From Acidobacteriaceae bacterium (lineage in GTDB: Bacteria > Acidobacteriota > Terriglobia > Terriglobales > Acidobacteriaceae), in the NCBI GenBank assembly GCA_027307045.1, contig DAHUXR010000001.1, positions 56,706 to 120,705 on the forward strand: a DNA stretch of 64,000 nucleotides, given 5' to 3'. Each line of letters begins with the position of its first letter. Within the stretch, counting starts at the first letter, position 1. Positions 1-64,000 of this stretch are shown here, in pieces. The position numbers were made by a program, and so were the translations under genes. Under the pieces are notes generated by a model, which ran no database searches, was not told the origin of the DNA, and worked only from the letters and a program-made list of their open reading frames with translations.

Positions 1-114
1 CTCTTCCGGCGCTATAGCGACAAGATGATCTATGACGTCGATCCGCAAGGAGCGCTGGATGTAAGCCGAAACGGGCGATTCTGGCTTATTACGATGATGT
101 TTTGGGCAGCATAG
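1..114 (+). CDS. C-terminal fragment of an unidentified protein truncated by the window edge (LFRRYSDKMIYDVDPQGALDVSRNGRFWLITMMFWAA*)
   Basis: Open frame 1 from base 1 to TAG at 112-114, followed by a terminator-like hairpin at 161-191. Confidence 0.4.
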   Translation, partial: LFRRYSDKMIYDVDPQGALDVSRNGRFWLITMMFWAA

Positions 115-160
115 AGAGCAGGTAAGCAACTCCATGGGCTAAAGCTGCGGACATATTGTA

Positions 161-191
161 GCGGCCTTTCGCGCACCAAAGGGCCGCTTTT
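161..191 (+). terminator. Rho-independent terminator-like hairpin
   Basis: GCGGCCTTT-CGCGCACC-AAAGGGCCGC followed by TTTT, about 50 nt after the stop of the first ORF. Confidence 0.6.
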
Positions 192-336
192 CAACGCCGC
201 TCACGCCAGAAAAGCAGATGCTTGGCAAGGCCCGGGACCTCGCCTGGCGGGCTCGGACGTCCGCAAAGCCAGATTCTTCAACTCCGCTGCGCTCTCTCAG
301 GATTTCGACTGCGGGCTCCCGCAAGACGGCTCAATA

Positions 337-382
337 TAAAACCGGCGCCTATTCTCCCCCGAGATTTTCAGCGCCGGTTTTA
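337..382. repeat. Perfect 12-bp inverted repeat (TAAAACCGGCGC / GCGCCGGTTTTA)
   Basis: Arms at 337-348 and 371-382, 22-nt spacer; intergenic. Confidence 0.7.
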
Positions 383-752
383 AAGGGCCTCCCGAAACCG
401 GGAGAACCAGGCCGCTCATCTACTTTCGGCCAACTTGTTCGCAGAGCAAAGGCGGGGTATGCGAAATCGAAAAAAATGCGATGCGAAGCTCCGCATCACC
501 AAGATGCCTTGCGCTGCCGAGGCCGGTCAATGACAAAGAGGGCGCGGTATTTACTTAGTCGATAACAAACAAGGTGGCATTGATTTTGGCTGGCTGATGT
601 ATACTGTGCCGAACTCGAATTATTGCGGGGCTTTTTAAGTTATTTTTTAATCCCTGCATGCCAAAAGCTGTGGGGAGCTACTTATTAAGGGTTCAGAGAA
701 CACCATAACCTTTTTACCTTGACCAGCAGCAGCCCCGGTCGGGAGGGTCCGT

Positions 753-1853
753 ATGGACCTAATAATTATTCGTCTCGTTTTCATTTCTGTTGTTGCAGTT
801 GCCTGTTACCACTTAAGGCCGTTCGGATTAGCCAACCTGCCCGCATGGATAGCGGCTTGCGTCGGCATCGTGATTGGCCTGATGGTGGTGTGGTTTGAAG
901 CGCGCCTGCGCGTAGTGAGCCTGAAACGGTTGATCGGGGCCGTGATTGGCAGCATCCTGGGCATTCTGGGCGCTTACCTCTTCAGCGTTGTCATCAAGAA
1001 CAGCATCACGCACTCTGAAACGCAGCGTTTCCTCATGCTGATGGTGATGTTGTTGATGTCCTACGTTGGGTTGATTGTGGGCGCCAACAAGGGCGACCTG
1101 CTGAACCTGGCGGCGCTGGGCGGAATCTTTGGCGCGGAAAAACAAGGACGCAAAAGCTTCAAGATCCTGGATACCAGCGTGATCATCGATGGCCGCATTG
1201 CCGATATCGCCGATACCGGCTTTCTGGACGGCGTGGTGGTGATTCCACAATTTGTCCTGCGCGAATTGCAACTGGTGGCTGACTCGGCCGATTCACTCAA
1301 GCGCAATCGCGGACGCCGCGGACTGGACATTTTGCAGCGCGTGCAAAAGATGGTGACGGTGAGCGTGCAGATTGTGGAAGACGATTTTCCAACGGTCCGC
1401 GAAGTTGACCTGAAATTGATCGAACTGGCCAAAGTGTACGAAGGAAAAATCATCACCAATGATTTCAACCTGAACAAAGTAGCGCAACTCCAGGGCGTTG
1501 AAGTTCTGAACATCAATGAACTGGCCAACGCGCTCAAGCCGATCGTGCTGCCGGGCGAGACGATGCGCGTCTTCATCCTGAAAGAAGGCAAGGAATACAA
1601 CCAGGGCGTGGCCTATTTAGACGATGGCACGATGGTGGTGGTGGACAACGCGCGCAAGCTGATTGGAAAGAACGTGGATATTGCCGTGACGTCAGTGCTG
1701 CAGACCACGGCGGGCAAGATGATCTTTGGCAAATTCGATGAACGTACGCGTGTGGGTGAACGAATCGAGCCGAAAGGCGAAGGCGCAAAGCCTGATGTGC
1801 GGAAGGCACAGCCAATCATCGTGGAATCAACGCCGCATTCACAGCCGGAGTGA
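753..1853 (+). CDS. PIN/TRAM domain-containing membrane protein (YacL-like)
   Basis: N-terminal TM helices, PIN core ([16 protein letters not shown]...[15 protein letters not shown]) and C-terminal TRAM-like region. Confidence 0.85.
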
Positions 1854-2137
1854 TTCGGGATCGCCAAAATCGGCGAAATTCCACGAAGCAAGCCAAAAAC
1901 GGGCTCGCCGGGACCCCCGGATTGCCAAAAATTGCCGAAATTGAAAAGCAAAAACCTTAACGCGGAATGCGCGTAAAGGAAATTTGCCCTTTTCGTTCTC
2001 ATCTCCTTATTGCGTTGATCCTATGTCCGCAGGTCAGTGGACCTGCGATTGTGGTCAATCGCTTATAGCTCGCATACAATAAAGCCAGCTTGTTACCTGC
2101 TTGAGAAAGCGAATAGGGCGCGTTCTCGGAGCCTAAC

Positions 2138-4612
2138 GTGGTCTTGAAGATGTCCTGGCATATCAAACACCGCATTCTTGTGGTCTTGTTGCTTTGCTCG
2201 ATTCTGCCATGGGATGAAACAAGAGCTTCAGCGGAAAGCTTGTGGCAGGGCGCGCCTGCCTTGACGGGACAATTACAGGTTACAGTCACGGACCAGAATG
2301 GCCAGCCCCTGGCTATGGTGATTGTGATTGCGCAGCAGAATGACAAGGCCGTGGCCCAGGAACGCACAACGCCTTCAGGCAATGCGCTGCTGCGTCTTGC
2401 GCCGGGGACTTACAAAATCCTGGTGGAAAAGCAGGGCTTCTATACCACGGCGGTGGCCAAGCTGGATATCGCGGCAGGACAACAGTCGCCGGTGGAAGTG
2501 AAACTGCAGCCGGTGCGCGAGTACAAGGAAGAAATAGAGGTCACGGCGCAGGTTTCTCCGATTGATCCGGAGGAAATTAGCAGCGCACAGGCCATAACCG
2601 CGAGCGACATTTCTACGATTCCCTATCCCACGGCGCGCGATTATCGCGGCGTGCTGGCCTATATTCCGGGCGTTGTTGGCGACAGCGGGCAGCAGATCCA
2701 CATTGCCGGCGCGAGCACACAAGAAATACAGGATTACCTGGATGGCTTTGAAGTAAGCCAGCCTGCGGGAGGAGCGCTTTCTCTGCGCGTGAACCCGGAT
2801 TCACTGCACAAGATTGACGTGCGCAGCAGCCGCTATTCATCGCAGTTCGGCAAAGGATCGGGCGGGCTGGTGGACTTGCAGGTGCAGGATGGCGACAACC
2901 GCTTTCGCATCAATGCCACGGATTTTTTCCCGACATTTCAAACCGTAAAGGGCTTTCAGTTGAATAACTGGACGCCGCGAGGCTATTTTTCCGGACCGCT
3001 GATAAAAGACAAGTTGTGGTTCGACATCTCTCATGAAGGGGAGGTGGACTACAACGTGATTAAAGAGCTGCCGGACGGCGCGGACACGAACCGGCTGTGG
3101 CGCACCGCCGATCTGGGCCGGCTACGCATGAACGTGACGCCGGGAAACGTGCTGACCGCAAGCGCGGTGCTGAATCTGCAGGATTCGCAGAACGCGGGAA
3201 TCTCACCTTTTGATCCCGTCTCAGTCTCAGTGCACAACCATAACTATCTTTATCTGCTGGGACTGAAAGACCAGATCACGCTGGCGCAAGACACGCTGCT
3301 GGAGTTTGGCGGGGCATTCCATCGCAACAAGGCCTCGTCACTTCCGGAGGGCGATCTTCCTTACGTGCTGGGGCCGGAAGGGCGCTCCGGAAATTTCTGG
3401 ATTACGAATCAGAATATCTCCACGCGCACGCAGGGCTTTGCCAACCTGTATCTGCGTCCGTGGAAGCTGGCGGGAACACATCAACTCACGGTGGGAGGAC
3501 GCGCGGACCGCGTGCTCTACCATGCTGATATCAATCGTGGTACGGTGCAGTTCGTGGATGGAACCGGCGCGCTGTTGCGGCAAATCGCTTTTGCCAATGC
3601 GCCGCCCTTCAGCCTGAGCTCGCTGGAATCGGGCGCCTTCATCCAGGACCGGTGGACGCCGGGGCAGCGGGTGATTATTGAAACCGGCGGCCGCTGGGAC
3701 CATGATAGCTATCTGGGCCGTGACTTCTTTTCACCCCGGATTGCCGGAACAATGCTGATCAGCGCGGCCAGTGAAACCAAGTTCAGCGCGGGCATCGGCA
3801 TCTACTTTGACCGGTCAAACCTGGCGCTGGCCAGCAATGGATCACAGGGCACGCGGACAGACGAGTTCTTTTCCCCGCTGGCGGCGGTGTTTACGCCGAC
3901 CTTCACCGTCGATCCCAGGCTGATCACGTTGCCGCGATATAACAACTGGAGCGTGGCGCTGGAACGGAGACTCCCGGGAAAGCTGTATGCGCGGCTGGAA
4001 TACCTGAGCCGGCACGGCGCGCATGGATGGGACTTTGCCAGCCAGCCGGGAAATAATTTCCTGCTGCTGAGCGACAAGAAGGACCGCTATGACGGCGCGC
4101 AACTGACACTGCGCAAAGAATTGAAGCGCGGTTATCCGGCGATGGTTTCCTACACGCGCTCGCGCGCCACTTCAAACCAGACGGTGGACTTTGCCATTGA
4201 CGCGTTGCTGGTGGGAAACCAGGTAGGAGGAACGCTGCCGTGGGATTCACCCAATCAACTACAGACGTGGGGCAGCTATCCTTTGCCATGGAAGCTCAAG
4301 AAGTTTGATATGGCGTGGTCAAGCATATGGCGCTCCGGGTTCAGCTTTGTGACGATTGACCAGCTGGGGCAGATCGTTTCCGGCCCGGGACAATTCCGCT
4401 TTCCCGATTTTTTTACCGTGAACGCCACGGTGGAACGGAAGTTTGGTTTTCACGGATATCTGTGGGCAGCGCGTATTGGCGTGGACAATGTGTTGAATCG
4501 GCCCAACCCCAACGTGGTGGATAACGACGTAAATTCGCCGACGTTCCTGACCTTCTTTGGCACCGACCACCGCACGCTGAACGGGCGGATCAGGTTTTTG
4601 GGAAAAAAGTAA
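2138..4612 (+). CDS. TonB-dependent receptor with N-terminal carboxypeptidase-regulatory-like domain
   Basis: Signal peptide, CarbopepD-reg-like (VTVTDQNGQPLAMV...), plug region and C-terminal beta-barrel. Confidence 0.8.
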   Translation: MVLKMSWHIKHRILVVLLLCSILPWDETRASAESLWQGAPALTGQLQVTVTDQNGQPLAMVIVIAQQNDKAVAQERTTPSGNALLRLAPGTYKILVEKQGFYTTAVAKLDIAAGQQSPVEVKLQPVREYKEEIEVTAQVSPIDPEEISSAQAITASDISTIPYPTARDYRGVLAYIPGVVGDSGQQIHIAGASTQEIQDYLDGFEVSQPAGGALSLRVNPDSLHKIDVRSSRYSSQFGKGSGGLVDLQVQDGDNRFRINATDFFPTFQTVKGFQLNNWTPRGYFSGPLIKDKLWFDISHEGEVDYNVIKELPDGADTNRLWRTADLGRLRMNVTPGNVLTASAVLNLQDSQNAGISPFDPVSVSVHNHNYLYLLGLKDQITLAQDTLLEFGGAFHRNKASSLPEGDLPYVLGPEGRSGNFWITNQNISTRTQGFANLYLRPWKLAGTHQLTVGGRADRVLYHADINRGTVQFVDGTGALLRQIAFANAPPFSLSSLESGAFIQDRWTPGQRVIIETGGRWDHDSYLGRDFFSPRIAGTMLISAASETKFSAGIGIYFDRSNLALASNGSQGTRTDEFFSPLAAVFTPTFTVDPRLITLPRYNNWSVALERRLPGKLYARLEYLSRHGAHGWDFASQPGNNFLLLSDKKDRYDGAQLTLRKELKRGYPAMVSYTRSRATSNQTVDFAIDALLVGNQVGGTLPWDSPNQLQTWGSYPLPWKLKKFDMAWSSIWRSGFSFVTIDQLGQIVSGPGQFRFPDFFTVNATVERKFGFHGYLWAARIGVDNVLNRPNPNVVDNDVNSPTFLTFFGTDHRTLNGRIRFLGKK

Positions 4613-4613
4613 G

Positions 4614-5528
4614 CTAGAAGACGTCCAGATCGTGCGCTGAAGCCACTGGCCGAGAATATCCTGCCTTTCGCAATTCATCGATCAATACCTTATCCACGTC
4701 ATCTGCAGGCCGAAACAACTGATGATAGAGAACAAGTTGTTTGGGCTTGGCCGCGTTTGCAATGTGGGCGAGCGCGGTGGTGGATGTGTGGAAGGTTGCA
4801 TGGTATTTCTGCCATGCCGGCGTGCGTTCCTGGAACCATGCGGTGGAATACACCTCATGCAGCAGGAGATCGCAGCCGTGACAGGCGCGGGCGATCGCCT
4901 GCGTAGGGGCCGTGTCACCGGAGATCACAATGCTGCGGCCGGCGGTGTCAAAACGGTATCCGTAGGAAAAATCCCAGGTGCCATGCGCGACCGCGAAAGC
5001 GCGCACGGTAACGTTTGCGTCTTTGTAAACGATCCCCGGATGAATCTCATGAGCGTTGATGTGATATGCCTTGGCGTTTCCGTGCTCCAGGCCGTGGACG
5101 CGAATGTCGACGTCTTTCACATAAGCCGCCTGGATGTGGCGTGCCATTGCAGCGATGCCGGGCGGGCCATAGAGTTCCAGCGCTCCGGGACGGCCTTCCA
5201 CGGCCGGCGTTAGATAAAGATCGGACAGGCCGGCGGTGTGGTCAGAATGCAGGTGCGTGGCAAAGACGACTTTGAGGTTCTTGGGCGTGAGCGCAGTGAT
5301 GTGCTTGTCGCGAGCGGCCGCGGCGGCGCGACGCACCACGCCCGGGCCAAAATCGACGAGATAGGCTGAACCGTTGACCACCAGGGCAACCGAGGGTCCG
5401 GAACGGTCAGGATTGATGATAGGTGTGCCGGCGCCGAGAATGACGAGTTGAGTGTGAGCCTCCTGGGAGAGCGCGAAGGTTGTGCAGAAAATGAGAGTTG
5501 CGGCGAGTTTGAGAGAAGTGAATTTCAT
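4614..5528 (-). CDS. Secreted MBL-fold metallo-hydrolase (RNase Z/arylsulfatase-like)
   Basis: Signal peptide from Met at 5528; HLHSDHTAG metal-binding motif; convergent with the preceding gene. Confidence 0.85.
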   Translation of the reverse strand: MKFTSLKLAATLIFCTTFALSQEAHTQLVILGAGTPIINPDRSGPSVALVVNGSAYLVDFGPGVVRRAAAAARDKHITALTPKNLKVVFATHLHSDHTAGLSDLYLTPAVEGRPGALELYGPPGIAAMARHIQAAYVKDVDIRVHGLEHGNAKAYHINAHEIHPGIVYKDANVTVRAFAVAHGTWDFSYGYRFDTAGRSIVISGDTAPTQAIARACHGCDLLLHEVYSTAWFQERTPAWQKYHATFHTSTTALAHIANAAKPKQLVLYHQLFRPADDVDKVLIDELRKAGYSRPVASAHDLDVF

Positions 5529-5600
5529 GAGGCTGAAAGAGTTTAATCGTCCTGCAGAGATTTTGGGTAGAACTCCCTGAGGCTGCATGGCAAGGGATGC

Positions 5601-5663
5601 GACACCGGGGTCCTTCGACTTTACCTCGCTCCTGTCGTCGCGAGGTGCCGCTCAGGATGACAG
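5601..5663 (-). repeat. Dispersed intergenic repeat (TGTCATCCTGAGCGGCAC...TAAAGTCGAAGGACCCCG family), copy 1
   Basis: Reverse complement matches the segments at 49497-49561 and 50457-50521. Confidence 0.75.
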
Positions 5664-5715
5664 ATTTTAAGCAGTCACGCCAATCCTCGAGATCAATCTT
5701 TGTATCAGCGAGTCT

Positions 5716-6561
5716 TCACGTGAGTTTAAATTCTGGTCCCGGCGTTGCCGCCAGCAGCGTGCGCGTGTACTCGTGCTGAGGGCGGGAGGTGATTTCTTCG
5801 GCGGGGCCGATCTCGACGATTTCTCCGCGGCGCATCACGGCGATGCGGTCACAGAGATAGCGCACGACAGGCATGGAGTGCGAGATGAAGAGGTAGGTGA
5901 GGCCGAAGTCGCGCTGGAGTTTCTTGAGCAGGTTTACGATTTGAGCGCCGACGCTGACGTCGAGCGCGGAGACAGGCTCGTCACAGACTACGAATTTGGG
6001 TCGCAGGACCAGAGCGCGGGCAATGCCGATGCGCTGACGCTGGCCTCCGGAAAATTCATGCGGGTAGCGGCGGAGAGCAGATTCGTCGAGGCCGACGGCG
6101 CGCAGGATTTCGATGGTGGCCTGGTGCGGATTGGCGGTGCTGGACAAGGTTGCCGTTGATTGGCTGGTTGCTTGGCCGCCGTTTGCGGCGGTTGTTCCGT
6201 GAATGACCAGCGGCTCGGTCACAATTTCTTCCACGCGCATGCGCGGGTTGAGCGAGGCAAAGGGGTCCTGAAAGATGATCTGCATATCACGGCGGAGGCG
6301 ACGGAGCTCGCCGCCGTGGGCTGCGAGCACGTCCTGGCCGTTGAAGGTGATGGCGCCGGACGTGGGCTCAATGAGGCGGAGGATCATGCGTCCCAGGGTG
6401 GTCTTGCCGCAGCCGGATTCGCCGACGAGGCCGAGCGTTTCTCCTTGAGTGATATCGAGCGAGACGCCATTCACGGCGCGGACCTCGCGCCTGGCCTTGC
6501 CAAACATGCCTTCGTCAGTCTGGTAGATCTTGACCAGGTTAAGGATGGAAAGCAGGGACAT
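5716..6561 (-). CDS. Oligopeptide/dipeptide ABC transporter ATP-binding protein (OppF/DppF-like)
   Basis: Walker [10 protein letters not shown], signature [14 protein letters not shown], Walker [13 protein letters not shown]. Confidence 0.9.
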
Positions 6562-6715
6562 GGGATGAATCCTTTGCGAGAATAACAGGATTGTTGCGAG
6601 ACGATAGTGCGATTCCGGTCACCGGTTTGTTTCGTCAGACATAGGTTGTCGTGGTCCACAGTCAGCCGCTTAACTTCTAGGATCGAACTCAGGCTCAGCC
6701 ACTTTGCGCGCGGTT

Positions 6716-7178
6716 TCAGCTCCGAAGACCGGCAATCGCGGGTCGGTCAGAAGCCCCGATCTGCTTAAGCACGGAAGCCTGGTCCCAGTAGATATGTTCC
6801 TGCGCCAGCTTGCCGTCCCGGAACCCCACGATGGCAACCAACGGAACCTCGACTCGGCGGTGGGTGGGAGGAATTCCAGGCAGCATCCAGGGCATCTCTT
6901 GTGTGTGGGTGAAGGAGAAGATCATCTCATCCACAAGCTGATTCTCGCCGACGGTGCGTGAGATGGGCGTGAGCATGGTATCGGGCGGCATGCTGGGGAT
7001 AAAGTCTCGCGAGTAAAAAGCGCGCAACTGGTCTTTCCCGCATCCGCCGGTCATTACCGGCACATGGTTGACATGCGCGTCGTCCACCAGAGAAGGCCGG
7101 CGTGGCTTCAGCATCACGGGTTGAGAATTCATGGGCGGTGTGTTCTTCCCAAAGACGGGCGAGGTCTGGCTTCGGCAT
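6716..7178 (-). pseudogene. SnoaL/NTF2-like protein disrupted by a single-base frameshift
   Basis: N-terminal part MPKPDLARLWEEHTAHEFSTRDAEAT in one frame (7178 downwards), continuation LVDDAHVNHVPVMTGGCGKDQLRAFYSRDFIPSMPPDT... in another (to 6716). Confidence 0.65.
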
Positions 7179-7676
7179 GGCAGAGGATTATATGCGGCGT
7201 ATTGCGTAGTAGCGCCAAATTCACCCCAATATCTTGCGATTGAATTCGTTTTTTATTCGTCCTACAATTAAGCTGTACTGCCTGTAATTTAGACCTGTTT
7301 CCAGAAATGGCCGCGCCGGACAAGGGAGCCTCAGAGGCTGAAAGCCCAGCAGTTTATGGGAGCGGAAGCGCAGGCCGAAAAAGGCGTGCTCCACCCAGCA
7401 AAGGGTCTACATTCGCGCGGATGTGAGGCCCTCTTTAGGCGCAAATGGGGAGGAAATGGGGAGGAATGACGTAAGCGTCTTTGTTTGCAACGTGAGCAGT
7501 TGGGGACACATGGGGAGGAATCGCGTAAGTCTTTTAGAAATGGGGACCGAGGGGAGGGGTAGGGGGTATCCCGACATCCCCACCTGCAACTGGCTGAGGT
7601 CGCTGGAGAGCGGGAACAAGATCGACGGGCAGCTGGGGCAAAGGGCAAAGACCAAACTTTTAGAGGAGGTAGAGCG

Positions 7677-8303
7677 ATGAGCATGAGCCTGGACGCACTC
7701 TTCAAATTGGCGAAGGAGAGAGCCGCCGAAGAGGAAGCCAAACCATTGGAGCAGAGGCGCAGAGAATACCGGGAAAAGAATGTTGCGCAATGGGAAACGA
7801 GCGAGGAAGGTAAGCTATGTGTGGAATTTTATCGCGCGTACACGGCTTACAAAGAATACCTGCAAGAGAATTCGCGCGACTGGAGGGAGGGCAACGATAC
7901 TCCGCTGGAGTTTGAAGAGCACCAAGTATATGAACAGATGGTGCGCACGATGGCCGAATACCAGAAGCAACGAGAGGAAAAGGACAAGCGGAACCTGGAA
8001 AGGGCCAAATTGGCGGCACGTTGCACCCATCGGCGAACTGGCGGGGAATACTGCGGATCTCCGCGCATGAGGGGCAGCAAGTACTGCTACGGCCATGACA
8101 GGCTGATGGCCGCGCGCACACAAGACCTGGAATTGCCTCCCTTGGAAGACGCGAATGCGCTTGTGCTAAGCCTGACCAAGGGATTACACGCAATGCTGAA
8201 GGGACAGATGGACCTGAAGGCGGCAGGAATGTATTTTTACGCCATGCAGATCGTAGCCAGCGTAATGGGGCGGGTGAGATTTGGAGAGTCGGAGGAAGGG
8301 TAA
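7677..8303 (+). CDS. Hypothetical protein with C-terminal Cys/His motif (CTHRRTGGEYCGSPRMRGSKYCYGH) and LPPLEDANAL region
   Basis: RBS-like gaggag upstream; coherent 208-aa ORF with CxxC/CxH-type motif; resembles a family I associate with Acidobacteria. Confidence 0.7.
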   Translation: MSMSLDALFKLAKERAAEEEAKPLEQRRREYREKNVAQWETSEEGKLCVEFYRAYTAYKEYLQENSRDWREGNDTPLEFEEHQVYEQMVRTMAEYQKQREEKDKRNLERAKLAARCTHRRTGGEYCGSPRMRGSKYCYGHDRLMAARTQDLELPPLEDANALVLSLTKGLHAMLKGQMDLKAAGMYFYAMQIVASVMGRVRFGESEEG

Positions 8304-8494
8304 GGAAAAACCAAAATCTACCACGGAGGCGCGCGTGGAGACACGGAGGAAAACCCGAGGAACGGGAATCAGGATCTTCAGGTTGTGTGCGAGGGCAGCA
8401 GGTCTGAAGCCTCTCCCTAGAGGGCGGCTGAGCAATACTGAAAATGTATTTTTGGGTCCCGCGACGGCAGCGGGAGCAGGTCCCTCGGGTCCTA

Positions 8495-8558
8495 TTTGGC
8501 AGCTCTGCCCATTCACGCCAAAAAACGGCGCGAATGGGGCCCGAAAGCGGCTGCCAAA
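8495..8558. repeat. Long imperfect inverted repeat/hairpin
   Basis: TTTGGCAGC...CCCATTCACGCC / GGCGCGAATGGG...GCTGCCAAA. Confidence 0.7.
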
Positions 8559-8856
8559 TCTACGGACCTCTCGGGATGACGACTCGTGGGTAGGGGGATT
8601 TTTCTAGAGGATAGCGACGCGGATGAGCGATGCGGATGAAACGAAGACGGTCTTCATCCGATTAGACGCAAGGGCGGAGGGCAAGATCGTTCCTCGGAAG
8701 ACAATCGGGAAGGAGATCCCAGAGAAGGCCGGCGATCGTGCGATCCTGGAACTAAGGCTTTTTGAATCAGCTTTTAGGCGTAAGCACTGGCAGTTCAGCG
8801 TGCTAGAATTTGAGTAACCCTTCGGCCCAAAGAGACATTCTGAAGAGACGATTCTA

Positions 8857-9531
8857 TTGATAGAGCTAGCGCCCTCCATATTGTCGGCGGATTTTGCCCA
8901 CCTGGGAGACCAGATCCAGGCGGTGGCGGAAGGCGGCGCAACCGTGCTGCACGTGGATGTAATGGACGGGCATTTTGTGCCGAATATTACGATTGGGCCT
9001 CCGGTGGTGGCCAGCGTGAGGAAGGTAACGAACCTGCCGCTGGACTGCCATTTGATGATTGAGAACCCTGACCAGTACATTCCGGCGTTTGTGGATGCCG
9101 GAGCGGACTGGATTTCCGTGCATCAGGAAGCATGCGTGCACCTGAACAGGACGATTGAACTGATCCGCAGCCACGGCGCGAATCCGGGCGTGGTAATCAA
9201 TCCGGCAACGCCGGTAGGGACGCTGGAAGAAGTGCTGGACATGGTGCATCACGTTCTGGTGATGTCAGTGAATCCGGGCTTTGGCGGGCAGAAATTTATT
9301 CCTTCGTCACTGGAGAAGGTACGCAAGCTGGCGCTGATGCGCACGGCGCGCAACGCGAACTTTAGAATCGAGATTGACGGTGGCATGGCCCCGGACACGA
9401 TTGGCCAGGCAGTGCGGGCCGGAGTTGAGGTGCTGGTGGCCGGAAATGCCGTTTTCGGCAAGGGAAATCCCAGAGAGAACACGCAGCGCCTGCTGAAACT
9501 GGCGACAGAAGCCACGCTGCAAAGAGTCTGA
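8857..9531 (+). CDS. rpe: Ribulose-phosphate 3-epimerase
   Basis: IELAPSILSADFAHLG, HVDVMDGHFVPNITIGP, MSVNPGFGGQKFI motifs; TTG start. Confidence 0.95.
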   Translation: MIELAPSILSADFAHLGDQIQAVAEGGATVLHVDVMDGHFVPNITIGPPVVASVRKVTNLPLDCHLMIENPDQYIPAFVDAGADWISVHQEACVHLNRTIELIRSHGANPGVVINPATPVGTLEEVLDMVHHVLVMSVNPGFGGQKFIPSSLEKVRKLALMRTARNANFRIEIDGGMAPDTIGQAVRAGVEVLVAGNAVFGKGNPRENTQRLLKLATEATLQRV

Positions 9532-9540
9532 AGTTTGATG

Positions 9541-9745
9541 CGCAAAGACAATCGTAAAGACAGGCGCGTAAAAGACATATGCCCGGAAAAGTTTGGCTGC
9601 TGGGGCCTTCATTTGCTAGATCGATTCGCAAGATCGTTGACTGGTAAAAGCGTCTGTAAGATTGGTGGCTAGTAAGACCCTTGGTCCGTAAAGGCGCTGA
9701 TTCGCAAGACCAGATTTGTAAGATCCAGGTCCGAAAGATAGTAAT
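9541..9745 (+). repeat. Degenerate ~15-bp periodic array (consensus about CGYAARAY) in the rpe-bamD gap
   Basis: AAGA/AAAGA cores begin at 9544, 9556, 9570, 9587, 9630, 9646, 9658, 9674, 9690, 9706, 9720, 9734. Confidence 0.6.
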
Positions 9746-9787
9746 TCCTTCAGGGCACGTCCTTAGAATTTTGAGGTAGGTAGGTAA

Positions 9788-11137
9788 ATGGTGCGAAAAA
9801 TTCTTGTTTCAGCCGTATTGGCCGGCGCAGTGCTGGCCTCAAGCGGATGCCATCACAAAGTCCAGAACCCCCTGGCGAACATTGATTCAAAGCAGCCGGA
9901 TAAGAGCCTATTCGACCGTTCCATGGATTCAATGAAGAAGGCGCATTATCAGGAAGCCAGGACTCTGCTTGAGACGCTGATCAACACGTATCCTGACTCC
10001 GAATACATTGCGCGGGCCAAGCTGGCGCTGGGCGACGCATGGTACAACGAAGGCGGCAAAGCGGCATGGCAGCAGGCCGAATCGGAATATAAGGACTTTC
10101 AGACGTTTTTCCCCAACCTGCCGGAAGCCTCAGAAGCGCAGTTGAAGATTGCGTCCATGCATTATCGCGAAATGGAAAAACCGGACCGCGATTACACGGA
10201 AGCGCAACGCGCGGCCGACGAGTATAAGCAACTGATCCAGCAATATCCTGACAGTCCGCTGGTGCCGCAGGCGAAGCAGAAATTGCGCGAGGTGCAGGAG
10301 ATACTGGGGGAGCGCCAGTATCGCATCGCGAACTTCTATTTCCTGCGTGAGAATCTGGCGGCATCACAGGCGCGTCTGCAATCGCTGACGGAATCCTACC
10401 CGCTCTATTCACAGTCCGATGAAGCGCTGTTTGAGCTGGGCAACATATATGAAAAAGAAGCTGCCGGGCTGAAGAAGCAGAAGCTTCCGGAAGCGCAGAA
10501 AGAAAAGCTGGTGGCGCAATATGAAAAGAAGGCGATTGACGCTTACTCCAGGATCATCACGCGCTATCCGGCAACAGACCGGGTGGGCGACGCCAAGAGA
10601 CGTTTGGAGGCCCTGAACGCTCCAATTCCGGAGCCTACAGCGGAAGCGCTGGCGGAGAGCAAAGCGGAAGAAGCGAGCCGCGAGAAGGTAAAGCTGGTAG
10701 CCAAATTGACCGGCAATTTCAAGAAGCATCCAAACATGGCGCCTGCAACCAAAGTAGGCGAGCCCAACCTGCAGGAAGAAACAGTTACAAGCGCGCCGGA
10801 AATCATCAATGACTTGAACAAACAGGTCAGCGGCGTGGCGGCCGGCAATAGTGTTGGAGTGCAGGCCGTGGGCACAAGAACAGGAACGCCGGACGCTAAC
10901 GACAAAGCGCCGGGCACACAGGATTCCACTCCTGAAGAGGGAGCCGCGCCTAAACCAGCGGCGCCGCAGGTGAATGAAATCCAGAAGCCCGATCCGACAC
11001 AGTCGAGCAGCCAGACAAGTGCGGAGAACGGCCAAGCAGCCGCCGCGGACAACAAAGCAGCGCCGGTGGACCAGAAACAGGAATCCAGCAGCAAGAAAAA
11101 AGAGAAGAAGGGGCTGCGCAAGCTGATTCCGTTTTAA
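9788..11137 (+). CDS. bamD: Outer membrane assembly lipoprotein BamD (YfiO-like) with extended low-complexity C-terminus
   Basis: Lipobox LASSGC; TPR-like repeats (DYTEAQRAADEYKQLIQQYPDSPLVPQAKQKL). Confidence 0.8.
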   Translation: MVRKILVSAVLAGAVLASSGCHHKVQNPLANIDSKQPDKSLFDRSMDSMKKAHYQEARTLLETLINTYPDSEYIARAKLALGDAWYNEGGKAAWQQAESEYKDFQTFFPNLPEASEAQLKIASMHYREMEKPDRDYTEAQRAADEYKQLIQQYPDSPLVPQAKQKLREVQEILGERQYRIANFYFLRENLAASQARLQSLTESYPLYSQSDEALFELGNIYEKEAAGLKKQKLPEAQKEKLVAQYEKKAIDAYSRIITRYPATDRVGDAKRRLEALNAPIPEPTAEALAESKAEEASREKVKLVAKLTGNFKKHPNMAPATKVGEPNLQEETVTSAPEIINDLNKQVSGVAAGNSVGVQAVGTRTGTPDANDKAPGTQDSTPEEGAAPKPAAPQVNEIQKPDPTQSSSQTSAENGQAAAADNKAAPVDQKQESSSKKKEKKGLRKLIPF

Positions 11138-11292
11138 ACGGGCCGCTTGATTTGGACGTCTCACGGAACCCACAGGGACTAGCACTTTTGGAATGCGCAG
11201 AATGCATGTCTCTGTTGGTTCTGAGGTAGTGTTCCGATTGACTTCACAGCTAATTATCAGTAAGTTAGCCCTGTTTCCCGCCTCATAAAGGG

Positions 11293-11354
11293 ATTAATGC
11301 GCCGGCGCGCGATTTTGGTTCGTCCGGATATGGCATAGCCAGCGGCGCATTAAT
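11293..11354. promoter_or_regulatory. Perfect 12-bp inverted repeat ATTAATGCGCCG / CGGCGCATTAAT upstream of a response-regulator gene
   Basis: Arms at 11293-11304 and 11343-11354; 45 bp before the GTG start. Confidence 0.6.
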
Positions 11355-11398
11355 GCCAGTTGATGCACGGCGCGCAGCTTTAAGAAGGTGTTTTTTAC

Positions 11399-13129
11399 GT
11401 GTCTTTAAGAATTCTATTTGCCGATGACAGCATGACCGCCCAGAATATGGGCAAGAAAATCCTTTCTGAAGCGGGCTACGACGTGGTGGCTGTCAGCAAC
11501 GGCGCGGCTGCCGTGAAGAAAATTGCCGAGCAGAAGCCCGACATCATCATTCTTGACGTTTACATGCCGGGATATTCCGGGCTGGAAGTCTGCGAAAAAG
11601 TGCGCGGCTCTCTGGAGACAATGAAGACGCCGGTGCTGCTGACTGTCGGCAAGATGGAGCCGTACAAACCGGAAGACGCGAACCGCGTCAAGGCAGATGG
11701 CGTGATCATTAAGCCATTTGAAGCCAGCGACCTTCTGGCAATTATCAAGAAATTTGAAGAACGTATTGGGCAAACGCCAGTTCCACCCATGGTGGCACAG
11801 GCTGTGCGCGCGGAAGTCCAATACCAGGAAGATACGAGCGCACCGGTTGAACACCTGGACCACAATTCGACAGGCAAATCCAGCTCTCAGCCGATGGTGG
11901 AAGTTCCGGACCATATGGCTGGCGCCGCCGCGTTCAACGATATGCTGGGAGCGGATTCCTCTATAGCTCCGCAGCATTTTGGCGTGAGCAGCCCCGCGGC
12001 AACGTTTGAAACGTCTGTAATCGTGCCCGCTCCGCCGATTCCCACAGCAGACTACGAACTGCCTGGTGGATGGAAGGAAGAAGCAAGACCGGAACCCGCT
12101 GCCGTTGCGCCTGTTGCGGAGCCCGAACCAGAGATCACCGCCACGCCGGTAGAAGTGGCGCCTGATCCGGTTGCCGCTGAAGCGGAGCCGGAAACAGTGG
12201 CAATGGAACCGCTTGCTGATCCGGAAACAGACAGAATGCCGGCGGAAGCCGCTGAAGGTGTGTCCGCGGCAGCGGAGCCTGCGCATCCGCAATTTATACC
12301 TGTCTATAAGGAACCGGAGCCGCAACCACAGCAACAAGCGGCTGCTTATGAAGTGTTGCCAACGGCCGCACCGCCTATTGGCGACATAGAGATTCCGCGC
12401 GAACCGGAATTGCAGGAAACGGCCGATGAAACCACGCGAGCAACTGTGGCGGACAGAGTCGAGCCGGGACTGCTATCAACTTTTGAGGCGGAGCCGGGAG
12501 CGGAACGAAAATTCGCAGCGGCAGAACCGCCGGCTTCATGGCCATCCAGCAATAGTTCAAGCGCCGCGGCCCAGGAAACGCCTGCCGCAACCGCAATGGA
12601 AGTTGCATCTGCCGCTGGCGAGCAGTTTCCGATCAAGGCAGCGACGGCGGAAGTCAGCGATGCAGATTTTGAAGCGCGTGTAGCAGCCGCGATGGCCGCT
12701 TATAGCCACGCCACGGCGCCGGTTGAGGTGCATGAAAGCTCAGTTGTGGCGCCAGTAGAAATCCAGCCCGAACCGCCCGCCGAAGCGGCCCCGGTGGCTG
12801 AAGCAAAGCCGGTAGAAGAAGCTGTGCCATCGTTCGAATATCGTCCGCCAGTGCGCATTGCCGAGCCGGTGGAGATGGCTCCTGCGGCCTCAGTTGAAAG
12901 CTTAGCGGCTACTCCGGAGAGCATCGATCCGCCTTTTGCTTCGGCGCATGAAGCCGTGACCCAAGTCCATGAGGCTGTTACGTCGGGCGTGGAAGCTGCG
13001 GCCGTTGCAGCAGCAACGGAAACCGGAGCCGAGCACCATAACATCGCCCAGGCCGTGCATCGAGTAATGGAGCGGCTGAAGCCTGAGTTGGTGGAAGAAA
13101 TCATGCGCGAGCTGAAGTCCAAAAAATAA
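11399..13129 (+). CDS. Response regulator receiver domain protein with long Ala/Pro/Glu-rich tail
   Basis: REC domain ILFADDSMTAQ...IIILDVYMPGYSGLE...IIKPFE; then ~400 aa low complexity and a C-terminal helix HNIAQAVHRVMERLKPELVEEIMRELKSKK. Confidence 0.85.
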   Translation: MSLRILFADDSMTAQNMGKKILSEAGYDVVAVSNGAAAVKKIAEQKPDIIILDVYMPGYSGLEVCEKVRGSLETMKTPVLLTVGKMEPYKPEDANRVKADGVIIKPFEASDLLAIIKKFEERIGQTPVPPMVAQAVRAEVQYQEDTSAPVEHLDHNSTGKSSSQPMVEVPDHMAGAAAFNDMLGADSSIAPQHFGVSSPAATFETSVIVPAPPIPTADYELPGGWKEEARPEPAAVAPVAEPEPEITATPVEVAPDPVAAEAEPETVAMEPLADPETDRMPAEAAEGVSAAAEPAHPQFIPVYKEPEPQPQQQAAAYEVLPTAAPPIGDIEIPREPELQETADETTRATVADRVEPGLLSTFEAEPGAERKFAAAEPPASWPSSNSSSAAAQETPAATAMEVASAAGEQFPIKAATAEVSDADFEARVAAAMAAYSHATAPVEVHESSVVAPVEIQPEPPAEAAPVAEAKPVEEAVPSFEYRPPVRIAEPVEMAPAASVESLAATPESIDPPFASAHEAVTQVHEAVTSGVEAAAVAAATETGAEHHNIAQAVHRVMERLKPELVEEIMRELKSKK

Positions 13130-13150
13130 CGCAAAAATCCTGTGTTCCTG

Positions 13151-13176
13151 AAGCGGCGTCTCTAGCGTCGCTTTTT
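13151..13176 (+). terminator. Terminator-like hairpin after the response-regulator gene
   Basis: AAGCGGCGTCTCTAGCGTCGCTTTTT (one stem mismatch) plus T-run. Confidence 0.5.
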
Positions 13177-13298
13177 GTATTAAGTGCTTCAGGCATGGGC
13201 GGGTTGCCTTTAAGCAGCAGCTCTGGCGCAATTCTTGACCACAACTGCCCATCGAGGAATGGAATCTAACTCCAGAGACCAGATAGTCGAAATAAGAA

Positions 13299-14267
13299 AT
13301 GGACATGGTCCAGGGAGAAAAGTTTATGCGCAGCGTTTTGAAGCCGTCAGTTTTAAGATCGTCAGTTTTAAGATCGTCAGCGATCGCGGTGATGTTTGTC
13401 ATAGGGCTTGGGATTTCGTCCAATGCACAGTCAACTCCGCCAGGTTCGTATCAACAGACCTGCAGGAACATTGATTTTCACGATGACGTCCTGATGGCAA
13501 ATTGCCAGGATTCCACCGGACGCTGGCAAAGCGCTCAACTGCGCGACGTGCAAAGCTGCCGTAGTGACATCATTAACGACGATGGCGCTTTGCGGTGCAG
13601 CAGAAGCGGCGGAGTTGCGGCGGGACTTCCGGGCGGCTCTTACACGCAATCCTGCCAGGACGTGCGCCAGCATGGCGATGATCTTGAAGCCCGCTGCCCA
13701 ACAGCAAGCGGTGACTGGAAAACCACCAAACTGGATGACTACAACAAATGTCGCGGCGAAATTGTGAATGATAACGGCAAGCTGCGCTGCGTCTCAGGCG
13801 TTTACGGCGGACCGGGCGCACCTGTGGGCGGTTACCAGGGTGGCTATCCATCCACTGCCGGCGGCTTCACCGGCTCGTATACCCAGACCTGCAAGGACAT
13901 CAAGAGCCATGGCGACGATCTGCAAGCACGTTGCAAGACCGTAAACGGCGATTGGAATAATACCAAGCTCGACGATTACCGGAAATGCAAGGGACAGATC
14001 ATCAATGACGATGGCAACCTGAAGTGCGTGGCTGCTGGATACGGTGGAATCGGACGCGGTGGCTATCCGGCCGGTACCTATCAACAGGGAAATTTTCCGG
14101 CAGGTTCTTACACGCAGTCGTGCGATGGAATTCGCATCGATGGCGACGACCTGAAGGCTCATTGCCAGACCAGGGATGGTGGATCGCGAGACGCCAAGCT
14201 GGATGACTTCCAAAAGTGCAAGAGTGACATCATCAATGATGATGGTCGCCTGCGCTGCGAACGGTAA
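13299..14267 (+). CDS. Secreted protein with four cyanovirin-N homology (CVNH) units
   Basis: Signal peptide then four GSYxQ(T/S)C...DDL.A.C...KLDD...C...I.NDDG.L.C repeats; start may be internal at MRSVLKPS. Confidence 0.85.
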   Translation: MDMVQGEKFMRSVLKPSVLRSSVLRSSAIAVMFVIGLGISSNAQSTPPGSYQQTCRNIDFHDDVLMANCQDSTGRWQSAQLRDVQSCRSDIINDDGALRCSRSGGVAAGLPGGSYTQSCQDVRQHGDDLEARCPTASGDWKTTKLDDYNKCRGEIVNDNGKLRCVSGVYGGPGAPVGGYQGGYPSTAGGFTGSYTQTCKDIKSHGDDLQARCKTVNGDWNNTKLDDYRKCKGQIINDDGNLKCVAAGYGGIGRGGYPAGTYQQGNFPAGSYTQSCDGIRIDGDDLKAHCQTRDGGSRDAKLDDFQKCKSDIINDDGRLRCER

Positions 14268-14282
14268 GCAGGGGGTAATCTG

Positions 14283-14339
14283 AAATCGCGCGATCGGCAA
14301 ATGGTGGGCGGGATTTGCTGTTTGCGCGATTTTCTTTTT
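14283..14339 (+). terminator. Terminator-like hairpin after the CVNH gene
   Basis: AAATCGCGC...GCAAAT...ATTTGC...GCGCGATTT followed by TCTTTTT. Confidence 0.55.
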
Positions 14340-14427
14340 GCATCGGATCGATTCGCTAATGATTTGAAGCGGTTGCTCACATCCGCATTGCGCCTGTAAT
14401 ATCGAAGATTAGCTCCTTACGGCGCAC

Positions 14428-17115
14428 ATGTCCCACGAACTCCCAAAAACCTACGATCCCAGCGCCATTGAAGTGCGCTGGGCGGAATACTGGGTCACGG
14501 AAAAGCTCTTCTCCGTGCAGACGCCGGAGCCTGGCTCGCCGGAATCCGCCAAGCCCATCTTTACGCTGCTGCTGCCGCCACCCAACGTTACCGGCCGCCT
14601 GCACATGGGCCACATGCTGAACCAGACGGAGATGGATATCATCACGCGCTGGCAGCGCATGCGCGGCTTTACCGCTCTCTGGTTGCCCGGAACCGATCAT
14701 GCCGGCATTGCCACGCAGATGATGGTGGAGCGCCAGCTTGCCACGGAAGGCAAGAGCCGACAGGGATTGGGCCGCGAAGCGTTCCTTCAACGCGTCTGGG
14801 AGTGGAAGAAGCATTATGGCGGCGCCATCCAGGCGCAGATGAAGCGGCTGGGCGCTTCAGTGGACTGGGACCGCGAATACTTCACCATGGACGAGAACCT
14901 TTCTCGCGCGGTGATTGAGTGCTTCGTCCGCCTGCACGAGCAAGGGCTGATTTATCGCGGCAAATACATCGTGAACTGGTGCCCCCGCTGCATGACGGCC
15001 ATTTCCGATCTCGAAGTGGTGCATGAAGATTTTGCCGGCAAGCTCTATGAGTTCCGCTATCCGCTGGCCGACGATCCAAAGCAGTTTGTGACCATCGCGA
15101 CTACGCGGCCGGAAACCATGCTGGGCGATACCGCGGTGGCGGTCAATCCGAAGGACGAGCGATATAAGAAGCGCGTCGGCAAAAAGCTGCGGCTGCCGCT
15201 GATGGACCGCGAGATTCCCATCATCGCCGATGATTTTGCCGATCCTCAGTTCGGCAGCGGCGCCGTGAAAGTCACGCCGGCGCACGATCCTAATGATTTT
15301 GCCATTGGTCTGCGTCACAATCTGCCGCAGATCAATGTGATGGATGACCAGGCGCGCATCAATGAGAATGGCGGGCCGTATAAAGGGCTGGATCGCTATG
15401 AGGCGCGGGAAAAGGTCCTGCGCGATCTTGAGGAGCTGGGCCTGCTTGCGGGCATCAAGGACCACACGCTGGCCATCGGCAAATGTGACCGCTGCAAGAC
15501 CATTGTGGAGCCGCGGCTTTCCACGCAGTGGTTCATCAAGATCCAGCCGCTGGCTGATCGCGCCATTGAAGCGGTGGAAAAAGGCGAGATCAAATTCACG
15601 CCGGAGAATTACGCCAAGACTTACTTCGAATGGATGCGCAACATCCATGACTGGTGCATCTCCCGCCAGCTGTGGTGGGGACACCGCATTCCAGCTTGGC
15701 ATTGCCAGGGGTGCTCGCACATCACCGTTGCGCGCACTGCGCCCGCGGCGTGCGAAAAATGCGGCGGCGCCAAAGTCACACAGGATAACGACGTGCTGGA
15801 CACATGGTTTTCTTCCGGCTTGCTGCCATTCACCGTCTTTGGCTGGCCGGAAAAGACCCGCGACCTGGATGTTTTTTATCCCACAATGCTGCTGATTACC
15901 GGCTTTGACATCCTGTTTTTCTGGGTGGCGCGCATGATCATGCTGGGCTGCCACTTCATGGCCGATCACAAGCAGGGCAGCGTACCGTTTAAGAACGTTT
16001 ATATCCATGCGCTGGTGCGCGATGCTGACCGCCAGAAGATGTCCAAGACCAAGGGCAACGTGATTGATCCCATTGAGGTCACGGAAAAGTACGGGACTGA
16101 CGCGGTGCGCTTCACGCTCGCATCCATGGCTTCACCCGGGACTGACATTGCTTTTTCAGAGAGCCGCACCGACGGCTATCGCGCTTTTGCCAACAAGATC
16201 TGGAACGCCGCGCGTTTCATGTTCATGAACCTGGATCGCGTTGAAGGGGCTAGCCTGACTGCAAGTGCAAAGCCGGAGCAGCACAGCAAGTTGGAGAACC
16301 GCTGGATTTATTCGCGCTTCCATCGCGTTGCCGGGCAGGTGAACCAGAGCCTTGTCGATTATCGTTTTGACGAAGCAGCCAACACCATCTACAAGTTTTT
16401 CTGGGGAGAGTTCTGCGACTGGTATCTGGAAATCATCAAACCGGCGCTTTCCGGGGCTCCAGAAGAAGCCCGCGACGCTGTGACTCTGCTAGGCGATCTA
16501 TTTGAAGGATCATTGCGCCTGCTTTCCCCGTTCATGCCGTTCATTACCGAAGAAGTCTGGCATGCGATGTATGAAGGCAAGCCGCCCGCAAAATCGATTG
16601 CTTTGGCGCAGTATCCTGAGCTTGACCAGCGCAGGCTCAACGATCAGGCGGAAGAGCAGATGTTGGTACTTCAGGACCTGATTGAAAAAATCCGCAACAT
16701 GCGCGCGGAAATGAAAGTGGAACCCAAGGTAAAGACTCCGGTAAAGATCCACGCTGCTGCCGAGGTGACAAAGCTGGTAACGGAAAATCGCGGTATGGTG
16801 GAACGGCTGGCCAGTGTCGATGGCATTGAGTTTGTGAGTCAGTCGCTTGCCCAGAGGCCGGGTGCGCGCAGCACGCCGAAATTTGAAGTCGCATTGGTGT
16901 ACGAACAGAAAATCGACGTCGCCGCCGAGCGCGAGCGCCTGACCAAAGACCTGACGAAGCTTGAAGGCGAGCTGGCCAATGCTGACCGTCAGCTGGGGAA
17001 CCAGCAATTTCTGGCCAAGGCTCCGGCGCCGGTGGTGGAAGGCATACGCAGGCGCCAGGGTGAATTGCACACGCTGATAGAAAAGGGAAAGGCCGCACTA
17101 GCAAAGCTGGGTTAA
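14428..17115 (+). CDS. valS: Valine--tRNA ligase
   Basis: HMGH, KMSKTKGN motifs; full-length 895 aa with C-terminal coiled coil. Confidence 0.97.
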   Translation: MSHELPKTYDPSAIEVRWAEYWVTEKLFSVQTPEPGSPESAKPIFTLLLPPPNVTGRLHMGHMLNQTEMDIITRWQRMRGFTALWLPGTDHAGIATQMMVERQLATEGKSRQGLGREAFLQRVWEWKKHYGGAIQAQMKRLGASVDWDREYFTMDENLSRAVIECFVRLHEQGLIYRGKYIVNWCPRCMTAISDLEVVHEDFAGKLYEFRYPLADDPKQFVTIATTRPETMLGDTAVAVNPKDERYKKRVGKKLRLPLMDREIPIIADDFADPQFGSGAVKVTPAHDPNDFAIGLRHNLPQINVMDDQARINENGGPYKGLDRYEAREKVLRDLEELGLLAGIKDHTLAIGKCDRCKTIVEPRLSTQWFIKIQPLADRAIEAVEKGEIKFTPENYAKTYFEWMRNIHDWCISRQLWWGHRIPAWHCQGCSHITVARTAPAACEKCGGAKVTQDNDVLDTWFSSGLLPFTVFGWPEKTRDLDVFYPTMLLITGFDILFFWVARMIMLGCHFMADHKQGSVPFKNVYIHALVRDADRQKMSKTKGNVIDPIEVTEKYGTDAVRFTLASMASPGTDIAFSESRTDGYRAFANKIWNAARFMFMNLDRVEGASLTASAKPEQHSKLENRWIYSRFHRVAGQVNQSLVDYRFDEAANTIYKFFWGEFCDWYLEIIKPALSGAPEEARDAVTLLGDLFEGSLRLLSPFMPFITEEVWHAMYEGKPPAKSIALAQYPELDQRRLNDQAEEQMLVLQDLIEKIRNMRAEMKVEPKVKTPVKIHAAAEVTKLVTENRGMVERLASVDGIEFVSQSLAQRPGARSTPKFEVALVYEQKIDVAAERERLTKDLTKLEGELANADRQLGNQQFLAKAPAPVVEGIRRRQGELHTLIEKGKAALAKLG

Positions 17116-17285
17116 GCTAAAGATCTATCCCCAATCGGAGAATTTGTGAAAGCGCTGGAAAAGACGCTCCCGATTCTAATGTGTGTAGGCGCGAGGCCCA
17201 TGGTCGCCGAGCGGCGTGATGCGGGGCTGGATAGACTAGCCAGAACGATACTTTCAAAGCGGTTTGGAGCGAAGCGACAAGAAAT

Positions 17286-18164
17286 ATGGATTGGCACAGC
17301 AGAAGACTAAGCGCAATTCTTGAGCATGCGCTGCTTGAGGACCGGGCAACGAGTGACGCCACGTCGCGCGCTTGCATTGACGCGCAGCAGCGCGCCACTG
17401 CCACCATCCTGGCCAAGCAGGATTGCATCCTGGCGGGCGTGGGAGCAACCGCGCGCATCCTGGAGATATACGAGCACCTGGACCGCAACGTGATCGGCCA
17501 TCCGGAAGTGATCAGTCATGGCGAAATCTTTGATGGAGTCAGGCTGCATAAAGGGCAGGCCATTGCCGTGGTACGGCACAATGCGCGGGCCTTGCTTTCC
17601 TGTGAGCGCGTGATCCTGAACGTCCTTCAGCGGCTCAGCGGCATTGCCACCACCACGCGCAAATATGTTGATGCCATCCATGGCACCAAGGCGCGAATCC
17701 TGGATACGCGCAAAACGGCCCCGGGACTGCGCGTGTTGGATAAGTATGCGGTCCGCTGCGGCGGAGGCCAGAATCATCGGCTTGATCTCTCTGACGGCAT
17801 GCTCATAAAAAATAATCACATCGCTCTGGCTGGAGGCGTAGCCGTGGCCTTGCAGAAAGCGTTGCGCAACCGCCGCGAGGAGCAGCCGATTGAAATTGAA
17901 GTGCGGTCGCTGGCTGAACTGGATGAAGCTTTAGCTAACGGAGCTGAGAGCATTCTGCTGGACAATATGAAGGTGGAAGATGTTCGCCAGGCGGTGCAGC
18001 GCGTCGCGGCCCATTCGCGACAGGTTCCGGTAGAAGCTTCTGGCGGCATTCGACTGGAAAATGTTCGCGAGTACGCCGAAACCGGTGTGGATTACATTTC
18101 TATTGGTGCGCTTACTCATTCGCCGCAGGCTGTGGACCTGAGCATGCGGATTGTTCCGGCGTAA
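17286..18164 (+). CDS. nadC: Nicotinate-nucleotide pyrophosphorylase (carboxylating)
   Basis: RKTAPGLRVLDKYAVRCGGGQNHRLDLSDGMLIKNNHI. Confidence 0.96.
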   Translation: MDWHSRRLSAILEHALLEDRATSDATSRACIDAQQRATATILAKQDCILAGVGATARILEIYEHLDRNVIGHPEVISHGEIFDGVRLHKGQAIAVVRHNARALLSCERVILNVLQRLSGIATTTRKYVDAIHGTKARILDTRKTAPGLRVLDKYAVRCGGGQNHRLDLSDGMLIKNNHIALAGGVAVALQKALRNRREEQPIEIEVRSLAELDEALANGAESILLDNMKVEDVRQAVQRVAAHSRQVPVEASGGIRLENVREYAETGVDYISIGALTHSPQAVDLSMRIVPA

Positions 18165-18399
18165 ATAGAGCGTTTTAGGTGTTAAAAGTAGTAAACTGCG
18201 CTACCCCACGCCAAGACCGCAAGCTGGAGGTTCTCAAAGGTCGGATTAACAAAGTTCTAGACCATCGGCAAGAAGAAAGATTTCCAGCTATATCAACAAG
18301 ATAGGATTGGTGCGGGAGTTCGCGGCAGAGATTCGGTATTATAGGCAAGCTCTACACCTGCTCGAAGTAAGTCTGAAAAAAAGGAGAACTTTTCACTCT

Positions 18400-18984
18400 A
18401 TGCGTAAAATCCTGGGATTGCTGTTGGTGATCGTCGCCGTTTGCGGTTCTGCTCTGGCCGCCGATGAATACAAAATTGACCCCAACCATTCGTCGGTAAA
18501 TTTTGCTGTAACTCACTTGATGGTCAGCACCGTGAATGGCCGATTCACTACGTTTGAGGGAAAGGTCCTTTATGACGAGAAGGACGTCACCAAGTCGTCC
18601 GTGAACGTGGACATAAAGACTGCGAGCGTTAATACTGACAATACGTCGCGGGACAATGACCTGCGCTCGCCTGGTTTCTTCGATGCGGAGAAATTTCCCG
18701 ACATCACCTTCCAAAGCAAGTCGATTGAAAAAAAGGGCAATGACTACGTGGCCCACGGCACGCTCACGATCAAAGGCGTTTCCAAGGACGTGGACCTGCC
18801 GTTCGAATTGAAGGGCCCCGTTGACGCCGGCAAGATGGGGAAAGTGATGGGCGCGCATGCCAGCCTCACGGTCAATCGCCAGGACTTTGGCGTGTCCAAA
18901 GCGCCGGGAATGGTCGGCAATGACATAAAAATCGACCTGAACGTTGAAGCGCACATGGCGCCGCCGCCGGCTGCAGGGAAATAA
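18400..18984 (+). CDS. YceI family protein
   Basis: Signal peptide; YKIDPNHSSVNFAVTHLMVSTVNGRF; likely start at 18400 rather than 18307. Confidence 0.9.
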   Translation: MRKILGLLLVIVAVCGSALAADEYKIDPNHSSVNFAVTHLMVSTVNGRFTTFEGKVLYDEKDVTKSSVNVDIKTASVNTDNTSRDNDLRSPGFFDAEKFPDITFQSKSIEKKGNDYVAHGTLTIKGVSKDVDLPFELKGPVDAGKMGKVMGAHASLTVNRQDFGVSKAPGMVGNDIKIDLNVEAHMAPPPAAGK

Positions 18985-18989
18985 ATATT

Positions 18990-19847
18990 GTGACGAACCC
19001 GGAGTATCTGTTGCCGGAGTTGCTTGCGCCCTTGGTGCGCAACACCATCTTTTCCGGCAATATTCATCACTGCGTACAGGCCGACTCCACCAACTCAATT
19101 GCGTTGCGTGGAGCGGCGCTGGCCAGCCAGCATCCTGATGAAACTCCGGAGGGCGCTGTTTTTCTGGCTGAAGAACAAACCGCTGGCCGCGGACGCAGTG
19201 CCCATTCCTGGCACTCTGAACGCGGTACCGGCATCTATTGTTCTTTCTTGTTGCGCCCGCCCATGACGCCGGCTGAAACGCTTTGGCTTTCCCTGATCGC
19301 CGGCGTTGCCGTGCAGGACGCGGTGAGGGAGACAAGCGGCCTGGCTGCCGATATCCGCTGGCCCAATGATCTGATGATCAACGACAAAAAATTTGTCGGC
19401 ATCCTCACGGAGATGACCTCTGAAGGAAACAAAGTGCATCATGCCGTGATCGGCATTGGCGTGAATGTAAACCAGAAGAGTTTCCCCGATGACCTGAAGG
19501 AATCTGCCACCTCCATGTGTATTGAAGGAGGCAGAGAATATTCCCGGAAGGATGTGGCGGCGGCATTGATCCGAGCGCTGGACCGCGAATATCGCGCCTT
19601 GCTTCGCGCCATGAGCAGCCCCATCCGCACTCCGGCGTTGCGCTTTGAGCCCATCATGCGGCGCGTGGAGTCGCGCTCTTCTTACGCGCAGGGCAAGCTT
19701 GTCCATGTGGATGAAGATGGCGGTTACAACGGTGTGACTGATGGCCTTGATCCTCGTGGCTTTCTGCGCGTTCGTACAGACAAAGGATTGCGTATCGTAA
19801 TTTCCGGAAGCGTCCGGCCTGGGAGGAAAGATGCTCCTGGTTCTTGA
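18990..19847 (+). CDS. birA: Biotin--[acetyl-CoA-carboxylase] ligase
   Basis: AEEQTAGRGRSAHSWHS; IRWPNDLMINDKKFVGILTEM. Confidence 0.93.
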   Translation: MTNPEYLLPELLAPLVRNTIFSGNIHHCVQADSTNSIALRGAALASQHPDETPEGAVFLAEEQTAGRGRSAHSWHSERGTGIYCSFLLRPPMTPAETLWLSLIAGVAVQDAVRETSGLAADIRWPNDLMINDKKFVGILTEMTSEGNKVHHAVIGIGVNVNQKSFPDDLKESATSMCIEGGREYSRKDVAAALIRALDREYRALLRAMSSPIRTPALRFEPIMRRVESRSSYAQGKLVHVDEDGGYNGVTDGLDPRGFLRVRTDKGLRIVISGSVRPGRKDAPGS

Positions 19848-20655
19848 CGTAGGCAATACCAACACGGTGCTGGGTGTCTATGAGAACACCGCTGCGGGCT
19901 TTGCTGGCCACACCGCGGCCCCTCGCCTGATGGCGCACTGGCGCGTGGCCACCGTAATGACGCATACCGTGGACGAATATGGCGTTCTCTTCCGCAACCT
20001 CTTTGCCATTGGAGACGTTGAAGCCGCCGAAGTGCGCGGCATCATCGTCTCTTCTGTGGTTCCTCCCATGGATTCCACCCTGCGTGAAGTTTGCGAACGC
20101 TACTTCCACCTCAAGCCATTGTTTGTTGAGCCGGGGATCAAGACCGGTATGCCGGTGCTTTATGAGAATCCACAGGAAGTGGGCGCAGACCGCATTGTGA
20201 ACGGCGTGGCGGCGTTTGAAAAATTTGGCGGTCCATGCGTCGTCGTTGATCTGGGTACAGCGACAACCTTTGACGCGATTTCACGCAAGGGAGAATATCT
20301 TGGCGGAGTGATCTCGCCCGGCATTGGCATTTCAGCGCGTGCTTTGTATGAGCACACCGCGCGCCTGCCGCTGGTGGATATCCGCAAGCCGTCCAAAGTT
20401 ATTGGCACCAATACTGTCGGCAGCATTCAGGCAGGCCTGTTCTTTGGCTATCTGGGATTGGTGGATGGCATTCTGGAACGCCTGATCAACGAGCTGGGGC
20501 CGGATACCAAGGTCGTAGCGACCGGAGGCTTGGCCAGCCTGATTGGCGACCACTCAAAGTACATCAAAAACGTGGACGATCTGCTCACGCTCGACGGACT
20601 CCGCATCATATGGGAACGCAACAACTCGGCGCAGAAACAAAAGCCCGCGTCCTGA
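19831..20655 (+). CDS. coaX: Type III pantothenate kinase
   Basis: LLVLDVGNTNTVLGVY; VDLGTATTFDAIS; VVATGGLASLI. Confidence 0.95.
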   Translation: MLLVLDVGNTNTVLGVYENTAAGFAGHTAAPRLMAHWRVATVMTHTVDEYGVLFRNLFAIGDVEAAEVRGIIVSSVVPPMDSTLREVCERYFHLKPLFVEPGIKTGMPVLYENPQEVGADRIVNGVAAFEKFGGPCVVVDLGTATTFDAISRKGEYLGGVISPGIGISARALYEHTARLPLVDIRKPSKVIGTNTVGSIQAGLFFGYLGLVDGILERLINELGPDTKVVATGGLASLIGDHSKYIKNVDDLLTLDGLRIIWERNNSAQKQKPAS

Positions 20656-21356
20656 CGGCCCCTGCTGTGGACAACTACTTTAACTACTACACGGAAATTG
20701 AACAGCACTTCTGTAGACGCCGGGGAACGCTTTTGACTGTTTCCACGCTTGATTGGGCGTTGATGACCACATGGAAAGAAGCTGGAGTTCCGCTGGAGGC
20801 TGTACTGCGTGGGATCGATGAAGCCTTTGATAAGTATGAGCGACGGCCATCTAAAACGCAGAAGATCAATGGCCTGGCCTGGTGCGCGCAGGCTGTGCTC
20901 ACTGCGGCGGAAGAGATGAAAGAAGCGGCAGTCGGCGCGCCACAGGAGAAAGCCAGCGCCGATCCAGGCCTGCAAAATGAAGAGATAGGCCGCTATTTTG
21001 TGGCGAATGCTGAAAAGCTGCGCCAGGTTAAGGCAGGCACTGCGGTAACGTTGGTTGCGGAAGAGTGTGCTGTTACACTAACGGACTTAGCCTCCAGCTT
21101 GGCTACCGTAAAGAATCTACGATTGGAGGACCTGGAGAGGCGGCTGACCGTAATGGAAGAAAAACTTCTTGCCGCCCTGACCATGACCACTCCTGAAAAT
21201 GAGTTGTTCACGCTACGTACTGAAGCTGACCGGGAAATTGCCCCATACCGCAGCAAAATGCCGGGCGTGCAGATTGAGCAATTGCAAAAGCAATTTATTC
21301 ACAAGCGCCTGTTTGAAAAAGCAAAGATTCCACGGCTCAGCCTCTTTTACCTGTGA
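20610..21356 (+). CDS. Conserved hypothetical protein overlapping coaX and the downstream methyltransferase
   Basis: 248-aa ORF in a tightly packed operon; overlaps coaX by 46 nt and the next gene by 4 nt. Confidence 0.75.
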   Translation: MGTQQLGAETKARVLTAPAVDNYFNYYTEIEQHFCRRRGTLLTVSTLDWALMTTWKEAGVPLEAVLRGIDEAFDKYERRPSKTQKINGLAWCAQAVLTAAEEMKEAAVGAPQEKASADPGLQNEEIGRYFVANAEKLRQVKAGTAVTLVAEECAVTLTDLASSLATVKNLRLEDLERRLTVMEEKLLAALTMTTPENELFTLRTEADREIAPYRSKMPGVQIEQLQKQFIHKRLFEKAKIPRLSLFYL

Positions 21357-22627
21357 ACCTTACAATCGAAAAACTCGTGTACGGCGGCGACGGGCTGGCC
21401 CGGCTTCCTGAGGGAAAGACCGTCTTTACGCCCTTTGTGCTGCCCGCGGAAGAAATAAGCGCGACCATCGTCCAGGAAAAGAGCAGCTTCGCCCGTGCCA
21501 CGGTCGATCAGATACTCAAGCCTTCTCCTTACAGGATTGCGGCGCCATGCCCCTATTTTGGCACCTGCGGCGGTTGCCACTATCAGCACGCGGGCTATAC
21601 GGCGCAACTGGAAAACAAGCGCGCCATCCTGAAAGAAACGCTGTTGCGCAATGGCAAGCTGGAGTGGAAAGGCGAGATCATCACGCATTCCGGCGAACCG
21701 TGGGGCTATCGCAATCGCTCGCGATTAAAGGTGCGCACCGCTCCGGATTTCGCTATCGGCTATTACAAGATGGGCACCAATGAGCTATTGCCGGTGAAGC
21801 AGTGCCCGATCAGCTCGGCGGCCATCAACCGCGTGCTCGCTCATGTGTGGGAGATGGGCGAAGGCGGCAAAGTGCCCGCCGGAATCAATGAGATTGAATT
21901 CTTTGCCGACCACGCCGACGCCAAGATGGTGCTGGAAATTTATCTTGCGCCGGATGTGCCGGAAATGCGCGAGTTTGCTACAGCCTTGCAGGCAAAAGCG
22001 CCGGAGATTAAGGGAATCGCCTTCTTTGCGGAGAGCGCAAGCGCCGAGCCCGGAGGCCAACTGCCAAAATACACCGTCGGCGAGACCGCGCTGCCGTATC
22101 AGGCGGGGGAGAAATCTTATCGCGTGAGCGCAGGCTCGTTCTTCCAGGTCAACCGCTATCTCGTGAAGGAGCTGGTGCAGACCGTGGTGGGCGACTTCCA
22201 CGGAAAGATCGCGCTGGATCTTTTTGCCGGTGTCGGGCTGTTTGCCGGTCATCTTTCAAAGCGTTTCGACCAGGTTTTTGCCGTGGAATCCTCGCCTGCT
22301 TCTGCCGCCGACCTCCAAGCGAATGCCGTCAAGAATATTGTTCCGGTGCTGAGCCCCGTGGAAGGCTTTTTGCCGCGCTGCCTCAACATGCAGCCTGAAC
22401 TCGTTGTTGTGGACCCTCCTCGCGCAGGACTGGGCGCAAAGACAACACAACTGCTGGCGGCCCTGCGCGTAAAGAGAATTGTTTACGTCTCCTGCGATCC
22501 TGCCACCCTGGCACGCGATACGCGCTTGTTCCTGGAAACCGGCTATCACGTCGAAGAAGTCCACATGGTCGATCTCTTTCCCCAGACCTTCCACATTGAA
22601 AGCGTTGTACGGCTGGCCCGCGGGTAA
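21353..22627 (+). CDS. 23S rRNA (uracil-5-)-methyltransferase, TrmA/RlmCD family
   Basis: TRAM-like N-terminus, CPYFGTCGGCHYQH Fe-S Cys motif, VVVDPPRAGL, VYVSCDPATLARD. Confidence 0.92.
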   Translation: MNLTIEKLVYGGDGLARLPEGKTVFTPFVLPAEEISATIVQEKSSFARATVDQILKPSPYRIAAPCPYFGTCGGCHYQHAGYTAQLENKRAILKETLLRNGKLEWKGEIITHSGEPWGYRNRSRLKVRTAPDFAIGYYKMGTNELLPVKQCPISSAAINRVLAHVWEMGEGGKVPAGINEIEFFADHADAKMVLEIYLAPDVPEMREFATALQAKAPEIKGIAFFAESASAEPGGQLPKYTVGETALPYQAGEKSYRVSAGSFFQVNRYLVKELVQTVVGDFHGKIALDLFAGVGLFAGHLSKRFDQVFAVESSPASAADLQANAVKNIVPVLSPVEGFLPRCLNMQPELVVVDPPRAGLGAKTTQLLAALRVKRIVYVSCDPATLARDTRLFLETGYHVEEVHMVDLFPQTFHIESVVRLARG

Positions 22628-22708
22628 AACCTGTTCTTTCTGTTCAGAATATTTTGTGGGTTATCGATCTCTGGTTTATAGTCTTTCGGCAAACTTTAGC
22701 GCCTGCCG

Positions 22709-25270
22709 ATGAAAGCCCAACCCCGCGCCCCTCTCGCTCTTGCCGCCGTAGTATTCGCATGCGGAATCTGGCTTTCGACACATTGGCGGGTATCTACCGC
22801 GCTTTGGGGCTGGGCAGCCGTGTTGCTGGCTTTTTGCGCTATTGTCGCGGTTGCGATCAGAAGTCTGCGCCCCGCGCAGGTTGCAGCAATTCTGGCGTTG
22901 GTATGCGCCGGCGGTTTTGCGCGCATCGCCACTCCGGTTCCTCGGCTGTTTATTCCTCCGTCAGAGTTTTTCCGGGAGGGTCCCGAGACCTCCGGGGAAA
23001 AGAAGGTTGAAATTGTTGCGCGCGTCACCAATGACGGCGCGTTGCTGTCGAATGACGAATCGCGAGAACGATTTGAGATGGAGACCGAATCCATCGAACT
23101 GGATGGCACAAAGTTTCTTCAGCCAGTAGGGATACGTGCCTCGGTCTACGATGCTTCGGGTGCAACTCTAAAATACGGAGAGCGTATCCATCTGCTCGCA
23201 AGACTCAAGCTACCGCACAACTTTGGCAATCCGGGAGCGTTCGACTACGAAGGTTACTTGCAGGGACGCGGAATCACTGCGCTGGCTTCAGTGAAAGCGG
23301 ACGAGATTGAAGTGATTCCGGGGACTTCCGGCAGCCGGCGCGGGTTCTGGCGCAGCCGCATACGTAATAGCATTCTGCAGCATATTCGCCAGAGCGGTCT
23401 CTGGAGCCGCGAAGACGCCGCCATTTTTTCCGCCATGATCATGGGCGAGGATTCCCTGCTTCTGCGCAATGTGCGCGAAGAATTCCAGCAGACAGGCGTT
23501 TACCACCTGCTGGTGGTTTCAGGCATGAATGTGGCGCTGCTGGCGTTTGCGATCTTCTGGCTGGCGCGTCGTCTTCGCCTTCCGCAATGGCCAGCTTCGC
23601 TGATGACCATCGCGCTCTCAGTGCTTTATGCCTACATTGCCGGCATGGGTGTGCCGATCATGCGTGCGGTGCTCATGCTCTCACTATTTCTGGTCGCGCG
23701 TCTTCTCTATCGCGATCGCGGCGGACTGAACGCAACTGGCTTTGCCGCCCTGGCGGTGCTCACGCTTTCGCCCATGGACTTATTTGAGCCCGGCTTTCAA
23801 CTAACCTTTCTGGCTCTTTTGGCCATAACTGGCATCAGCGTGCCACTGCTGGATCGAACGTCCAATCCTTATCGACAGGCGCTCGCGCACCTTGAGTCAA
23901 CTGCTTACGACCTAAGTGTTGATCCCAAAATCGCCCAGTTTCGCCTGGACTTACGGCTCATAACGGGCAGGCTGGCGCAGTTTTTTGGCCTGCGGCTCGC
24001 GCGAACAATGGTCACCGGCGCTGCCTCCGGCCTGTTGATGCTTTATGAGCTGGGACTGGTCTCGGCCGTCACGCAGGCAGCCGTAGTACTGCCCATGCGC
24101 GCATATTTTCATCGCGCAGCCATCCTCGGGCTCGCGGCCAACGTCCTGGTTCTCCCTTTGGCTGGAATCATGCTCAACTCCGGCGTTGTCGCTATTGCTC
24201 TAAGCTACATTTCCATGCCTTTCGCGCACCTTGCCGCCAGAATCGCCTCCCTTGCTCTGCGCTGGACGCTTGCCTGCGTTGGCTGGATCGCGGACTTCCA
24301 CGTCTCGCAATGGCGTGTCCCCGATCCTGCTCCGCTGCTCGTGGTTCTGGCGGCGGCTGGAATTGTCCTGGCCCTGCTCGCTGTTCGCCGGCGGCGTGCA
24401 ATCGCATGGGCCGGCGTCGCAGTGCTATTTGTCTCAAGCGTAACAGTGGCGCTTTACCACTCCGGGGCAAAAGCCGAAAGCGGCAAGCTTGAGATTACCG
24501 CCATCGACGTGGGCCAGGGTGATTCCATCCTTGTGATTTCCCCTCAGGGGCGAACCATGCTCATCGATGGCGGCGGCAGCATCGGTCCTGTGCGCAGTGA
24601 ATTCGATTTTGGCGAAGATGTGGTCGCGCCTTATCTTTGGTCGCGAGGATTGGACCACCTTGACGTGGTTGCGCTAACGCATGCGCACGGTGACCACATC
24701 GGCGGCTTGCCCAGCATCATTGAAGATTTCCATCCATCAGAAATGTGGGTTGGCGTTAATCCTGAAACACCTGAGTTAGTGAACCTTTACGGCATCGCGT
24801 CTGCGCGGCACATTCCCGTCCGGACACATGTTGCAGGCGAAGAGTTTGATTGGAGTGGAACGAAAATCCGTGTGCTTTCGCCGCCGGCAGATTGGCAACC
24901 GAGACCAAAACGGGTGAATGACGACTCTTTGGCTTTGTTGATTGGTTATGGGGAGACAAGGGCGCTGCTGGCCGGCGATCTGGAAAGAAATATGGAGCAA
25001 TATGTGGCGGCGGAGTCTCCGCAGGCCGATCTATTAAAAGTTCCGCACCATGGCAGCGCCACATCGACTTCATCGGCGTTGTTGGCCGCTGTCCGCCCGC
25101 AGTTTGCGGTGATTTCTGTTGGATATCAGAATCCGTTCGGGCATCCCCGAAAAGTAGTGCTGGATCGACTGCAAATCTATCGGGTCAAAACCTACCGCAC
25201 AGACCGGCAGGGCGCGGTGACATTTCTGCTGGATGGAAAGCACGTTCAACCGCGGCTTCATTCGCAATAA
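22709..25270 (+). CDS. comEC: DNA internalization-related competence protein ComEC/Rec2
   Basis: Competence-domain TMs (YHLLVVSGMNVALL) plus C-terminal MBL domain (HAHGDHIGG, KVPHHGSATS). Confidence 0.93.
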   Translation: MKAQPRAPLALAAVVFACGIWLSTHWRVSTALWGWAAVLLAFCAIVAVAIRSLRPAQVAAILALVCAGGFARIATPVPRLFIPPSEFFREGPETSGEKKVEIVARVTNDGALLSNDESRERFEMETESIELDGTKFLQPVGIRASVYDASGATLKYGERIHLLARLKLPHNFGNPGAFDYEGYLQGRGITALASVKADEIEVIPGTSGSRRGFWRSRIRNSILQHIRQSGLWSREDAAIFSAMIMGEDSLLLRNVREEFQQTGVYHLLVVSGMNVALLAFAIFWLARRLRLPQWPASLMTIALSVLYAYIAGMGVPIMRAVLMLSLFLVARLLYRDRGGLNATGFAALAVLTLSPMDLFEPGFQLTFLALLAITGISVPLLDRTSNPYRQALAHLESTAYDLSVDPKIAQFRLDLRLITGRLAQFFGLRLARTMVTGAASGLLMLYELGLVSAVTQAAVVLPMRAYFHRAAILGLAANVLVLPLAGIMLNSGVVAIALSYISMPFAHLAARIASLALRWTLACVGWIADFHVSQWRVPDPAPLLVVLAAAGIVLALLAVRRRRAIAWAGVAVLFVSSVTVALYHSGAKAESGKLEITAIDVGQGDSILVISPQGRTMLIDGGGSIGPVRSEFDFGEDVVAPYLWSRGLDHLDVVALTHAHGDHIGGLPSIIEDFHPSEMWVGVNPETPELVNLYGIASARHIPVRTHVAGEEFDWSGTKIRVLSPPADWQPRPKRVNDDSLALLIGYGETRALLAGDLERNMEQYVAAESPQADLLKVPHHGSATSTSSALLAAVRPQFAVISVGYQNPFGHPRKVVLDRLQIYRVKTYRTDRQGAVTFLLDGKHVQPRLHSQ

Positions 25271-25287
25271 ATGATGCCGCACGCAGG

Positions 25288-25980
25288 CTACTTTTCCTTT
25301 TTCTCCAGCTTCGGCTCGGCGGAAAGCATAAACCCTACACCGCGCACCGTGTGAATCAGCGGGGTAGGAAAACCGTGATCGATTTTGGCGCGCAGATAAC
25401 TGATGTAAACGTCCACCACGCTGGTGAGCCCATCAAACCATAAATTCCAAACGTGCTCCACTACCATGGTGCGCGTCACTGTGCGTCCAACGTTGCGCAT
25501 CAGGTACTCCAGCAGAGCGTATTCCCGCTGGCTAAGCTTAATGGGTTTGCCGGCGCGCTCAACCATATGGCGTTGCGGATCAAGCACCAGGTCGCCGACC
25601 TTAAGGATCTCAGATGTCTCCTGGGCCCGCCGCAGAAGAGTCTGCATTCGCGCCAACAATTCCTGAAAAGAAAATGGCTTAATGAGATAGTCATCCGCGC
25701 CGGCCTGCAGTCCCGCCACGCGATCAGCCACTTCACGGTTACCGCTTAAAATCAGCACGCGCGTGGTGGATCCCGCTTGCCGCAGCTTTCGCAGGAGAGA
25801 AAGACCATCCATGCGAGGCAGGTTCCAGTCCAGAACAATGCCGTCATAGCGGATCTCGCTTGCCAGCTCCAGGCCTTTTTCGCCGTCCTCGGCCAGGTCC
25901 ACGGCGAAGTGCTCCGCTTCAAAGCCTTCAGACAGGCTGCGGGCAATCTTAGGTTCGTCTTCAATAATCAGGATGCGCAC
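25288..25980 (-). CDS. OmpR-family response regulator (receiver + winged helix)
   Basis: ILIIEDEPKIARSL; DYLIKPFSF; LSQREYALLEYLMRN...VDVYISYLRAKID. Confidence 0.93.
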   Translation of the reverse strand: MRILIIEDEPKIARSLSEGFEAEHFAVDLAEDGEKGLELASEIRYDGIVLDWNLPRMDGLSLLRKLRQAGSTTRVLILSGNREVADRVAGLQAGADDYLIKPFSFQELLARMQTLLRRAQETSEILKVGDLVLDPQRHMVERAGKPIKLSQREYALLEYLMRNVGRTVTRTMVVEHVWNLWFDGLTSVVDVYISYLRAKIDHGFPTPLIHTVRGVGFMLSAEPKLEKKEK

Positions 25981-26121
25981 GTTCCACCATCTGCCTCCGG
26001 GCGGCCACCCAGAGAGGGGTAGTTCTGTTTTTTGGCCGGATGGCCCTAAACGCAGGGCAGCCGATTATTTGTGTGACGAGGCGCACTGTGAGTATAACTT
26101 GTCTGCCCACGCGAGGATGGC

Positions 26122-26406
26122 CTAGCTTTGGGCCTTATCATCATCGAGCGGTGAAGAATCATCTTCCGACGCGGGGTTGGCGCGATAGTCCTCAATCAGC
26201 CGCCGCGCTTCTTCCTCCTGGGCCGGATTTACCCGAACGGAAATGCCTCCCACCCCTGGGAAAACGTCCTGCGGAGCCTGCAGGTTGGCAACAACCGATT
26301 CAACACCGGCGGAGGTCAGGAGTCCGTGGACTACCATCGCCTCCGATTCCTGCATTGTGTCAAATACTTCCACCAGTTCCGGATCAGATTTCGGCTGTGT
26401 GCTCAT
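26122..26406 (-). CDS. DUF2007-like putative signal-transducing protein
   Basis: ELVEVFDTMQESEAMVVHGLLTSAGVESVV...VRVNPAQEEEARRLIEDY. Confidence 0.75.
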   Translation of the reverse strand: MSTQPKSDPELVEVFDTMQESEAMVVHGLLTSAGVESVVANLQAPQDVFPGVGGISVRVNPAQEEEARRLIEDYRANPASEDDSSPLDDDKAQS

Positions 26407-26509
26407 GGTCCCCTTTCAAGTATTCAAAGCTATTAGAGCTATTATGGCAGAAAAAGCAACCGGGATGCCGCGCCGTTTAACAAATTGCCGGCGCAAAAGA
26501 TACTGGCAG

Positions 26510-27367
26510 TCATTTTTTTTCTATCCGCAACAGGTAGAAAGTCAGTGTCCCCCAGGAGAGTCGCGCGCGCATCTGAATGGGAACGCGGGCTGCATCGTCT
26601 GAGTACCAGATCCAGATTTTTCCTTTATCCCTGAGAAGAGGCGATGACGTTTCCGGTTGTACACGGATTGCGTTGAAAGTCCCAGCGGGCGTCTTGATCT
26701 GCTCTCGCGCTTCCACGTGGACCATGACTGTTACTGTTGCGCCGCCATCGTTGATCGGGAAGCTATAGGTTTTGGCCGGCGCCAAGGGCAAAGATGCCAC
26801 GTAATAGATGGAAGAGAGCATGTCCGTCACGCAGCCGGGAATGTCATGCTCTTCATGCTTACTCTCTTTTTTTTTGATGTTCTTGTGATCAAGCACGGCT
26901 TTGCCGCGCTGGTAATCGAATGTGATGTTGCTTTCCACCCGGCGAAAACCTTCTTCAATGTGCCGGGAGGTATTGTGCGAGCAAAAAGTTGAGGGATCGA
27001 AAAAAGATTCCAGCCGGTCCTGAACGTGGTAGAGGAGTGAGACGGTCCCGGCGGCATCGGCTGCCGCAACAATCCGATTTTCCCGCCCAGCCTGTTCCAT
27101 CCGCAGGGACGCGATCCCGGCGTTGAAGACCCGCCATTCTCCGCTGTAGACGTAGGTCTGACCAACGGGAAATTGATATTCAGCACGTGGGCGGGCAACC
27201 GACGGTGCGACAAGCTCGCTCTGTTCCGCTGCGGGAGTGGAGCGAGACGGTTCCGCTGAGCCTGGCTTCTTTGCCTGGGGTGGAGACGCAAAGGAAGCTG
27301 CCATGCCGCCGAGAGCCAGCAAGGCGCAGATGGCGCGCAAAAAAGAGCGATCGCGAGGTGGGGTCAA
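26510..27367 (-). CDS. DUF3108 domain-containing protein
   Basis: FPVGQTYVYSGEWRVFNAGIASLRME...IWYSDDAARVPIQMRARLSWGTLTFYL. Confidence 0.8.
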   Translation of the reverse strand: MTPPRDRSFLRAICALLALGGMAASFASPPQAKKPGSAEPSRSTPAAEQSELVAPSVARPRAEYQFPVGQTYVYSGEWRVFNAGIASLRMEQAGRENRIVAAADAAGTVSLLYHVQDRLESFFDPSTFCSHNTSRHIEEGFRRVESNITFDYQRGKAVLDHKNIKKKESKHEEHDIPGCVTDMLSSIYYVASLPLAPAKTYSFPINDGGATVTVMVHVEAREQIKTPAGTFNAIRVQPETSSPLLRDKGKIWIWYSDDAARVPIQMRARLSWGTLTFYLLRIEKK

Positions 27368-27957
27368 TGTTTTACCAGCATTTTCACCACAAGGGCGCCC
27401 AGCATCAGGGCCGCGCCCAGGGCGGCATTGTACTCGCGATGTCGAAGATAAAGAGCCGAAGAAAAATGTGCCGCGCCGTCATCCACTTCGGCCTCTGCGC
27501 GGTACGGTGTGAGGCGCGGTAAAAAGCGCGGCACTTCTTTGGCGTAAAGATCATAGCGGGGGAATGCCGATCGCAGATATTTTTCCTCGGCGGTAATCAC
27601 CGGAAGATAGATAAAGGCAAACATTGCCAGCGCGCCAATGCCGATCCAGAGATTGCGGGCTGCAATAATGAAACCTATGGCAATGATGATGGAACCAAGA
27701 TAGAGCGGGTTGCGGGTGTAAGCATAGGGACCGGTAGTGGCAAGCTCTGCATTTTTGCGTATGTGCCCTGAGGCAAGGGCGCGGACCAGAACTCCCACGG
27801 CTGCGACGGCGAATCCCGCGCCCAGTGAAATCCACGTGGGCCGGGCGAGCCAGAAATATGCGGCTGCGAAAACAAAGCCGAGAGGCACGCGTGATCGGGT
27901 GGCAATCCGCGCCCAGCTAGGCATGGCCGCCTCCCAACAGGTGGCGAGCGGCGGCAA
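27364..27957 (-). CDS. Isoprenylcysteine carboxyl methyltransferase-family membrane protein
   Basis: GPYAYTRNPLYLGSIIIAIG; EEKYLRSAFP.YDLYAKEVPRFLP. Confidence 0.85.
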   Translation of the reverse strand: MPPLATCWEAAMPSWARIATRSRVPLGFVFAAAYFWLARPTWISLGAGFAVAAVGVLVRALASGHIRKNAELATTGPYAYTRNPLYLGSIIIAIGFIIAARNLWIGIGALAMFAFIYLPVITAEEKYLRSAFPRYDLYAKEVPRFLPRLTPYRAEAEVDDGAAHFSSALYLRHREYNAALGAALMLGALVVKMLVKH

Positions 27958-28990
27958 TCACTTCTTCCGCTGAAATCTTCAGCAACCCGGCTTCAACTTC
28001 TCGATGGTGAGAAAACGTGGTCTCGCTTTCCGGATGCCGTAGCGCAATCACGTTGGCCCCATATGGGCCGGTGCGTCCGGGATCGGTAGGCCCATACAAT
28101 CCGACAACGGGAATTTCCAGCGCAGCCGCAAGGTGCAGCGGGCCGGTGTCACCGCCCACCAGAATGCGCGCGCGGCGTGTGAGCGCAATCAGCTGCCCAA
28201 TGGTGCAACGCAACTCAAATGCATTGCCGCCGCTGGCGTTGACCACGGCGCGGGCCAGTTCGCTTTCCTGCGCGGAGGCATTGACCAGCGTTTTGATGTT
28301 GTGTGCCGCGAGTGCCTTGGCAACTTTGCCAAACCGCTCCGCAGGCCATTGCTTTGCGCCCCAGCCTGCGCCGGGATTCACAATCGCATAGCTGGCAATT
28401 CCCAGCCGGCTGATTTCAGAATCTGCCCAGGCTTCCGCCGTGGGATCGACAGGGAGTTGCGGAGCAAGCAGCTTCAATTCGCGGCTACCAAGGACTGGCT
28501 GAAGCGCCTCACTAGCCAGCGCCAGGTTCTGTTCGATCACGTGGTTGCCCTGGCGCAAAAGCACTTTCCTGTAAAAGTATCGGGTGGCGGATTCGCGGGG
28601 GTCCGCGTAGCCCGCCAGGATCTTTGCGCCGCCCATCTTGGCAAAAATCCCGGACTTGATGGCGCCTTGAAAATCCAGAGCAAAGTCGTAGTCGATTTTT
28701 CTCACGCGTTTCAGCGCGCCGGCTATCTCCGCCGTGGCCGATGGTCGAAAGAAATGCTGGCGCCATCGCCTTGTATCGAGCGTGTGAATATTATTGACGA
28801 CCGGCTTCTGTGGGCTGACACCGTAAGGGCTGGCCTTTCTACCCTGTGCGGTAAGCAACTCAGACCAGCGCTCCTCCACCAGCCACCCTATAGTTGCATT
28901 GGGAAGTGCCGCACGGATGGCGGTTGCTGCCGGCAAGGCATGCAGAATGTCTCCCATGGCTCCCAGCCTGACAATCAGGATTTTTGCCAT
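27917..28990 (-). CDS. waaC: Lipopolysaccharide heptosyltransferase I-like (glycosyltransferase family 9)
   Basis: [52 protein letters not shown]. Confidence 0.9.
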
Positions 28991-29439
28991 TCCCGCCTCA
29001 GCACTTCATTTTTCAGCAAGTCGTTTCTCAGAAGATCGGTGGTGGAGTGGTCTTTCGGATCACCGACGATGGCGACCCGTCCGCCGCAGGCAATCACCAC
29101 ATCGCGTTCCGGCACATTTTCCTCAGTATAGTCAGTGCCTTTGGCATGAATGTCAGGCCGCAACAAGCGTATAAGCTCGGTGACGTCCAGCGCATCAAAG
29201 ACTGTGACTGCGTCAACGTCGCTGAGCGCCGCCAGAATTTCCGCACGTTCGGCGCCGGGAACGCGAGGCCGGCCTTCGCCCTTCAGCTTCCGTGTACTTG
29301 CATCTGAATTCACGGCCACAATCACCTGGCCGCCCAGCAGCTTGGCGGCGCGCAAGTAGCGGACATGCCCCACATGAAGAAGATCAAAACATCCGTTGGT
29401 CAGGATGATCTTGTCTCCGGCTAAACGCCACTGCCGCAC
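28975..29439 (-). CDS. rfaE2: D-glycero-beta-D-manno-heptose 1-phosphate adenylyltransferase (RfaE domain II)
   Basis: [20 protein letters not shown]; frame stays open upstream of the called GTG start. Confidence 0.9.
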
Positions 29440-29490
29440 CTGCTCTGCCAGCTCAGCAGCCGAAAATACTTTTTGTGCGGTGGCAGCCAG

Positions 29491-30504
29491 TCAGCCCTCC
29501 ATTACGGCGCGCAGTAGTTCAGCGCGGGTTACAGTGGCCGTGCCGCGTTTCATTACCACAATGCCTCCGGCATAATTTGCCAGGCGCGCGGCTGATTCTG
29601 AGTCGGCCCCGGCAGCAAGCGCAGCCGTATAGGTGGCGATGACAGTGTCACCGGCCCCGGTAACGTCAGCCACTTCATCCGAGCCATAGATCGGTATAGC
29701 AACAGGCTTGTTGCCGCGAGAGAAAACCACCATGCCGTCCTTGCCACGGGTTACCAGCAGGGACTGCAATTTCATTTTTTGCATCACGGCCTTGCCGGTG
29801 GCGAACAGGCGCGCATTGTCATTGCCGATTCGTGTGCCCAGAACCTCTTCCAACTCTGACTCGTTCGGCGTGGCGGCTGTGACGCCGCTGTAAGCCAGCG
29901 TGCGATAGCGCGAATCGAGCGTTACGGGAACGCCGTTCAAAGAAGCGCGCGAGCGAATGTTGTCAAAAATTTCCGGCGTGGCCGCTCCATAGCCATAATC
30001 GGAGATCAGCAGCGCGTCAGAAGCGCGGACATAGCCTCGGGCCTGAAACGTCAGGTCACGCACGGCAGCGCGATCCAGTGGCGTTTCTGGTTCGCGGTCC
30101 ACGCGTATGACCTGCTGGCGCGGCGAATGCGTGGTTCCGGCCAGGACGCGTGTCTTGGTGACGGTGCCGCGGCCCTTGATTCTGCGGATGGCGCTCACAG
30201 AAATATGTTTTTGCCGGAATGCATGCAGCAGCATGCGGCCGGCTTCGTCGTCGCCGATAACGCCCACGGGGAGGACCGTCACTCCCAGGTCGGCCAGGTT
30301 GTAAATGGCGTTGCCTGCGCCGCCGGGGACGACCGTGCGGTCACGATGGCGCAAGATAAGCACCGGCGCTTCCCGCGAGACGCGCGAGATTTCGCCATAG
30401 ATAAACTCGTCGGCAATCAGGTCGCCCAGGACGGTGATGCTGAGCTTGGAAAACTGCTCGATGATTTTGACGAGGCGGTCGGCCGGTTTTTTGGCTTTTT
30501 CCAT
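29491..30504 (-). CDS. hldA: D-glycero-beta-D-manno-heptose-7-phosphate kinase (RfaE domain I)
   Basis: PfkB-type: VPGGAGNAIYNLADLG, DVTGAGDTVIATYTAALAAG. Confidence 0.9.
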   Translation of the reverse strand: MEKAKKPADRLVKIIEQFSKLSITVLGDLIADEFIYGEISRVSREAPVLILRHRDRTVVPGGAGNAIYNLADLGVTVLPVGVIGDDEAGRMLLHAFRQKHISVSAIRRIKGRGTVTKTRVLAGTTHSPRQQVIRVDREPETPLDRAAVRDLTFQARGYVRASDALLISDYGYGAATPEIFDNIRSRASLNGVPVTLDSRYRTLAYSGVTAATPNESELEEVLGTRIGNDNARLFATGKAVMQKMKLQSLLVTRGKDGMVVFSRGNKPVAIPIYGSDEVADVTGAGDTVIATYTAALAAGADSESAARLANYAGGIVVMKRGTATVTRAELLRAVMEG

Positions 30505-30519
30505 GGACTCACGATTTTC

Positions 30520-31470
30520 TCATGCCGGAGGCTGAATCTGCTGGCCTGATCGCGCTTCGATGGTCTTAATGATCTCTATTACCACCTGCTGAGGCGATTC
30601 GAGCTCAATCCGAAGCCCGGCTGTCAAAAGCGGGGAAAGTTGCCCGGCGAGCGTTCCCAGATTGATGAGGTCTTTTTCCGTGGTAATGAAGCTATCTGCG
30701 CCGGTTTGTTTTTTGAGCTGGAGCAGAAGGTCGATATCGCGCTGATTGTAGTGGTGATGGTCGCGGAAAGTGAGCGCCTCGGCGATATCCAGTTTTGATG
30801 ATTTCAGACCTTCAATGAACTGCCGGGGACGCGCAATCCCGGAAAATGCGATCAATTTTGCCATAGCGGCAGGCAGTTCAAGCACCCGCCGCGCATGCCA
30901 AATGCGCTTGGCTCCAACGGGTTGCGCCTGAGAATCGAACAGTACAACGGCGTCTGCTCTTTTTAAAGCGCTGAGAGGCTCACGCAAGCGGCCAGTCGGC
31001 AGCAAGGAGCCTGCCCGATCCTCGGCCGGCAGCAGGACAATGTCAAAGTCGCGATGCAGGCGGCGATGCTGAAATCCGTCGTCCAGCAGATGAAGCTTGG
31101 TGGAAAATTTCGCTTCGGCCAGAAGGCCAGCCTTGTATCTATCGGCACCCACAAGCACCGGGACGCGCAGCTTGCGGGCGATCAGAAGCGGCTCGTCCCC
31201 AAATTGCGCTGGTGGGCCACTGGGATCGACAACGGCAATTTCGGTGGAAGTGCGTCCGTATCCGCGAGAGAGGATGTCAAAGGTGATCCCGCGCTCTGCC
31301 AGCAACTCTCCCAGCGCGATTACGAAGGGAGTCTTTCCACTGCCGCCAACGGAGATGTTCCCAATACTGACGACCGGCCTCGCCAGTTTCTTCACCTGAA
31401 AAATGTGGCGATCATACAAGGCATTTCGCATCGCAACGCCTGCACCGAAAATGGCCGAGAGAGGATTCAT
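30520..31470 (-). CDS. lpxK: Tetraacyldisaccharide 4'-kinase
   Basis: VVSIGNISVGGSGKTPFVIALGELL; LHLLDDGFQHRRLHRDFDIVLL. Confidence 0.95.
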   Translation of the reverse strand: MNPLSAIFGAGVAMRNALYDRHIFQVKKLARPVVSIGNISVGGSGKTPFVIALGELLAERGITFDILSRGYGRTSTEIAVVDPSGPPAQFGDEPLLIARKLRVPVLVGADRYKAGLLAEAKFSTKLHLLDDGFQHRRLHRDFDIVLLPAEDRAGSLLPTGRLREPLSALKRADAVVLFDSQAQPVGAKRIWHARRVLELPAAMAKLIAFSGIARPRQFIEGLKSSKLDIAEALTFRDHHHYNQRDIDLLLQLKKQTGADSFITTEKDLINLGTLAGQLSPLLTAGLRIELESPQQVVIEIIKTIEARSGQQIQPPA

Positions 31471-32750
31471 TGGTCACGCTCTTGCCGCTTCAAAAGGGGG
31501 GCCAGCGCGTCCAGCGTACGATGCGTGGCTCCCGCATGTTTGGCAAATAACTCTTTCGCTAGGCGACCCATGCGCTGCCGTTTATCTGGGTGACTCAGCA
31601 ATGAGAGAAATTCAGAAGCGAGATTTTCACCTGTGACAGTCTCTACCGCGCCGCCTTGCTCAAAGAGGCTAACGATCTCGCGGAAATTAAAAGTATGCGG
31701 CCCCACCAGAATGGCAGAGCCGTACTGCGCGGGTTCAAGAATATTGTGCCCACCGGTAGGAACCAGACTGCCGCCCACGAAGGCGATGTCCGCCAGTTCA
31801 TAAACTGCGGCGAGCTCGCCAACGCTATCCAGCAGAAAGACGCCGCTGCGAATCGGTTGCGGCGCTTGCCAAAGGGTACGCCGCTGAAGAGCAAAACCCT
31901 CTGTCGAAATCAAAGCTGCCACTTTTTCAAATCGCTCAGGATGCCGCGGCGCCATGACCATTACGGCTTCGGGGAATTGCCCTTGGATCGCTTTGAAGGC
32001 CGTGAGCAGAGACTCTTCTTCGCCTTCAGCGGTGCTGCCGCACACAATCACCGGCGACCGATTACCGATTGCCGCGCGCAGTCCCGTAATCAATGCAGGC
32101 TGGGCATTCGGACGAATATCAAATTTCAAGTTGCCGCTGACTCGTACTCTTTCTGTCGACGCGCCGATTTCGCGTAAACGCTGAGCATCATCCGCGGTTT
32201 GCGCCAGAAACAGATCCACTTCTGACAGCACGCGGCCAAAGAACCATTTAAAGCGCCTGTAACGCGGAAAAGATCGGTCAGAGATGCGAGCATTCACAAT
32301 TGCCAGTGACGTCTGCCTCTTGCCCGCCAGATGGAGCAGGTTGGGCCAAAATTCGGTTTCAGCAATCACGATGAGTTGTGGTTTGAGTACGTTCAGATAT
32401 CGTCGCACTGCAAAGCCGAAATCGAGCGGCATAAAGAAAACGCGATTTTCACCAAAGCGCTGGCGCGCCAGCGCCTGGCCTGTGGCCGTGGTGGTCGAGA
32501 CAAAAATCTGCCGATCCGGATTTTGCGCCTGCAATTCGCTGATCAACTGACTCACCGCCAGAACTTCACCCACGGAAACGGCATGTACCCAGATGCAACC
32601 TGGCTGGGCGTCGTTCAGGCGGTTCGGCACAAAGCCAAGGCGTTCCGCCAGCCCGGAGCGGTATTTGCCCAGGCGGAGCATCTGAATGATCCACCAGGGC
32701 AGCGAGAGCAGCGCCGCGCAGGCCAGAAGCAAACTGTAGAAAACATACAT
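31467..32750 (-). CDS. waaA: 3-deoxy-D-manno-octulosonic acid transferase
   Basis: GCIWVHAVSVGEVLA; AETEFWPNLL; FVGGSLVPTGGHNILEPAQYG. Confidence 0.95.
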   Translation of the reverse strand: MYVFYSLLLACAALLSLPWWIIQMLRLGKYRSGLAERLGFVPNRLNDAQPGCIWVHAVSVGEVLAVSQLISELQAQNPDRQIFVSTTTATGQALARQRFGENRVFFMPLDFGFAVRRYLNVLKPQLIVIAETEFWPNLLHLAGKRQTSLAIVNARISDRSFPRYRRFKWFFGRVLSEVDLFLAQTADDAQRLREIGASTERVRVSGNLKFDIRPNAQPALITGLRAAIGNRSPVIVCGSTAEGEEESLLTAFKAIQGQFPEAVMVMAPRHPERFEKVAALISTEGFALQRRTLWQAPQPIRSGVFLLDSVGELAAVYELADIAFVGGSLVPTGGHNILEPAQYGSAILVGPHTFNFREIVSLFEQGGAVETVTGENLASEFLSLLSHPDKRQRMGRLAKELFAKHAGATHRTLDALAPLLKRQERDQ

Positions 32751-32815
32751 TGAGTGACTTTGGACATTCTATGGAAACAGCGCGGTTGTGCAAACCCGCC
32801 CCACGGCTGGATATA

Positions 32816-33466
32816 ATGAATTTTGTGAAAGCCGCCCGCATCACCCTTTTTGTCGTCCTGCTTGGCACGCTGCTTTTCAGCGAAAAGCATTTCAATCCTC
32901 CGCCTGCGAACCATGCCAGCACGTACCCGCTGCATGAGTCGCATAACGACGAGAAAGTTACGATCGCCGCCGATCCGGTGGACGCTCAGAAAATGTCCGG
33001 GGTGTTCAAAGAGAATTACTGGGAGCGTGGACTTTTTCCAGTGCGCCTGTTGATTTCCAATGACGGTGACCAGACGCTGATGCTTCAGGACCTGAAGATC
33101 GAATACATCACCGCGCGGCGGGACAAGTTGCAGCCGGCGAGCAATGAAGACATCTATCGCAAGTTCGTCAGGCCAAATCGCGCGGACCAGAGCCATCCTG
33201 GCATGCATCTGCCGTTTCCGGTGGGCAAGAAAAAAGAGGCAATCAGCAAGGACACGCGGGAAGAGTACGAGTCGGCACAGTTCGCCGCTGTTCCGGTGAC
33301 GCCGCATTCCACCCATGCCGGATATTTATTTTTTGACATGCAGGGAGATCCCCCGGAGCCGGGCGCGCATTTGTATGTTTCCGGCATCAAGGCCGGGACC
33401 AAGGAACTGTTTTATTTTGATATCCCCATGGACAAGCAGGCGGACCAGGCTCCGTCACCGAAATGA
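32816..33466 (+). CDS. Hypothetical secreted/membrane-anchored protein
   Basis: Coherent ORF with N-terminal hydrophobic segment (MNFVKAARITLFVVLLGTLLFSE); ORF opens at 32750. Confidence 0.65.
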   Translation: MNFVKAARITLFVVLLGTLLFSEKHFNPPPANHASTYPLHESHNDEKVTIAADPVDAQKMSGVFKENYWERGLFPVRLLISNDGDQTLMLQDLKIEYITARRDKLQPASNEDIYRKFVRPNRADQSHPGMHLPFPVGKKKEAISKDTREEYESAQFAAVPVTPHSTHAGYLFFDMQGDPPEPGAHLYVSGIKAGTKELFYFDIPMDKQADQAPSPK

Positions 33467-33494
33467 TCAGTAAGAATGGCCCTATAATTCTTCT

Positions 33495-34988
33495 ATGTCT
33501 GCCAGTCCAAAGCCTGCCGGCCCAACGCTTTCTTCAGCCTTGCGCGAGAAATATGAGCCGGTGATCGGGCTGGAGGTGCACGTCCAGCTGCTCACGCAGA
33601 CCAAGATTTTTTGTGGCTGTTCCACGCAGTTTGGCGCTCCGCCCAACACAAATGTCTGCCCGGTATGTCTGGGACTGCCGGGAGCGCTGCCGGTGCTCAA
33701 TAAGCGGGCAGTGGAATTTGCCGTGCTGGCTTCACAGGCGCTGAATTGCCAGGTGCGAGAGACATCAATCTTTGCCCGCAAAAATTATTTTTATCCTGAC
33801 CTGCCCAAGGGATATCAGATTTCGCAATTTGATAAGCCGCTGGCCGAGCGCGGATATATTGAGATTGCGCAGGCCGCCGGCGGAAGCAAGAAAATCGGCA
33901 TCACGCGGCTGCACATGGAAGAGGACGCAGGCAAGAGCATCCATGACGGTTTGGCCGATTCCAGCGTTTATACGTCGATTGATCTGAACCGCAGCGGAAC
34001 GCCGCTGGTGGAAATTGTAAGCGAGCCTGACATGCGATCGGCGGATGAAGCGTTTGAATATCTCACGCTGCTGAAAGAGATCATCCTGTATACCGGCGTG
34101 AGCGACTGCAACATGGAAGAAGGGTCGCTGCGCTGCGACGCCAACGTGAGCGTGCGCCCGCGTGGCCAGGAAAAGTTCGGCACCAAGGCGGAAATCAAGA
34201 ACGTGAATTCCTTCCGCTTCATCCGCGACGCCATTGAGTATGAGATTGACCGGCAGATTGAAGCGCTTGAAGCGGGCGAGCGCATTCAACAGGAAACGCG
34301 CCTCTATAACCCCCAGGAAGGACGGACGTATAGCATGCGCTCCAAAGAGCAGGCGCACGATTATCGTTATTTTCCTGAGCCTGACCTGTTGCCGCTGGTG
34401 GTGGATGCACGAATGCAGGAGACGATCCGCAAGACGCTGCCGGAACTGCCGGAAGCGCGCCGCAAGCGCATGATCGCCGACTATGGCATTACCGAGTATG
34501 ACGCACGAGTGCTGACGGTCACAAAGTCACTGGCCGACCAGTTTGAGGAAGCGGCCAAGGCGGCGAAGAATCCCAAGCGCGTAGCGAACCTGGTGCAGAG
34601 CGAGCTGATGGGACGTTTGAAAGCCAAAGGCGTTGAGATTGACCAGTCACCAGTTTCAATGAAAGGCGTTGCCATGTCGGCCGATCTGGTAGAGTCCGGC
34701 GCGATATCGAGCAAGATCCTCAAAGACCTTTATGATAAGGCGTTTGCTGCTGGAGAAGATTTCCCGGCGGTCTATGAACGGGAAAAGCCGCAGCAAATCA
34801 CGGATGTGACGGCTTTGGAGAAAATCATCGATGAGATCATCGCTGCCAATCCCAAACAGGTGGAGCAATACCGCGAGGGCAAGACGACGATCATAGGATT
34901 TTTTGTCGGCCAGGTGATGAAGGCGTCAAAAGGGCAAGCCAAGCCGGAACTGGTGAATGAGCTGTTGAGGAAGAGGCTGGGCAGGTAG
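33495..34988 (+). CDS. gatB: Aspartyl/glutamyl-tRNA(Asn/Gln) amidotransferase subunit B
   Basis: YEPVIGLEVHVQLLTQTKIFCGC; NVCPVCLGLPGALPVLN; MEEGSLRCDANVSVRP. Confidence 0.97.
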   Translation: MSASPKPAGPTLSSALREKYEPVIGLEVHVQLLTQTKIFCGCSTQFGAPPNTNVCPVCLGLPGALPVLNKRAVEFAVLASQALNCQVRETSIFARKNYFYPDLPKGYQISQFDKPLAERGYIEIAQAAGGSKKIGITRLHMEEDAGKSIHDGLADSSVYTSIDLNRSGTPLVEIVSEPDMRSADEAFEYLTLLKEIILYTGVSDCNMEEGSLRCDANVSVRPRGQEKFGTKAEIKNVNSFRFIRDAIEYEIDRQIEALEAGERIQQETRLYNPQEGRTYSMRSKEQAHDYRYFPEPDLLPLVVDARMQETIRKTLPELPEARRKRMIADYGITEYDARVLTVTKSLADQFEEAAKAAKNPKRVANLVQSELMGRLKAKGVEIDQSPVSMKGVAMSADLVESGAISSKILKDLYDKAFAAGEDFPAVYEREKPQQITDVTALEKIIDEIIAANPKQVEQYREGKTTIIGFFVGQVMKASKGQAKPELVNELLRKRLGR

Positions 34989-35102
34989 TCAATCAACAAA
35001 AATGCCCCCGATGCCGTCGGGGCGGACCTAAAGGGCGTTGCTCGCGTCCAGTAAATTGTCTTGCACCGCATTACACTGAAATATAGAATGTTACTCTGTA
35101 AT

Positions 35103-35342
35103 ATGGAAAAACAGACGATCAGTTTCCGGCTTGAGTCCGACAAAGTAGACGCGCTGGATGTGTTGGCGAAAGCGCTTGACCGCGACAGGACGTATCTATT
35201 GAATGAGGCCGTTTCCGCCTACCTGGATGTCCAACAATGGCAGTTGGAGCACATCAAAGCTTCCGTCAAGCAGGCGGATGCAGGCCGGTTGATTGATCAC
35301 GGCGAGATCAAAAAAATGGCGTCCCGTTGGCGCCGCAAGTGA
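35103..35342 (+). CDS. Ribbon-helix-helix antitoxin (CopG/RelB-like)
   Basis: EKQTISFRLESDKVDALDVLAKALDRDRTYLLNEAVSAYLD; overlaps the downstream toxin. Confidence 0.85.
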   Translation: MEKQTISFRLESDKVDALDVLAKALDRDRTYLLNEAVSAYLDVQQWQLEHIKASVKQADAGRLIDHGEIKKMASRWRRK

Positions 35343-35623
35343 AGATACGCTGGACGGCCGTCGCAGCAGACGACCTGAAGTCAGTGCGCGAATACTTAAG
35401 TGAACATGCGCCTGCGCGCGCAGATACCATCGTAGACCGGATTCTTTCCGGCATTGACGTTCTAGAGCAATATCCCAATTTAGGGCGTCAGGGCAGGCTG
35501 GATGGAACCCGCGAGCTGGTAATCACAGGAACACCGTTTATCGTTTTTTATCGCCTGCGAAAAAGCCCAGTCGAAATACTTGGTGTTCTCCACGCCGCGC
35601 GCAAGTGGCCTGACGCCCTCTGA
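35339..35623 (+). CDS. ParE/RelE-family toxin
   Basis: KIRWTAVAADDLKSVREYLSEHAP...LEQYPNLGRQGRLDGTRELVI...IVFYRLR; GTGA overlap with the antitoxin stop. Confidence 0.88.
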   Translation: MKIRWTAVAADDLKSVREYLSEHAPARADTIVDRILSGIDVLEQYPNLGRQGRLDGTRELVITGTPFIVFYRLRKSPVEILGVLHAARKWPDAL

Positions 35624-35697
35624 AGCAACGATCGTTCCTCACCGGCAAAAGAATTGGGAGGGAGGCACTTTCGCTCTGCCCACGATTGCAGAAAAAG

Positions 35698-36630
35698 CTA
35701 CTTGGTTATGTGCCCATGCGCATTCTTCGGGCCGCTGGGTTTGTTCTTCAGGCTGTCGTACAGAATCTCAATAAACATATCGGTCTTGATGAAACCCTGT
35801 CCCCAGGAATCCCATTTAGCCAGGACTTTTTCCTGCTTGAGTTGGTCGAGAGTTTTACCTTTCTTGATTCCGGCTTCGACTGCGGCTGAAGTCTCTTTCA
35901 ACACTGTGATGAATTTTTTCAGATCGTCTTTGGTCCCAAGAGGGCCGTGGCCGGGAATGATCTTCACGTCGTCGGGGACTTCGGCCAGGACTTTTTCGTC
36001 GCCGGCGATCATGCCCTGAACGCTGCCGCCGCTGTCGATATCGATGAACGGGAACATGCCGCCGTTAAAGAAATCGTCGCCCATGTGGACCACATTGGAC
36101 TGCTTGAAGAAGATCACACTGTCTCCATCGGTGTGGCCGTTGGGGAAATGGATGGCATGAATATCTTCGCCGTTCAGATGGACTGAGACATCGTTTTCAA
36201 AGGTGATAATGGGCAGGGCGTTCTTTTCCGCCGGCTTGGTTTCGCCGAAGCGGCTCTTGCCGCCGGTGGCCAGGCGCTTGCGCACGTTTTCCTGCGCCAC
36301 GATGGGGGCCTTTTCGCCAAAGTGTGGATTGCCGCCTGTGTGGTCTCCGTGCCAGTGCGTGTTCAACACGACTTTGACTGGTTTGTCGGTAATGCCTTTC
36401 AGCGCAGCTTCAATCTTGTCTGCGAGCGGCAGGAATTCATCGTCCACCATGACAATGCCGTCGTCGCCAACAGAGGCAGCGATATTTCCGCCCGCGCCTT
36501 CAATCATGTAAACGCTGCCGGCAACTTTCTGCACCTTCATTTCAACCTTGCTGAAATCCTGGCCCTGGGCAAAGGCGAGCATGGAGCCAAACAATCCAAA
36601 CATAGATACCGCAAGAATAATCTTCCGCAT
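35698..36630 (-). CDS. Secreted MBL-fold metallo-hydrolase (beta-lactamase-like)
   Basis: Signal peptide; THWHGDHTGG; HMGDDFFNGGMFPFID; IIPGHGPLG. Confidence 0.9.
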   Translation of the reverse strand: MRKIILAVSMFGLFGSMLAFAQGQDFSKVEMKVQKVAGSVYMIEGAGGNIAASVGDDGIVMVDDEFLPLADKIEAALKGITDKPVKVVLNTHWHGDHTGGNPHFGEKAPIVAQENVRKRLATGGKSRFGETKPAEKNALPIITFENDVSVHLNGEDIHAIHFPNGHTDGDSVIFFKQSNVVHMGDDFFNGGMFPFIDIDSGGSVQGMIAGDEKVLAEVPDDVKIIPGHGPLGTKDDLKKFITVLKETSAAVEAGIKKGKTLDQLKQEKVLAKWDSWGQGFIKTDMFIEILYDSLKNKPSGPKNAHGHITK

Positions 36631-36782
36631 CGTTGTTCCTCCCTCAGACGTACATAAGGCTTCGGCATTGGTGTGGTGAAACGGACAATCTTAGACATCA
36701 ACTGCACGGACTTCAAACTTAATCTGCAGATTGCGGATCGCTAAGTATCTGAATTGGAAATTATGGACGTCTCACCGATAGA

Positions 36783-38078
36783 ATGGCGGAAACAAATTCT
36801 GACGGAGGAAACATGCCGAAAGTCAAACACGTCTCGGCGAAAAATGGCGACGTGATCGTGCTGGTGGGCACCATGAAGGGCGCATTTGTGCTGCGCTCCA
36901 ACAAAGCGCGCAAGAAATGGGACGTAGGCGGCCCATACTCGATAGGTGCGCCGGTCTATGCCATGGCTTTTGACCAGCGCCAGGGACGCCGCAGGCTGTG
37001 GTGGGCACAGCAAAGCTTCCAGTGGGGCACGGTGCTGTGCTCGTCTGACGATTACGGCAAGACGGTGACAGAGCCGGAAGCTTATTCCGTGAAGTTCCCA
37101 GAGGAATCCAAGCTGACGCTCAAGAATATCTGGCAGATTACGCCCGGACGCAATGACGATCCTGACACGCTTTATTGCGGAGTAGAGCCTGCGGCGCTGT
37201 TTGAGTCGCGCGATGCGGGCCAGACATGGTCGCCGGTGGAGGGACTTCTTAATCATCCTCATCGCCCAAAATGGCAGCCGGGCGGCGGCGGGCTATGCCT
37301 GCATACGATTGTGCCGGACGCAACAAACCCAAGGCGCATGATGATTGCCATTTCCACGGCCGGCGCATACCGCACGGACGATGGCGGAGCGACGTGGCAG
37401 GCGCGGAACAACGGCGTAAGAGCAGAGTTTCTGCCGGACAAGCATCCTGAGTTTGGCCAGTGCGTGCACAAGGTTGTGCAACACGGTGACAGGCCGGAGC
37501 GATTGTTTCTGCAAAATCACTGGGGGCTTTATCGCAGTGACGACGCCGGCAATTCATGGAAGGACATTGCCAATGGAGTGCCGTCAGATTTTGGTTTTTG
37601 CATGGCCGCGCATCCGCACGATCCTGAGACGGTTTACATTGTGCCGATTGAGTCAGACCAATATCGCTGCACGCCGGAAGGCAAGCTGCGCGTCTACCGG
37701 ACAAAGAATGCGGGCGAAAGCTGGGAGCCGCTCACGCGCGGGTTGCCGCAGAAGAATGCCAATGAAACCGTTCTGCGCGATGCGCTCGCGACAGACACTT
37801 GCGATCCGGCAGGTGTTTATTTCGGGACCAGAAGCGGCAAGGTCTATGGATCAAGCGATGACGGCAAATCATGGCATGTGATTATTGAAGGCCTGCCGGC
37901 GGTTGTTTGCGTAAAGGCTGCATGGGTAGGCGACGACGGGAAAAACCTACCTCGTAGACACAGAGGCACGGAGAAGAGCAAGGCAGTCAAGAGCAAGGCT
38001 GGCAAGAGTCGATCTGCGCCGCGAAAGAAGGCTTCTGCAAAGTCCAAGAGCTCTGGTCGTGCGCGGGCTGCGAGATAG
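36783..38078 (+). CDS. BNR/Asp-box repeat (sialidase-like beta-propeller) protein with Lys/Ser/Arg-rich tail
   Basis: Repeated SxDxGxTW-type motifs (ESRDAGQTWSPV, RTDDGGATWQAR, RSDDAGNSWKDI, RTKNAGESWEPL, GSSDDGKSWHVI). Confidence 0.88.
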   Translation: MAETNSDGGNMPKVKHVSAKNGDVIVLVGTMKGAFVLRSNKARKKWDVGGPYSIGAPVYAMAFDQRQGRRRLWWAQQSFQWGTVLCSSDDYGKTVTEPEAYSVKFPEESKLTLKNIWQITPGRNDDPDTLYCGVEPAALFESRDAGQTWSPVEGLLNHPHRPKWQPGGGGLCLHTIVPDATNPRRMMIAISTAGAYRTDDGGATWQARNNGVRAEFLPDKHPEFGQCVHKVVQHGDRPERLFLQNHWGLYRSDDAGNSWKDIANGVPSDFGFCMAAHPHDPETVYIVPIESDQYRCTPEGKLRVYRTKNAGESWEPLTRGLPQKNANETVLRDALATDTCDPAGVYFGTRSGKVYGSSDDGKSWHVIIEGLPAVVCVKAAWVGDDGKNLPRRHRGTEKSKAVKSKAGKSRSAPRKKASAKSKSSGRARAAR

Positions 38079-38081
38079 CTT

Positions 38082-38363
38082 ATGCCGATTACGGTTCGCA
38101 TCCCTACGTATCTGGCTTCTTTTGCCGGTGGCCGCAATCTGCTTGCGATAAGCGGCTCACCGGCGACTGTCTCTGAAGCGCTCACAGCGCTGTGGCAAGA
38201 ATATCCCGGCCTGCGCGACCGGATTGTGGATGAGCAAGGCGCATTGCGCCAGCACATCAACATATTTGTGGGAGATGAGGCCATCCGCTTCGCCGAGGGT
38301 CTGTTGACAAAAGTGCCAGCCGATGCCGAAGTCCTGATTGTGCCTGCGGTGAGCGGCGGCTAG
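38082..38363 (+). CDS. MoaD/ThiS-family ubiquitin-like protein ending in GG
   Basis: PITVRIPTYLASFAGGRN...VNIFVGDE-like ..DAEVLIVPAVSGG* C-terminal diglycine. Confidence 0.9.
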   Translation: MPITVRIPTYLASFAGGRNLLAISGSPATVSEALTALWQEYPGLRDRIVDEQGALRQHINIFVGDEAIRFAEGLLTKVPADAEVLIVPAVSGG

Positions 38364-38680
38364 GAGGCCGAACGAAGGGCGCGTTCGATCGATGGTGTGA
38401 GTTTGATGGCTATGAAATGGTCTTCAGGATAGAGATAGTCCTCTCCCGATTCGTCCACCACCCGCAGCATTCCGAGCTTGATCGCGCTGGCGTCACTCCT
38501 AAGTTGGTAGATCTTGCGCAACTCCAGTGAGGCGGGATAGTCCTGGTTCTTGACGCAGATAACGTAATGGGAGCCCGCAGGGCCCTTTTTTCTAGGAGAG
38601 TAGCCGTTTGATTTTGATTTCTTTTCTGCCAATGCCGTGCGCCTCATACCAGTGGACTTCGCCTTGATGTATCGTACCAT
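38360..38680 (-). CDS. Conserved small protein of unknown function (SHYVICVKNQDYPASLELRKIYQL...VVDESGEDYLYP)
   Basis: Coherent domain; start codon unclear (TTG or ATG inside the upstream gene). Confidence 0.6.
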   Translation of the reverse strand: MVRYIKAKSTGMRRTALAEKKSKSNGYSPRKKGPAGSHYVICVKNQDYPASLELRKIYQLRSDASAIKLGMLRVVDESGEDYLYPEDHFIAIKLTPSIERALRSAS

Positions 38681-38831
38681 CAGAAAATTTGATTGGTGCA
38701 GTTCCTTTAAGTTTTCTCCGTCGGCCGCGACCGTAAACTTTTCTAAGCCGTTTGAGTTCCCGGATGGAACGGCCTGCAGAAATCAACTCAATTTCGGCAA
38801 TTTCCCCAATTATTTGAAAGTTCACTTCCAC
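38592..38831 (-). CDS. Conserved small protein of unknown function (IKFSDGTIHQGEVHWYEAHGIGRKEIKIKRLLS)
   Basis: Coherent 79-aa ORF directly upstream of and overlapping the previous ORF. Confidence 0.65.
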   Translation of the reverse strand: MEVNFQIIGEIAEIELISAGRSIRELKRLRKVYGRGRRRKLKGTAPIKFSDGTIHQGEVHWYEAHGIGRKEIKIKRLLS

Positions 38832-38882
38832 CTGGTCTGAATGTATTGAAAAGCTCTATCTTAGACCAATTGAATACGCCTT

Positions 38883-40136
38883 CTAGCGTAGCGGCATGCT
38901 GGCGCCCTCAAATACTTTTGTTACCGTACTGCGGCCGACGCCATAAATGATGAAGCTTTTATCGTCGAAGCCATATTCACGGAAGAGCAGCTCGGCCAGG
39001 CCGTCGCCATCGACATCGACTGCGTCGATTAGCTCCAGCCGCGGGGCCACGTCGAGCCGAGAAGAATCAGTCACGCTGGAGGCAAGCTTCTGCGGCATGC
39101 CTTCAAAGTCCACGCGGGCAATTACCGTTACGTAACGCGAGACAAATTTTCCCGGCGTGCCTTTACCGCCCTGCGCCAGGTAGCTGCCGGGAATTTCCGC
39201 GCTGAAAACGATGACGGCATCATTGCTGAGGTCGAGATCAAAAGAGCGCATCACCACATTCTGAAGAGAATTGGTGTTCAGCTGGGCGTTTTCCCGTGGA
39301 AGCTGCGCGAGCGCAAGTTTGCGCATCTTGGCTTCCATCTGTTGCTCCTCACCGGGCTTCCATTTGAAAGCAAAAGAGCGGATGTCCGCTGGTTCGTTAT
39401 CGGAGACGGCCACAAATGTCTTGGTGCCGGAGGGGACCACAGGCAGCTTGGTGCGCGGAACGGGCAATCCCGCTGCTGGGGCTTGGGCAGACGGAGTAGG
39501 CGAAGGTTGCGGCGTTGATTCTGGCTCCGGGTGGATGGGAGAGCGCCGCCGGAGGACGGGCCGGTCAGCATCGTCCGGCGCGCCAGCCGATGAATCGCTT
39601 GAAGGTGCACTTGGAGATGAGGGCGCACTTGAAGAAGAAGTGCTGGTTGTGGAGTCAGTGCCCGGCGCGGGCGTGCTGGCCGGCGTGGGTGACGGGGCGG
39701 CATCGCCGCGATGAATAATCGGCCGGTCGTCACCTGTGGTTACAGGAGCAGTCGCCTGCGCTTTCCTGGGTTCTTCCGCTACCTGCCATTTGGCCAGCGC
39801 GGTCCAGACCTTATTGTTGGTGCTGTTCAGGATAGTGGCGTAGCCAACGGGAATGCCATCTTTCTGCGCTTCATAGACAATGCCGTTATCCAGCGCCATG
39901 GGCTGCGGCGCGGCTTTATAGATACTGGCATCATGGAAGCTTCCTTCGTCAAGAATGGCGACGGGAAAAACGTGCGTGGCAACAATGCCGGCGGAGTCTG
40001 TAGTGATCTCAACCACGGCGGTGGCCCGCAGCTTGTGCGCCTTACGACGCTGGGCAAACGCGGTGGTGACGGCCGCGGCACATACCAGCACGAGCACCGC
40101 GCTGGCCAGGAACCTGCTTCTGCTATATAAATTCAT
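38883..40136 (-). CDS. Secreted hypothetical protein with Pro/Ser/Thr-rich linker
   Basis: Signal peptide from MNLYSRSRFLASAVLVLVCAAAVTTAFA; low-complexity centre (PSPTPASTPAPGTDSTTSTSSSSAPSSPSAPSS). Confidence 0.75.
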   Translation of the reverse strand: MNLYSRSRFLASAVLVLVCAAAVTTAFAQRRKAHKLRATAVVEITTDSAGIVATHVFPVAILDEGSFHDASIYKAAPQPMALDNGIVYEAQKDGIPVGYATILNSTNNKVWTALAKWQVAEEPRKAQATAPVTTGDDRPIIHRGDAAPSPTPASTPAPGTDSTTSTSSSSAPSSPSAPSSDSSAGAPDDADRPVLRRRSPIHPEPESTPQPSPTPSAQAPAAGLPVPRTKLPVVPSGTKTFVAVSDNEPADIRSFAFKWKPGEEQQMEAKMRKLALAQLPRENAQLNTNSLQNVVMRSFDLDLSNDAVIVFSAEIPGSYLAQGGKGTPGKFVSRYVTVIARVDFEGMPQKLASSVTDSSRLDVAPRLELIDAVDVDGDGLAELLFREYGFDDKSFIIYGVGRSTVTKVFEGASMPLR

Positions 40137-40160
40137 TGATCTTATAAACACGGAAAACCT

Positions 40161-40616
40161 ATGGAAGTTAATGATAAAGCCCCGGAGTTCTCTCTTGCCA
40201 ATGAAGAAGGCAAGCCAACCGCATTGAAAGATTATCGTGGAAAGAACGTGGTGCTGTTCTTTTATCCGAAAGCCAACACGCCCGGTTGAACGATTGAGGC
40301 GTGCGGGTTCCGCGACGCATACAAGCAGATTCAGAAGACGGGAGCGGTGGTGCTGGGGATTTCAGCCGATAAGCCCTCTGCCCAGAAGAAATTCAAGGAA
40401 AAATACGACCTGCCTTATTCCCTGCTGGCCGATGAGGACAAGGCCGTCTGCAACAAGTACGGCGTGATGAAGGAAAAAAGCATGTACGGCAAGAAGTACA
40501 TGGGAATTGAGCGGACGACGTTTGTGATCAACCCGGAAGGCAGGATTTCAGCCGTGCTGACCGGCCTGAAGCCAGATGAGCATGCGGCAGCAGCCATGGC
40601 GGCGCTGAAGAATTAA
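40161..40616 (+). CDS. bcp: Thioredoxin-dependent peroxiredoxin (Bcp/PrxQ type), putative selenoprotein with in-frame TGA (Sec43)
   Basis: MEVNDKAPEFSLANEEGKPTALKDYRGKNVVLFFYPKANTPG[TGA 40287-40289]TIEACGFRDAYKQIQKTGAVVLGISADKPSAQKKFKEKYDLPYSLLADEDKAVCNKYGVMKEKSMYGKKYMGIERTTFVINPEGRISAVLTGLKPDEHAAAAMAALKN*. Confidence 0.9.
40299..40318 (+). promoter_or_regulatory. Candidate bacterial SECIS hairpin 3' of the in-frame TGA
   Basis: GCGT-GCGG-[GTT]-CCGC-(G bulge)-ACGC; loop begins with G, 17 nt between TGA and loop. Confidence 0.6.
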
Positions 40617-40727
40617 TAAGTAGAAATAACATCTAAAATATCGGCAGTTGTTCCCGCCCAGAGGAGAAAAGACCATTGTCACGTCCAATATTGGACTTTC
40701 ATTCCTGGGGGCTTTCATAGCGTTTCG

Positions 40728-41546
40728 TCATACATCGAGGCCTGGAAGGTTTGGACCCTTTTTCTTAGCTTTCTTTTGTGCTGTGATCAACTTCTTAATG
40801 GGCTCTTCAACCGGTAGATCTTCTGGCATGGTTCCACCGATGCGTCCAATTGCATCTCGTACCTGCGCCCCGACTGCACGGTGTGCGTTTATGGCTGGCA
40901 GTTCTCCCTGAATGCGTTCACGTTCCAATTTCTGCTGTGTTTGCGTAATACGAAATTCATTCGCTGCCAATTCGGCATGCCCAGCACGATCAAGCAGATC
41001 TTCTGAGTGAGCGATCCGTTTTCGCTGTTTTAGTTCTCGCAATCCCATGCCGTATAGACCACGATAGCCTGCGTCCGTAAAGAGTCCGAACCGCTTGACC
41101 CCTGCGTTGCGAGCGGTGCCATTTAGAACATTGTTACCCCGGCGCACACGATCCCGCAGTGCTATGCGCTTTGATTGATCCTGAACTTCCTGCCTTCGAG
41201 TTTGAGCGGCGAAATAAGATTGTGACGTTGAAATTTCGGGTTTGCTGGAGTCCCCATTCATCGCAATCAGGTAACAGGCATAGCGTGTTAAGTAACAATC
41301 TGCCCTAGCAAGCTTTGCACCCTTACCAGCAGTTATCATCTTCGTAGTATCAAGAAAGTGATAAGTAACTCTGAAGCCTGCATTTGCACACGCCATTTTT
41401 GATTTCTCAATGACACCCTCGAAGTTTTCCCACCTGTCGTACCCAAGTATCGGCTGAATGTCTCGCGCCATCCAATAATCCTCACCGTTTGGGGCCATAC
41501 GTTTCAATTGCTCAAGTGCTTTAATCACAGAATCAATCGAGTCCAT
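40728..41546 (-). CDS. dinD: DNA damage-inducible protein D (DinD)-like
   Basis: GEDYWMARDIQPILGYDRWENFEGVIEKSKMACANAG...ARADCYLTRYACYLIAMNGDSSKPEIS. Confidence 0.85.
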   Translation of the reverse strand: MDSIDSVIKALEQLKRMAPNGEDYWMARDIQPILGYDRWENFEGVIEKSKMACANAGFRVTYHFLDTTKMITAGKGAKLARADCYLTRYACYLIAMNGDSSKPEISTSQSYFAAQTRRQEVQDQSKRIALRDRVRRGNNVLNGTARNAGVKRFGLFTDAGYRGLYGMGLRELKQRKRIAHSEDLLDRAGHAELAANEFRITQTQQKLERERIQGELPAINAHRAVGAQVRDAIGRIGGTMPEDLPVEEPIKKLITAQKKAKKKGPNLPGLDV

Positions 41547-41672
41547 ACCGGGAACAACCTCCTATAATTGAGCAATATAGCACGGATTGAATGGGTTTAC
41601 CCATCATTTTCCAATCTTGCTTTTCTGTTCCAATCCCTTTTATACTCTGGGTTGAAGGTGGCTGGAGGGAAA

Positions 41673-42110
41673 ATGGGATTACGCGAAAACTTTCAGAAAA
41701 TGATTGACAAGAAACAGCAGGAGATTCGTGGACTTGAGATGCAATTGCGGGAAGCCAGTGCATACATTCAGGCACTGCAGGACTCAATGAAACTGCTTCC
41801 CCGTGACATTGTCAATAGTGCATCTGAATCAGAACACACCTTGCGTGAGGGAAGCACCTTAGCCAAGACGCGCGATCTGCTTAGGCATTCGGGAGTGCCG
41901 ATGCCGATTAGCGAAATACTGAAATTACTTGGTCAACCGCAAGACAAAAAGCACCGCATTTCTCTTGCTGGCACTCTTTCTGGCTACGCGAAAAAAGGAC
42001 GCGTTTTCACTAGGACCGCACCGAACACATTCGGCTTGGTTGAATTTGGATCCACTGAGCCTGCTGCGGAGGAAGAGCTACCAGAAGAATTCGGCAGTAT
42101 GACCCAGTAG
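41673..42110 (+). CDS. Coiled-coil plus winged-helix/HARE-HTH-like hypothetical protein
   Basis: FQKMIDKKQQEIRGLEMQLREASAYIQAL then LAKTRDLLRHSGVPMPISEILKLLGQ...LAGTLSGYAKKGRVFTRTAPNTFGL. Confidence 0.65.
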   Translation: MGLRENFQKMIDKKQQEIRGLEMQLREASAYIQALQDSMKLLPRDIVNSASESEHTLREGSTLAKTRDLLRHSGVPMPISEILKLLGQPQDKKHRISLAGTLSGYAKKGRVFTRTAPNTFGLVEFGSTEPAAEEELPEEFGSMTQ

Positions 42111-42137
42111 TCACTAAGATTGTCCTCAAAGTTGCGC

Positions 42138-42707
42138 CTACTTAGAACCGGTGATCGTGAAGGTTAAGACACTTTCCGCTGGAATCCTGACTTCCTGCTT
42201 GCCTGTGGCGGCAGCAACTCCTGTCCCGGCAGCAGCGCCCGCTCCAGCGCCGATGGCAGCACCTTTGCCGCCGCCAGCCACTGCTCCAATCAGCGCTCCG
42301 GCACCTGCGCCTCCGCCGATCTTGGTTGCATTGCTCTTGGTGTGGCTCTTGCCCTGGCGGGTAACGCGCGAACTATAGACAGTTTCACCATTGATGGAAG
42401 TCAACCGCAATGTAAGAGCGCCCGGTTTATGCAGGCGTCCGCTGCGGTTTACGTAGGTTACTTTGCCTTTGACTGGAGCGCCCGCGTGGACCACGACCTT
42501 GCCATGTTCAACAATCTCATGCGTGAGAGTTCCGCTCCATACTTCGCCCGTATGCGCTGTGGCTGAACTCAAAGACGTGTTGAGGCGGATGGTGGCGTGG
42601 CTTCCCGCAGGAATGGTTGTGGCCCCAGCCCCCGACGCCAAGGCCAACAGCAGGGCGAATACAATTGATCTTTTAAACCTCATGGCATGCCTCCAGTAGA
42701 AATCCAC
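42138..42707 (-). CDS. Secreted glycine-zipper-containing hypothetical protein
   Basis: Signal peptide; GGGAGAGALIGAVAGGGKGAAIGAGAGAAAGTGVAAATGKQEVRIPAESVLTFTI. Confidence 0.75.
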   Translation of the reverse strand: MDFYWRHAMRFKRSIVFALLLALASGAGATTIPAGSHATIRLNTSLSSATAHTGEVWSGTLTHEIVEHGKVVVHAGAPVKGKVTYVNRSGRLHKPGALTLRLTSINGETVYSSRVTRQGKSHTKSNATKIGGGAGAGALIGAVAGGGKGAAIGAGAGAAAGTGVAAATGKQEVRIPAESVLTFTITGSK

Positions 42708-42803
42708 AGCAACTGCGTCTTATTTAAGCAGCTTTGGATGATGCGATGATTTTAATGCTGCAATGAACTGCTATACACTTTCCGGTGAGAATCGGAGGAA
42801 CTA

Positions 42804-44630
42804 ATGCGAGCGTGGCCTTTGGTGCTTGTACTTTTATCTTTGCCTGTGATGGGGTGGGCTGCGCCACGGCCGAGCGCAGCCAAAGCGCTGCACAATCTGT
42901 TCAACGCGGCGTGGGACCAGGAGATGCAGGAGCGTCCGGAAGATGCGTCTGAACTGGGCGACCGCCGCTGGAATGATCGCTGGACGGACCGAAGCCCGGA
43001 AGCGTATGCGCGCCGCGACCAAAATAACCACGAGATTCTGGCGAAGCTAGCGAAGATTGACCGCTCTCAGCTGACCAAGACCGACCAGCTCAATTACGAC
43101 CTGTTCCAAAAACGCTATGCCGACCGCATTGAGCAATACAAAGTCCGCTGGTTCCTGATGAGCTTTAACCAGCGTGAAGGCCCGCAAACCAGTGACGACC
43201 TGGGAAACTCACTGCGTTTTGAGAGGGTGAAAGATTACGAAGATTGGCTGGCGCGTCTGCGCGCGGTGCCCACGGCTCTGGACCAATTTACTGCCCTGCT
43301 GCAAGAAGGAATCCGCGAACGCATGGTGCACCCGCGCGTGATCATGGAGCGGATTCCGGCGCAGATCGATAAGCAGATTGTGAGCGATCCCACGCAGAGC
43401 GGCTTCTACAAGCCATTCAAGACATTCCCATCTGCAATCAGCCAGGCCGACCAGCAACGGCTGCAGCAGGCAGCTCGTGAGGCAGTGGAGCAGCAGGTTG
43501 TTCCGGCCTTCACGAAGTTCAAGCAGTTCTTTGTGAGCGAATATCTGCCTGCCTGCTATGACAAAGTCGGTGCATGGCAATTGCCTCATGGCGAAGAGCT
43601 TTACGCGCAGATGATCCGCCACTACACGACGACGAATGAAACGCCGGAAGAGGTGCACCAGATCGGACTGAAAGAAGTGGCGCGCATCAATGCCGAAATG
43701 GACCGCGTGATGCAGCAGACGGGATTCAAGGGATCGCGCGATGAGTTTTTCAAATTTCTGCGTACCGATCCACAATTCTTTTATAAGACACCGGAAGAGT
43801 TGTTTGTGGCTTACAAGGCGGTGGCCAAGACGATTGATCCGAACCTGGTAAAGGTATTTCGCACGCTGCCGCGCGAGCCTTATGGAGTTGAGGCTATTCC
43901 TGCGGCCTTCGCGCCAGATACCACAGCCGCGTATTACCGCCCTGGTGCCGCTGACGGATCGCGCGCGGGAACCTACTTCGTTAATCTTTATAAGCCTGAT
44001 GCCCGGCCCAAGTGGGAAATGATGGTGCTTTCCATGCATGAATCGGTACCGGGACACCATTTGCAGATTGCCCGGGCGCATGAACTGGGAGAAATGCCCA
44101 ATTTCCGCCGCTACGGAGAATACACCGTTTATGTGGAAGGCTGGGGATTGTATGCGGAGTCGCTGGGCGATGACATGGGGCTTTACAGCGATCCGTATTC
44201 CAAGTTTGGCCAACTCAGCTACGAAATGTGGCGGGCCGTGCGGCTGGTGGTTGATACGGGAATCCACGTGAAGCACTGGACGCGCGAACAAGCAATTAAA
44301 TACTTCATGGAAAATTGCCCGAAGCACGAACTGGATATCACGAATGAAATTGACCGCTATATTGCGTGGCCGGGACAGGCGCTGGCATACAAGACCGGCG
44401 AGTTGAAGATTAAAGCGTTGCGAGCGCGTGCGAAAGAAAAGCTGGGAGCGAAGTTTGACCTGAAAGATTTTCATGATGTGGTACTGGGAGCCGGGCCGCT
44501 GCCGCTGGATATTCTGGAGCGGAACGTGGATGAATGGATTGCGACAAGGGCTGCTGGCTCTGTGGCGAATTCGGCGGAGCGAAGCGCGACGAAGCGTAGC
44601 ACGGCGAACCTTGGTGTGGCGAAGAAGTAA
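42804..44630 (+). CDS. DUF885 domain-containing (metallopeptidase-like) secreted protein
   Basis: SMHESVPGHHLQIARAHELGEMPNFRRYGEYTVYVEGWGLYAESLGDDMGLYSDP. Confidence 0.92.
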   Translation: MRAWPLVLVLLSLPVMGWAAPRPSAAKALHNLFNAAWDQEMQERPEDASELGDRRWNDRWTDRSPEAYARRDQNNHEILAKLAKIDRSQLTKTDQLNYDLFQKRYADRIEQYKVRWFLMSFNQREGPQTSDDLGNSLRFERVKDYEDWLARLRAVPTALDQFTALLQEGIRERMVHPRVIMERIPAQIDKQIVSDPTQSGFYKPFKTFPSAISQADQQRLQQAAREAVEQQVVPAFTKFKQFFVSEYLPACYDKVGAWQLPHGEELYAQMIRHYTTTNETPEEVHQIGLKEVARINAEMDRVMQQTGFKGSRDEFFKFLRTDPQFFYKTPEELFVAYKAVAKTIDPNLVKVFRTLPREPYGVEAIPAAFAPDTTAAYYRPGAADGSRAGTYFVNLYKPDARPKWEMMVLSMHESVPGHHLQIARAHELGEMPNFRRYGEYTVYVEGWGLYAESLGDDMGLYSDPYSKFGQLSYEMWRAVRLVVDTGIHVKHWTREQAIKYFMENCPKHELDITNEIDRYIAWPGQALAYKTGELKIKALRARAKEKLGAKFDLKDFHDVVLGAGPLPLDILERNVDEWIATRAAGSVANSAERSATKRSTANLGVAKK

Positions 44631-45806
44631 ATGACAACGGTTGCAGAGAGGGTTTCGGCAACGGCCAGCGTTAACGCGCGCGGGCGCTCAGAGCGTTCGG
44701 TGCGGTTTTATCGTCCTGAGCTGGATGTGCTGCGCTTCTTCGCCTTCCTGGGCGTGTTTATTTTTCATGCGGCTCCGCGCACCATGGATTTTTATGACCG
44801 TGCCGCATCTCCGCACTGGCTGAGTAGCTTGCTCATCCCTACGTTTGGCGCGGGCGCTTACGGCGTGGATTTATTTTTCGCGCTAAGCGCCTATCTGATA
44901 ACCAGTCTGCTGCTGCGCGAGCGTGCCACCACCGGAGCATTGGATCTGCGCGGCTTTTATCTTCGGCGCATTTTGCGCATATGGCCGCTGTACCTTGCTT
45001 TTGTCGCGTTTGCGGCGGCCTTTGCGGCCCTGGTTCCGGGGCAGAATCTACCGATGAAATATGTAGTCGGCTACAGCCTTCTGGCGGGGAACTGGGTTTA
45101 TGTTTTTTACGGTTTGCCGGCGTCTTTCGCGGTTCCGCTGTGGACCGTGTCAATTGAAGAACAGTTTTATCTGGCATGGCCGCTGGCGCTGCGCAAAGCT
45201 TCGGCTCGCGCGATGGCGATCATCGCCCTTGGAATATTGGTGGTGGCAAACGCGTGGCGCGTGTGGCTGGCAGTTTCCGCTGCGCCGGTTGAACGCATTG
45301 AATACAACACTTTCACGCGGCTTGATCCCATCGCGTTTGGAATCCTGATTGCATTGTTCGGCCACAAGCTCCCTTCTTTTACTCGTCTGCAACGCGCGGC
45401 GCTGCTCTGTTGCGGAGTTGTGACATGGATTGCGGTGTATGCGTTCACGGTTACCAGTCCTGCGTTGAAGTTCACTACGTGGCAGATGGCCGTGGGACAT
45501 CCGTTTACGGCGCTGGCCAGCACTGCGGTGCTGCTGTCAGTCCTGGGGACGCAGCACGCGTTCTTTCGCAATCGGGCGCTGCTCTATCTGGGAAAAATTT
45601 CTTACGGTCTTTACGTGCTGCATGAGTTCGCGCATTTCTGCGCCATTCGCCTGGTGCATGCCTCCACGCCTTTCATGGTCCTGGTGCAGTCGCTCGTGGG
45701 ATTGGCGCTGACCATCCTGCTGGCTGCGGCTTCGTATCGCTGGCTGGAAAGCCCATTTCTGCGATTGAAAGAACGCTTCGCGCATGTGCAGTCGCGGCCG
45801 GTATGA
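44631..45806 (+). CDS. Acyltransferase family 3 (OafA/YrhL-like) membrane protein
   Basis: YRPELDVLRFFAFLGVFIFHA; AYGVDLFFALSAYLITSLLLRE; LWTVSIEEQFYLAWPL. Confidence 0.9.
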   Translation: MTTVAERVSATASVNARGRSERSVRFYRPELDVLRFFAFLGVFIFHAAPRTMDFYDRAASPHWLSSLLIPTFGAGAYGVDLFFALSAYLITSLLLRERATTGALDLRGFYLRRILRIWPLYLAFVAFAAAFAALVPGQNLPMKYVVGYSLLAGNWVYVFYGLPASFAVPLWTVSIEEQFYLAWPLALRKASARAMAIIALGILVVANAWRVWLAVSAAPVERIEYNTFTRLDPIAFGILIALFGHKLPSFTRLQRAALLCCGVVTWIAVYAFTVTSPALKFTTWQMAVGHPFTALASTAVLLSVLGTQHAFFRNRALLYLGKISYGLYVLHEFAHFCAIRLVHASTPFMVLVQSLVGLALTILLAAASYRWLESPFLRLKERFAHVQSRPV

Positions 45807-46423
45807 CGCCCGATGCCAAGCTGCTGCGACGCGCTTTCTTCAATCGCGATCCGCGGATAGTCGCGCATGAATTGTTGGGCAAGTTGATCGTCCGTCGCGA
45901 AGCTCGCAAGCAGCTTGCGGGACGCATCGTTGAAGTGGAGGCTTATCTTGGCGCGGGCGATCTTGCGGCGCACGCCGCCGCCGGCCATACTCCTCGCAAT
46001 GCCGTGCTCTGGGGACCTCCGGGACACGCTTATGTTTACTTCATTTATGGCGTGCATTACTGCCTTAATATTTCCTGTCTGCCTGCGGGCGAAGCGGGCT
46101 GCATTCTGATCCGTGCTCTGGAGCCCGTGAGTGGCTTGCGCAACATGGCGGAAGCGCGGGGGCTGGCCGATCTCGAACTCCCGTCGGTCCGCGATTTGCG
46201 CAAGCTGGCCAGCGGTCCGGGCAAGCTGTGCGAAGCGCTGAGCATTACGCGTCCGCGGGATAATGCAAAAGACATGCTTTCTCCTAAATCGGACCTCCAA
46301 GTAATGAGCGACGACTTTCGCGTGCAGGAAGTTGCGGTCACACAGCGCATCGGAATTACTAAAGCGGCGGAGCTGCCGTTGCGGTATGTGATTGCAGGAA
46401 ATTCCTTCGTTTCAAAAAAGTAA
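45803..46423 (+). CDS. DNA-3-methyladenine glycosylase (AAG/MPG family)
   Basis: LRRAFFNRDPRIVAHELLGKLIV; IVEVEAYLGAGDLAAHA; HAYVYFIYGVHYCLNISC; GPGKLCEAL. Confidence 0.93.
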   Translation: MTPDAKLLRRAFFNRDPRIVAHELLGKLIVRREARKQLAGRIVEVEAYLGAGDLAAHAAAGHTPRNAVLWGPPGHAYVYFIYGVHYCLNISCLPAGEAGCILIRALEPVSGLRNMAEARGLADLELPSVRDLRKLASGPGKLCEALSITRPRDNAKDMLSPKSDLQVMSDDFRVQEVAVTQRIGITKAAELPLRYVIAGNSFVSKK

Positions 46424-46446
46424 GCCGCCAAGCTCTTGCTAGAAAT

Positions 46447-47316
46447 CTATCTTGGCTCCGCCGCATTTCCTTTTCCCGTCACCAAAATATTGTCGATCAA
46501 CCTTGTACTTCCCACGTAAGCCGCCACTGCAACCAGCGCGCCGCCGGAAATATCGGCCACGGGCTCGAGCGTGTCGCGGTTTACGATCTCAAAATAATCC
46601 AGTTTGACCGCGGCTTCTTCCGCCATCACCTGTGCACCGGCGACTTTCAGCCGCGCAGAGCTGCTTTCACCGCGATCCGCCAGCGTCTGCACGCGCATCA
46701 GCGAGCGATACAAAACCAGCGCCTGCTTGCGCTGATCGGGATTCAGGTAGGCGTTGCGTGAGCTCATCGCAAGTCCATCGGCTTCGCGCATGATCGGGCA
46801 GACCACGATTCGCACATCAAAATTCAGGTCGTGCACCATCTTGTTGATGATGGCTACCTGCGCGGCGTCTTTCTGTCCGAAAAAAGCAAAGTCAGGCTGC
46901 ACGATGTTGAACAGCTTGGCCACCACGGTGGTTACGCCGCGGAAATGTCCAGGACGCGAATGGCCATCCAGTTTTTCGCTCAGGCCTTCCACGTTCACCC
47001 ACGTCGTCGCGCCGGGAGGATACATCTCTTCCACCGACGGCAGAAAAAGATAATCGCATTTCTCCGCGGCCAGCATGGCTGAATCTTTTTCCGCGTCTCG
47101 CGGATACTTGCTGAAATCTTCCGTCGGCCCAAACTGCAAGGGATTCACAAAGACTGAGGTGATCACCACGTCAGCCTGCGCGCGCGCCGTGCGCACCAGT
47201 GAGAGATGTCCCTGATGCAACGCGCCCATCGTAGGCACAAAGCCCACGCGTTTGCCGGCGCGGCGTGCCTCTTTGCTTACAACTGTAACTTCTGCGGCAG
47301 AAGCGAGAATGAGCAT
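46447..47316 (-). CDS. panC: Pantoate--beta-alanine ligase
   Basis: VGFVPTMGALHQGHLSLV; FFGQKDAAQVAII; SSRNAYL. Confidence 0.96.
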   Translation of the reverse strand: MLILASAAEVTVVSKEARRAGKRVGFVPTMGALHQGHLSLVRTARAQADVVITSVFVNPLQFGPTEDFSKYPRDAEKDSAMLAAEKCDYLFLPSVEEMYPPGATTWVNVEGLSEKLDGHSRPGHFRGVTTVVAKLFNIVQPDFAFFGQKDAAQVAIINKMVHDLNFDVRIVVCPIMREADGLAMSSRNAYLNPDQRKQALVLYRSLMRVQTLADRGESSSARLKVAGAQVMAEEAAVKLDYFEIVNRDTLEPVADISGGALVAVAAYVGSTRLIDNILVTGKGNAAEPR

Positions 47317-47326
47317 GGGGGAAGGC

Positions 47327-47469
47327 GGTACTTAGTATTTGGTACTTAGTAATTGGTTACGCAAAATTAAATCCTCGACAAATCGGATAATCTTCACAAC
47401 GATGTCTGGGGCCTGATTATTTCACCGGCTCCGGAGTGGCTCACTACCAAGTACCAAATACTAAGTACC
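47327..47469. repeat. 21-bp perfect inverted repeat flanking a ~100-bp spacer
   Basis: GGTACTTAGTATTTGGTACTT at 47327-47347 and AAGTACCAAATACTAAGTACC at 47449-47469. Confidence 0.9.
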
Positions 47470-47481
47470 AATTGCCAGCCG

Positions 47482-48405
47482 TTACTTCGCGTACGCCTTC
47501 ATTTCCTTGCGTCTCAAAATCGCTTCCAGCTCCGCCTTGGTGTCCTTGGGCAGATGGTACGATTCCGCGTCGTTGGGATACATGCGCGTCTCAACGTCGG
47601 CCTTGAACTGCTGCACGGCATTGGTAAAGAGCGCGGCGGCATCGCCATACTGGCGCACAAATTTTGCCGGCGGCGCAAACGTCAGGTTCACCAGATCATG
47701 GAAGACCAGCACCTGGCCGTCGCAGTCGGGGCCGGCGCCAATGCCAATCGTCGGCGCGCTCACCTCGCGGGTAATCATCTGTGCAACTTCGCGCGGCACG
47801 CCTTCCAGCACGATCGAAAACACTCCGGCCTTATCCAGCGCAACGGCGTCTTTCACCAGGCGCTCAATGCCGGAAAAATCCTTGCCCTGGACTTTATATC
47901 CGCCCATCTTATGCAGTGACTGCGGCGTCAACCCAATATGCCCCATCACCGGCACTTCAGCGTCGAGCACGCGCTTCACCAGTCCCACGCGTTGCGCGCC
48001 GCCTTCCAGTTTTACGGCTTCAGCGCCCGCTTCCTTCACAAAGCGCAGGGCGTTGTGCACGCCGCTTTTTTCGTCTTCATGGTAGGCGCCAAAGGGCATG
48101 TCGGCAATCACCATGGCCGCCCGCACCGCGCGCCGCACGGCCCGCGTGTGGTGCAGCATTTCTTCCATCGTAACGGGCAGGGTGTTGTCATAGCCCAGCA
48201 CAACCTGGGCCAGTGAGTCGCCCACCAGGATCATGTCAATCCCAGCCTGGTCCACCAGCCGCGCCGTGGCGTAGTCATACGCCGTGAGGCAGGTAATGGG
48301 CTCATGCTGCAGCTTTTTCTCGTGGATTGTGGTGGTGGTAATTTTCGGTCGGATAGCCGGTTGAGCGCCGTGAAGCTGCCCCCCGTTAAACGAAGTGATG
48401 CTCAT
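47482..48405 (-). CDS. panB: 3-methyl-2-oxobutanoate hydroxymethyltransferase
   Basis: ITCLTAYDYATARLVDQAGIDMILVGDSLAQVVLGYDNTLPVTMEEM; likely start MSITSFNGG at 48405. Confidence 0.95.
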   Translation of the reverse strand: MSITSFNGGQLHGAQPAIRPKITTTTIHEKKLQHEPITCLTAYDYATARLVDQAGIDMILVGDSLAQVVLGYDNTLPVTMEEMLHHTRAVRRAVRAAMVIADMPFGAYHEDEKSGVHNALRFVKEAGAEAVKLEGGAQRVGLVKRVLDAEVPVMGHIGLTPQSLHKMGGYKVQGKDFSGIERLVKDAVALDKAGVFSIVLEGVPREVAQMITREVSAPTIGIGAGPDCDGQVLVFHDLVNLTFAPPAKFVRQYGDAAALFTNAVQQFKADVETRMYPNDAESYHLPKDTKAELEAILRRKEMKAYAK

Positions 48406-48562
48406 TTTGCCTCCAGTGCAGTTCGGGAACTCCCGATACCGCCTGTTCGTCACACATTAGGATGCGGACACCGATATTGTAGTCATAAGGAAAGTGCGGG
48501 TCTAGGGGAAAAGCTGGTCCCGTGTCCGCCCAGTATCCTGTCCGACCCTCAGGGCTCGTGTG

Positions 48563-48652
48563 GCACCGCCGCCCTCGGCGGTGCTCCGACCTTGGCTGTT
48601 TCCGCGTCTCAGCGCCCGGGGCCCCCAGCAAACCTGGTTTTGGTTTGTTGGG
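48563..48652. repeat. Two adjacent strong hairpins in an intergenic repeat-rich tract
   Basis: GCACCGCCG-ccct-CGGCGGTGC (48563-48584) and CCCAGCAAACC-tggtttt-GGTTTGTTGGG (48624-48652). Confidence 0.7.
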
Positions 48653-48872
48653 GTGGTCGACTCCGCGGTGGAACTTTTGGTTTTCCGATCACGTGCCATT
48701 CCGGCGATGTCGGCGATCACGGCGATCCCACCCCCCCTCCCTGGGTATCCCAAGGTATCCCAGATTGGCGTGGGTTTCACAGGTATCATTCGATTCCGGC
48801 CCTGTTTGGCGTGCACTTCAGCCACTAAGGCCCAAATTGGCGTAGGTTCCAGCAGGGTTCGGTTTGTGTTTT

Positions 48873-48960
48873 GGCCAAGAGCTAAAGGCCAAAAGCTAAA
48901 GGCCAAAAGCCAAAGGCCAAAAGCCAAGGGCCAAAAGCCAAGGGCCAAAAGCCAAGGGCC
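48873..48960 (+). repeat. 14-bp tandem repeat (GGCCAAAAGCYAAR), about 6 copies
   Basis: ggccaagagctaaa ggccaaaagctaaa ggccaaaagccaaa ggccaaaagccaag ggccaaaagccaag ggccaaaagccaag. Confidence 0.95.
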
Positions 48961-49321
48961 TTCCTTCGCTAGCTGCTTGTTGTCAAAGACCGTCCACTAC
49001 TTCACCTTTTCGCTCTGGAGCGAATTTCCCACTTTATCATTTTGTTCGCCTTTCTGTCAAGGAAAAAGCGCTCTCGCCAATCAAGAAATTGTCCATTCAC
49101 AGGGCGGAGCAGGCATTTATGCGTTCAGTTTCATAACATCCTTTACAGATTGTTCCGAGACATCCTTTACACTCCTGCCTGTGCCGAAGGCTCGAAAGCT
49201 CGTCTGCGCACCCTCGATGTACTCCCAACTAAGATGGTGGACCGCAGGCGCCCTCGCCTGCGCACCAGGGGCTTCAGGATTTTGTCGCACAGGGCCGGGG
49301 ATTCAACGGAATCAGCCTCAA

Positions 49322-49615
49322 CCATGGAAGCTCTCACCTTTTTCGTAATCCAGCCCGCACCCGTGGCTTTTTTTGATCGCTAGGTGCTTGCTTATTGTGA
49401 CTCCATGGGACGAAGAATTATTACTTGCGGGATTACAAAAAGCGGCTTGAAACTCAAATTGTCGGCGGAGCCTTTAACTGGAAACTATCGAACTCTGTCG
49501 TCCTGAGCGGCACGGCGCGACCCAGGGAGCGACGTAAAGTCGAAGGATCCCGAGGTCGCATCCTTGACCATGCCGCCTCAGGGAGTTCTACCGAGACATG
49601 GTTGTTTTCCAGCAA
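49322..49615. repeat. Direct-repeat copy A of a ~280-bp duplication
   Basis: Aligns to 50299-50575 (ccatggaa...tttttcgtaatccagcc...ttattac.tgc.ggattacaaaaa...ggcggagcc...ctgagcggcacg...gagacatggtt). Confidence 0.85.
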
Positions 49616-49702
49616 ATTCAGGATGGGCGATGGAGCACCTGCCTGCTCTATCTTCAAAATGAAGAAGTACCGCCTGAGGGCCGTTGCCAGGCGGAGATTC
49701 TT

Positions 49703-50302
49703 CTATCTGCGGGCGCTGATCCAAGAACCGACTCCCATCAAGGTGACGACCAGCAAGACAACCAGCGCCGCGATCGTCCGGTGATAGCGTCGCACCTTTG
49801 TCGGTTCGCCCGCTTGATCGGTCCAGAACACTCCCACCAGCGCATGGCGGCTGCGCCAGAGGATGGCCAACATGGATGCGAAGATAAATACCGATGTGCC
49901 CATTGCGCCCCAGGCGATGTGAAAAAACACGTTGATCATCACGATGTTGGTCATTACCGGCAACGTCAGGGCCGCGCCCAGCAGCGCGCTCTTGCGGAAC
50001 AACAGCAGCGCGCCGCCGCCAAGCTGGACCAGTCCCAGAATGACCGCATAGGCATGGGAATGGGCGTAATAGAACCAGGCAAGCTGATAGCCGCTGAGCG
50101 ATCCCACCGGCCGCAGCGCAATCTCCGGCGGAAGGCTGAACTGCCTGCCCAGCATCTTGCTCGAGGCATACATAAAGAGCAGAAACGCGGAAAGATACCG
50201 CAGCCAATCCAGATATTTGGGATAAGGGGCCCTGAATTCAGCCTCACCGGAGTCAGCCTCAGCCACTGATTGAGCCTCAGCCAAAGATTCAGCCTGAGCC
50301 AT
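49703..50302 (-). CDS. DoxX-family-like membrane protein
   Basis: YLDWLRYLSAFLLFMYASSKMLGRQF plus further TM helices; N-terminal Ala/Glu/Ser repeat. Confidence 0.7.
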   Translation of the reverse strand: MAQAESLAEAQSVAEADSGEAEFRAPYPKYLDWLRYLSAFLLFMYASSKMLGRQFSLPPEIALRPVGSLSGYQLAWFYYAHSHAYAVILGLVQLGGGALLLFRKSALLGAALTLPVMTNIVMINVFFHIAWGAMGTSVFIFASMLAILWRSRHALVGVFWTDQAGEPTKVRRYHRTIAALVVLLVVTLMGVGSWISARR

Positions 50303-50575
50303 GGAAACCGCCTTTTTCGTAATCCAGCCTCGCGCGATGGTTTTTTGAGCGACACGGCTTGCTTATGGTGACTCCACTGGCAACCAATTATTACCTGCAG
50401 GATTACAAAAAATGACGAAACTGCCGGCGGAGCCTGACCCTGAAATTTTCAACCCTGTCATCCTGAGCGGCACGGAGCGACGCAAGGCGCGACGTAAAGT
50501 CGAAGGACCCCGAGGTCGCATCCTTGACCATGCCGCTTCAGGGAGTTCTACCGAGACATGGTTACTTCCCAGCAA
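50299..50575. repeat. Direct-repeat copy B of the ~280-bp duplication
   Basis: See copy A; contains the presumed start region of the DoxX-like gene. Confidence 0.85.
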
Positions 50576-50691
50576 ACATGCAGGCCCGTTTTATCTTCAA
50601 AAGTGAAGCGGGATTGATCTGGCCTATCTTTGCATTCCACAGCCTGACTCGCAACAATCGGTAACACTGCGGGACGCAAGGGATTGGGTAC

Positions 50692-51262
50692 CTGGGAAAA
50701 TTGTGCACCAGCGATACACGAGTCCCGTAGGTGGCGACACACCTTCTCTGCGATGTAAGATTACCGCCCCAAACGGAGAACACATGTCCCACAGCTACGC
50801 ACAAAACCATATCCACCTTGTCTTCATGAGAAGGTATTTGCCCGCGCGACTTTCTGCCGCGCTTGTGGGCATACACGGCTGCCATCTGCAAAAATCATGA
50901 TCTGTTGACCTTTGCCGTCGGCGGCATGGAAGACCACATGCATCTCCTTTTCCGGCTGCCTCCCACAATGCCGGGCAGAAGCCGTGGCCCTTGTGAAATC
51001 CAATTCCTCAACGTGGATCAAAGAACAGCGAAAGAATTTTGCGTGGCAGGAAGGATACGGGGCCTTTAGCGCGAGCTCTTCCCAGATCTCGACCGTAATT
51101 AAATACATCGACAATCAGGAAGCGCATCACCGCAAGATCAGCTTTGAAGACGAGTTCATATCCTTATTGAAGAAACACAAAATACCCTACGACCCGAAAT
51201 ATGTATTCGGTTAGTGTCGCCGCCTACGGGGCTCGCATCGGTAGCTGCAAACGTTTCCCAGG
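50692..51262 (+). mobile_element. REP-associated/IS200-like transposase remnant bounded by ~50-bp imperfect inverted repeats
   Basis: acctgggaaaattgtgcaccagcgatacacgagtcccgtaggtggcgacac versus reverse complement of gtgtcgccgcctacggggctcgcatcggtagctgcaaacgtttcccaggg. Confidence 0.75.
50784..51214 (+). pseudogene. REP-associated tyrosine transposase (RAYT/TnpA-REP), frame-disrupted
   Basis: MSHSYAQNHIHLVF in one frame, LPRLWAYTAAICKNHDLLTFAVGGMEDHMHLLFRLPPTMP in a second, AEAVALVKSNSSTWIKEQRKNFAWQEGYGAFS...HKIPYDPKYVFG in a third. Confidence 0.88.
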
Positions 51263-51359
51263 GCTTCCGCACCTGGGCTAGGATTGTTCGCGCTCTCCGG
51301 CGCTGGAGTGTCGAAGCGTTGGCGGCCGTGTGCCGGCTTTCAGATGTCGAGGTCGATCA

Positions 51360-52172
51360 TCACAGCCGCGATTCACCGCGCAGACGCGCAGTCGCGGAGA
51401 ATGGCAGCGCAACCTGTTTCGCACTTGGCAGCGGCTTGCCGACCGGAATCGGCTCTTCACGGTATAGCCGAATAGTATTTCGCACGGCGGAAATCACCAT
51501 AATCAGCAACATGCCGGAAATGCCGAGCGTCCCTGCCACGTCGAAAAGCCGGTGAGCGCGGCCGAAGAGATGCACGGTGGACTTCCACAGCACCGCAAGA
51601 TTGCCGAGGGAAAGCAGGATTCGCAATTCCGTGGGTCCCATCTTGTAGTAGGAAATCTTGAAGTCGCCCACGGCGTATGTGGCCAGATAAATTTCAACCG
51701 ACAACATTAGATAAGCGATGAGCAATCCCAGCGCGACCGCCGGTGACATGTATCGCGACAGCGCCAGGCCGCCGAGAAGGAAGAACGCGCTGAAAGCGTC
51801 CACAATATGGTCAACATAAAAGCCGTAGCGCGGGCGCGAGTGGTCACGGAAGCGGGCCAGCGTTCCGTCCAGCGAGTCGCCCAGCCAGTTGAGCGCCAGG
51901 CAAATCACGACCACAATCAAGCCAAGGCGGTTGCTGGCGGACCACCAGTAAGCCGCGCTGGCCGCCGCCATGGAAAGCAAGCCGAGCAATGTCAGATGGT
52001 CAGAGTTAATCCACGCAGGCGTCCGGGCAGCCAGCCAGATCAGGGCGCGTTTTTCCGCGTTGGCCAGGAAGCTTTGCTGGATCCGCTTGGCTTCCCGGAA
52101 GCTCGTCTTGCTTGAGCTAGGGTTAGAAATGGTTTGGGTGGATGGCCGATGGTTGAGCATTTTTTGAATCAC
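51360..52172 (-). CDS. CDP-alcohol phosphatidyltransferase family protein
   Basis: LNWLGDSLDGTLARFRDHSRPRYGFYVDHIVDAF (DGxxARxxxxxxxxGxxxDxxxD). Confidence 0.9.
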   Translation of the reverse strand: MIQKMLNHRPSTQTISNPSSSKTSFREAKRIQQSFLANAEKRALIWLAARTPAWINSDHLTLLGLLSMAAASAAYWWSASNRLGLIVVVICLALNWLGDSLDGTLARFRDHSRPRYGFYVDHIVDAFSAFFLLGGLALSRYMSPAVALGLLIAYLMLSVEIYLATYAVGDFKISYYKMGPTELRILLSLGNLAVLWKSTVHLFGRAHRLFDVAGTLGISGMLLIMVISAVRNTIRLYREEPIPVGKPLPSAKQVALPFSATARLRGESRL

Positions 52173-52536
52173 CTCCGATTCACGATTCGCCTGCGACCCG
52201 GAGCAAGGGGCTGGAAGAAAGCCTTGGAAGGAGCGCGCTTTTCCGCCAGACCCCGCTGCGGTCGCTTGCTATGAGGGCACTTTGCTCCCGGACGAAATCA
52301 ACCGGCAATGCACCCGCGCTCAACTGCGGGTAAAACCAGTATCAACTACGTAAGTAACGGAAAAAACGATGGTTAGAACGCTCTGGAGATCAAAAATGCA
52401 AGTCGAAACAAAGCCGGCTGAGGTCGGAAAGTCCAGAAAAAGCCAGTTGGGTGCCGCCGGGAATGGTGCGCAGCATGGTACGGGGTCAAAGAATATCCTT
52501 GAGCAGCGGGGACGGCAGGCAGCAGAATGAGAAACC

Positions 52537-52926
52537 GTGTTCACTTATAAAGGCGTCGACCACATTGCGCTGGTAACCAGGAAGCTGGCAGCCATGAAGA
52601 CCTTTTATATTGAGAAGCTGGGAATGACCCTGGAACAAGAGAGCAAATCAAAGGCCGGTTACAACATTGTGACGCTCCGGGCTGGGGAGTCGCTGGTCGA
52701 TTTGTTTGAAGCTTCGCCCACAAACCCGGCGCCCACGGCCAATTTGAGCGAAGAACATATTTGCCTATCTGCCACAGGATCAAGTATTTACGACGTCATC
52801 GCCACCTTCAAGCGCAAGGGGATGGATCCCTCGCCGGCGGAGGTCAACAACGGGTCGAAAGGCAAAGGGCTTTCCACCTGGGTGCGCGATCCGGACGGTC
52901 ATAAGATCGAAATCAAGATGGATTGA
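52537..52926 (+). CDS. VOC family (glyoxalase-like) protein
   Basis: YKGVDHIALVTRKLAAMKTFYIEKLGMTLEQE...WVRDPDGHKIEIKMD; GTG start. Confidence 0.88.
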   Translation: MFTYKGVDHIALVTRKLAAMKTFYIEKLGMTLEQESKSKAGYNIVTLRAGESLVDLFEASPTNPAPTANLSEEHICLSATGSSIYDVIATFKRKGMDPSPAEVNNGSKGKGLSTWVRDPDGHKIEIKMD

Positions 52927-53214
52927 AGCCACGGACGGAAGCAAAAAACACTTTCATAGGCCTTAGATTTTGCACTAGAATCTGTGCACGCTGGCGTTTT
53001 GATGGGAAGCGAGAAAAGCCTTTAAACATCGGATCGGGACATGGCCTTTGTGCTTGGTACATGTCCCAATACCATCTTGCGATGTACTAAGTAAAAGCTT
53101 CTAATCACAACTGCTTGAGTTAGTCAGCACGGCAACATAAAAATAAAGACCAGTTGGCGAACCCTCAATAGCTTCCCCGAGTCGCCGATGCTCTAGTTTT
53201 CTCCAGGAGAGTTT

Positions 53215-54483
53215 ATGCAGATCGGTGTCTACGGTTGTGGTTATCTGGGAACTGTAGTGGCTGCTTGTCTTGCCGATTTTGGCGTGCCCGTGACAGCGTA
53301 CGGCAGCGACTCCGTGAATACCACGTTGCTGGCCAGCGGCATTTTGCCCTTCCATGAAAAGAATTTAAGTGACATTGTCCGCCGCGGCGTGCGTTCCGGG
53401 CGGCTGATGTATTCCACGCACTTGCAGTCCATGGTGCAGCGCGCTGAAATCATCTACCTGGCTGAAGACGCCAACCGTGACATGGAAGCAATCTCCATGG
53501 AGATTGCCAATTACTGCGACCACGGTCAGATTCTGGTCCTGGTCACCCCTGTACCAGTGGGCACGGCGCACAGGATTGAAGAACGCCTCAAGGCTTCCGG
53601 AAAGAACATCACCGTAGTGTCCCATCCGCTGTTCCTGTCTGAAGGTTGCGCGGTGGAAGACTTCAACTGGCCGGACAGAATCGTTCTGGGAACCACATCA
53701 AACGCGGCTGTGACTTCGCTGAAAGCTCTTTATCGACCGCTGGTGATGCGCGGCGTTCCGGTAATTGTGACCAGCCATCAGACAGCGGAGCTGGTGCGTG
53801 AAGCTTCAACGGCATTCCTGGCGACCAAGGTTTCCTTTATCAACGAACTTTCAAGCTTGTGTGAACGCATCAATGCCGATGCGGTTGATCTTTCTCTTGC
53901 CCTTGGACTGGATAAACGCATTGCGCCGCGGTCATTGCAGCCGGGATCGCTGGGCGGAAGCTTTACTGAGTCAGACATGGACTCGCTCGCCAATCTGGCC
54001 GCAGGCTCCGGCGTGTCACTCAAGATCCTGAGCGCCGCGCGGGAAGTGAATCAGGAATTCTGCGGACGCATCATGCGGAAAATCAACAGCGCCATGGGCT
54101 CCGTTGAAGGCAAACAAGTCGGACTGCTGGGACTGGCGTTCAAGCCGAATACGAATTCCGTTGTCAGCTCCGGCTCCATTCGCCTAGCGCGCAGCCTGAT
54201 GGAAAGCGGCGCGCACGTGAAGGCCTATGATCCCATTGCAATGCCGGACGCGCAGCAGGAACTCAGCGGCAACGTGCGCTATTGCGACTCAGCTTATGCC
54301 GTTGCTGAAGGCGCGGACGCGTTGGTTCTGGGCACAGGCTGGCCGGAATTCCGCACGCTCGACTTTGACCGTATCCGCCGCATCATCCGCAACCCGGTGG
54401 TGGTGGACACCAAGAACCTGCTCGACGGTCCCCGCATGAAGGCCCTGGGCTTTGAATATATGGGCGTTGGCCGCGGCGCATAA
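53215..54483 (+). CDS. ugd: UDP-glucose/GDP-mannose dehydrogenase family protein
   Basis: IGVYGCGYLGTVVAACLADFG; LGLAFKPNTNSVVSSGSIRLARSLMESGAHVKAYDP. Confidence 0.85.
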   Translation: MQIGVYGCGYLGTVVAACLADFGVPVTAYGSDSVNTTLLASGILPFHEKNLSDIVRRGVRSGRLMYSTHLQSMVQRAEIIYLAEDANRDMEAISMEIANYCDHGQILVLVTPVPVGTAHRIEERLKASGKNITVVSHPLFLSEGCAVEDFNWPDRIVLGTTSNAAVTSLKALYRPLVMRGVPVIVTSHQTAELVREASTAFLATKVSFINELSSLCERINADAVDLSLALGLDKRIAPRSLQPGSLGGSFTESDMDSLANLAAGSGVSLKILSAAREVNQEFCGRIMRKINSAMGSVEGKQVGLLGLAFKPNTNSVVSSGSIRLARSLMESGAHVKAYDPIAMPDAQQELSGNVRYCDSAYAVAEGADALVLGTGWPEFRTLDFDRIRRIIRNPVVVDTKNLLDGPRMKALGFEYMGVGRGA

Positions 54484-54504
54484 GTTTCCTGAATCATCAA
54501 AGTG

Positions 54505-54535
54505 AAAGCCCCTGCTTTTGTGGCAGGGGCTTTTT
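54505..54535 (+). terminator. Rho-independent terminator after ugd
   Basis: AAAGCCCCTGC-TTTTGTG-GCAGGGGCTTTTT. Confidence 0.9.
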
Positions 54536-54569
54536 GCTGCTTAAGACATTTCTTGCGTGCGAAATAAAT

Positions 54570-54788
54570 TTAGAAACACGGGAAGAAGATGCCGCTGTTT
54601 CCGTCATTGGGTTTCAGGTGGTCATGCAGGCTGGTCTTTTGCCATGACCACGCGGAGCCGGTTGAAGTCCAGTATTGCCATTTCACCCAGCCGTAGGTGT
54701 TGTTGTAAGTAAACTCTTCTTTGAATTTGCAGTCGGCTGGGCCTCCCGAGCCTGTAGTGCAGCTGTATTCATAATCGACAAGGACCAA
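54570..54788 (-). CDS. Possible small hypothetical protein rich in W/Y/T/N
   Basis: 72-aa ORF (TTG start) with protein-like composition; no recognisable family. Confidence 0.3.
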   Translation of the reverse strand: MVLVDYEYSCTTGSGGPADCKFKEEFTYNNTYGWVKWQYWTSTGSAWSWQKTSLHDHLKPNDGNSGIFFPCF

Positions 54789-54789
54789 A

Positions 54790-54889
54790 CGGATTGGGCA
54801 CGCCGGCTGGAACTTCGGCGGTCATCGTCAGAGCCAGCAGCGCCAGCGGCGGCGCCACGGCCACCAGCACAGTGAATCTCACGGTGCAG
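54790..54889 (+). pseudogene. C-terminal remnant of an Ig-like/adhesin-type repeat protein
   Basis: Frame reads NGLGTPAGTSAVIVRASSASGGATATSTVNLTVQ*, typical of the last strand of bacterial Ig-like repeat proteins, with no upstream coding part. Confidence 0.5.
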
Positions 54890-54909
54890 TAGGAGCAATT
54901 AGCAAACCG

Positions 54910-55060
54910 GGTCAGCCACAGATTACGCAGATCGACGCAGATCAAAATAATTAGCCGCGAATCAAAAAGAAGCGAATCATTTCTAACTTGATCCGTATAT
55001 ATTTCGCGAAATTTGCGGCTGACGTCTCTTATCTGCGAGCATCAGCGCAAATCTGCGGCG
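54910..55060. repeat. Intergenic 'CCACAGATTACGCAGAT' type repeat
   Basis: gccacagattacgcagatcgacgcagat...gccgcgaatc...gcgcaaatctgcggc. Confidence 0.55.
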
Positions 55061-55070
55061 AAGAAGAAGT

Positions 55071-56684
55071 TTATGCCGTCCTTGCCACCTCATACAGATA
55101 TTCCACATAGGACATCACTGCGCCGTCAATGCCCTGGACCTTCGGATTGCTGGATTCGATCACGTAGTATTCATTGGGAGCGTGCGCGCCGCTGCCGTGG
55201 CCAAGGCCGAAGTGTCCTGCGGGCAGGCGCAACGGATCGCCGGTGAAAACATATCCGGGCCATGAGCCGGCCAGACGCGGCATCACGATGGGATCGATTC
55301 CATTGCGTTTGTACACGGCATGTTCCGCGCGCACAACTGCTGCATCAGCAGGCGTGGTGGTGGGATCATAGCCGCCGGTCATGTTGACCTCGATGTCGCC
55401 AAAGCCGTTCTTTGCCAGATGCGCCTTGAGCGCAGCCAGCGCGTCGGCGGCGGTCATGTCAGGCACCAGGCGCATGTCCATCTTGGCCATGGCGCGATGC
55501 GGCAGGATCGTCTTTCCGCCGGGGCCAGTGTAGCCACCCACAAGGCCTTCAATGTTCACGGTTGGTTTTGACACCAGCAGCTCCAGTGATTCCTCAAAGC
55601 TCACGTCATGTACCCAGTGCTCTACGCCCATCTGTTTCATCAGCGCTTTTTCGTCAAGGCGTCGCGCGGCTTCTGCGACCATAGCTTTTTCCTGCGCGGA
55701 GATCGGCCGCGCCTTATCGGCAAATCCGGCAATCGCTGGATCGTTGCCGTCAGCGGAGACCAGCGTGTTCAGCGCTTTTACCAGATGCCACGCAGGTGAA
55801 TCGAGCCGCGCCTTGTTGCTGGAGTGGATGTCGGCTTTGGGACCGCGTCCCCACTTCTCACCGCTGGAAACCAGTTCCAGTTCCACCACGCCTTTCGCGC
55901 CCAGAAACGCCGTAACTTTTCCGTCAGGGTCTTGCGAAGCAAACGGCATAAAGATTCCCACCGTTTTCTTCAGCGCGGCCAGAACTTCCGGCCGGTGGAC
56001 CACCTGGGCAAAATGCGGCGAGCCAATTTCTTCTTCTCCTTCAGCCACAAAAACAAAGTTCACCGGGAGCTTGCGGCCCGCGCCGCGGATCGCGTGCAGC
56101 GCCGCCAGGAAAGTTGATTCAGGCCCTTTCTGGTTGACCGCGCCGCGACCCACCACAACTTTGCCGAAGCCCGGCTTATCCACGATGCGAGCCTCCCACG
56201 GCGGTGACGACCACTCTGAGGGATCGACCTGCTTCACGTCATACATAAAATAAAGGCCAAGAGTTTTGGGAGCGCCCGCGTCCAGCGTGGCAAAGATTCC
56301 CGGCTGTCCGTCCGTAGGGATTTTTGTCACCTGCTGGAAGCCGGCGTCGCGCAGCATCTGCATGGCGAGTTCGCAACCTTCATTCATCCCGCGATTTTCC
56401 GCGGCGATGGAAGGCTGCTTCATCCACGTCTGCATCCGCTGCACGGTTTCATCATGGCGCTTGGTGATCTCAGCGCGAATAGCGGACAAGTCATCGTCAA
56501 ACCCAGTGAGGCCGGTGGCGGAAGCAAAGACATCTTCCGTAGCGCTTATCCAGCCTGGGAGCGCAAGACTCGCTGCTCCCGCGGCTGCGCCCACCAGGAA
56601 GCTGCGCCGATCAAACGGATTGCCGGATGGTTCTGCCGGCGCTACGCTGGCTTTCAAGTTTTTCTGCTCTGATTTGCTGGACAT
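55071..56684 (-). CDS. M20-family peptidase/dipeptidase with Tat-type signal
   Basis: RRSFLVGAAAGAASLALPG; YFMYDVKQVDPSEWSSPPWEA; FVAEGEEEIGSPHF; start at 56684. Confidence 0.9.
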   Translation of the reverse strand: MSSKSEQKNLKASVAPAEPSGNPFDRRSFLVGAAAGAASLALPGWISATEDVFASATGLTGFDDDLSAIRAEITKRHDETVQRMQTWMKQPSIAAENRGMNEGCELAMQMLRDAGFQQVTKIPTDGQPGIFATLDAGAPKTLGLYFMYDVKQVDPSEWSSPPWEARIVDKPGFGKVVVGRGAVNQKGPESTFLAALHAIRGAGRKLPVNFVFVAEGEEEIGSPHFAQVVHRPEVLAALKKTVGIFMPFASQDPDGKVTAFLGAKGVVELELVSSGEKWGRGPKADIHSSNKARLDSPAWHLVKALNTLVSADGNDPAIAGFADKARPISAQEKAMVAEAARRLDEKALMKQMGVEHWVHDVSFEESLELLVSKPTVNIEGLVGGYTGPGGKTILPHRAMAKMDMRLVPDMTAADALAALKAHLAKNGFGDIEVNMTGGYDPTTTPADAAVVRAEHAVYKRNGIDPIVMPRLAGSWPGYVFTGDPLRLPAGHFGLGHGSGAHAPNEYYVIESSNPKVQGIDGAVMSYVEYLYEVARTA

Positions 56685-56821
56685 AAGGGCGTCTCCTGGA
56701 TAAAGAGGTACGAAATAACGATGCGGCGAATTATAAGACGCGAAGAGAGGCCGCGCATCCTCAATCTTCAATCTTCGGTCCGGCAGTAACACCCGGGTAT
56801 ACTCAAGTTTTGGGCGAGACG

Positions 56822-57586
56822 ATGAATCGTGCTGAAAAAAACGGCGCCAGGCTGGCGGCCGCAATGGTTGTGCTGTCTCCGCTGCTGGTATGCCAGGGAA
56901 TCTATGTCCGTCGTGTGACGCCCAAATTACCGGAGGCCGACGGACCTCGCTCAGGCGAAGCCGGCTGCGGAGCGCCATTGCGACTGATGGTCCTGGGGGA
57001 TTCGGCCGCGGCCGGAGTAGGTGTGCGTACCCAGGAAGAAGCGCTTGCCGGTTATATGGTGAGCGGGCTCAAGAAGAAATTCCGTGTCGCCTGGAAAGTG
57101 GAAGCGCAGACGGGCGCCACCACCCGCAGCACCATCGCCAGCCTCAAAAGCATGGCGCAGGAACCATTCGCCGCCGTCGCAATATCGCTGGGCGTCAATG
57201 ATGTTACCTGTGGAAGGCGCGCAACTACGTGGCTGGCCGAGCTGGATGAGTTAGCCGGTCTCTTGCGCCTTAAGTTTGGTGCACAGAGGATGCTCTGGAG
57301 CGGACTGCCGCCGATGCATGAATTTCCCGCGTTGCCGCAGCCGTTGCGCTGGTATCTGGGAGCCAGAGCGAAATGGTTTGGCCGCCTCCTGCGCGAATGG
57401 GCGGAGCCGCAACCTGACTGCGTGTTCGTCGCTGTGCCAGCCGGCGGTTACGGGCCGATGATGGCGGAAGATGGCTTTCATCCGGGGCCCCGTATGTATG
57501 AGATGTGGGGCGCGGAGATGGCAAGACGGATCATGGAAGGCCGCGGATTATTTCCGCATGAACCAACAGCGGCCCAAAAGGACTAA
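56822..57586 (+). CDS. SGNH/GDSL hydrolase family protein
   Basis: LMVLGDSAAAGVGV; ISLGVNDVTCG; DGFHPG. Confidence 0.9.
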   Translation: MNRAEKNGARLAAAMVVLSPLLVCQGIYVRRVTPKLPEADGPRSGEAGCGAPLRLMVLGDSAAAGVGVRTQEEALAGYMVSGLKKKFRVAWKVEAQTGATTRSTIASLKSMAQEPFAAVAISLGVNDVTCGRRATTWLAELDELAGLLRLKFGAQRMLWSGLPPMHEFPALPQPLRWYLGARAKWFGRLLREWAEPQPDCVFVAVPAGGYGPMMAEDGFHPGPRMYEMWGAEMARRIMEGRGLFPHEPTAAQKD

Positions 57587-57622
57587 TAGATTTTGTGCGT
57601 TCACTATCGACAATGCCGCAGC

Positions 57623-57871
57623 TTAAGTCGGGCGATACGCTCTTTCCACCCTCTCAACTACTCTCTTTACGTATCGTGGCTTTTTCCCTTTTATGACCCG
57701 GAACTTACGGCCGCAGGTAGGGCAGGGCGGAACAAAATACAATTCCTCATGCGGCGCCAGCATCAGGTGGTCGCATTTGCAGCGCCAGGCCACATGGTTG
57801 CCAAGCCCGCGTCCATAGGTCGTTTCGCCGTCTTTCCACTGGATCGGAACGTCTTCATAAAATCTGGCCAT
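57623..57871 (-). CDS. Small zinc-ribbon-like hypothetical protein
   Basis: WRCKCDHLMLAPHEELYFVPPCPTCGRKFRVIKGKKPRYVKRV. Confidence 0.6.
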   Translation of the reverse strand: MARFYEDVPIQWKDGETTYGRGLGNHVAWRCKCDHLMLAPHEELYFVPPCPTCGRKFRVIKGKKPRYVKRVVERVERAYRPT

Positions 57872-58167
57872 GCGCTGCCTCCGGAGATGCATTCTATTCC
57901 ATGAATCCGTCGAATCAAAAGAAAGCCTTCAAGTCCGGCATCCAAAGCGGTTTCCACTCGCATCAAAGTCTTCTCGGGTAGAAGCCAAAAAATACAACTA
58001 ATAGATTCGAACCCAATTTTGTTTTGGACTCATCGGGGGCCCCGCTTGCACAACCCGTCGGGCAGGGGTGTAATATTCGCGTGATCTGGCTGCCTGAAAC
58101 GGCTAAGTGATTGAATCCTTAGTCTCGGCAACAGATTCCAGGAAATAAAATTCGTCTAGAAACTTTC

Positions 58168-61100
58168 TTGAGTACCCACAGAGCACAACCCGATTCTCCT
58201 CCAGCAAGCGAAGCTCCCGCTTTTCCGACCGATGGTCAAACACCCGGGCAGGTCTTTTCCGGCGGCGGCGAGCTGGGTGAGAGAATTCGCTCATTCGATT
58301 GGTCAAGCACCCCCATGGGGCCAATTGCCACCTGGCCGCAGAGCTTAAAGACCGCGGTCCGCATCCTGATTACCTCCCGCTATTCCATGTGGATGGGCTG
58401 GGGACCGGAGCTGATCTTTCTTTATAACGACGCCTATGCGCGGCAGACTTTGGGCAAGAAGCATCCCTGGGCGCTGGCCAAACCGGCGCGTGTGGTGTGG
58501 GCAGAAATCTGGGCGGATCTTGATTCTCGCGTCCGCACCGTAACGGAAACTGGAGAGGCCACATGGGATGAGGCGCTGATGCTGTTCCTGGAGCGCAGCG
58601 GCTATCCGGAAGAAACCTACCATACTTTTTCCTACAGTCCCTTAACGGGCGACGACGGCAAAATCAATGGCCTCTTCTGCGTAGTGATGGAGGAGACAGA
58701 GCGCGTTATTGGAGAGCGCCAGCTCGCTTTGCTGCGTCATCTGGCGGCTGGTCTCAGCTCAAAAATCACGGAAGAGGAAGTTTCCATCGCGATTCCGGCC
58801 AGCCTTAAAACCAATCCGCAGGATCTGCCGTTCACGCTCGGATATCTTTTTGAACATGAACAAACGCGCGCGCGGCTGGTCTGCGCAACCGGAATCGAAC
58901 CCGGCCATCCGGCGGCGCCTGCAATGATTGAAATTGATGCCGCGGACGCGGTATGGCCAATTCGTGACCTTTTGAATACGAAAGGCCCGGTGTTTGTAGA
59001 GCACCTGACGGAGCGTTTCGGTTCGACGCCTACCGGCGCGTGGGACCGGACTCCAACGCGCGCAATCCTTGTTCCAATTACGGGACAGGGGCAGGACCGC
59101 CCGGCGGGAGTGTTCATCACGGCGCTCAATCCTTACCGCCAGCTCGACGCCGGTTATTCCGGATTCATTGATCTTGTCGCCGGACAAATTGCCGCGGGAA
59201 TCGCCAATGCCCGCGCTTATGAACATGAGCGGCATCGCGCGGAAGAGTTGGCGGCGCTGGATCGCGCAAAGACAACTTTCTTCAGCAATGTGAGCCATGA
59301 GTTCCGCACGCCTTTGACCCTGATGCTGGGCCCAACGGAAGACGCGCTGGCGAACCCGGAAAAAGTCTTGCGCGGCAAAGAACTGGAAACCGTCCATCGC
59401 AATGAGCTGCGCTTGCTCAAGCTGGTGAATACGCTGCTGGATTTTTCGCGCCTGGAAGCCGGACGGGTTACCGCCACCTATCAGCCCACCGATCTGAGCG
59501 CATACACCATGGAACTGGCCAGCATTTTTCGGTCGGCGATTGAAAAAGCCGGATTGAATTACGTTGTGGAATGTGCCCCATTGCCGCAGCCGGTCTATAT
59601 CGACCGTGAAATGTGGGAAAAGATCGTGCTCAACCTGATCTCTAACGCCTTGAAGTCCACATTTCATGGCTCCATTGAACTTGAGCTGGTAAACAAAGCG
59701 GACCACGTTGAATTTAGCGTTCGCGATACGGGAACGGGCATTCCCGAGCACGAACTCGCTCATCTGTTTGAAAGGTTTCGTCGGGTGGAGCGCGCCCGCC
59801 GCCGGACGCATGAAGGCAGCGGAATTGGGCTTGCGCTTGTTCATGAGTTGCTGGCCATGCATGGCGGCAAAATCACGGTGCAGAGCCAGGTCGGAAAGGG
59901 AACAACTTTCACGGTAACGCTGCCGTATGGAAGCCAGCATCTTCCCAAAGATCGCGTCAGGCCGGAGGCCGAACAGATTGTTCCCGGAACGGCGCGCAAA
60001 GCGTTCGTCCATGAAGCCCTGAGCTGGCTGCCGGAACATGCGCTTAACGACACGGCAAGCCGCGAAGACCTGGAAGCCGCGGACGCTTTGAGTGCGCCGC
60101 GTTTGGTTACGTCCAGCAAGCCGCGCGTGCTGCTGGCGGATGACAATCGCGACATGCGCGAATATGTCCGGCGGTTGCTCAGTTCGAGATTTGAAGTCAC
60201 CACGGCGGAAAACGGCAGGCAGGCGCTGGAGAAAGCCAATCAGCAGTTGCCGGCTCTGGTCCTGAGTGACGTGATGATGCCGGAAATGGACGGCCTGCAA
60301 CTCCTGGCCGCGCTGCGGGAAAATCCTGCCACTTCTTTCGTGCCGGTGGTGCTGCTTTCGGCGCGGGCCGGCGAGGAATCGCTGATTGAAGGCATGATGT
60401 CCGGCGCCGACGATTACGTGGTGAAGCCGTTCACGGCGCGTGAACTGCTGGCGCGCGTGGAAGCCCACATCAAGATCGCGAGTTTCCGCCGCGAAGCGCT
60501 GGAAAGAGAATCGCGCCTGCAAAGCGAGTTGCGCGAGTCTGAGCGCGAACAGCAGCAGTTGCTGGATGTGGTGAACCAGTCCACTGATTTTATCGGACTG
60601 GCGGACATGCAAGGGCATGTGCTTTACGTAAATAAAAGCGCGCGCGCCATGATGGGGCTGCAAGAAAATCAGGATGTCCGCAGCCTCAGGATCAAGGATT
60701 TCTTTTTCCCTGAAGACGTTCCTTTTCTTGAGCACGAGGTAATCTCCACCGTGGTGCGAGAGGGCCGTTGGCAGGGCGAAGCTAATTTCCGCCATTTCAA
60801 AACTGGCGCCAGCATTCCGGTGGACTATCACGTTTTCCCCATCAACGACCCCCAGACCGGCGAGATGGTCGGGCTGGCCACCGTGACGCGCGACATGCGC
60901 GAGCGCAAAAAGACGGAAGCGGCGCTGCGCAAGAGTGAAGAGCAATACCGTGTGCTGGCGGAGTTGAGCCCGCAGGCCCTGTGGACGGCGGATCGCCACG
61001 GTCGCGTGCTTTACGCGAACCAGAGATTTCTGGAATACGTTGGCAAAGATTTTGCCCCCAGAGATGGCACAGAGTATCTCGATCTGTTTCATGAAGAGGA

Positions 61101-62400
61101 CCGTGAGCGCGTCTTGAACGTGTGGACGCACAGCGTAAAAACCGGTGAAGACTACATGCTCGATGCGCGGCTGATTCGCGCCAATGACGGCGCCGCGCGT
61201 TGGTGGCATTGGCGTGCTCTGCCATTGCGCGATGATACCGGCGCGATCCAGCAATGGCTGGGCGTGGCTAATGACGTGCATGAGAGCCGCGTGGCCGAGG
61301 AAGCTGTCCGTACCGAGCGTGCCCGGCTGGTGGAAATGTTCCGCCAGGCGCCCGCTTTTATGGCGATGTTGCGCGGCCCCGAGCACGTTTTTGAAAGGAC
61401 CAACCGGCAGTATCAGGAATTGATCGGCAATCGCGATGTGCTGGGTAAGCCTCTGCGCGAGGCATTGCCTGAAGCCGCGGAACAGGGCTTCATCGATATT
61501 CTTGACAAGGTTTATCAAACTGGCGAGCCTTTCGTGGCCAATGGTCTCAGCATCAGCATTGCGCGAACTCCCGGGCAGCCGCTGGAAGAGCGCTACCTGG
61601 ATTTTGTGTACCAGCCGATGCGCGAAACCGACGGCACAATTTCCGGTGTTCTGGTCCTGGGCGTTGATGTTACCGAGCGCAAGCGCACGGAAGCCGCGCT
61701 ATTGCAGAGCGAAAAACTGGCCGCCGTGGGACGCCTCTCGGCTTCGATCGCGCATGAAATCAACAATCCTCTTGAAGCCGTGACCAACCTGCTTTACCTC
61801 ATCAATGAGGAAAAAGATCTTTCTGAACAGGCCCGCAGCTTTACTCATCTGGCGCAACAGGAGCTGGCGCGCGTGAGCCAGATCGCCACGCAGACGCTCC
61901 GCTTCTATCGCCAGCCCACCGCGCGGACAGCCGTGCGCGTCTCAGAACAGCTTGATTCCGTGCTCAAGCTCTATCAGGGCCGCCTTGCCTCGGCCGGCGT
62001 GGAAGTCGTCCGCGATTACCGCTCCGCCGCTCCGCTGCTTGCCTTTGAAGGCGAACTGCGCCAGGTATTCACCAACCTTGTCGGCAACGCCCTGGACGCA
62101 TCGCGCAACGGCGGCAAGATGACGCTGCGTGAGCGCGAAGCCACGGACTGGCGCACAGGACGCAAAGGCGTGCGCATCACCGTGGCCGACCGCGGCCATG
62201 GCATGTCCAGGGAAACGCTGCGCCGCATCTTTGAGCCATTCTTCTCAACCAAAGGCATTACCGGTACCGGCTTGGGCCTGTGGGTGACGCTGGGCATCGT
62301 TCACAAACATGAAGGTCGTGTAAAGGTGCGCAGCAGCGAATCGCCAGAGCATCACGGAACAGTGTTCAGCGTGTTCATACCACATAGGGAAAAGGATTAA
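58168..62400 (+). CDS. Large hybrid sensor histidine kinase (GAF-like, HisKA-HATPase, REC, PAS, PAS, HisKA-HATPase)
   Basis: FFSNVSHEFRTPLTLMLGPTEDAL; GSGIGLALVHELLAMHGG; VLLADDNRDMREYV...LSDVMMPEMDGLQLL; SASIAHEINNPLEAVTNLLYL; GTGLGLWVTLGIV. Confidence 0.93.
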   Translation: MSTHRAQPDSPPASEAPAFPTDGQTPGQVFSGGGELGERIRSFDWSSTPMGPIATWPQSLKTAVRILITSRYSMWMGWGPELIFLYNDAYARQTLGKKHPWALAKPARVVWAEIWADLDSRVRTVTETGEATWDEALMLFLERSGYPEETYHTFSYSPLTGDDGKINGLFCVVMEETERVIGERQLALLRHLAAGLSSKITEEEVSIAIPASLKTNPQDLPFTLGYLFEHEQTRARLVCATGIEPGHPAAPAMIEIDAADAVWPIRDLLNTKGPVFVEHLTERFGSTPTGAWDRTPTRAILVPITGQGQDRPAGVFITALNPYRQLDAGYSGFIDLVAGQIAAGIANARAYEHERHRAEELAALDRAKTTFFSNVSHEFRTPLTLMLGPTEDALANPEKVLRGKELETVHRNELRLLKLVNTLLDFSRLEAGRVTATYQPTDLSAYTMELASIFRSAIEKAGLNYVVECAPLPQPVYIDREMWEKIVLNLISNALKSTFHGSIELELVNKADHVEFSVRDTGTGIPEHELAHLFERFRRVERARRRTHEGSGIGLALVHELLAMHGGKITVQSQVGKGTTFTVTLPYGSQHLPKDRVRPEAEQIVPGTARKAFVHEALSWLPEHALNDTASREDLEAADALSAPRLVTSSKPRVLLADDNRDMREYVRRLLSSRFEVTTAENGRQALEKANQQLPALVLSDVMMPEMDGLQLLAALRENPATSFVPVVLLSARAGEESLIEGMMSGADDYVVKPFTARELLARVEAHIKIASFRREALERESRLQSELRESEREQQQLLDVVNQSTDFIGLADMQGHVLYVNKSARAMMGLQENQDVRSLRIKDFFFPEDVPFLEHEVISTVVREGRWQGEANFRHFKTGASIPVDYHVFPINDPQTGEMVGLATVTRDMRERKKTEAALRKSEEQYRVLAELSPQALWTADRHGRVLYANQRFLEYVGKDFAPRDGTEYLDLFHEEDRERVLNVWTHSVKTGEDYMLDARLIRANDGAARWWHWRALPLRDDTGAIQQWLGVANDVHESRVAEEAVRTERARLVEMFRQAPAFMAMLRGPEHVFERTNRQYQELIGNRDVLGKPLREALPEAAEQGFIDILDKVYQTGEPFVANGLSISIARTPGQPLEERYLDFVYQPMRETDGTISGVLVLGVDVTERKRTEAALLQSEKLAAVGRLSASIAHEINNPLEAVTNLLYLINEEKDLSEQARSFTHLAQQELARVSQIATQTLRFYRQPTARTAVRVSEQLDSVLKLYQGRLASAGVEVVRDYRSAAPLLAFEGELRQVFTNLVGNALDASRNGGKMTLREREATDWRTGRKGVRITVADRGHGMSRETLRRIFEPFFSTKGITGTGLGLWVTLGIVHKHEGRVKVRSSESPEHHGTVFSVFIPHREKD

Positions 62401-62551
62401 GCCGCTCTGCGGTTCCGACATCTCGGGGAAGTTCCCTACGTGATAGCGAGGGATTAAGGCATTTCCCGGGACAACCTCCCTTGAGCAGCCGCTCTCCTAT
62501 CTATCGACGTTCCCCTTCTTAACTGAAAGCTCAGGTTTCAAGGAGGACTTC

Positions 62552-63376
62552 GTGCGTACTGTCTTTTCAATCCTCTTCACAGGACTTTTACTATTTCTCG
62601 TGGGCTGCGGCTCGGTTTCCAGCAATATGCAGCCGACTCCAACTCCAATGCCGTCGCCTAGCCCCGTACCTTCGCCAAGCCCCGCACCATCGCCTAGCCC
62701 CACGCCCGCTTCCCCGGACGCGTTCCTGGCAAGCTGGCTCAACAACATCGGCAGAAGTCCAGGCCCTCTCGGCGCCATCACTGTTGACGCCACAGCTAAC
62801 AATGGCGCCGGCAGCACGCAGGTCAATGGGCTGCCCGGAGGAGGAAATTCCAATTTCGTCCTGCAGTTCTGCCCCTATCCCCAGAATTTTTCCAATTGCG
62901 TGAACCTTATGGCATTTGCCACCAACTCCACCAACACCGCCAATCTAAACTTTACATTCCCAATGAAGGGAACATTCTCCGGGGCTTTCCTAATCATGGA
63001 TACCACCGGCTTCGCGGACCAGGTCTCCGGCACCGGTACCGCCGGAGTCAATTTCAAATCGGCATTGCTGCCCGCCGCCACCATCACGGGCGGCATTAAT
63101 CAGACCACGGGGAATTCACCGGGCTTCGGCTCCGTTGTCGTGACGAATTCCACCGCGCACATCATGCTCACGGGCGCGTTTCCTAACCATACTTTCAATA
63201 CCGCGATGTGCAGCGTCGCCACGCAATTTCAGTGCACGACCCTGGCCAATGTCACCACCAACGCGCAAGGCAACGCCAGCGCCGATGTCGGCTCGGTCCC
63301 GTTGGCAGGAGGGCCCATCTTCCGCGTCAGCGACGCGAGCGGTGTGCAGTTTGTGACTGCATTCCGGGTTCAATAG
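62552..63376 (+). CDS. Lipoprotein with PTPSPSP low-complexity linker
   Basis: Lipobox LLLFLVGCGS; PTPTPMPSPSPVPSPSPAPSPSPTPASP linker. Confidence 0.75.
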   Translation: MRTVFSILFTGLLLFLVGCGSVSSNMQPTPTPMPSPSPVPSPSPAPSPSPTPASPDAFLASWLNNIGRSPGPLGAITVDATANNGAGSTQVNGLPGGGNSNFVLQFCPYPQNFSNCVNLMAFATNSTNTANLNFTFPMKGTFSGAFLIMDTTGFADQVSGTGTAGVNFKSALLPAATITGGINQTTGNSPGFGSVVVTNSTAHIMLTGAFPNHTFNTAMCSVATQFQCTTLANVTTNAQGNASADVGSVPLAGGPIFRVSDASGVQFVTAFRVQ

Positions 63377-63389
63377 CCGGTCAAAAAAG

Positions 63390-63418
63390 AAAGGACCATG
63401 CGGCGTGCGTGGTCCTTT
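63390..63418 (+). terminator. Terminator-like hairpin
   Basis: AAAGGACCA-TGCGGCGTGCG-TGGTCCTTT, perfect 9-bp stem. Confidence 0.7.
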
Positions 63419-63595
63419 ATCTTGCCAGGAAAAATCTTGCGGGGAAGATTGCCTTCTGACTAAAAAACTTCTTACACAAGGAAGGAATTTCCGTGATTAG
63501 GATTTCCGGAATCATTAAATTGCCGGATAGCTTGCCTATCACCAATGATTCTGAGCTATCTTCGCTCCTCGGAAGTTGAAAGAGGAGTTCCCCCC

Positions 63596-63844
63596 ATGAA
63601 AATCACTTCTACAAAATTCTTGCGGCTGGCTGTTCTAGCCGGCGTGTTCCTTCTGAGCTTTGCCTCGCCCATTTCAACCAGGGACCTGCAGGCGCAAACC
63701 GGCAAACTGGGCAATGAGTTCGATTATTACAGTGATGACACATACTCCGAACTGGTCGGCTACAGGATCTATTGCGAAAGCGGACAATCGTTTAGCTATG
63801 GCACCACCAGCCCATACGTGATCATTTCACCTGCCGGCTGCTAA
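63596..63844 (+). CDS. Small secreted cysteine-containing peptide (DUF6289-like appearance)
   Basis: RBS agaggag, signal peptide, mature FDYYSDDTYSELVGYRIYCESGQSFSYGTTSPYVIISPAGC. Confidence 0.6.
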   Translation: MKITSTKFLRLAVLAGVFLLSFASPISTRDLQAQTGKLGNEFDYYSDDTYSELVGYRIYCESGQSFSYGTTSPYVIISPAGC

Positions 63845-64000
63845 GGCCCGCTGTTCGCGGTGCGCCGATCTCTGACTTGGAAAAAGCCGGGGGAAAAGTG
63901 CGCCTAAGCGTTTCAGTTCAGATCAGTGTTCTCAGTGTTGTTGTTCCGAAAATGTATTCATCCAGAGGTAACCTGTTGCTTCGGTAAGGTGCTGCCTCGT

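Follow-up and report, generated by a model that had tools for sequence, protein, structure and literature searches.

A single reading frame in the genome of an Acidobacteriaceae bacterium raises the question whether its internal TGA codon ends a broken gene or encodes selenocysteine (Sec) in a working peroxidase. The frame lies on the forward strand of the stretch of 64,000 nucleotides that was analysed, referred to here as the window, to which all positions refer. An initial annotation had proposed that the TGA replaces the peroxidatic Cys of an otherwise intact Bcp-type peroxiredoxin and is recoded as Sec. The features on which the analysis is based are as follows.

40161..40616, + strand: gene of a very probable Sec-containing Bcp/PrxQ peroxiredoxin, 151 aa with U43 (translation, family models, dN/dS)
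40287..40289, + strand: UGA codon, very probably read as selenocysteine; U43, peroxidatic, PKANTPGU with the motif TxxU (TGA in 58/58 aligned genes)
40299..40318, + strand: predicted bacterial SECIS hairpin, GCGU GCGG [GUU] CCGC g ACGC (synonymous constraint, folding, model R1)
40302..40304, + strand: codon of C48, putative resolving Cys (kept in the window gene, absent in 20/59 Sec genes)

Gene, protein family and active site

Translation of 40161–40616 yields 151 residues with one TGA at codon 43 and no other internal stop before the terminal TAA, in agreement with the intact frame that had been claimed. Standard ORF calling recovers only a 3' fragment starting from GTG 40347, so the protein is indeed missed by default annotation. 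When Cys is written for Sec, the protein passes the NCBIfam model NF006960 (thioredoxin-dependent thiol peroxidase Bcp) with 162.3 bits against a cut-off of 140, and matches Pfam AhpC-TSA with 147 bits. In an alignment to solved Bcp/PrxQ chains U43 falls on the peroxidatic Cys, as had been proposed. The peroxiredoxin active site P-x3-T-x2-C/U and the conserved Arg are present (P36, T40, U43 and R118). The gene thus has a UGA in frame where its Cys homologues have a redox-active Cys, one of the criteria used for bacterial selenoproteins.

Stretches of the window devoid of long ORFs were also scanned for reading frames interrupted once or twice by TGA, and candidates were judged by eye. Only the frame at 40161–40616 was taken for a protein whose TGA occupies a plausible redox position. 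The upstream ORF (38883–40151) is divergent and gave no Pfam match. The downstream neighbour (40728–41546, − strand) is convergent and encodes a Bro-N domain protein (PF02498). Given this arrangement, the peroxiredoxin gene appears to stand alone.

Conservation of the TGA codon

One listed Bcp match per genome was evaluated for 298 genomes of the order. Among the matches listed, 53 genomes (own genome included) carry the gene with TGA, which is a lower bound (at least 53), and the TGA proteins of the other genomes are 57–93% identical to the query. In the comparison with homologues that had been suggested, TGA recurs in many relatives and Cys forms exist as well. All seven genomes of the genus carry TGA in their Bcp gene. 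The active-site pattern could be read in 52 of the 53 TGA genes, and in all of these the catalytic codon is TGA; the remaining one (L158), which the strict pattern misses, shows NTPGUTVETSEF on reading by eye. An aligned set of 58 acidobacterial Sec genes, including the window gene and six records from a separate genome collection, has TGA at the same codon throughout (58/58). Addition of a more distant Sec gene (L088) brings the number to 59. Elsewhere in the order and phylum, further families have TGA forms too (L180, L181, L182, L186 and L187). L180 and L189 likewise miss the strict pattern, with U at the site visible by eye. Seven distant TGA or model-R1 loci (L184, L185 and L190–L194) were left uncounted, as the active-site motif was not found in the search.

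Past the UGA codon, dN/dS ranged from 0.03 to 0.18 in seven of eight comparisons with relatives; the eighth (L028) gave no value due to saturated synonymous sites. The sequence beyond the UGA is under purifying selection. This bears on the possibility that a nonsense mutation has killed an ordinary Cys Bcp. A single base change turns TGC or TGT into TGA, and a gene broken up by standard ORF calling is what a pseudogene would look like. Nevertheless, we regard such decay as extremely unlikely, given a TGA kept at codon 43 across dozens of species, the low dN/dS where calculable and a frame that is intact to its end. In addition, the own genome holds no close Cys copy that could take over, the next homologue being only 36% identical to the window protein.

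An error of sequencing or assembly at base 40289 would be conceivable for an assembly fragmented into 356 contigs. However, numerous independent genomes, produced by several projects, have the identical TGA. With so many related species sharing it at this codon, a base-call error is excluded even without inspection of reads, and the probability left to this explanation is vanishingly small.

Selenocysteine machinery

The assembly of the own genome is estimated to be 93.7% complete with 2.3% contamination. The initial annotation had named selA, selB, selD and tRNA-Sec as the genes to look for, and all four are present. The tRNA-Sec scored 73.9 bits and is called tRNA-SeC (tca) by ARAGORN, while selA scored 541.6 bits and selB 367 bits, the latter counted with its neighbour in the frame. 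The selD gene (364.8 bits) is itself a TGA gene, with the in-frame TGA in AAGUASK. At this locus (L018, G000:C69:269-1195) a hairpin follows the TGA codon.

All four machinery genes are located on contigs other than that of the window. Binning could in principle have gone wrong here, but the six other sampled genomes of the genus speak against this, as each has both selA and a TGA Bcp. Among the matches listed for the order, selA above the cut-off was found in 52/53 TGA genomes compared to 83/245 of the others (Fisher p = 6e-20). The one TGA genome in which selA was not found (G145) is an assembly of 260 contigs.

Two further loci of the own genome give a protein when read through TGA. The first (L174, G000:C43:7339-7737), with one TGA in its frame, would encode a ResA-like protein with WASWUGC, resembling the WAxxUGC kind of selenoprotein in NCBIfam. 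The second (L173, G000:C16:7158-7535) is peroxiredoxin-like, with TGGU at the catalytic position. A third locus (L176), in which a homologue gave a TGA hint, was dropped for want of a recognisable reading frame.

Predicted SECIS hairpin

Bacterial SECIS elements are described in the bSECISearch literature as hairpins just after the UGA, with a G in the apical loop roughly 16–37 nt from the UGA. The hairpin predicted at 40299–40318 has a GUU apical loop (40307–40309) at a distance of 17 nt from the UGA, a bulged G at 40314 and constrained synonymous sites.

At codon +6, 53 of the 58 Sec genes use GGG. By comparison, GGG makes up 109/661 (16%) of the Gly codons in the remainder of these genes (p = 4.5e-32) and 2/11 Gly codons at this site in Cys genes (p = 1.7e-6), p values that ignore kinship among sequences. 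Codons +4, +7, +9 and +10 are likewise skewed between Sec and Cys genes. The mean folding energy after the UGA is −10.8 kcal/mol in Sec genes and −6.7 kcal/mol in Cys genes (p = 5e-8, again ignoring kinship). Compared with synonymous randomisations, the mean z score is −1.27 for Sec genes, −0.32 for Cys genes and −0.01 to 0.28 for control stretches. The synonymous sites after the UGA are thus held almost fixed in a hairpin in TGA genes, as a bacterial SECIS would require, whereas Cys genes show no such constraint.

Model R1, which was built on the hairpin, matches the own genome once, at the peroxiredoxin gene. For the window sequence taken alone, the folding energy does not stand out from that of dinucleotide shuffles (z −0.64), fixed-register covariation across relatives was not significant, RNAalifold on a short alignment returned a weak alternative structure instead of the hairpin, and an Rfam scan of the window yielded no matches. 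The stem is nearly invariant and the pairing register differs between relatives. With covariation not significant and the RNAalifold result weak, the assignment as SECIS is therefore based on the constrained synonymous sites, on folding relative to codon randomisation and on the distance from the UGA.

A coupled change was observed within the predicted stem. TCC (Ser) at +5 and CGT at +8 occur in exactly the same eight rows of the aligned acidobacterial set, and the tree forces at least four changes of this trait. In the drawn structure, the combination would move the stem bulge from G28 to U27. In L181 and L182, which belong to another family, TCC is paired with CGG, so the partner at +8 differs there. 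A clade formed by L046, L134, L141, L152 and L153 carries Sec Bcp genes with another post-UGA sequence (e.g. GCC TGC GGC TTC CGC GAT CAA) and probably has a different SECIS.

These observations bear on a third explanation, namely that the UGA is decoded by near-cognate read-through or as Trp, Cys or Arg. Bacteria generally show some leakiness at UGA. However, the site is that of the catalytic Cys, whose functional replacement is Sec, TGA Bcp genes co-occur with selA, and the hairpin is constrained in TGA genes and not in Cys genes. We consider decoding by anything other than Sec to be very unlikely.

Proposed function

Taken together, we conclude with high confidence that the window gene encodes a Bcp/PrxQ-type thiol peroxidase with Sec as peroxidatic residue, its UGA being read via SelB and the hairpin. 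The recoding put forward in the initial annotation is well supported by the Sec machinery, the recurrence of TGA and the constrained SECIS-like hairpin. During translation, SelB with Sec-tRNA(Sec) would bind the predicted hairpin at 40299–40318, and Sec would be inserted at the UGA in place of termination. P36, T40 and R118 would prepare the selenolate of U43 for the reduction of hydroperoxides, as the corresponding residues do in other peroxiredoxins. The resulting selenenic acid could be resolved by C48, forming a selenenylsulfide that thioredoxin would reduce, or directly by an external thiol.

Resolving Cys and exchange of Sec and Cys

A resolving Cys five residues after the peroxidatic position had been noted as kept. 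This holds for the window gene (C48), whereas many Sec relatives dispense with the residue. Cys at +5 is present in 84/86 collected Cys Bcp/PrxQ relatives, and its absence from 20/59 Sec genes (12 Arg, 8 Ser) compared to 2/86 Cys genes corresponds to p = 1.8e-7, phylogeny being ignored. Within the acidobacterial set, it is absent from 20/58 Sec and 1/20 Cys genes (p = 0.009, phylogeny likewise ignored). The trait needs eight changes on the tree, at least five of which are forced. Sec forms lacking the resolving Cys would work by a one-Sec mechanism.

The presence of Sec itself changes 10 times on the tree, with at least seven changes forced by supported branches; paralogy, transfer or in-place change may account for these. 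SECIS-like codons are retained in the Cys genes L170 and L172, which sit among Sec genes on the tree; these two have probably turned from Sec to Cys recently and still carry a relic SECIS. The distant acidobacterial Sec Bcp L088 groups with Cys forms of Bryobacterales, and a separate origin of Sec is possible in this case.

Comparison with known peroxiredoxins

Sec-containing peroxiredoxins with TxxU are an established bacterial selenoprotein family, COG1225 (PMC1088965, PMC1794560, PMC5029168, PMC9312934, PMC13188914), and Sec-Prx (COG1225/Bcp, TxxU) has been in catalogues since 2005. The same sources give 43 Sec-Prx genes for the Sargasso Sea set (PMC1088965) and 91 genes from 78 organisms by 2016 (PMC5029168), and PMC9312934 files the family as COG1225. 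The window gene shares the family, the TxxU motif and Sec at the peroxidatic position with these proteins. Acidobacteriota members are not named in the available survey text, in which four selenoproteins of three unnamed families are given for Acidobacteria (PMC1794560). In the open literature, judged by title or beginning of the abstract, no paper was found on Bcp with selenocysteine or on selenoproteins of Acidobacteria.

The experimental support for Sec peroxiredoxins cited by the reviews is PrxU of Eubacterium acidaminophilum (Soehling 2001; PMC13188914, PMC9312934). Membership in PrxU was rejected, as the window protein passes the Bcp model but scores 50.5 bits with the NCBIfam model NF040737 (233 positions), for which the cut-off is 270. 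The window protein apparently belongs to a different peroxiredoxin subfamily, and the biochemical support for PrxU is therefore not automatically transferable; the Bcp-type Sec peroxiredoxin may lack biochemical proof of its own. With Cys Bcp/PrxQ proteins (e.g. PDB 5enu and 3gkk) it shares the sequence family and the P-x3-T-x2-C active site, but differs in having Sec for Cys and a hairpin after the codon that is constrained at synonymous sites.

The enzyme type is thus already known, and the informative part is its wide spread and the repeated switching between selenium and sulphur in a bacterial order. We give about even chances to the broader reading that the Sec Bcp genes of Acidobacteriota form a natural experiment in Sec/Cys exchange, with several switches, a resolving Cys repeatedly dropped to leave one-Sec peroxidases, a relic SECIS in some Cys forms and a SECIS that limits protein substitutions (TCC at +5 with CGT at +8). 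Standard ORF calling truncates the window gene and probably many of its relatives, so that a peroxidase goes unnoticed in these genomes. With a set of closely related Sec and Cys forms, some having the resolving Cys and some lacking it, the advantage that Sec gives a peroxiredoxin can be tested directly. The same set bears on why Sec is lost and regained, and on the SECIS needs of SelB outside model bacteria.
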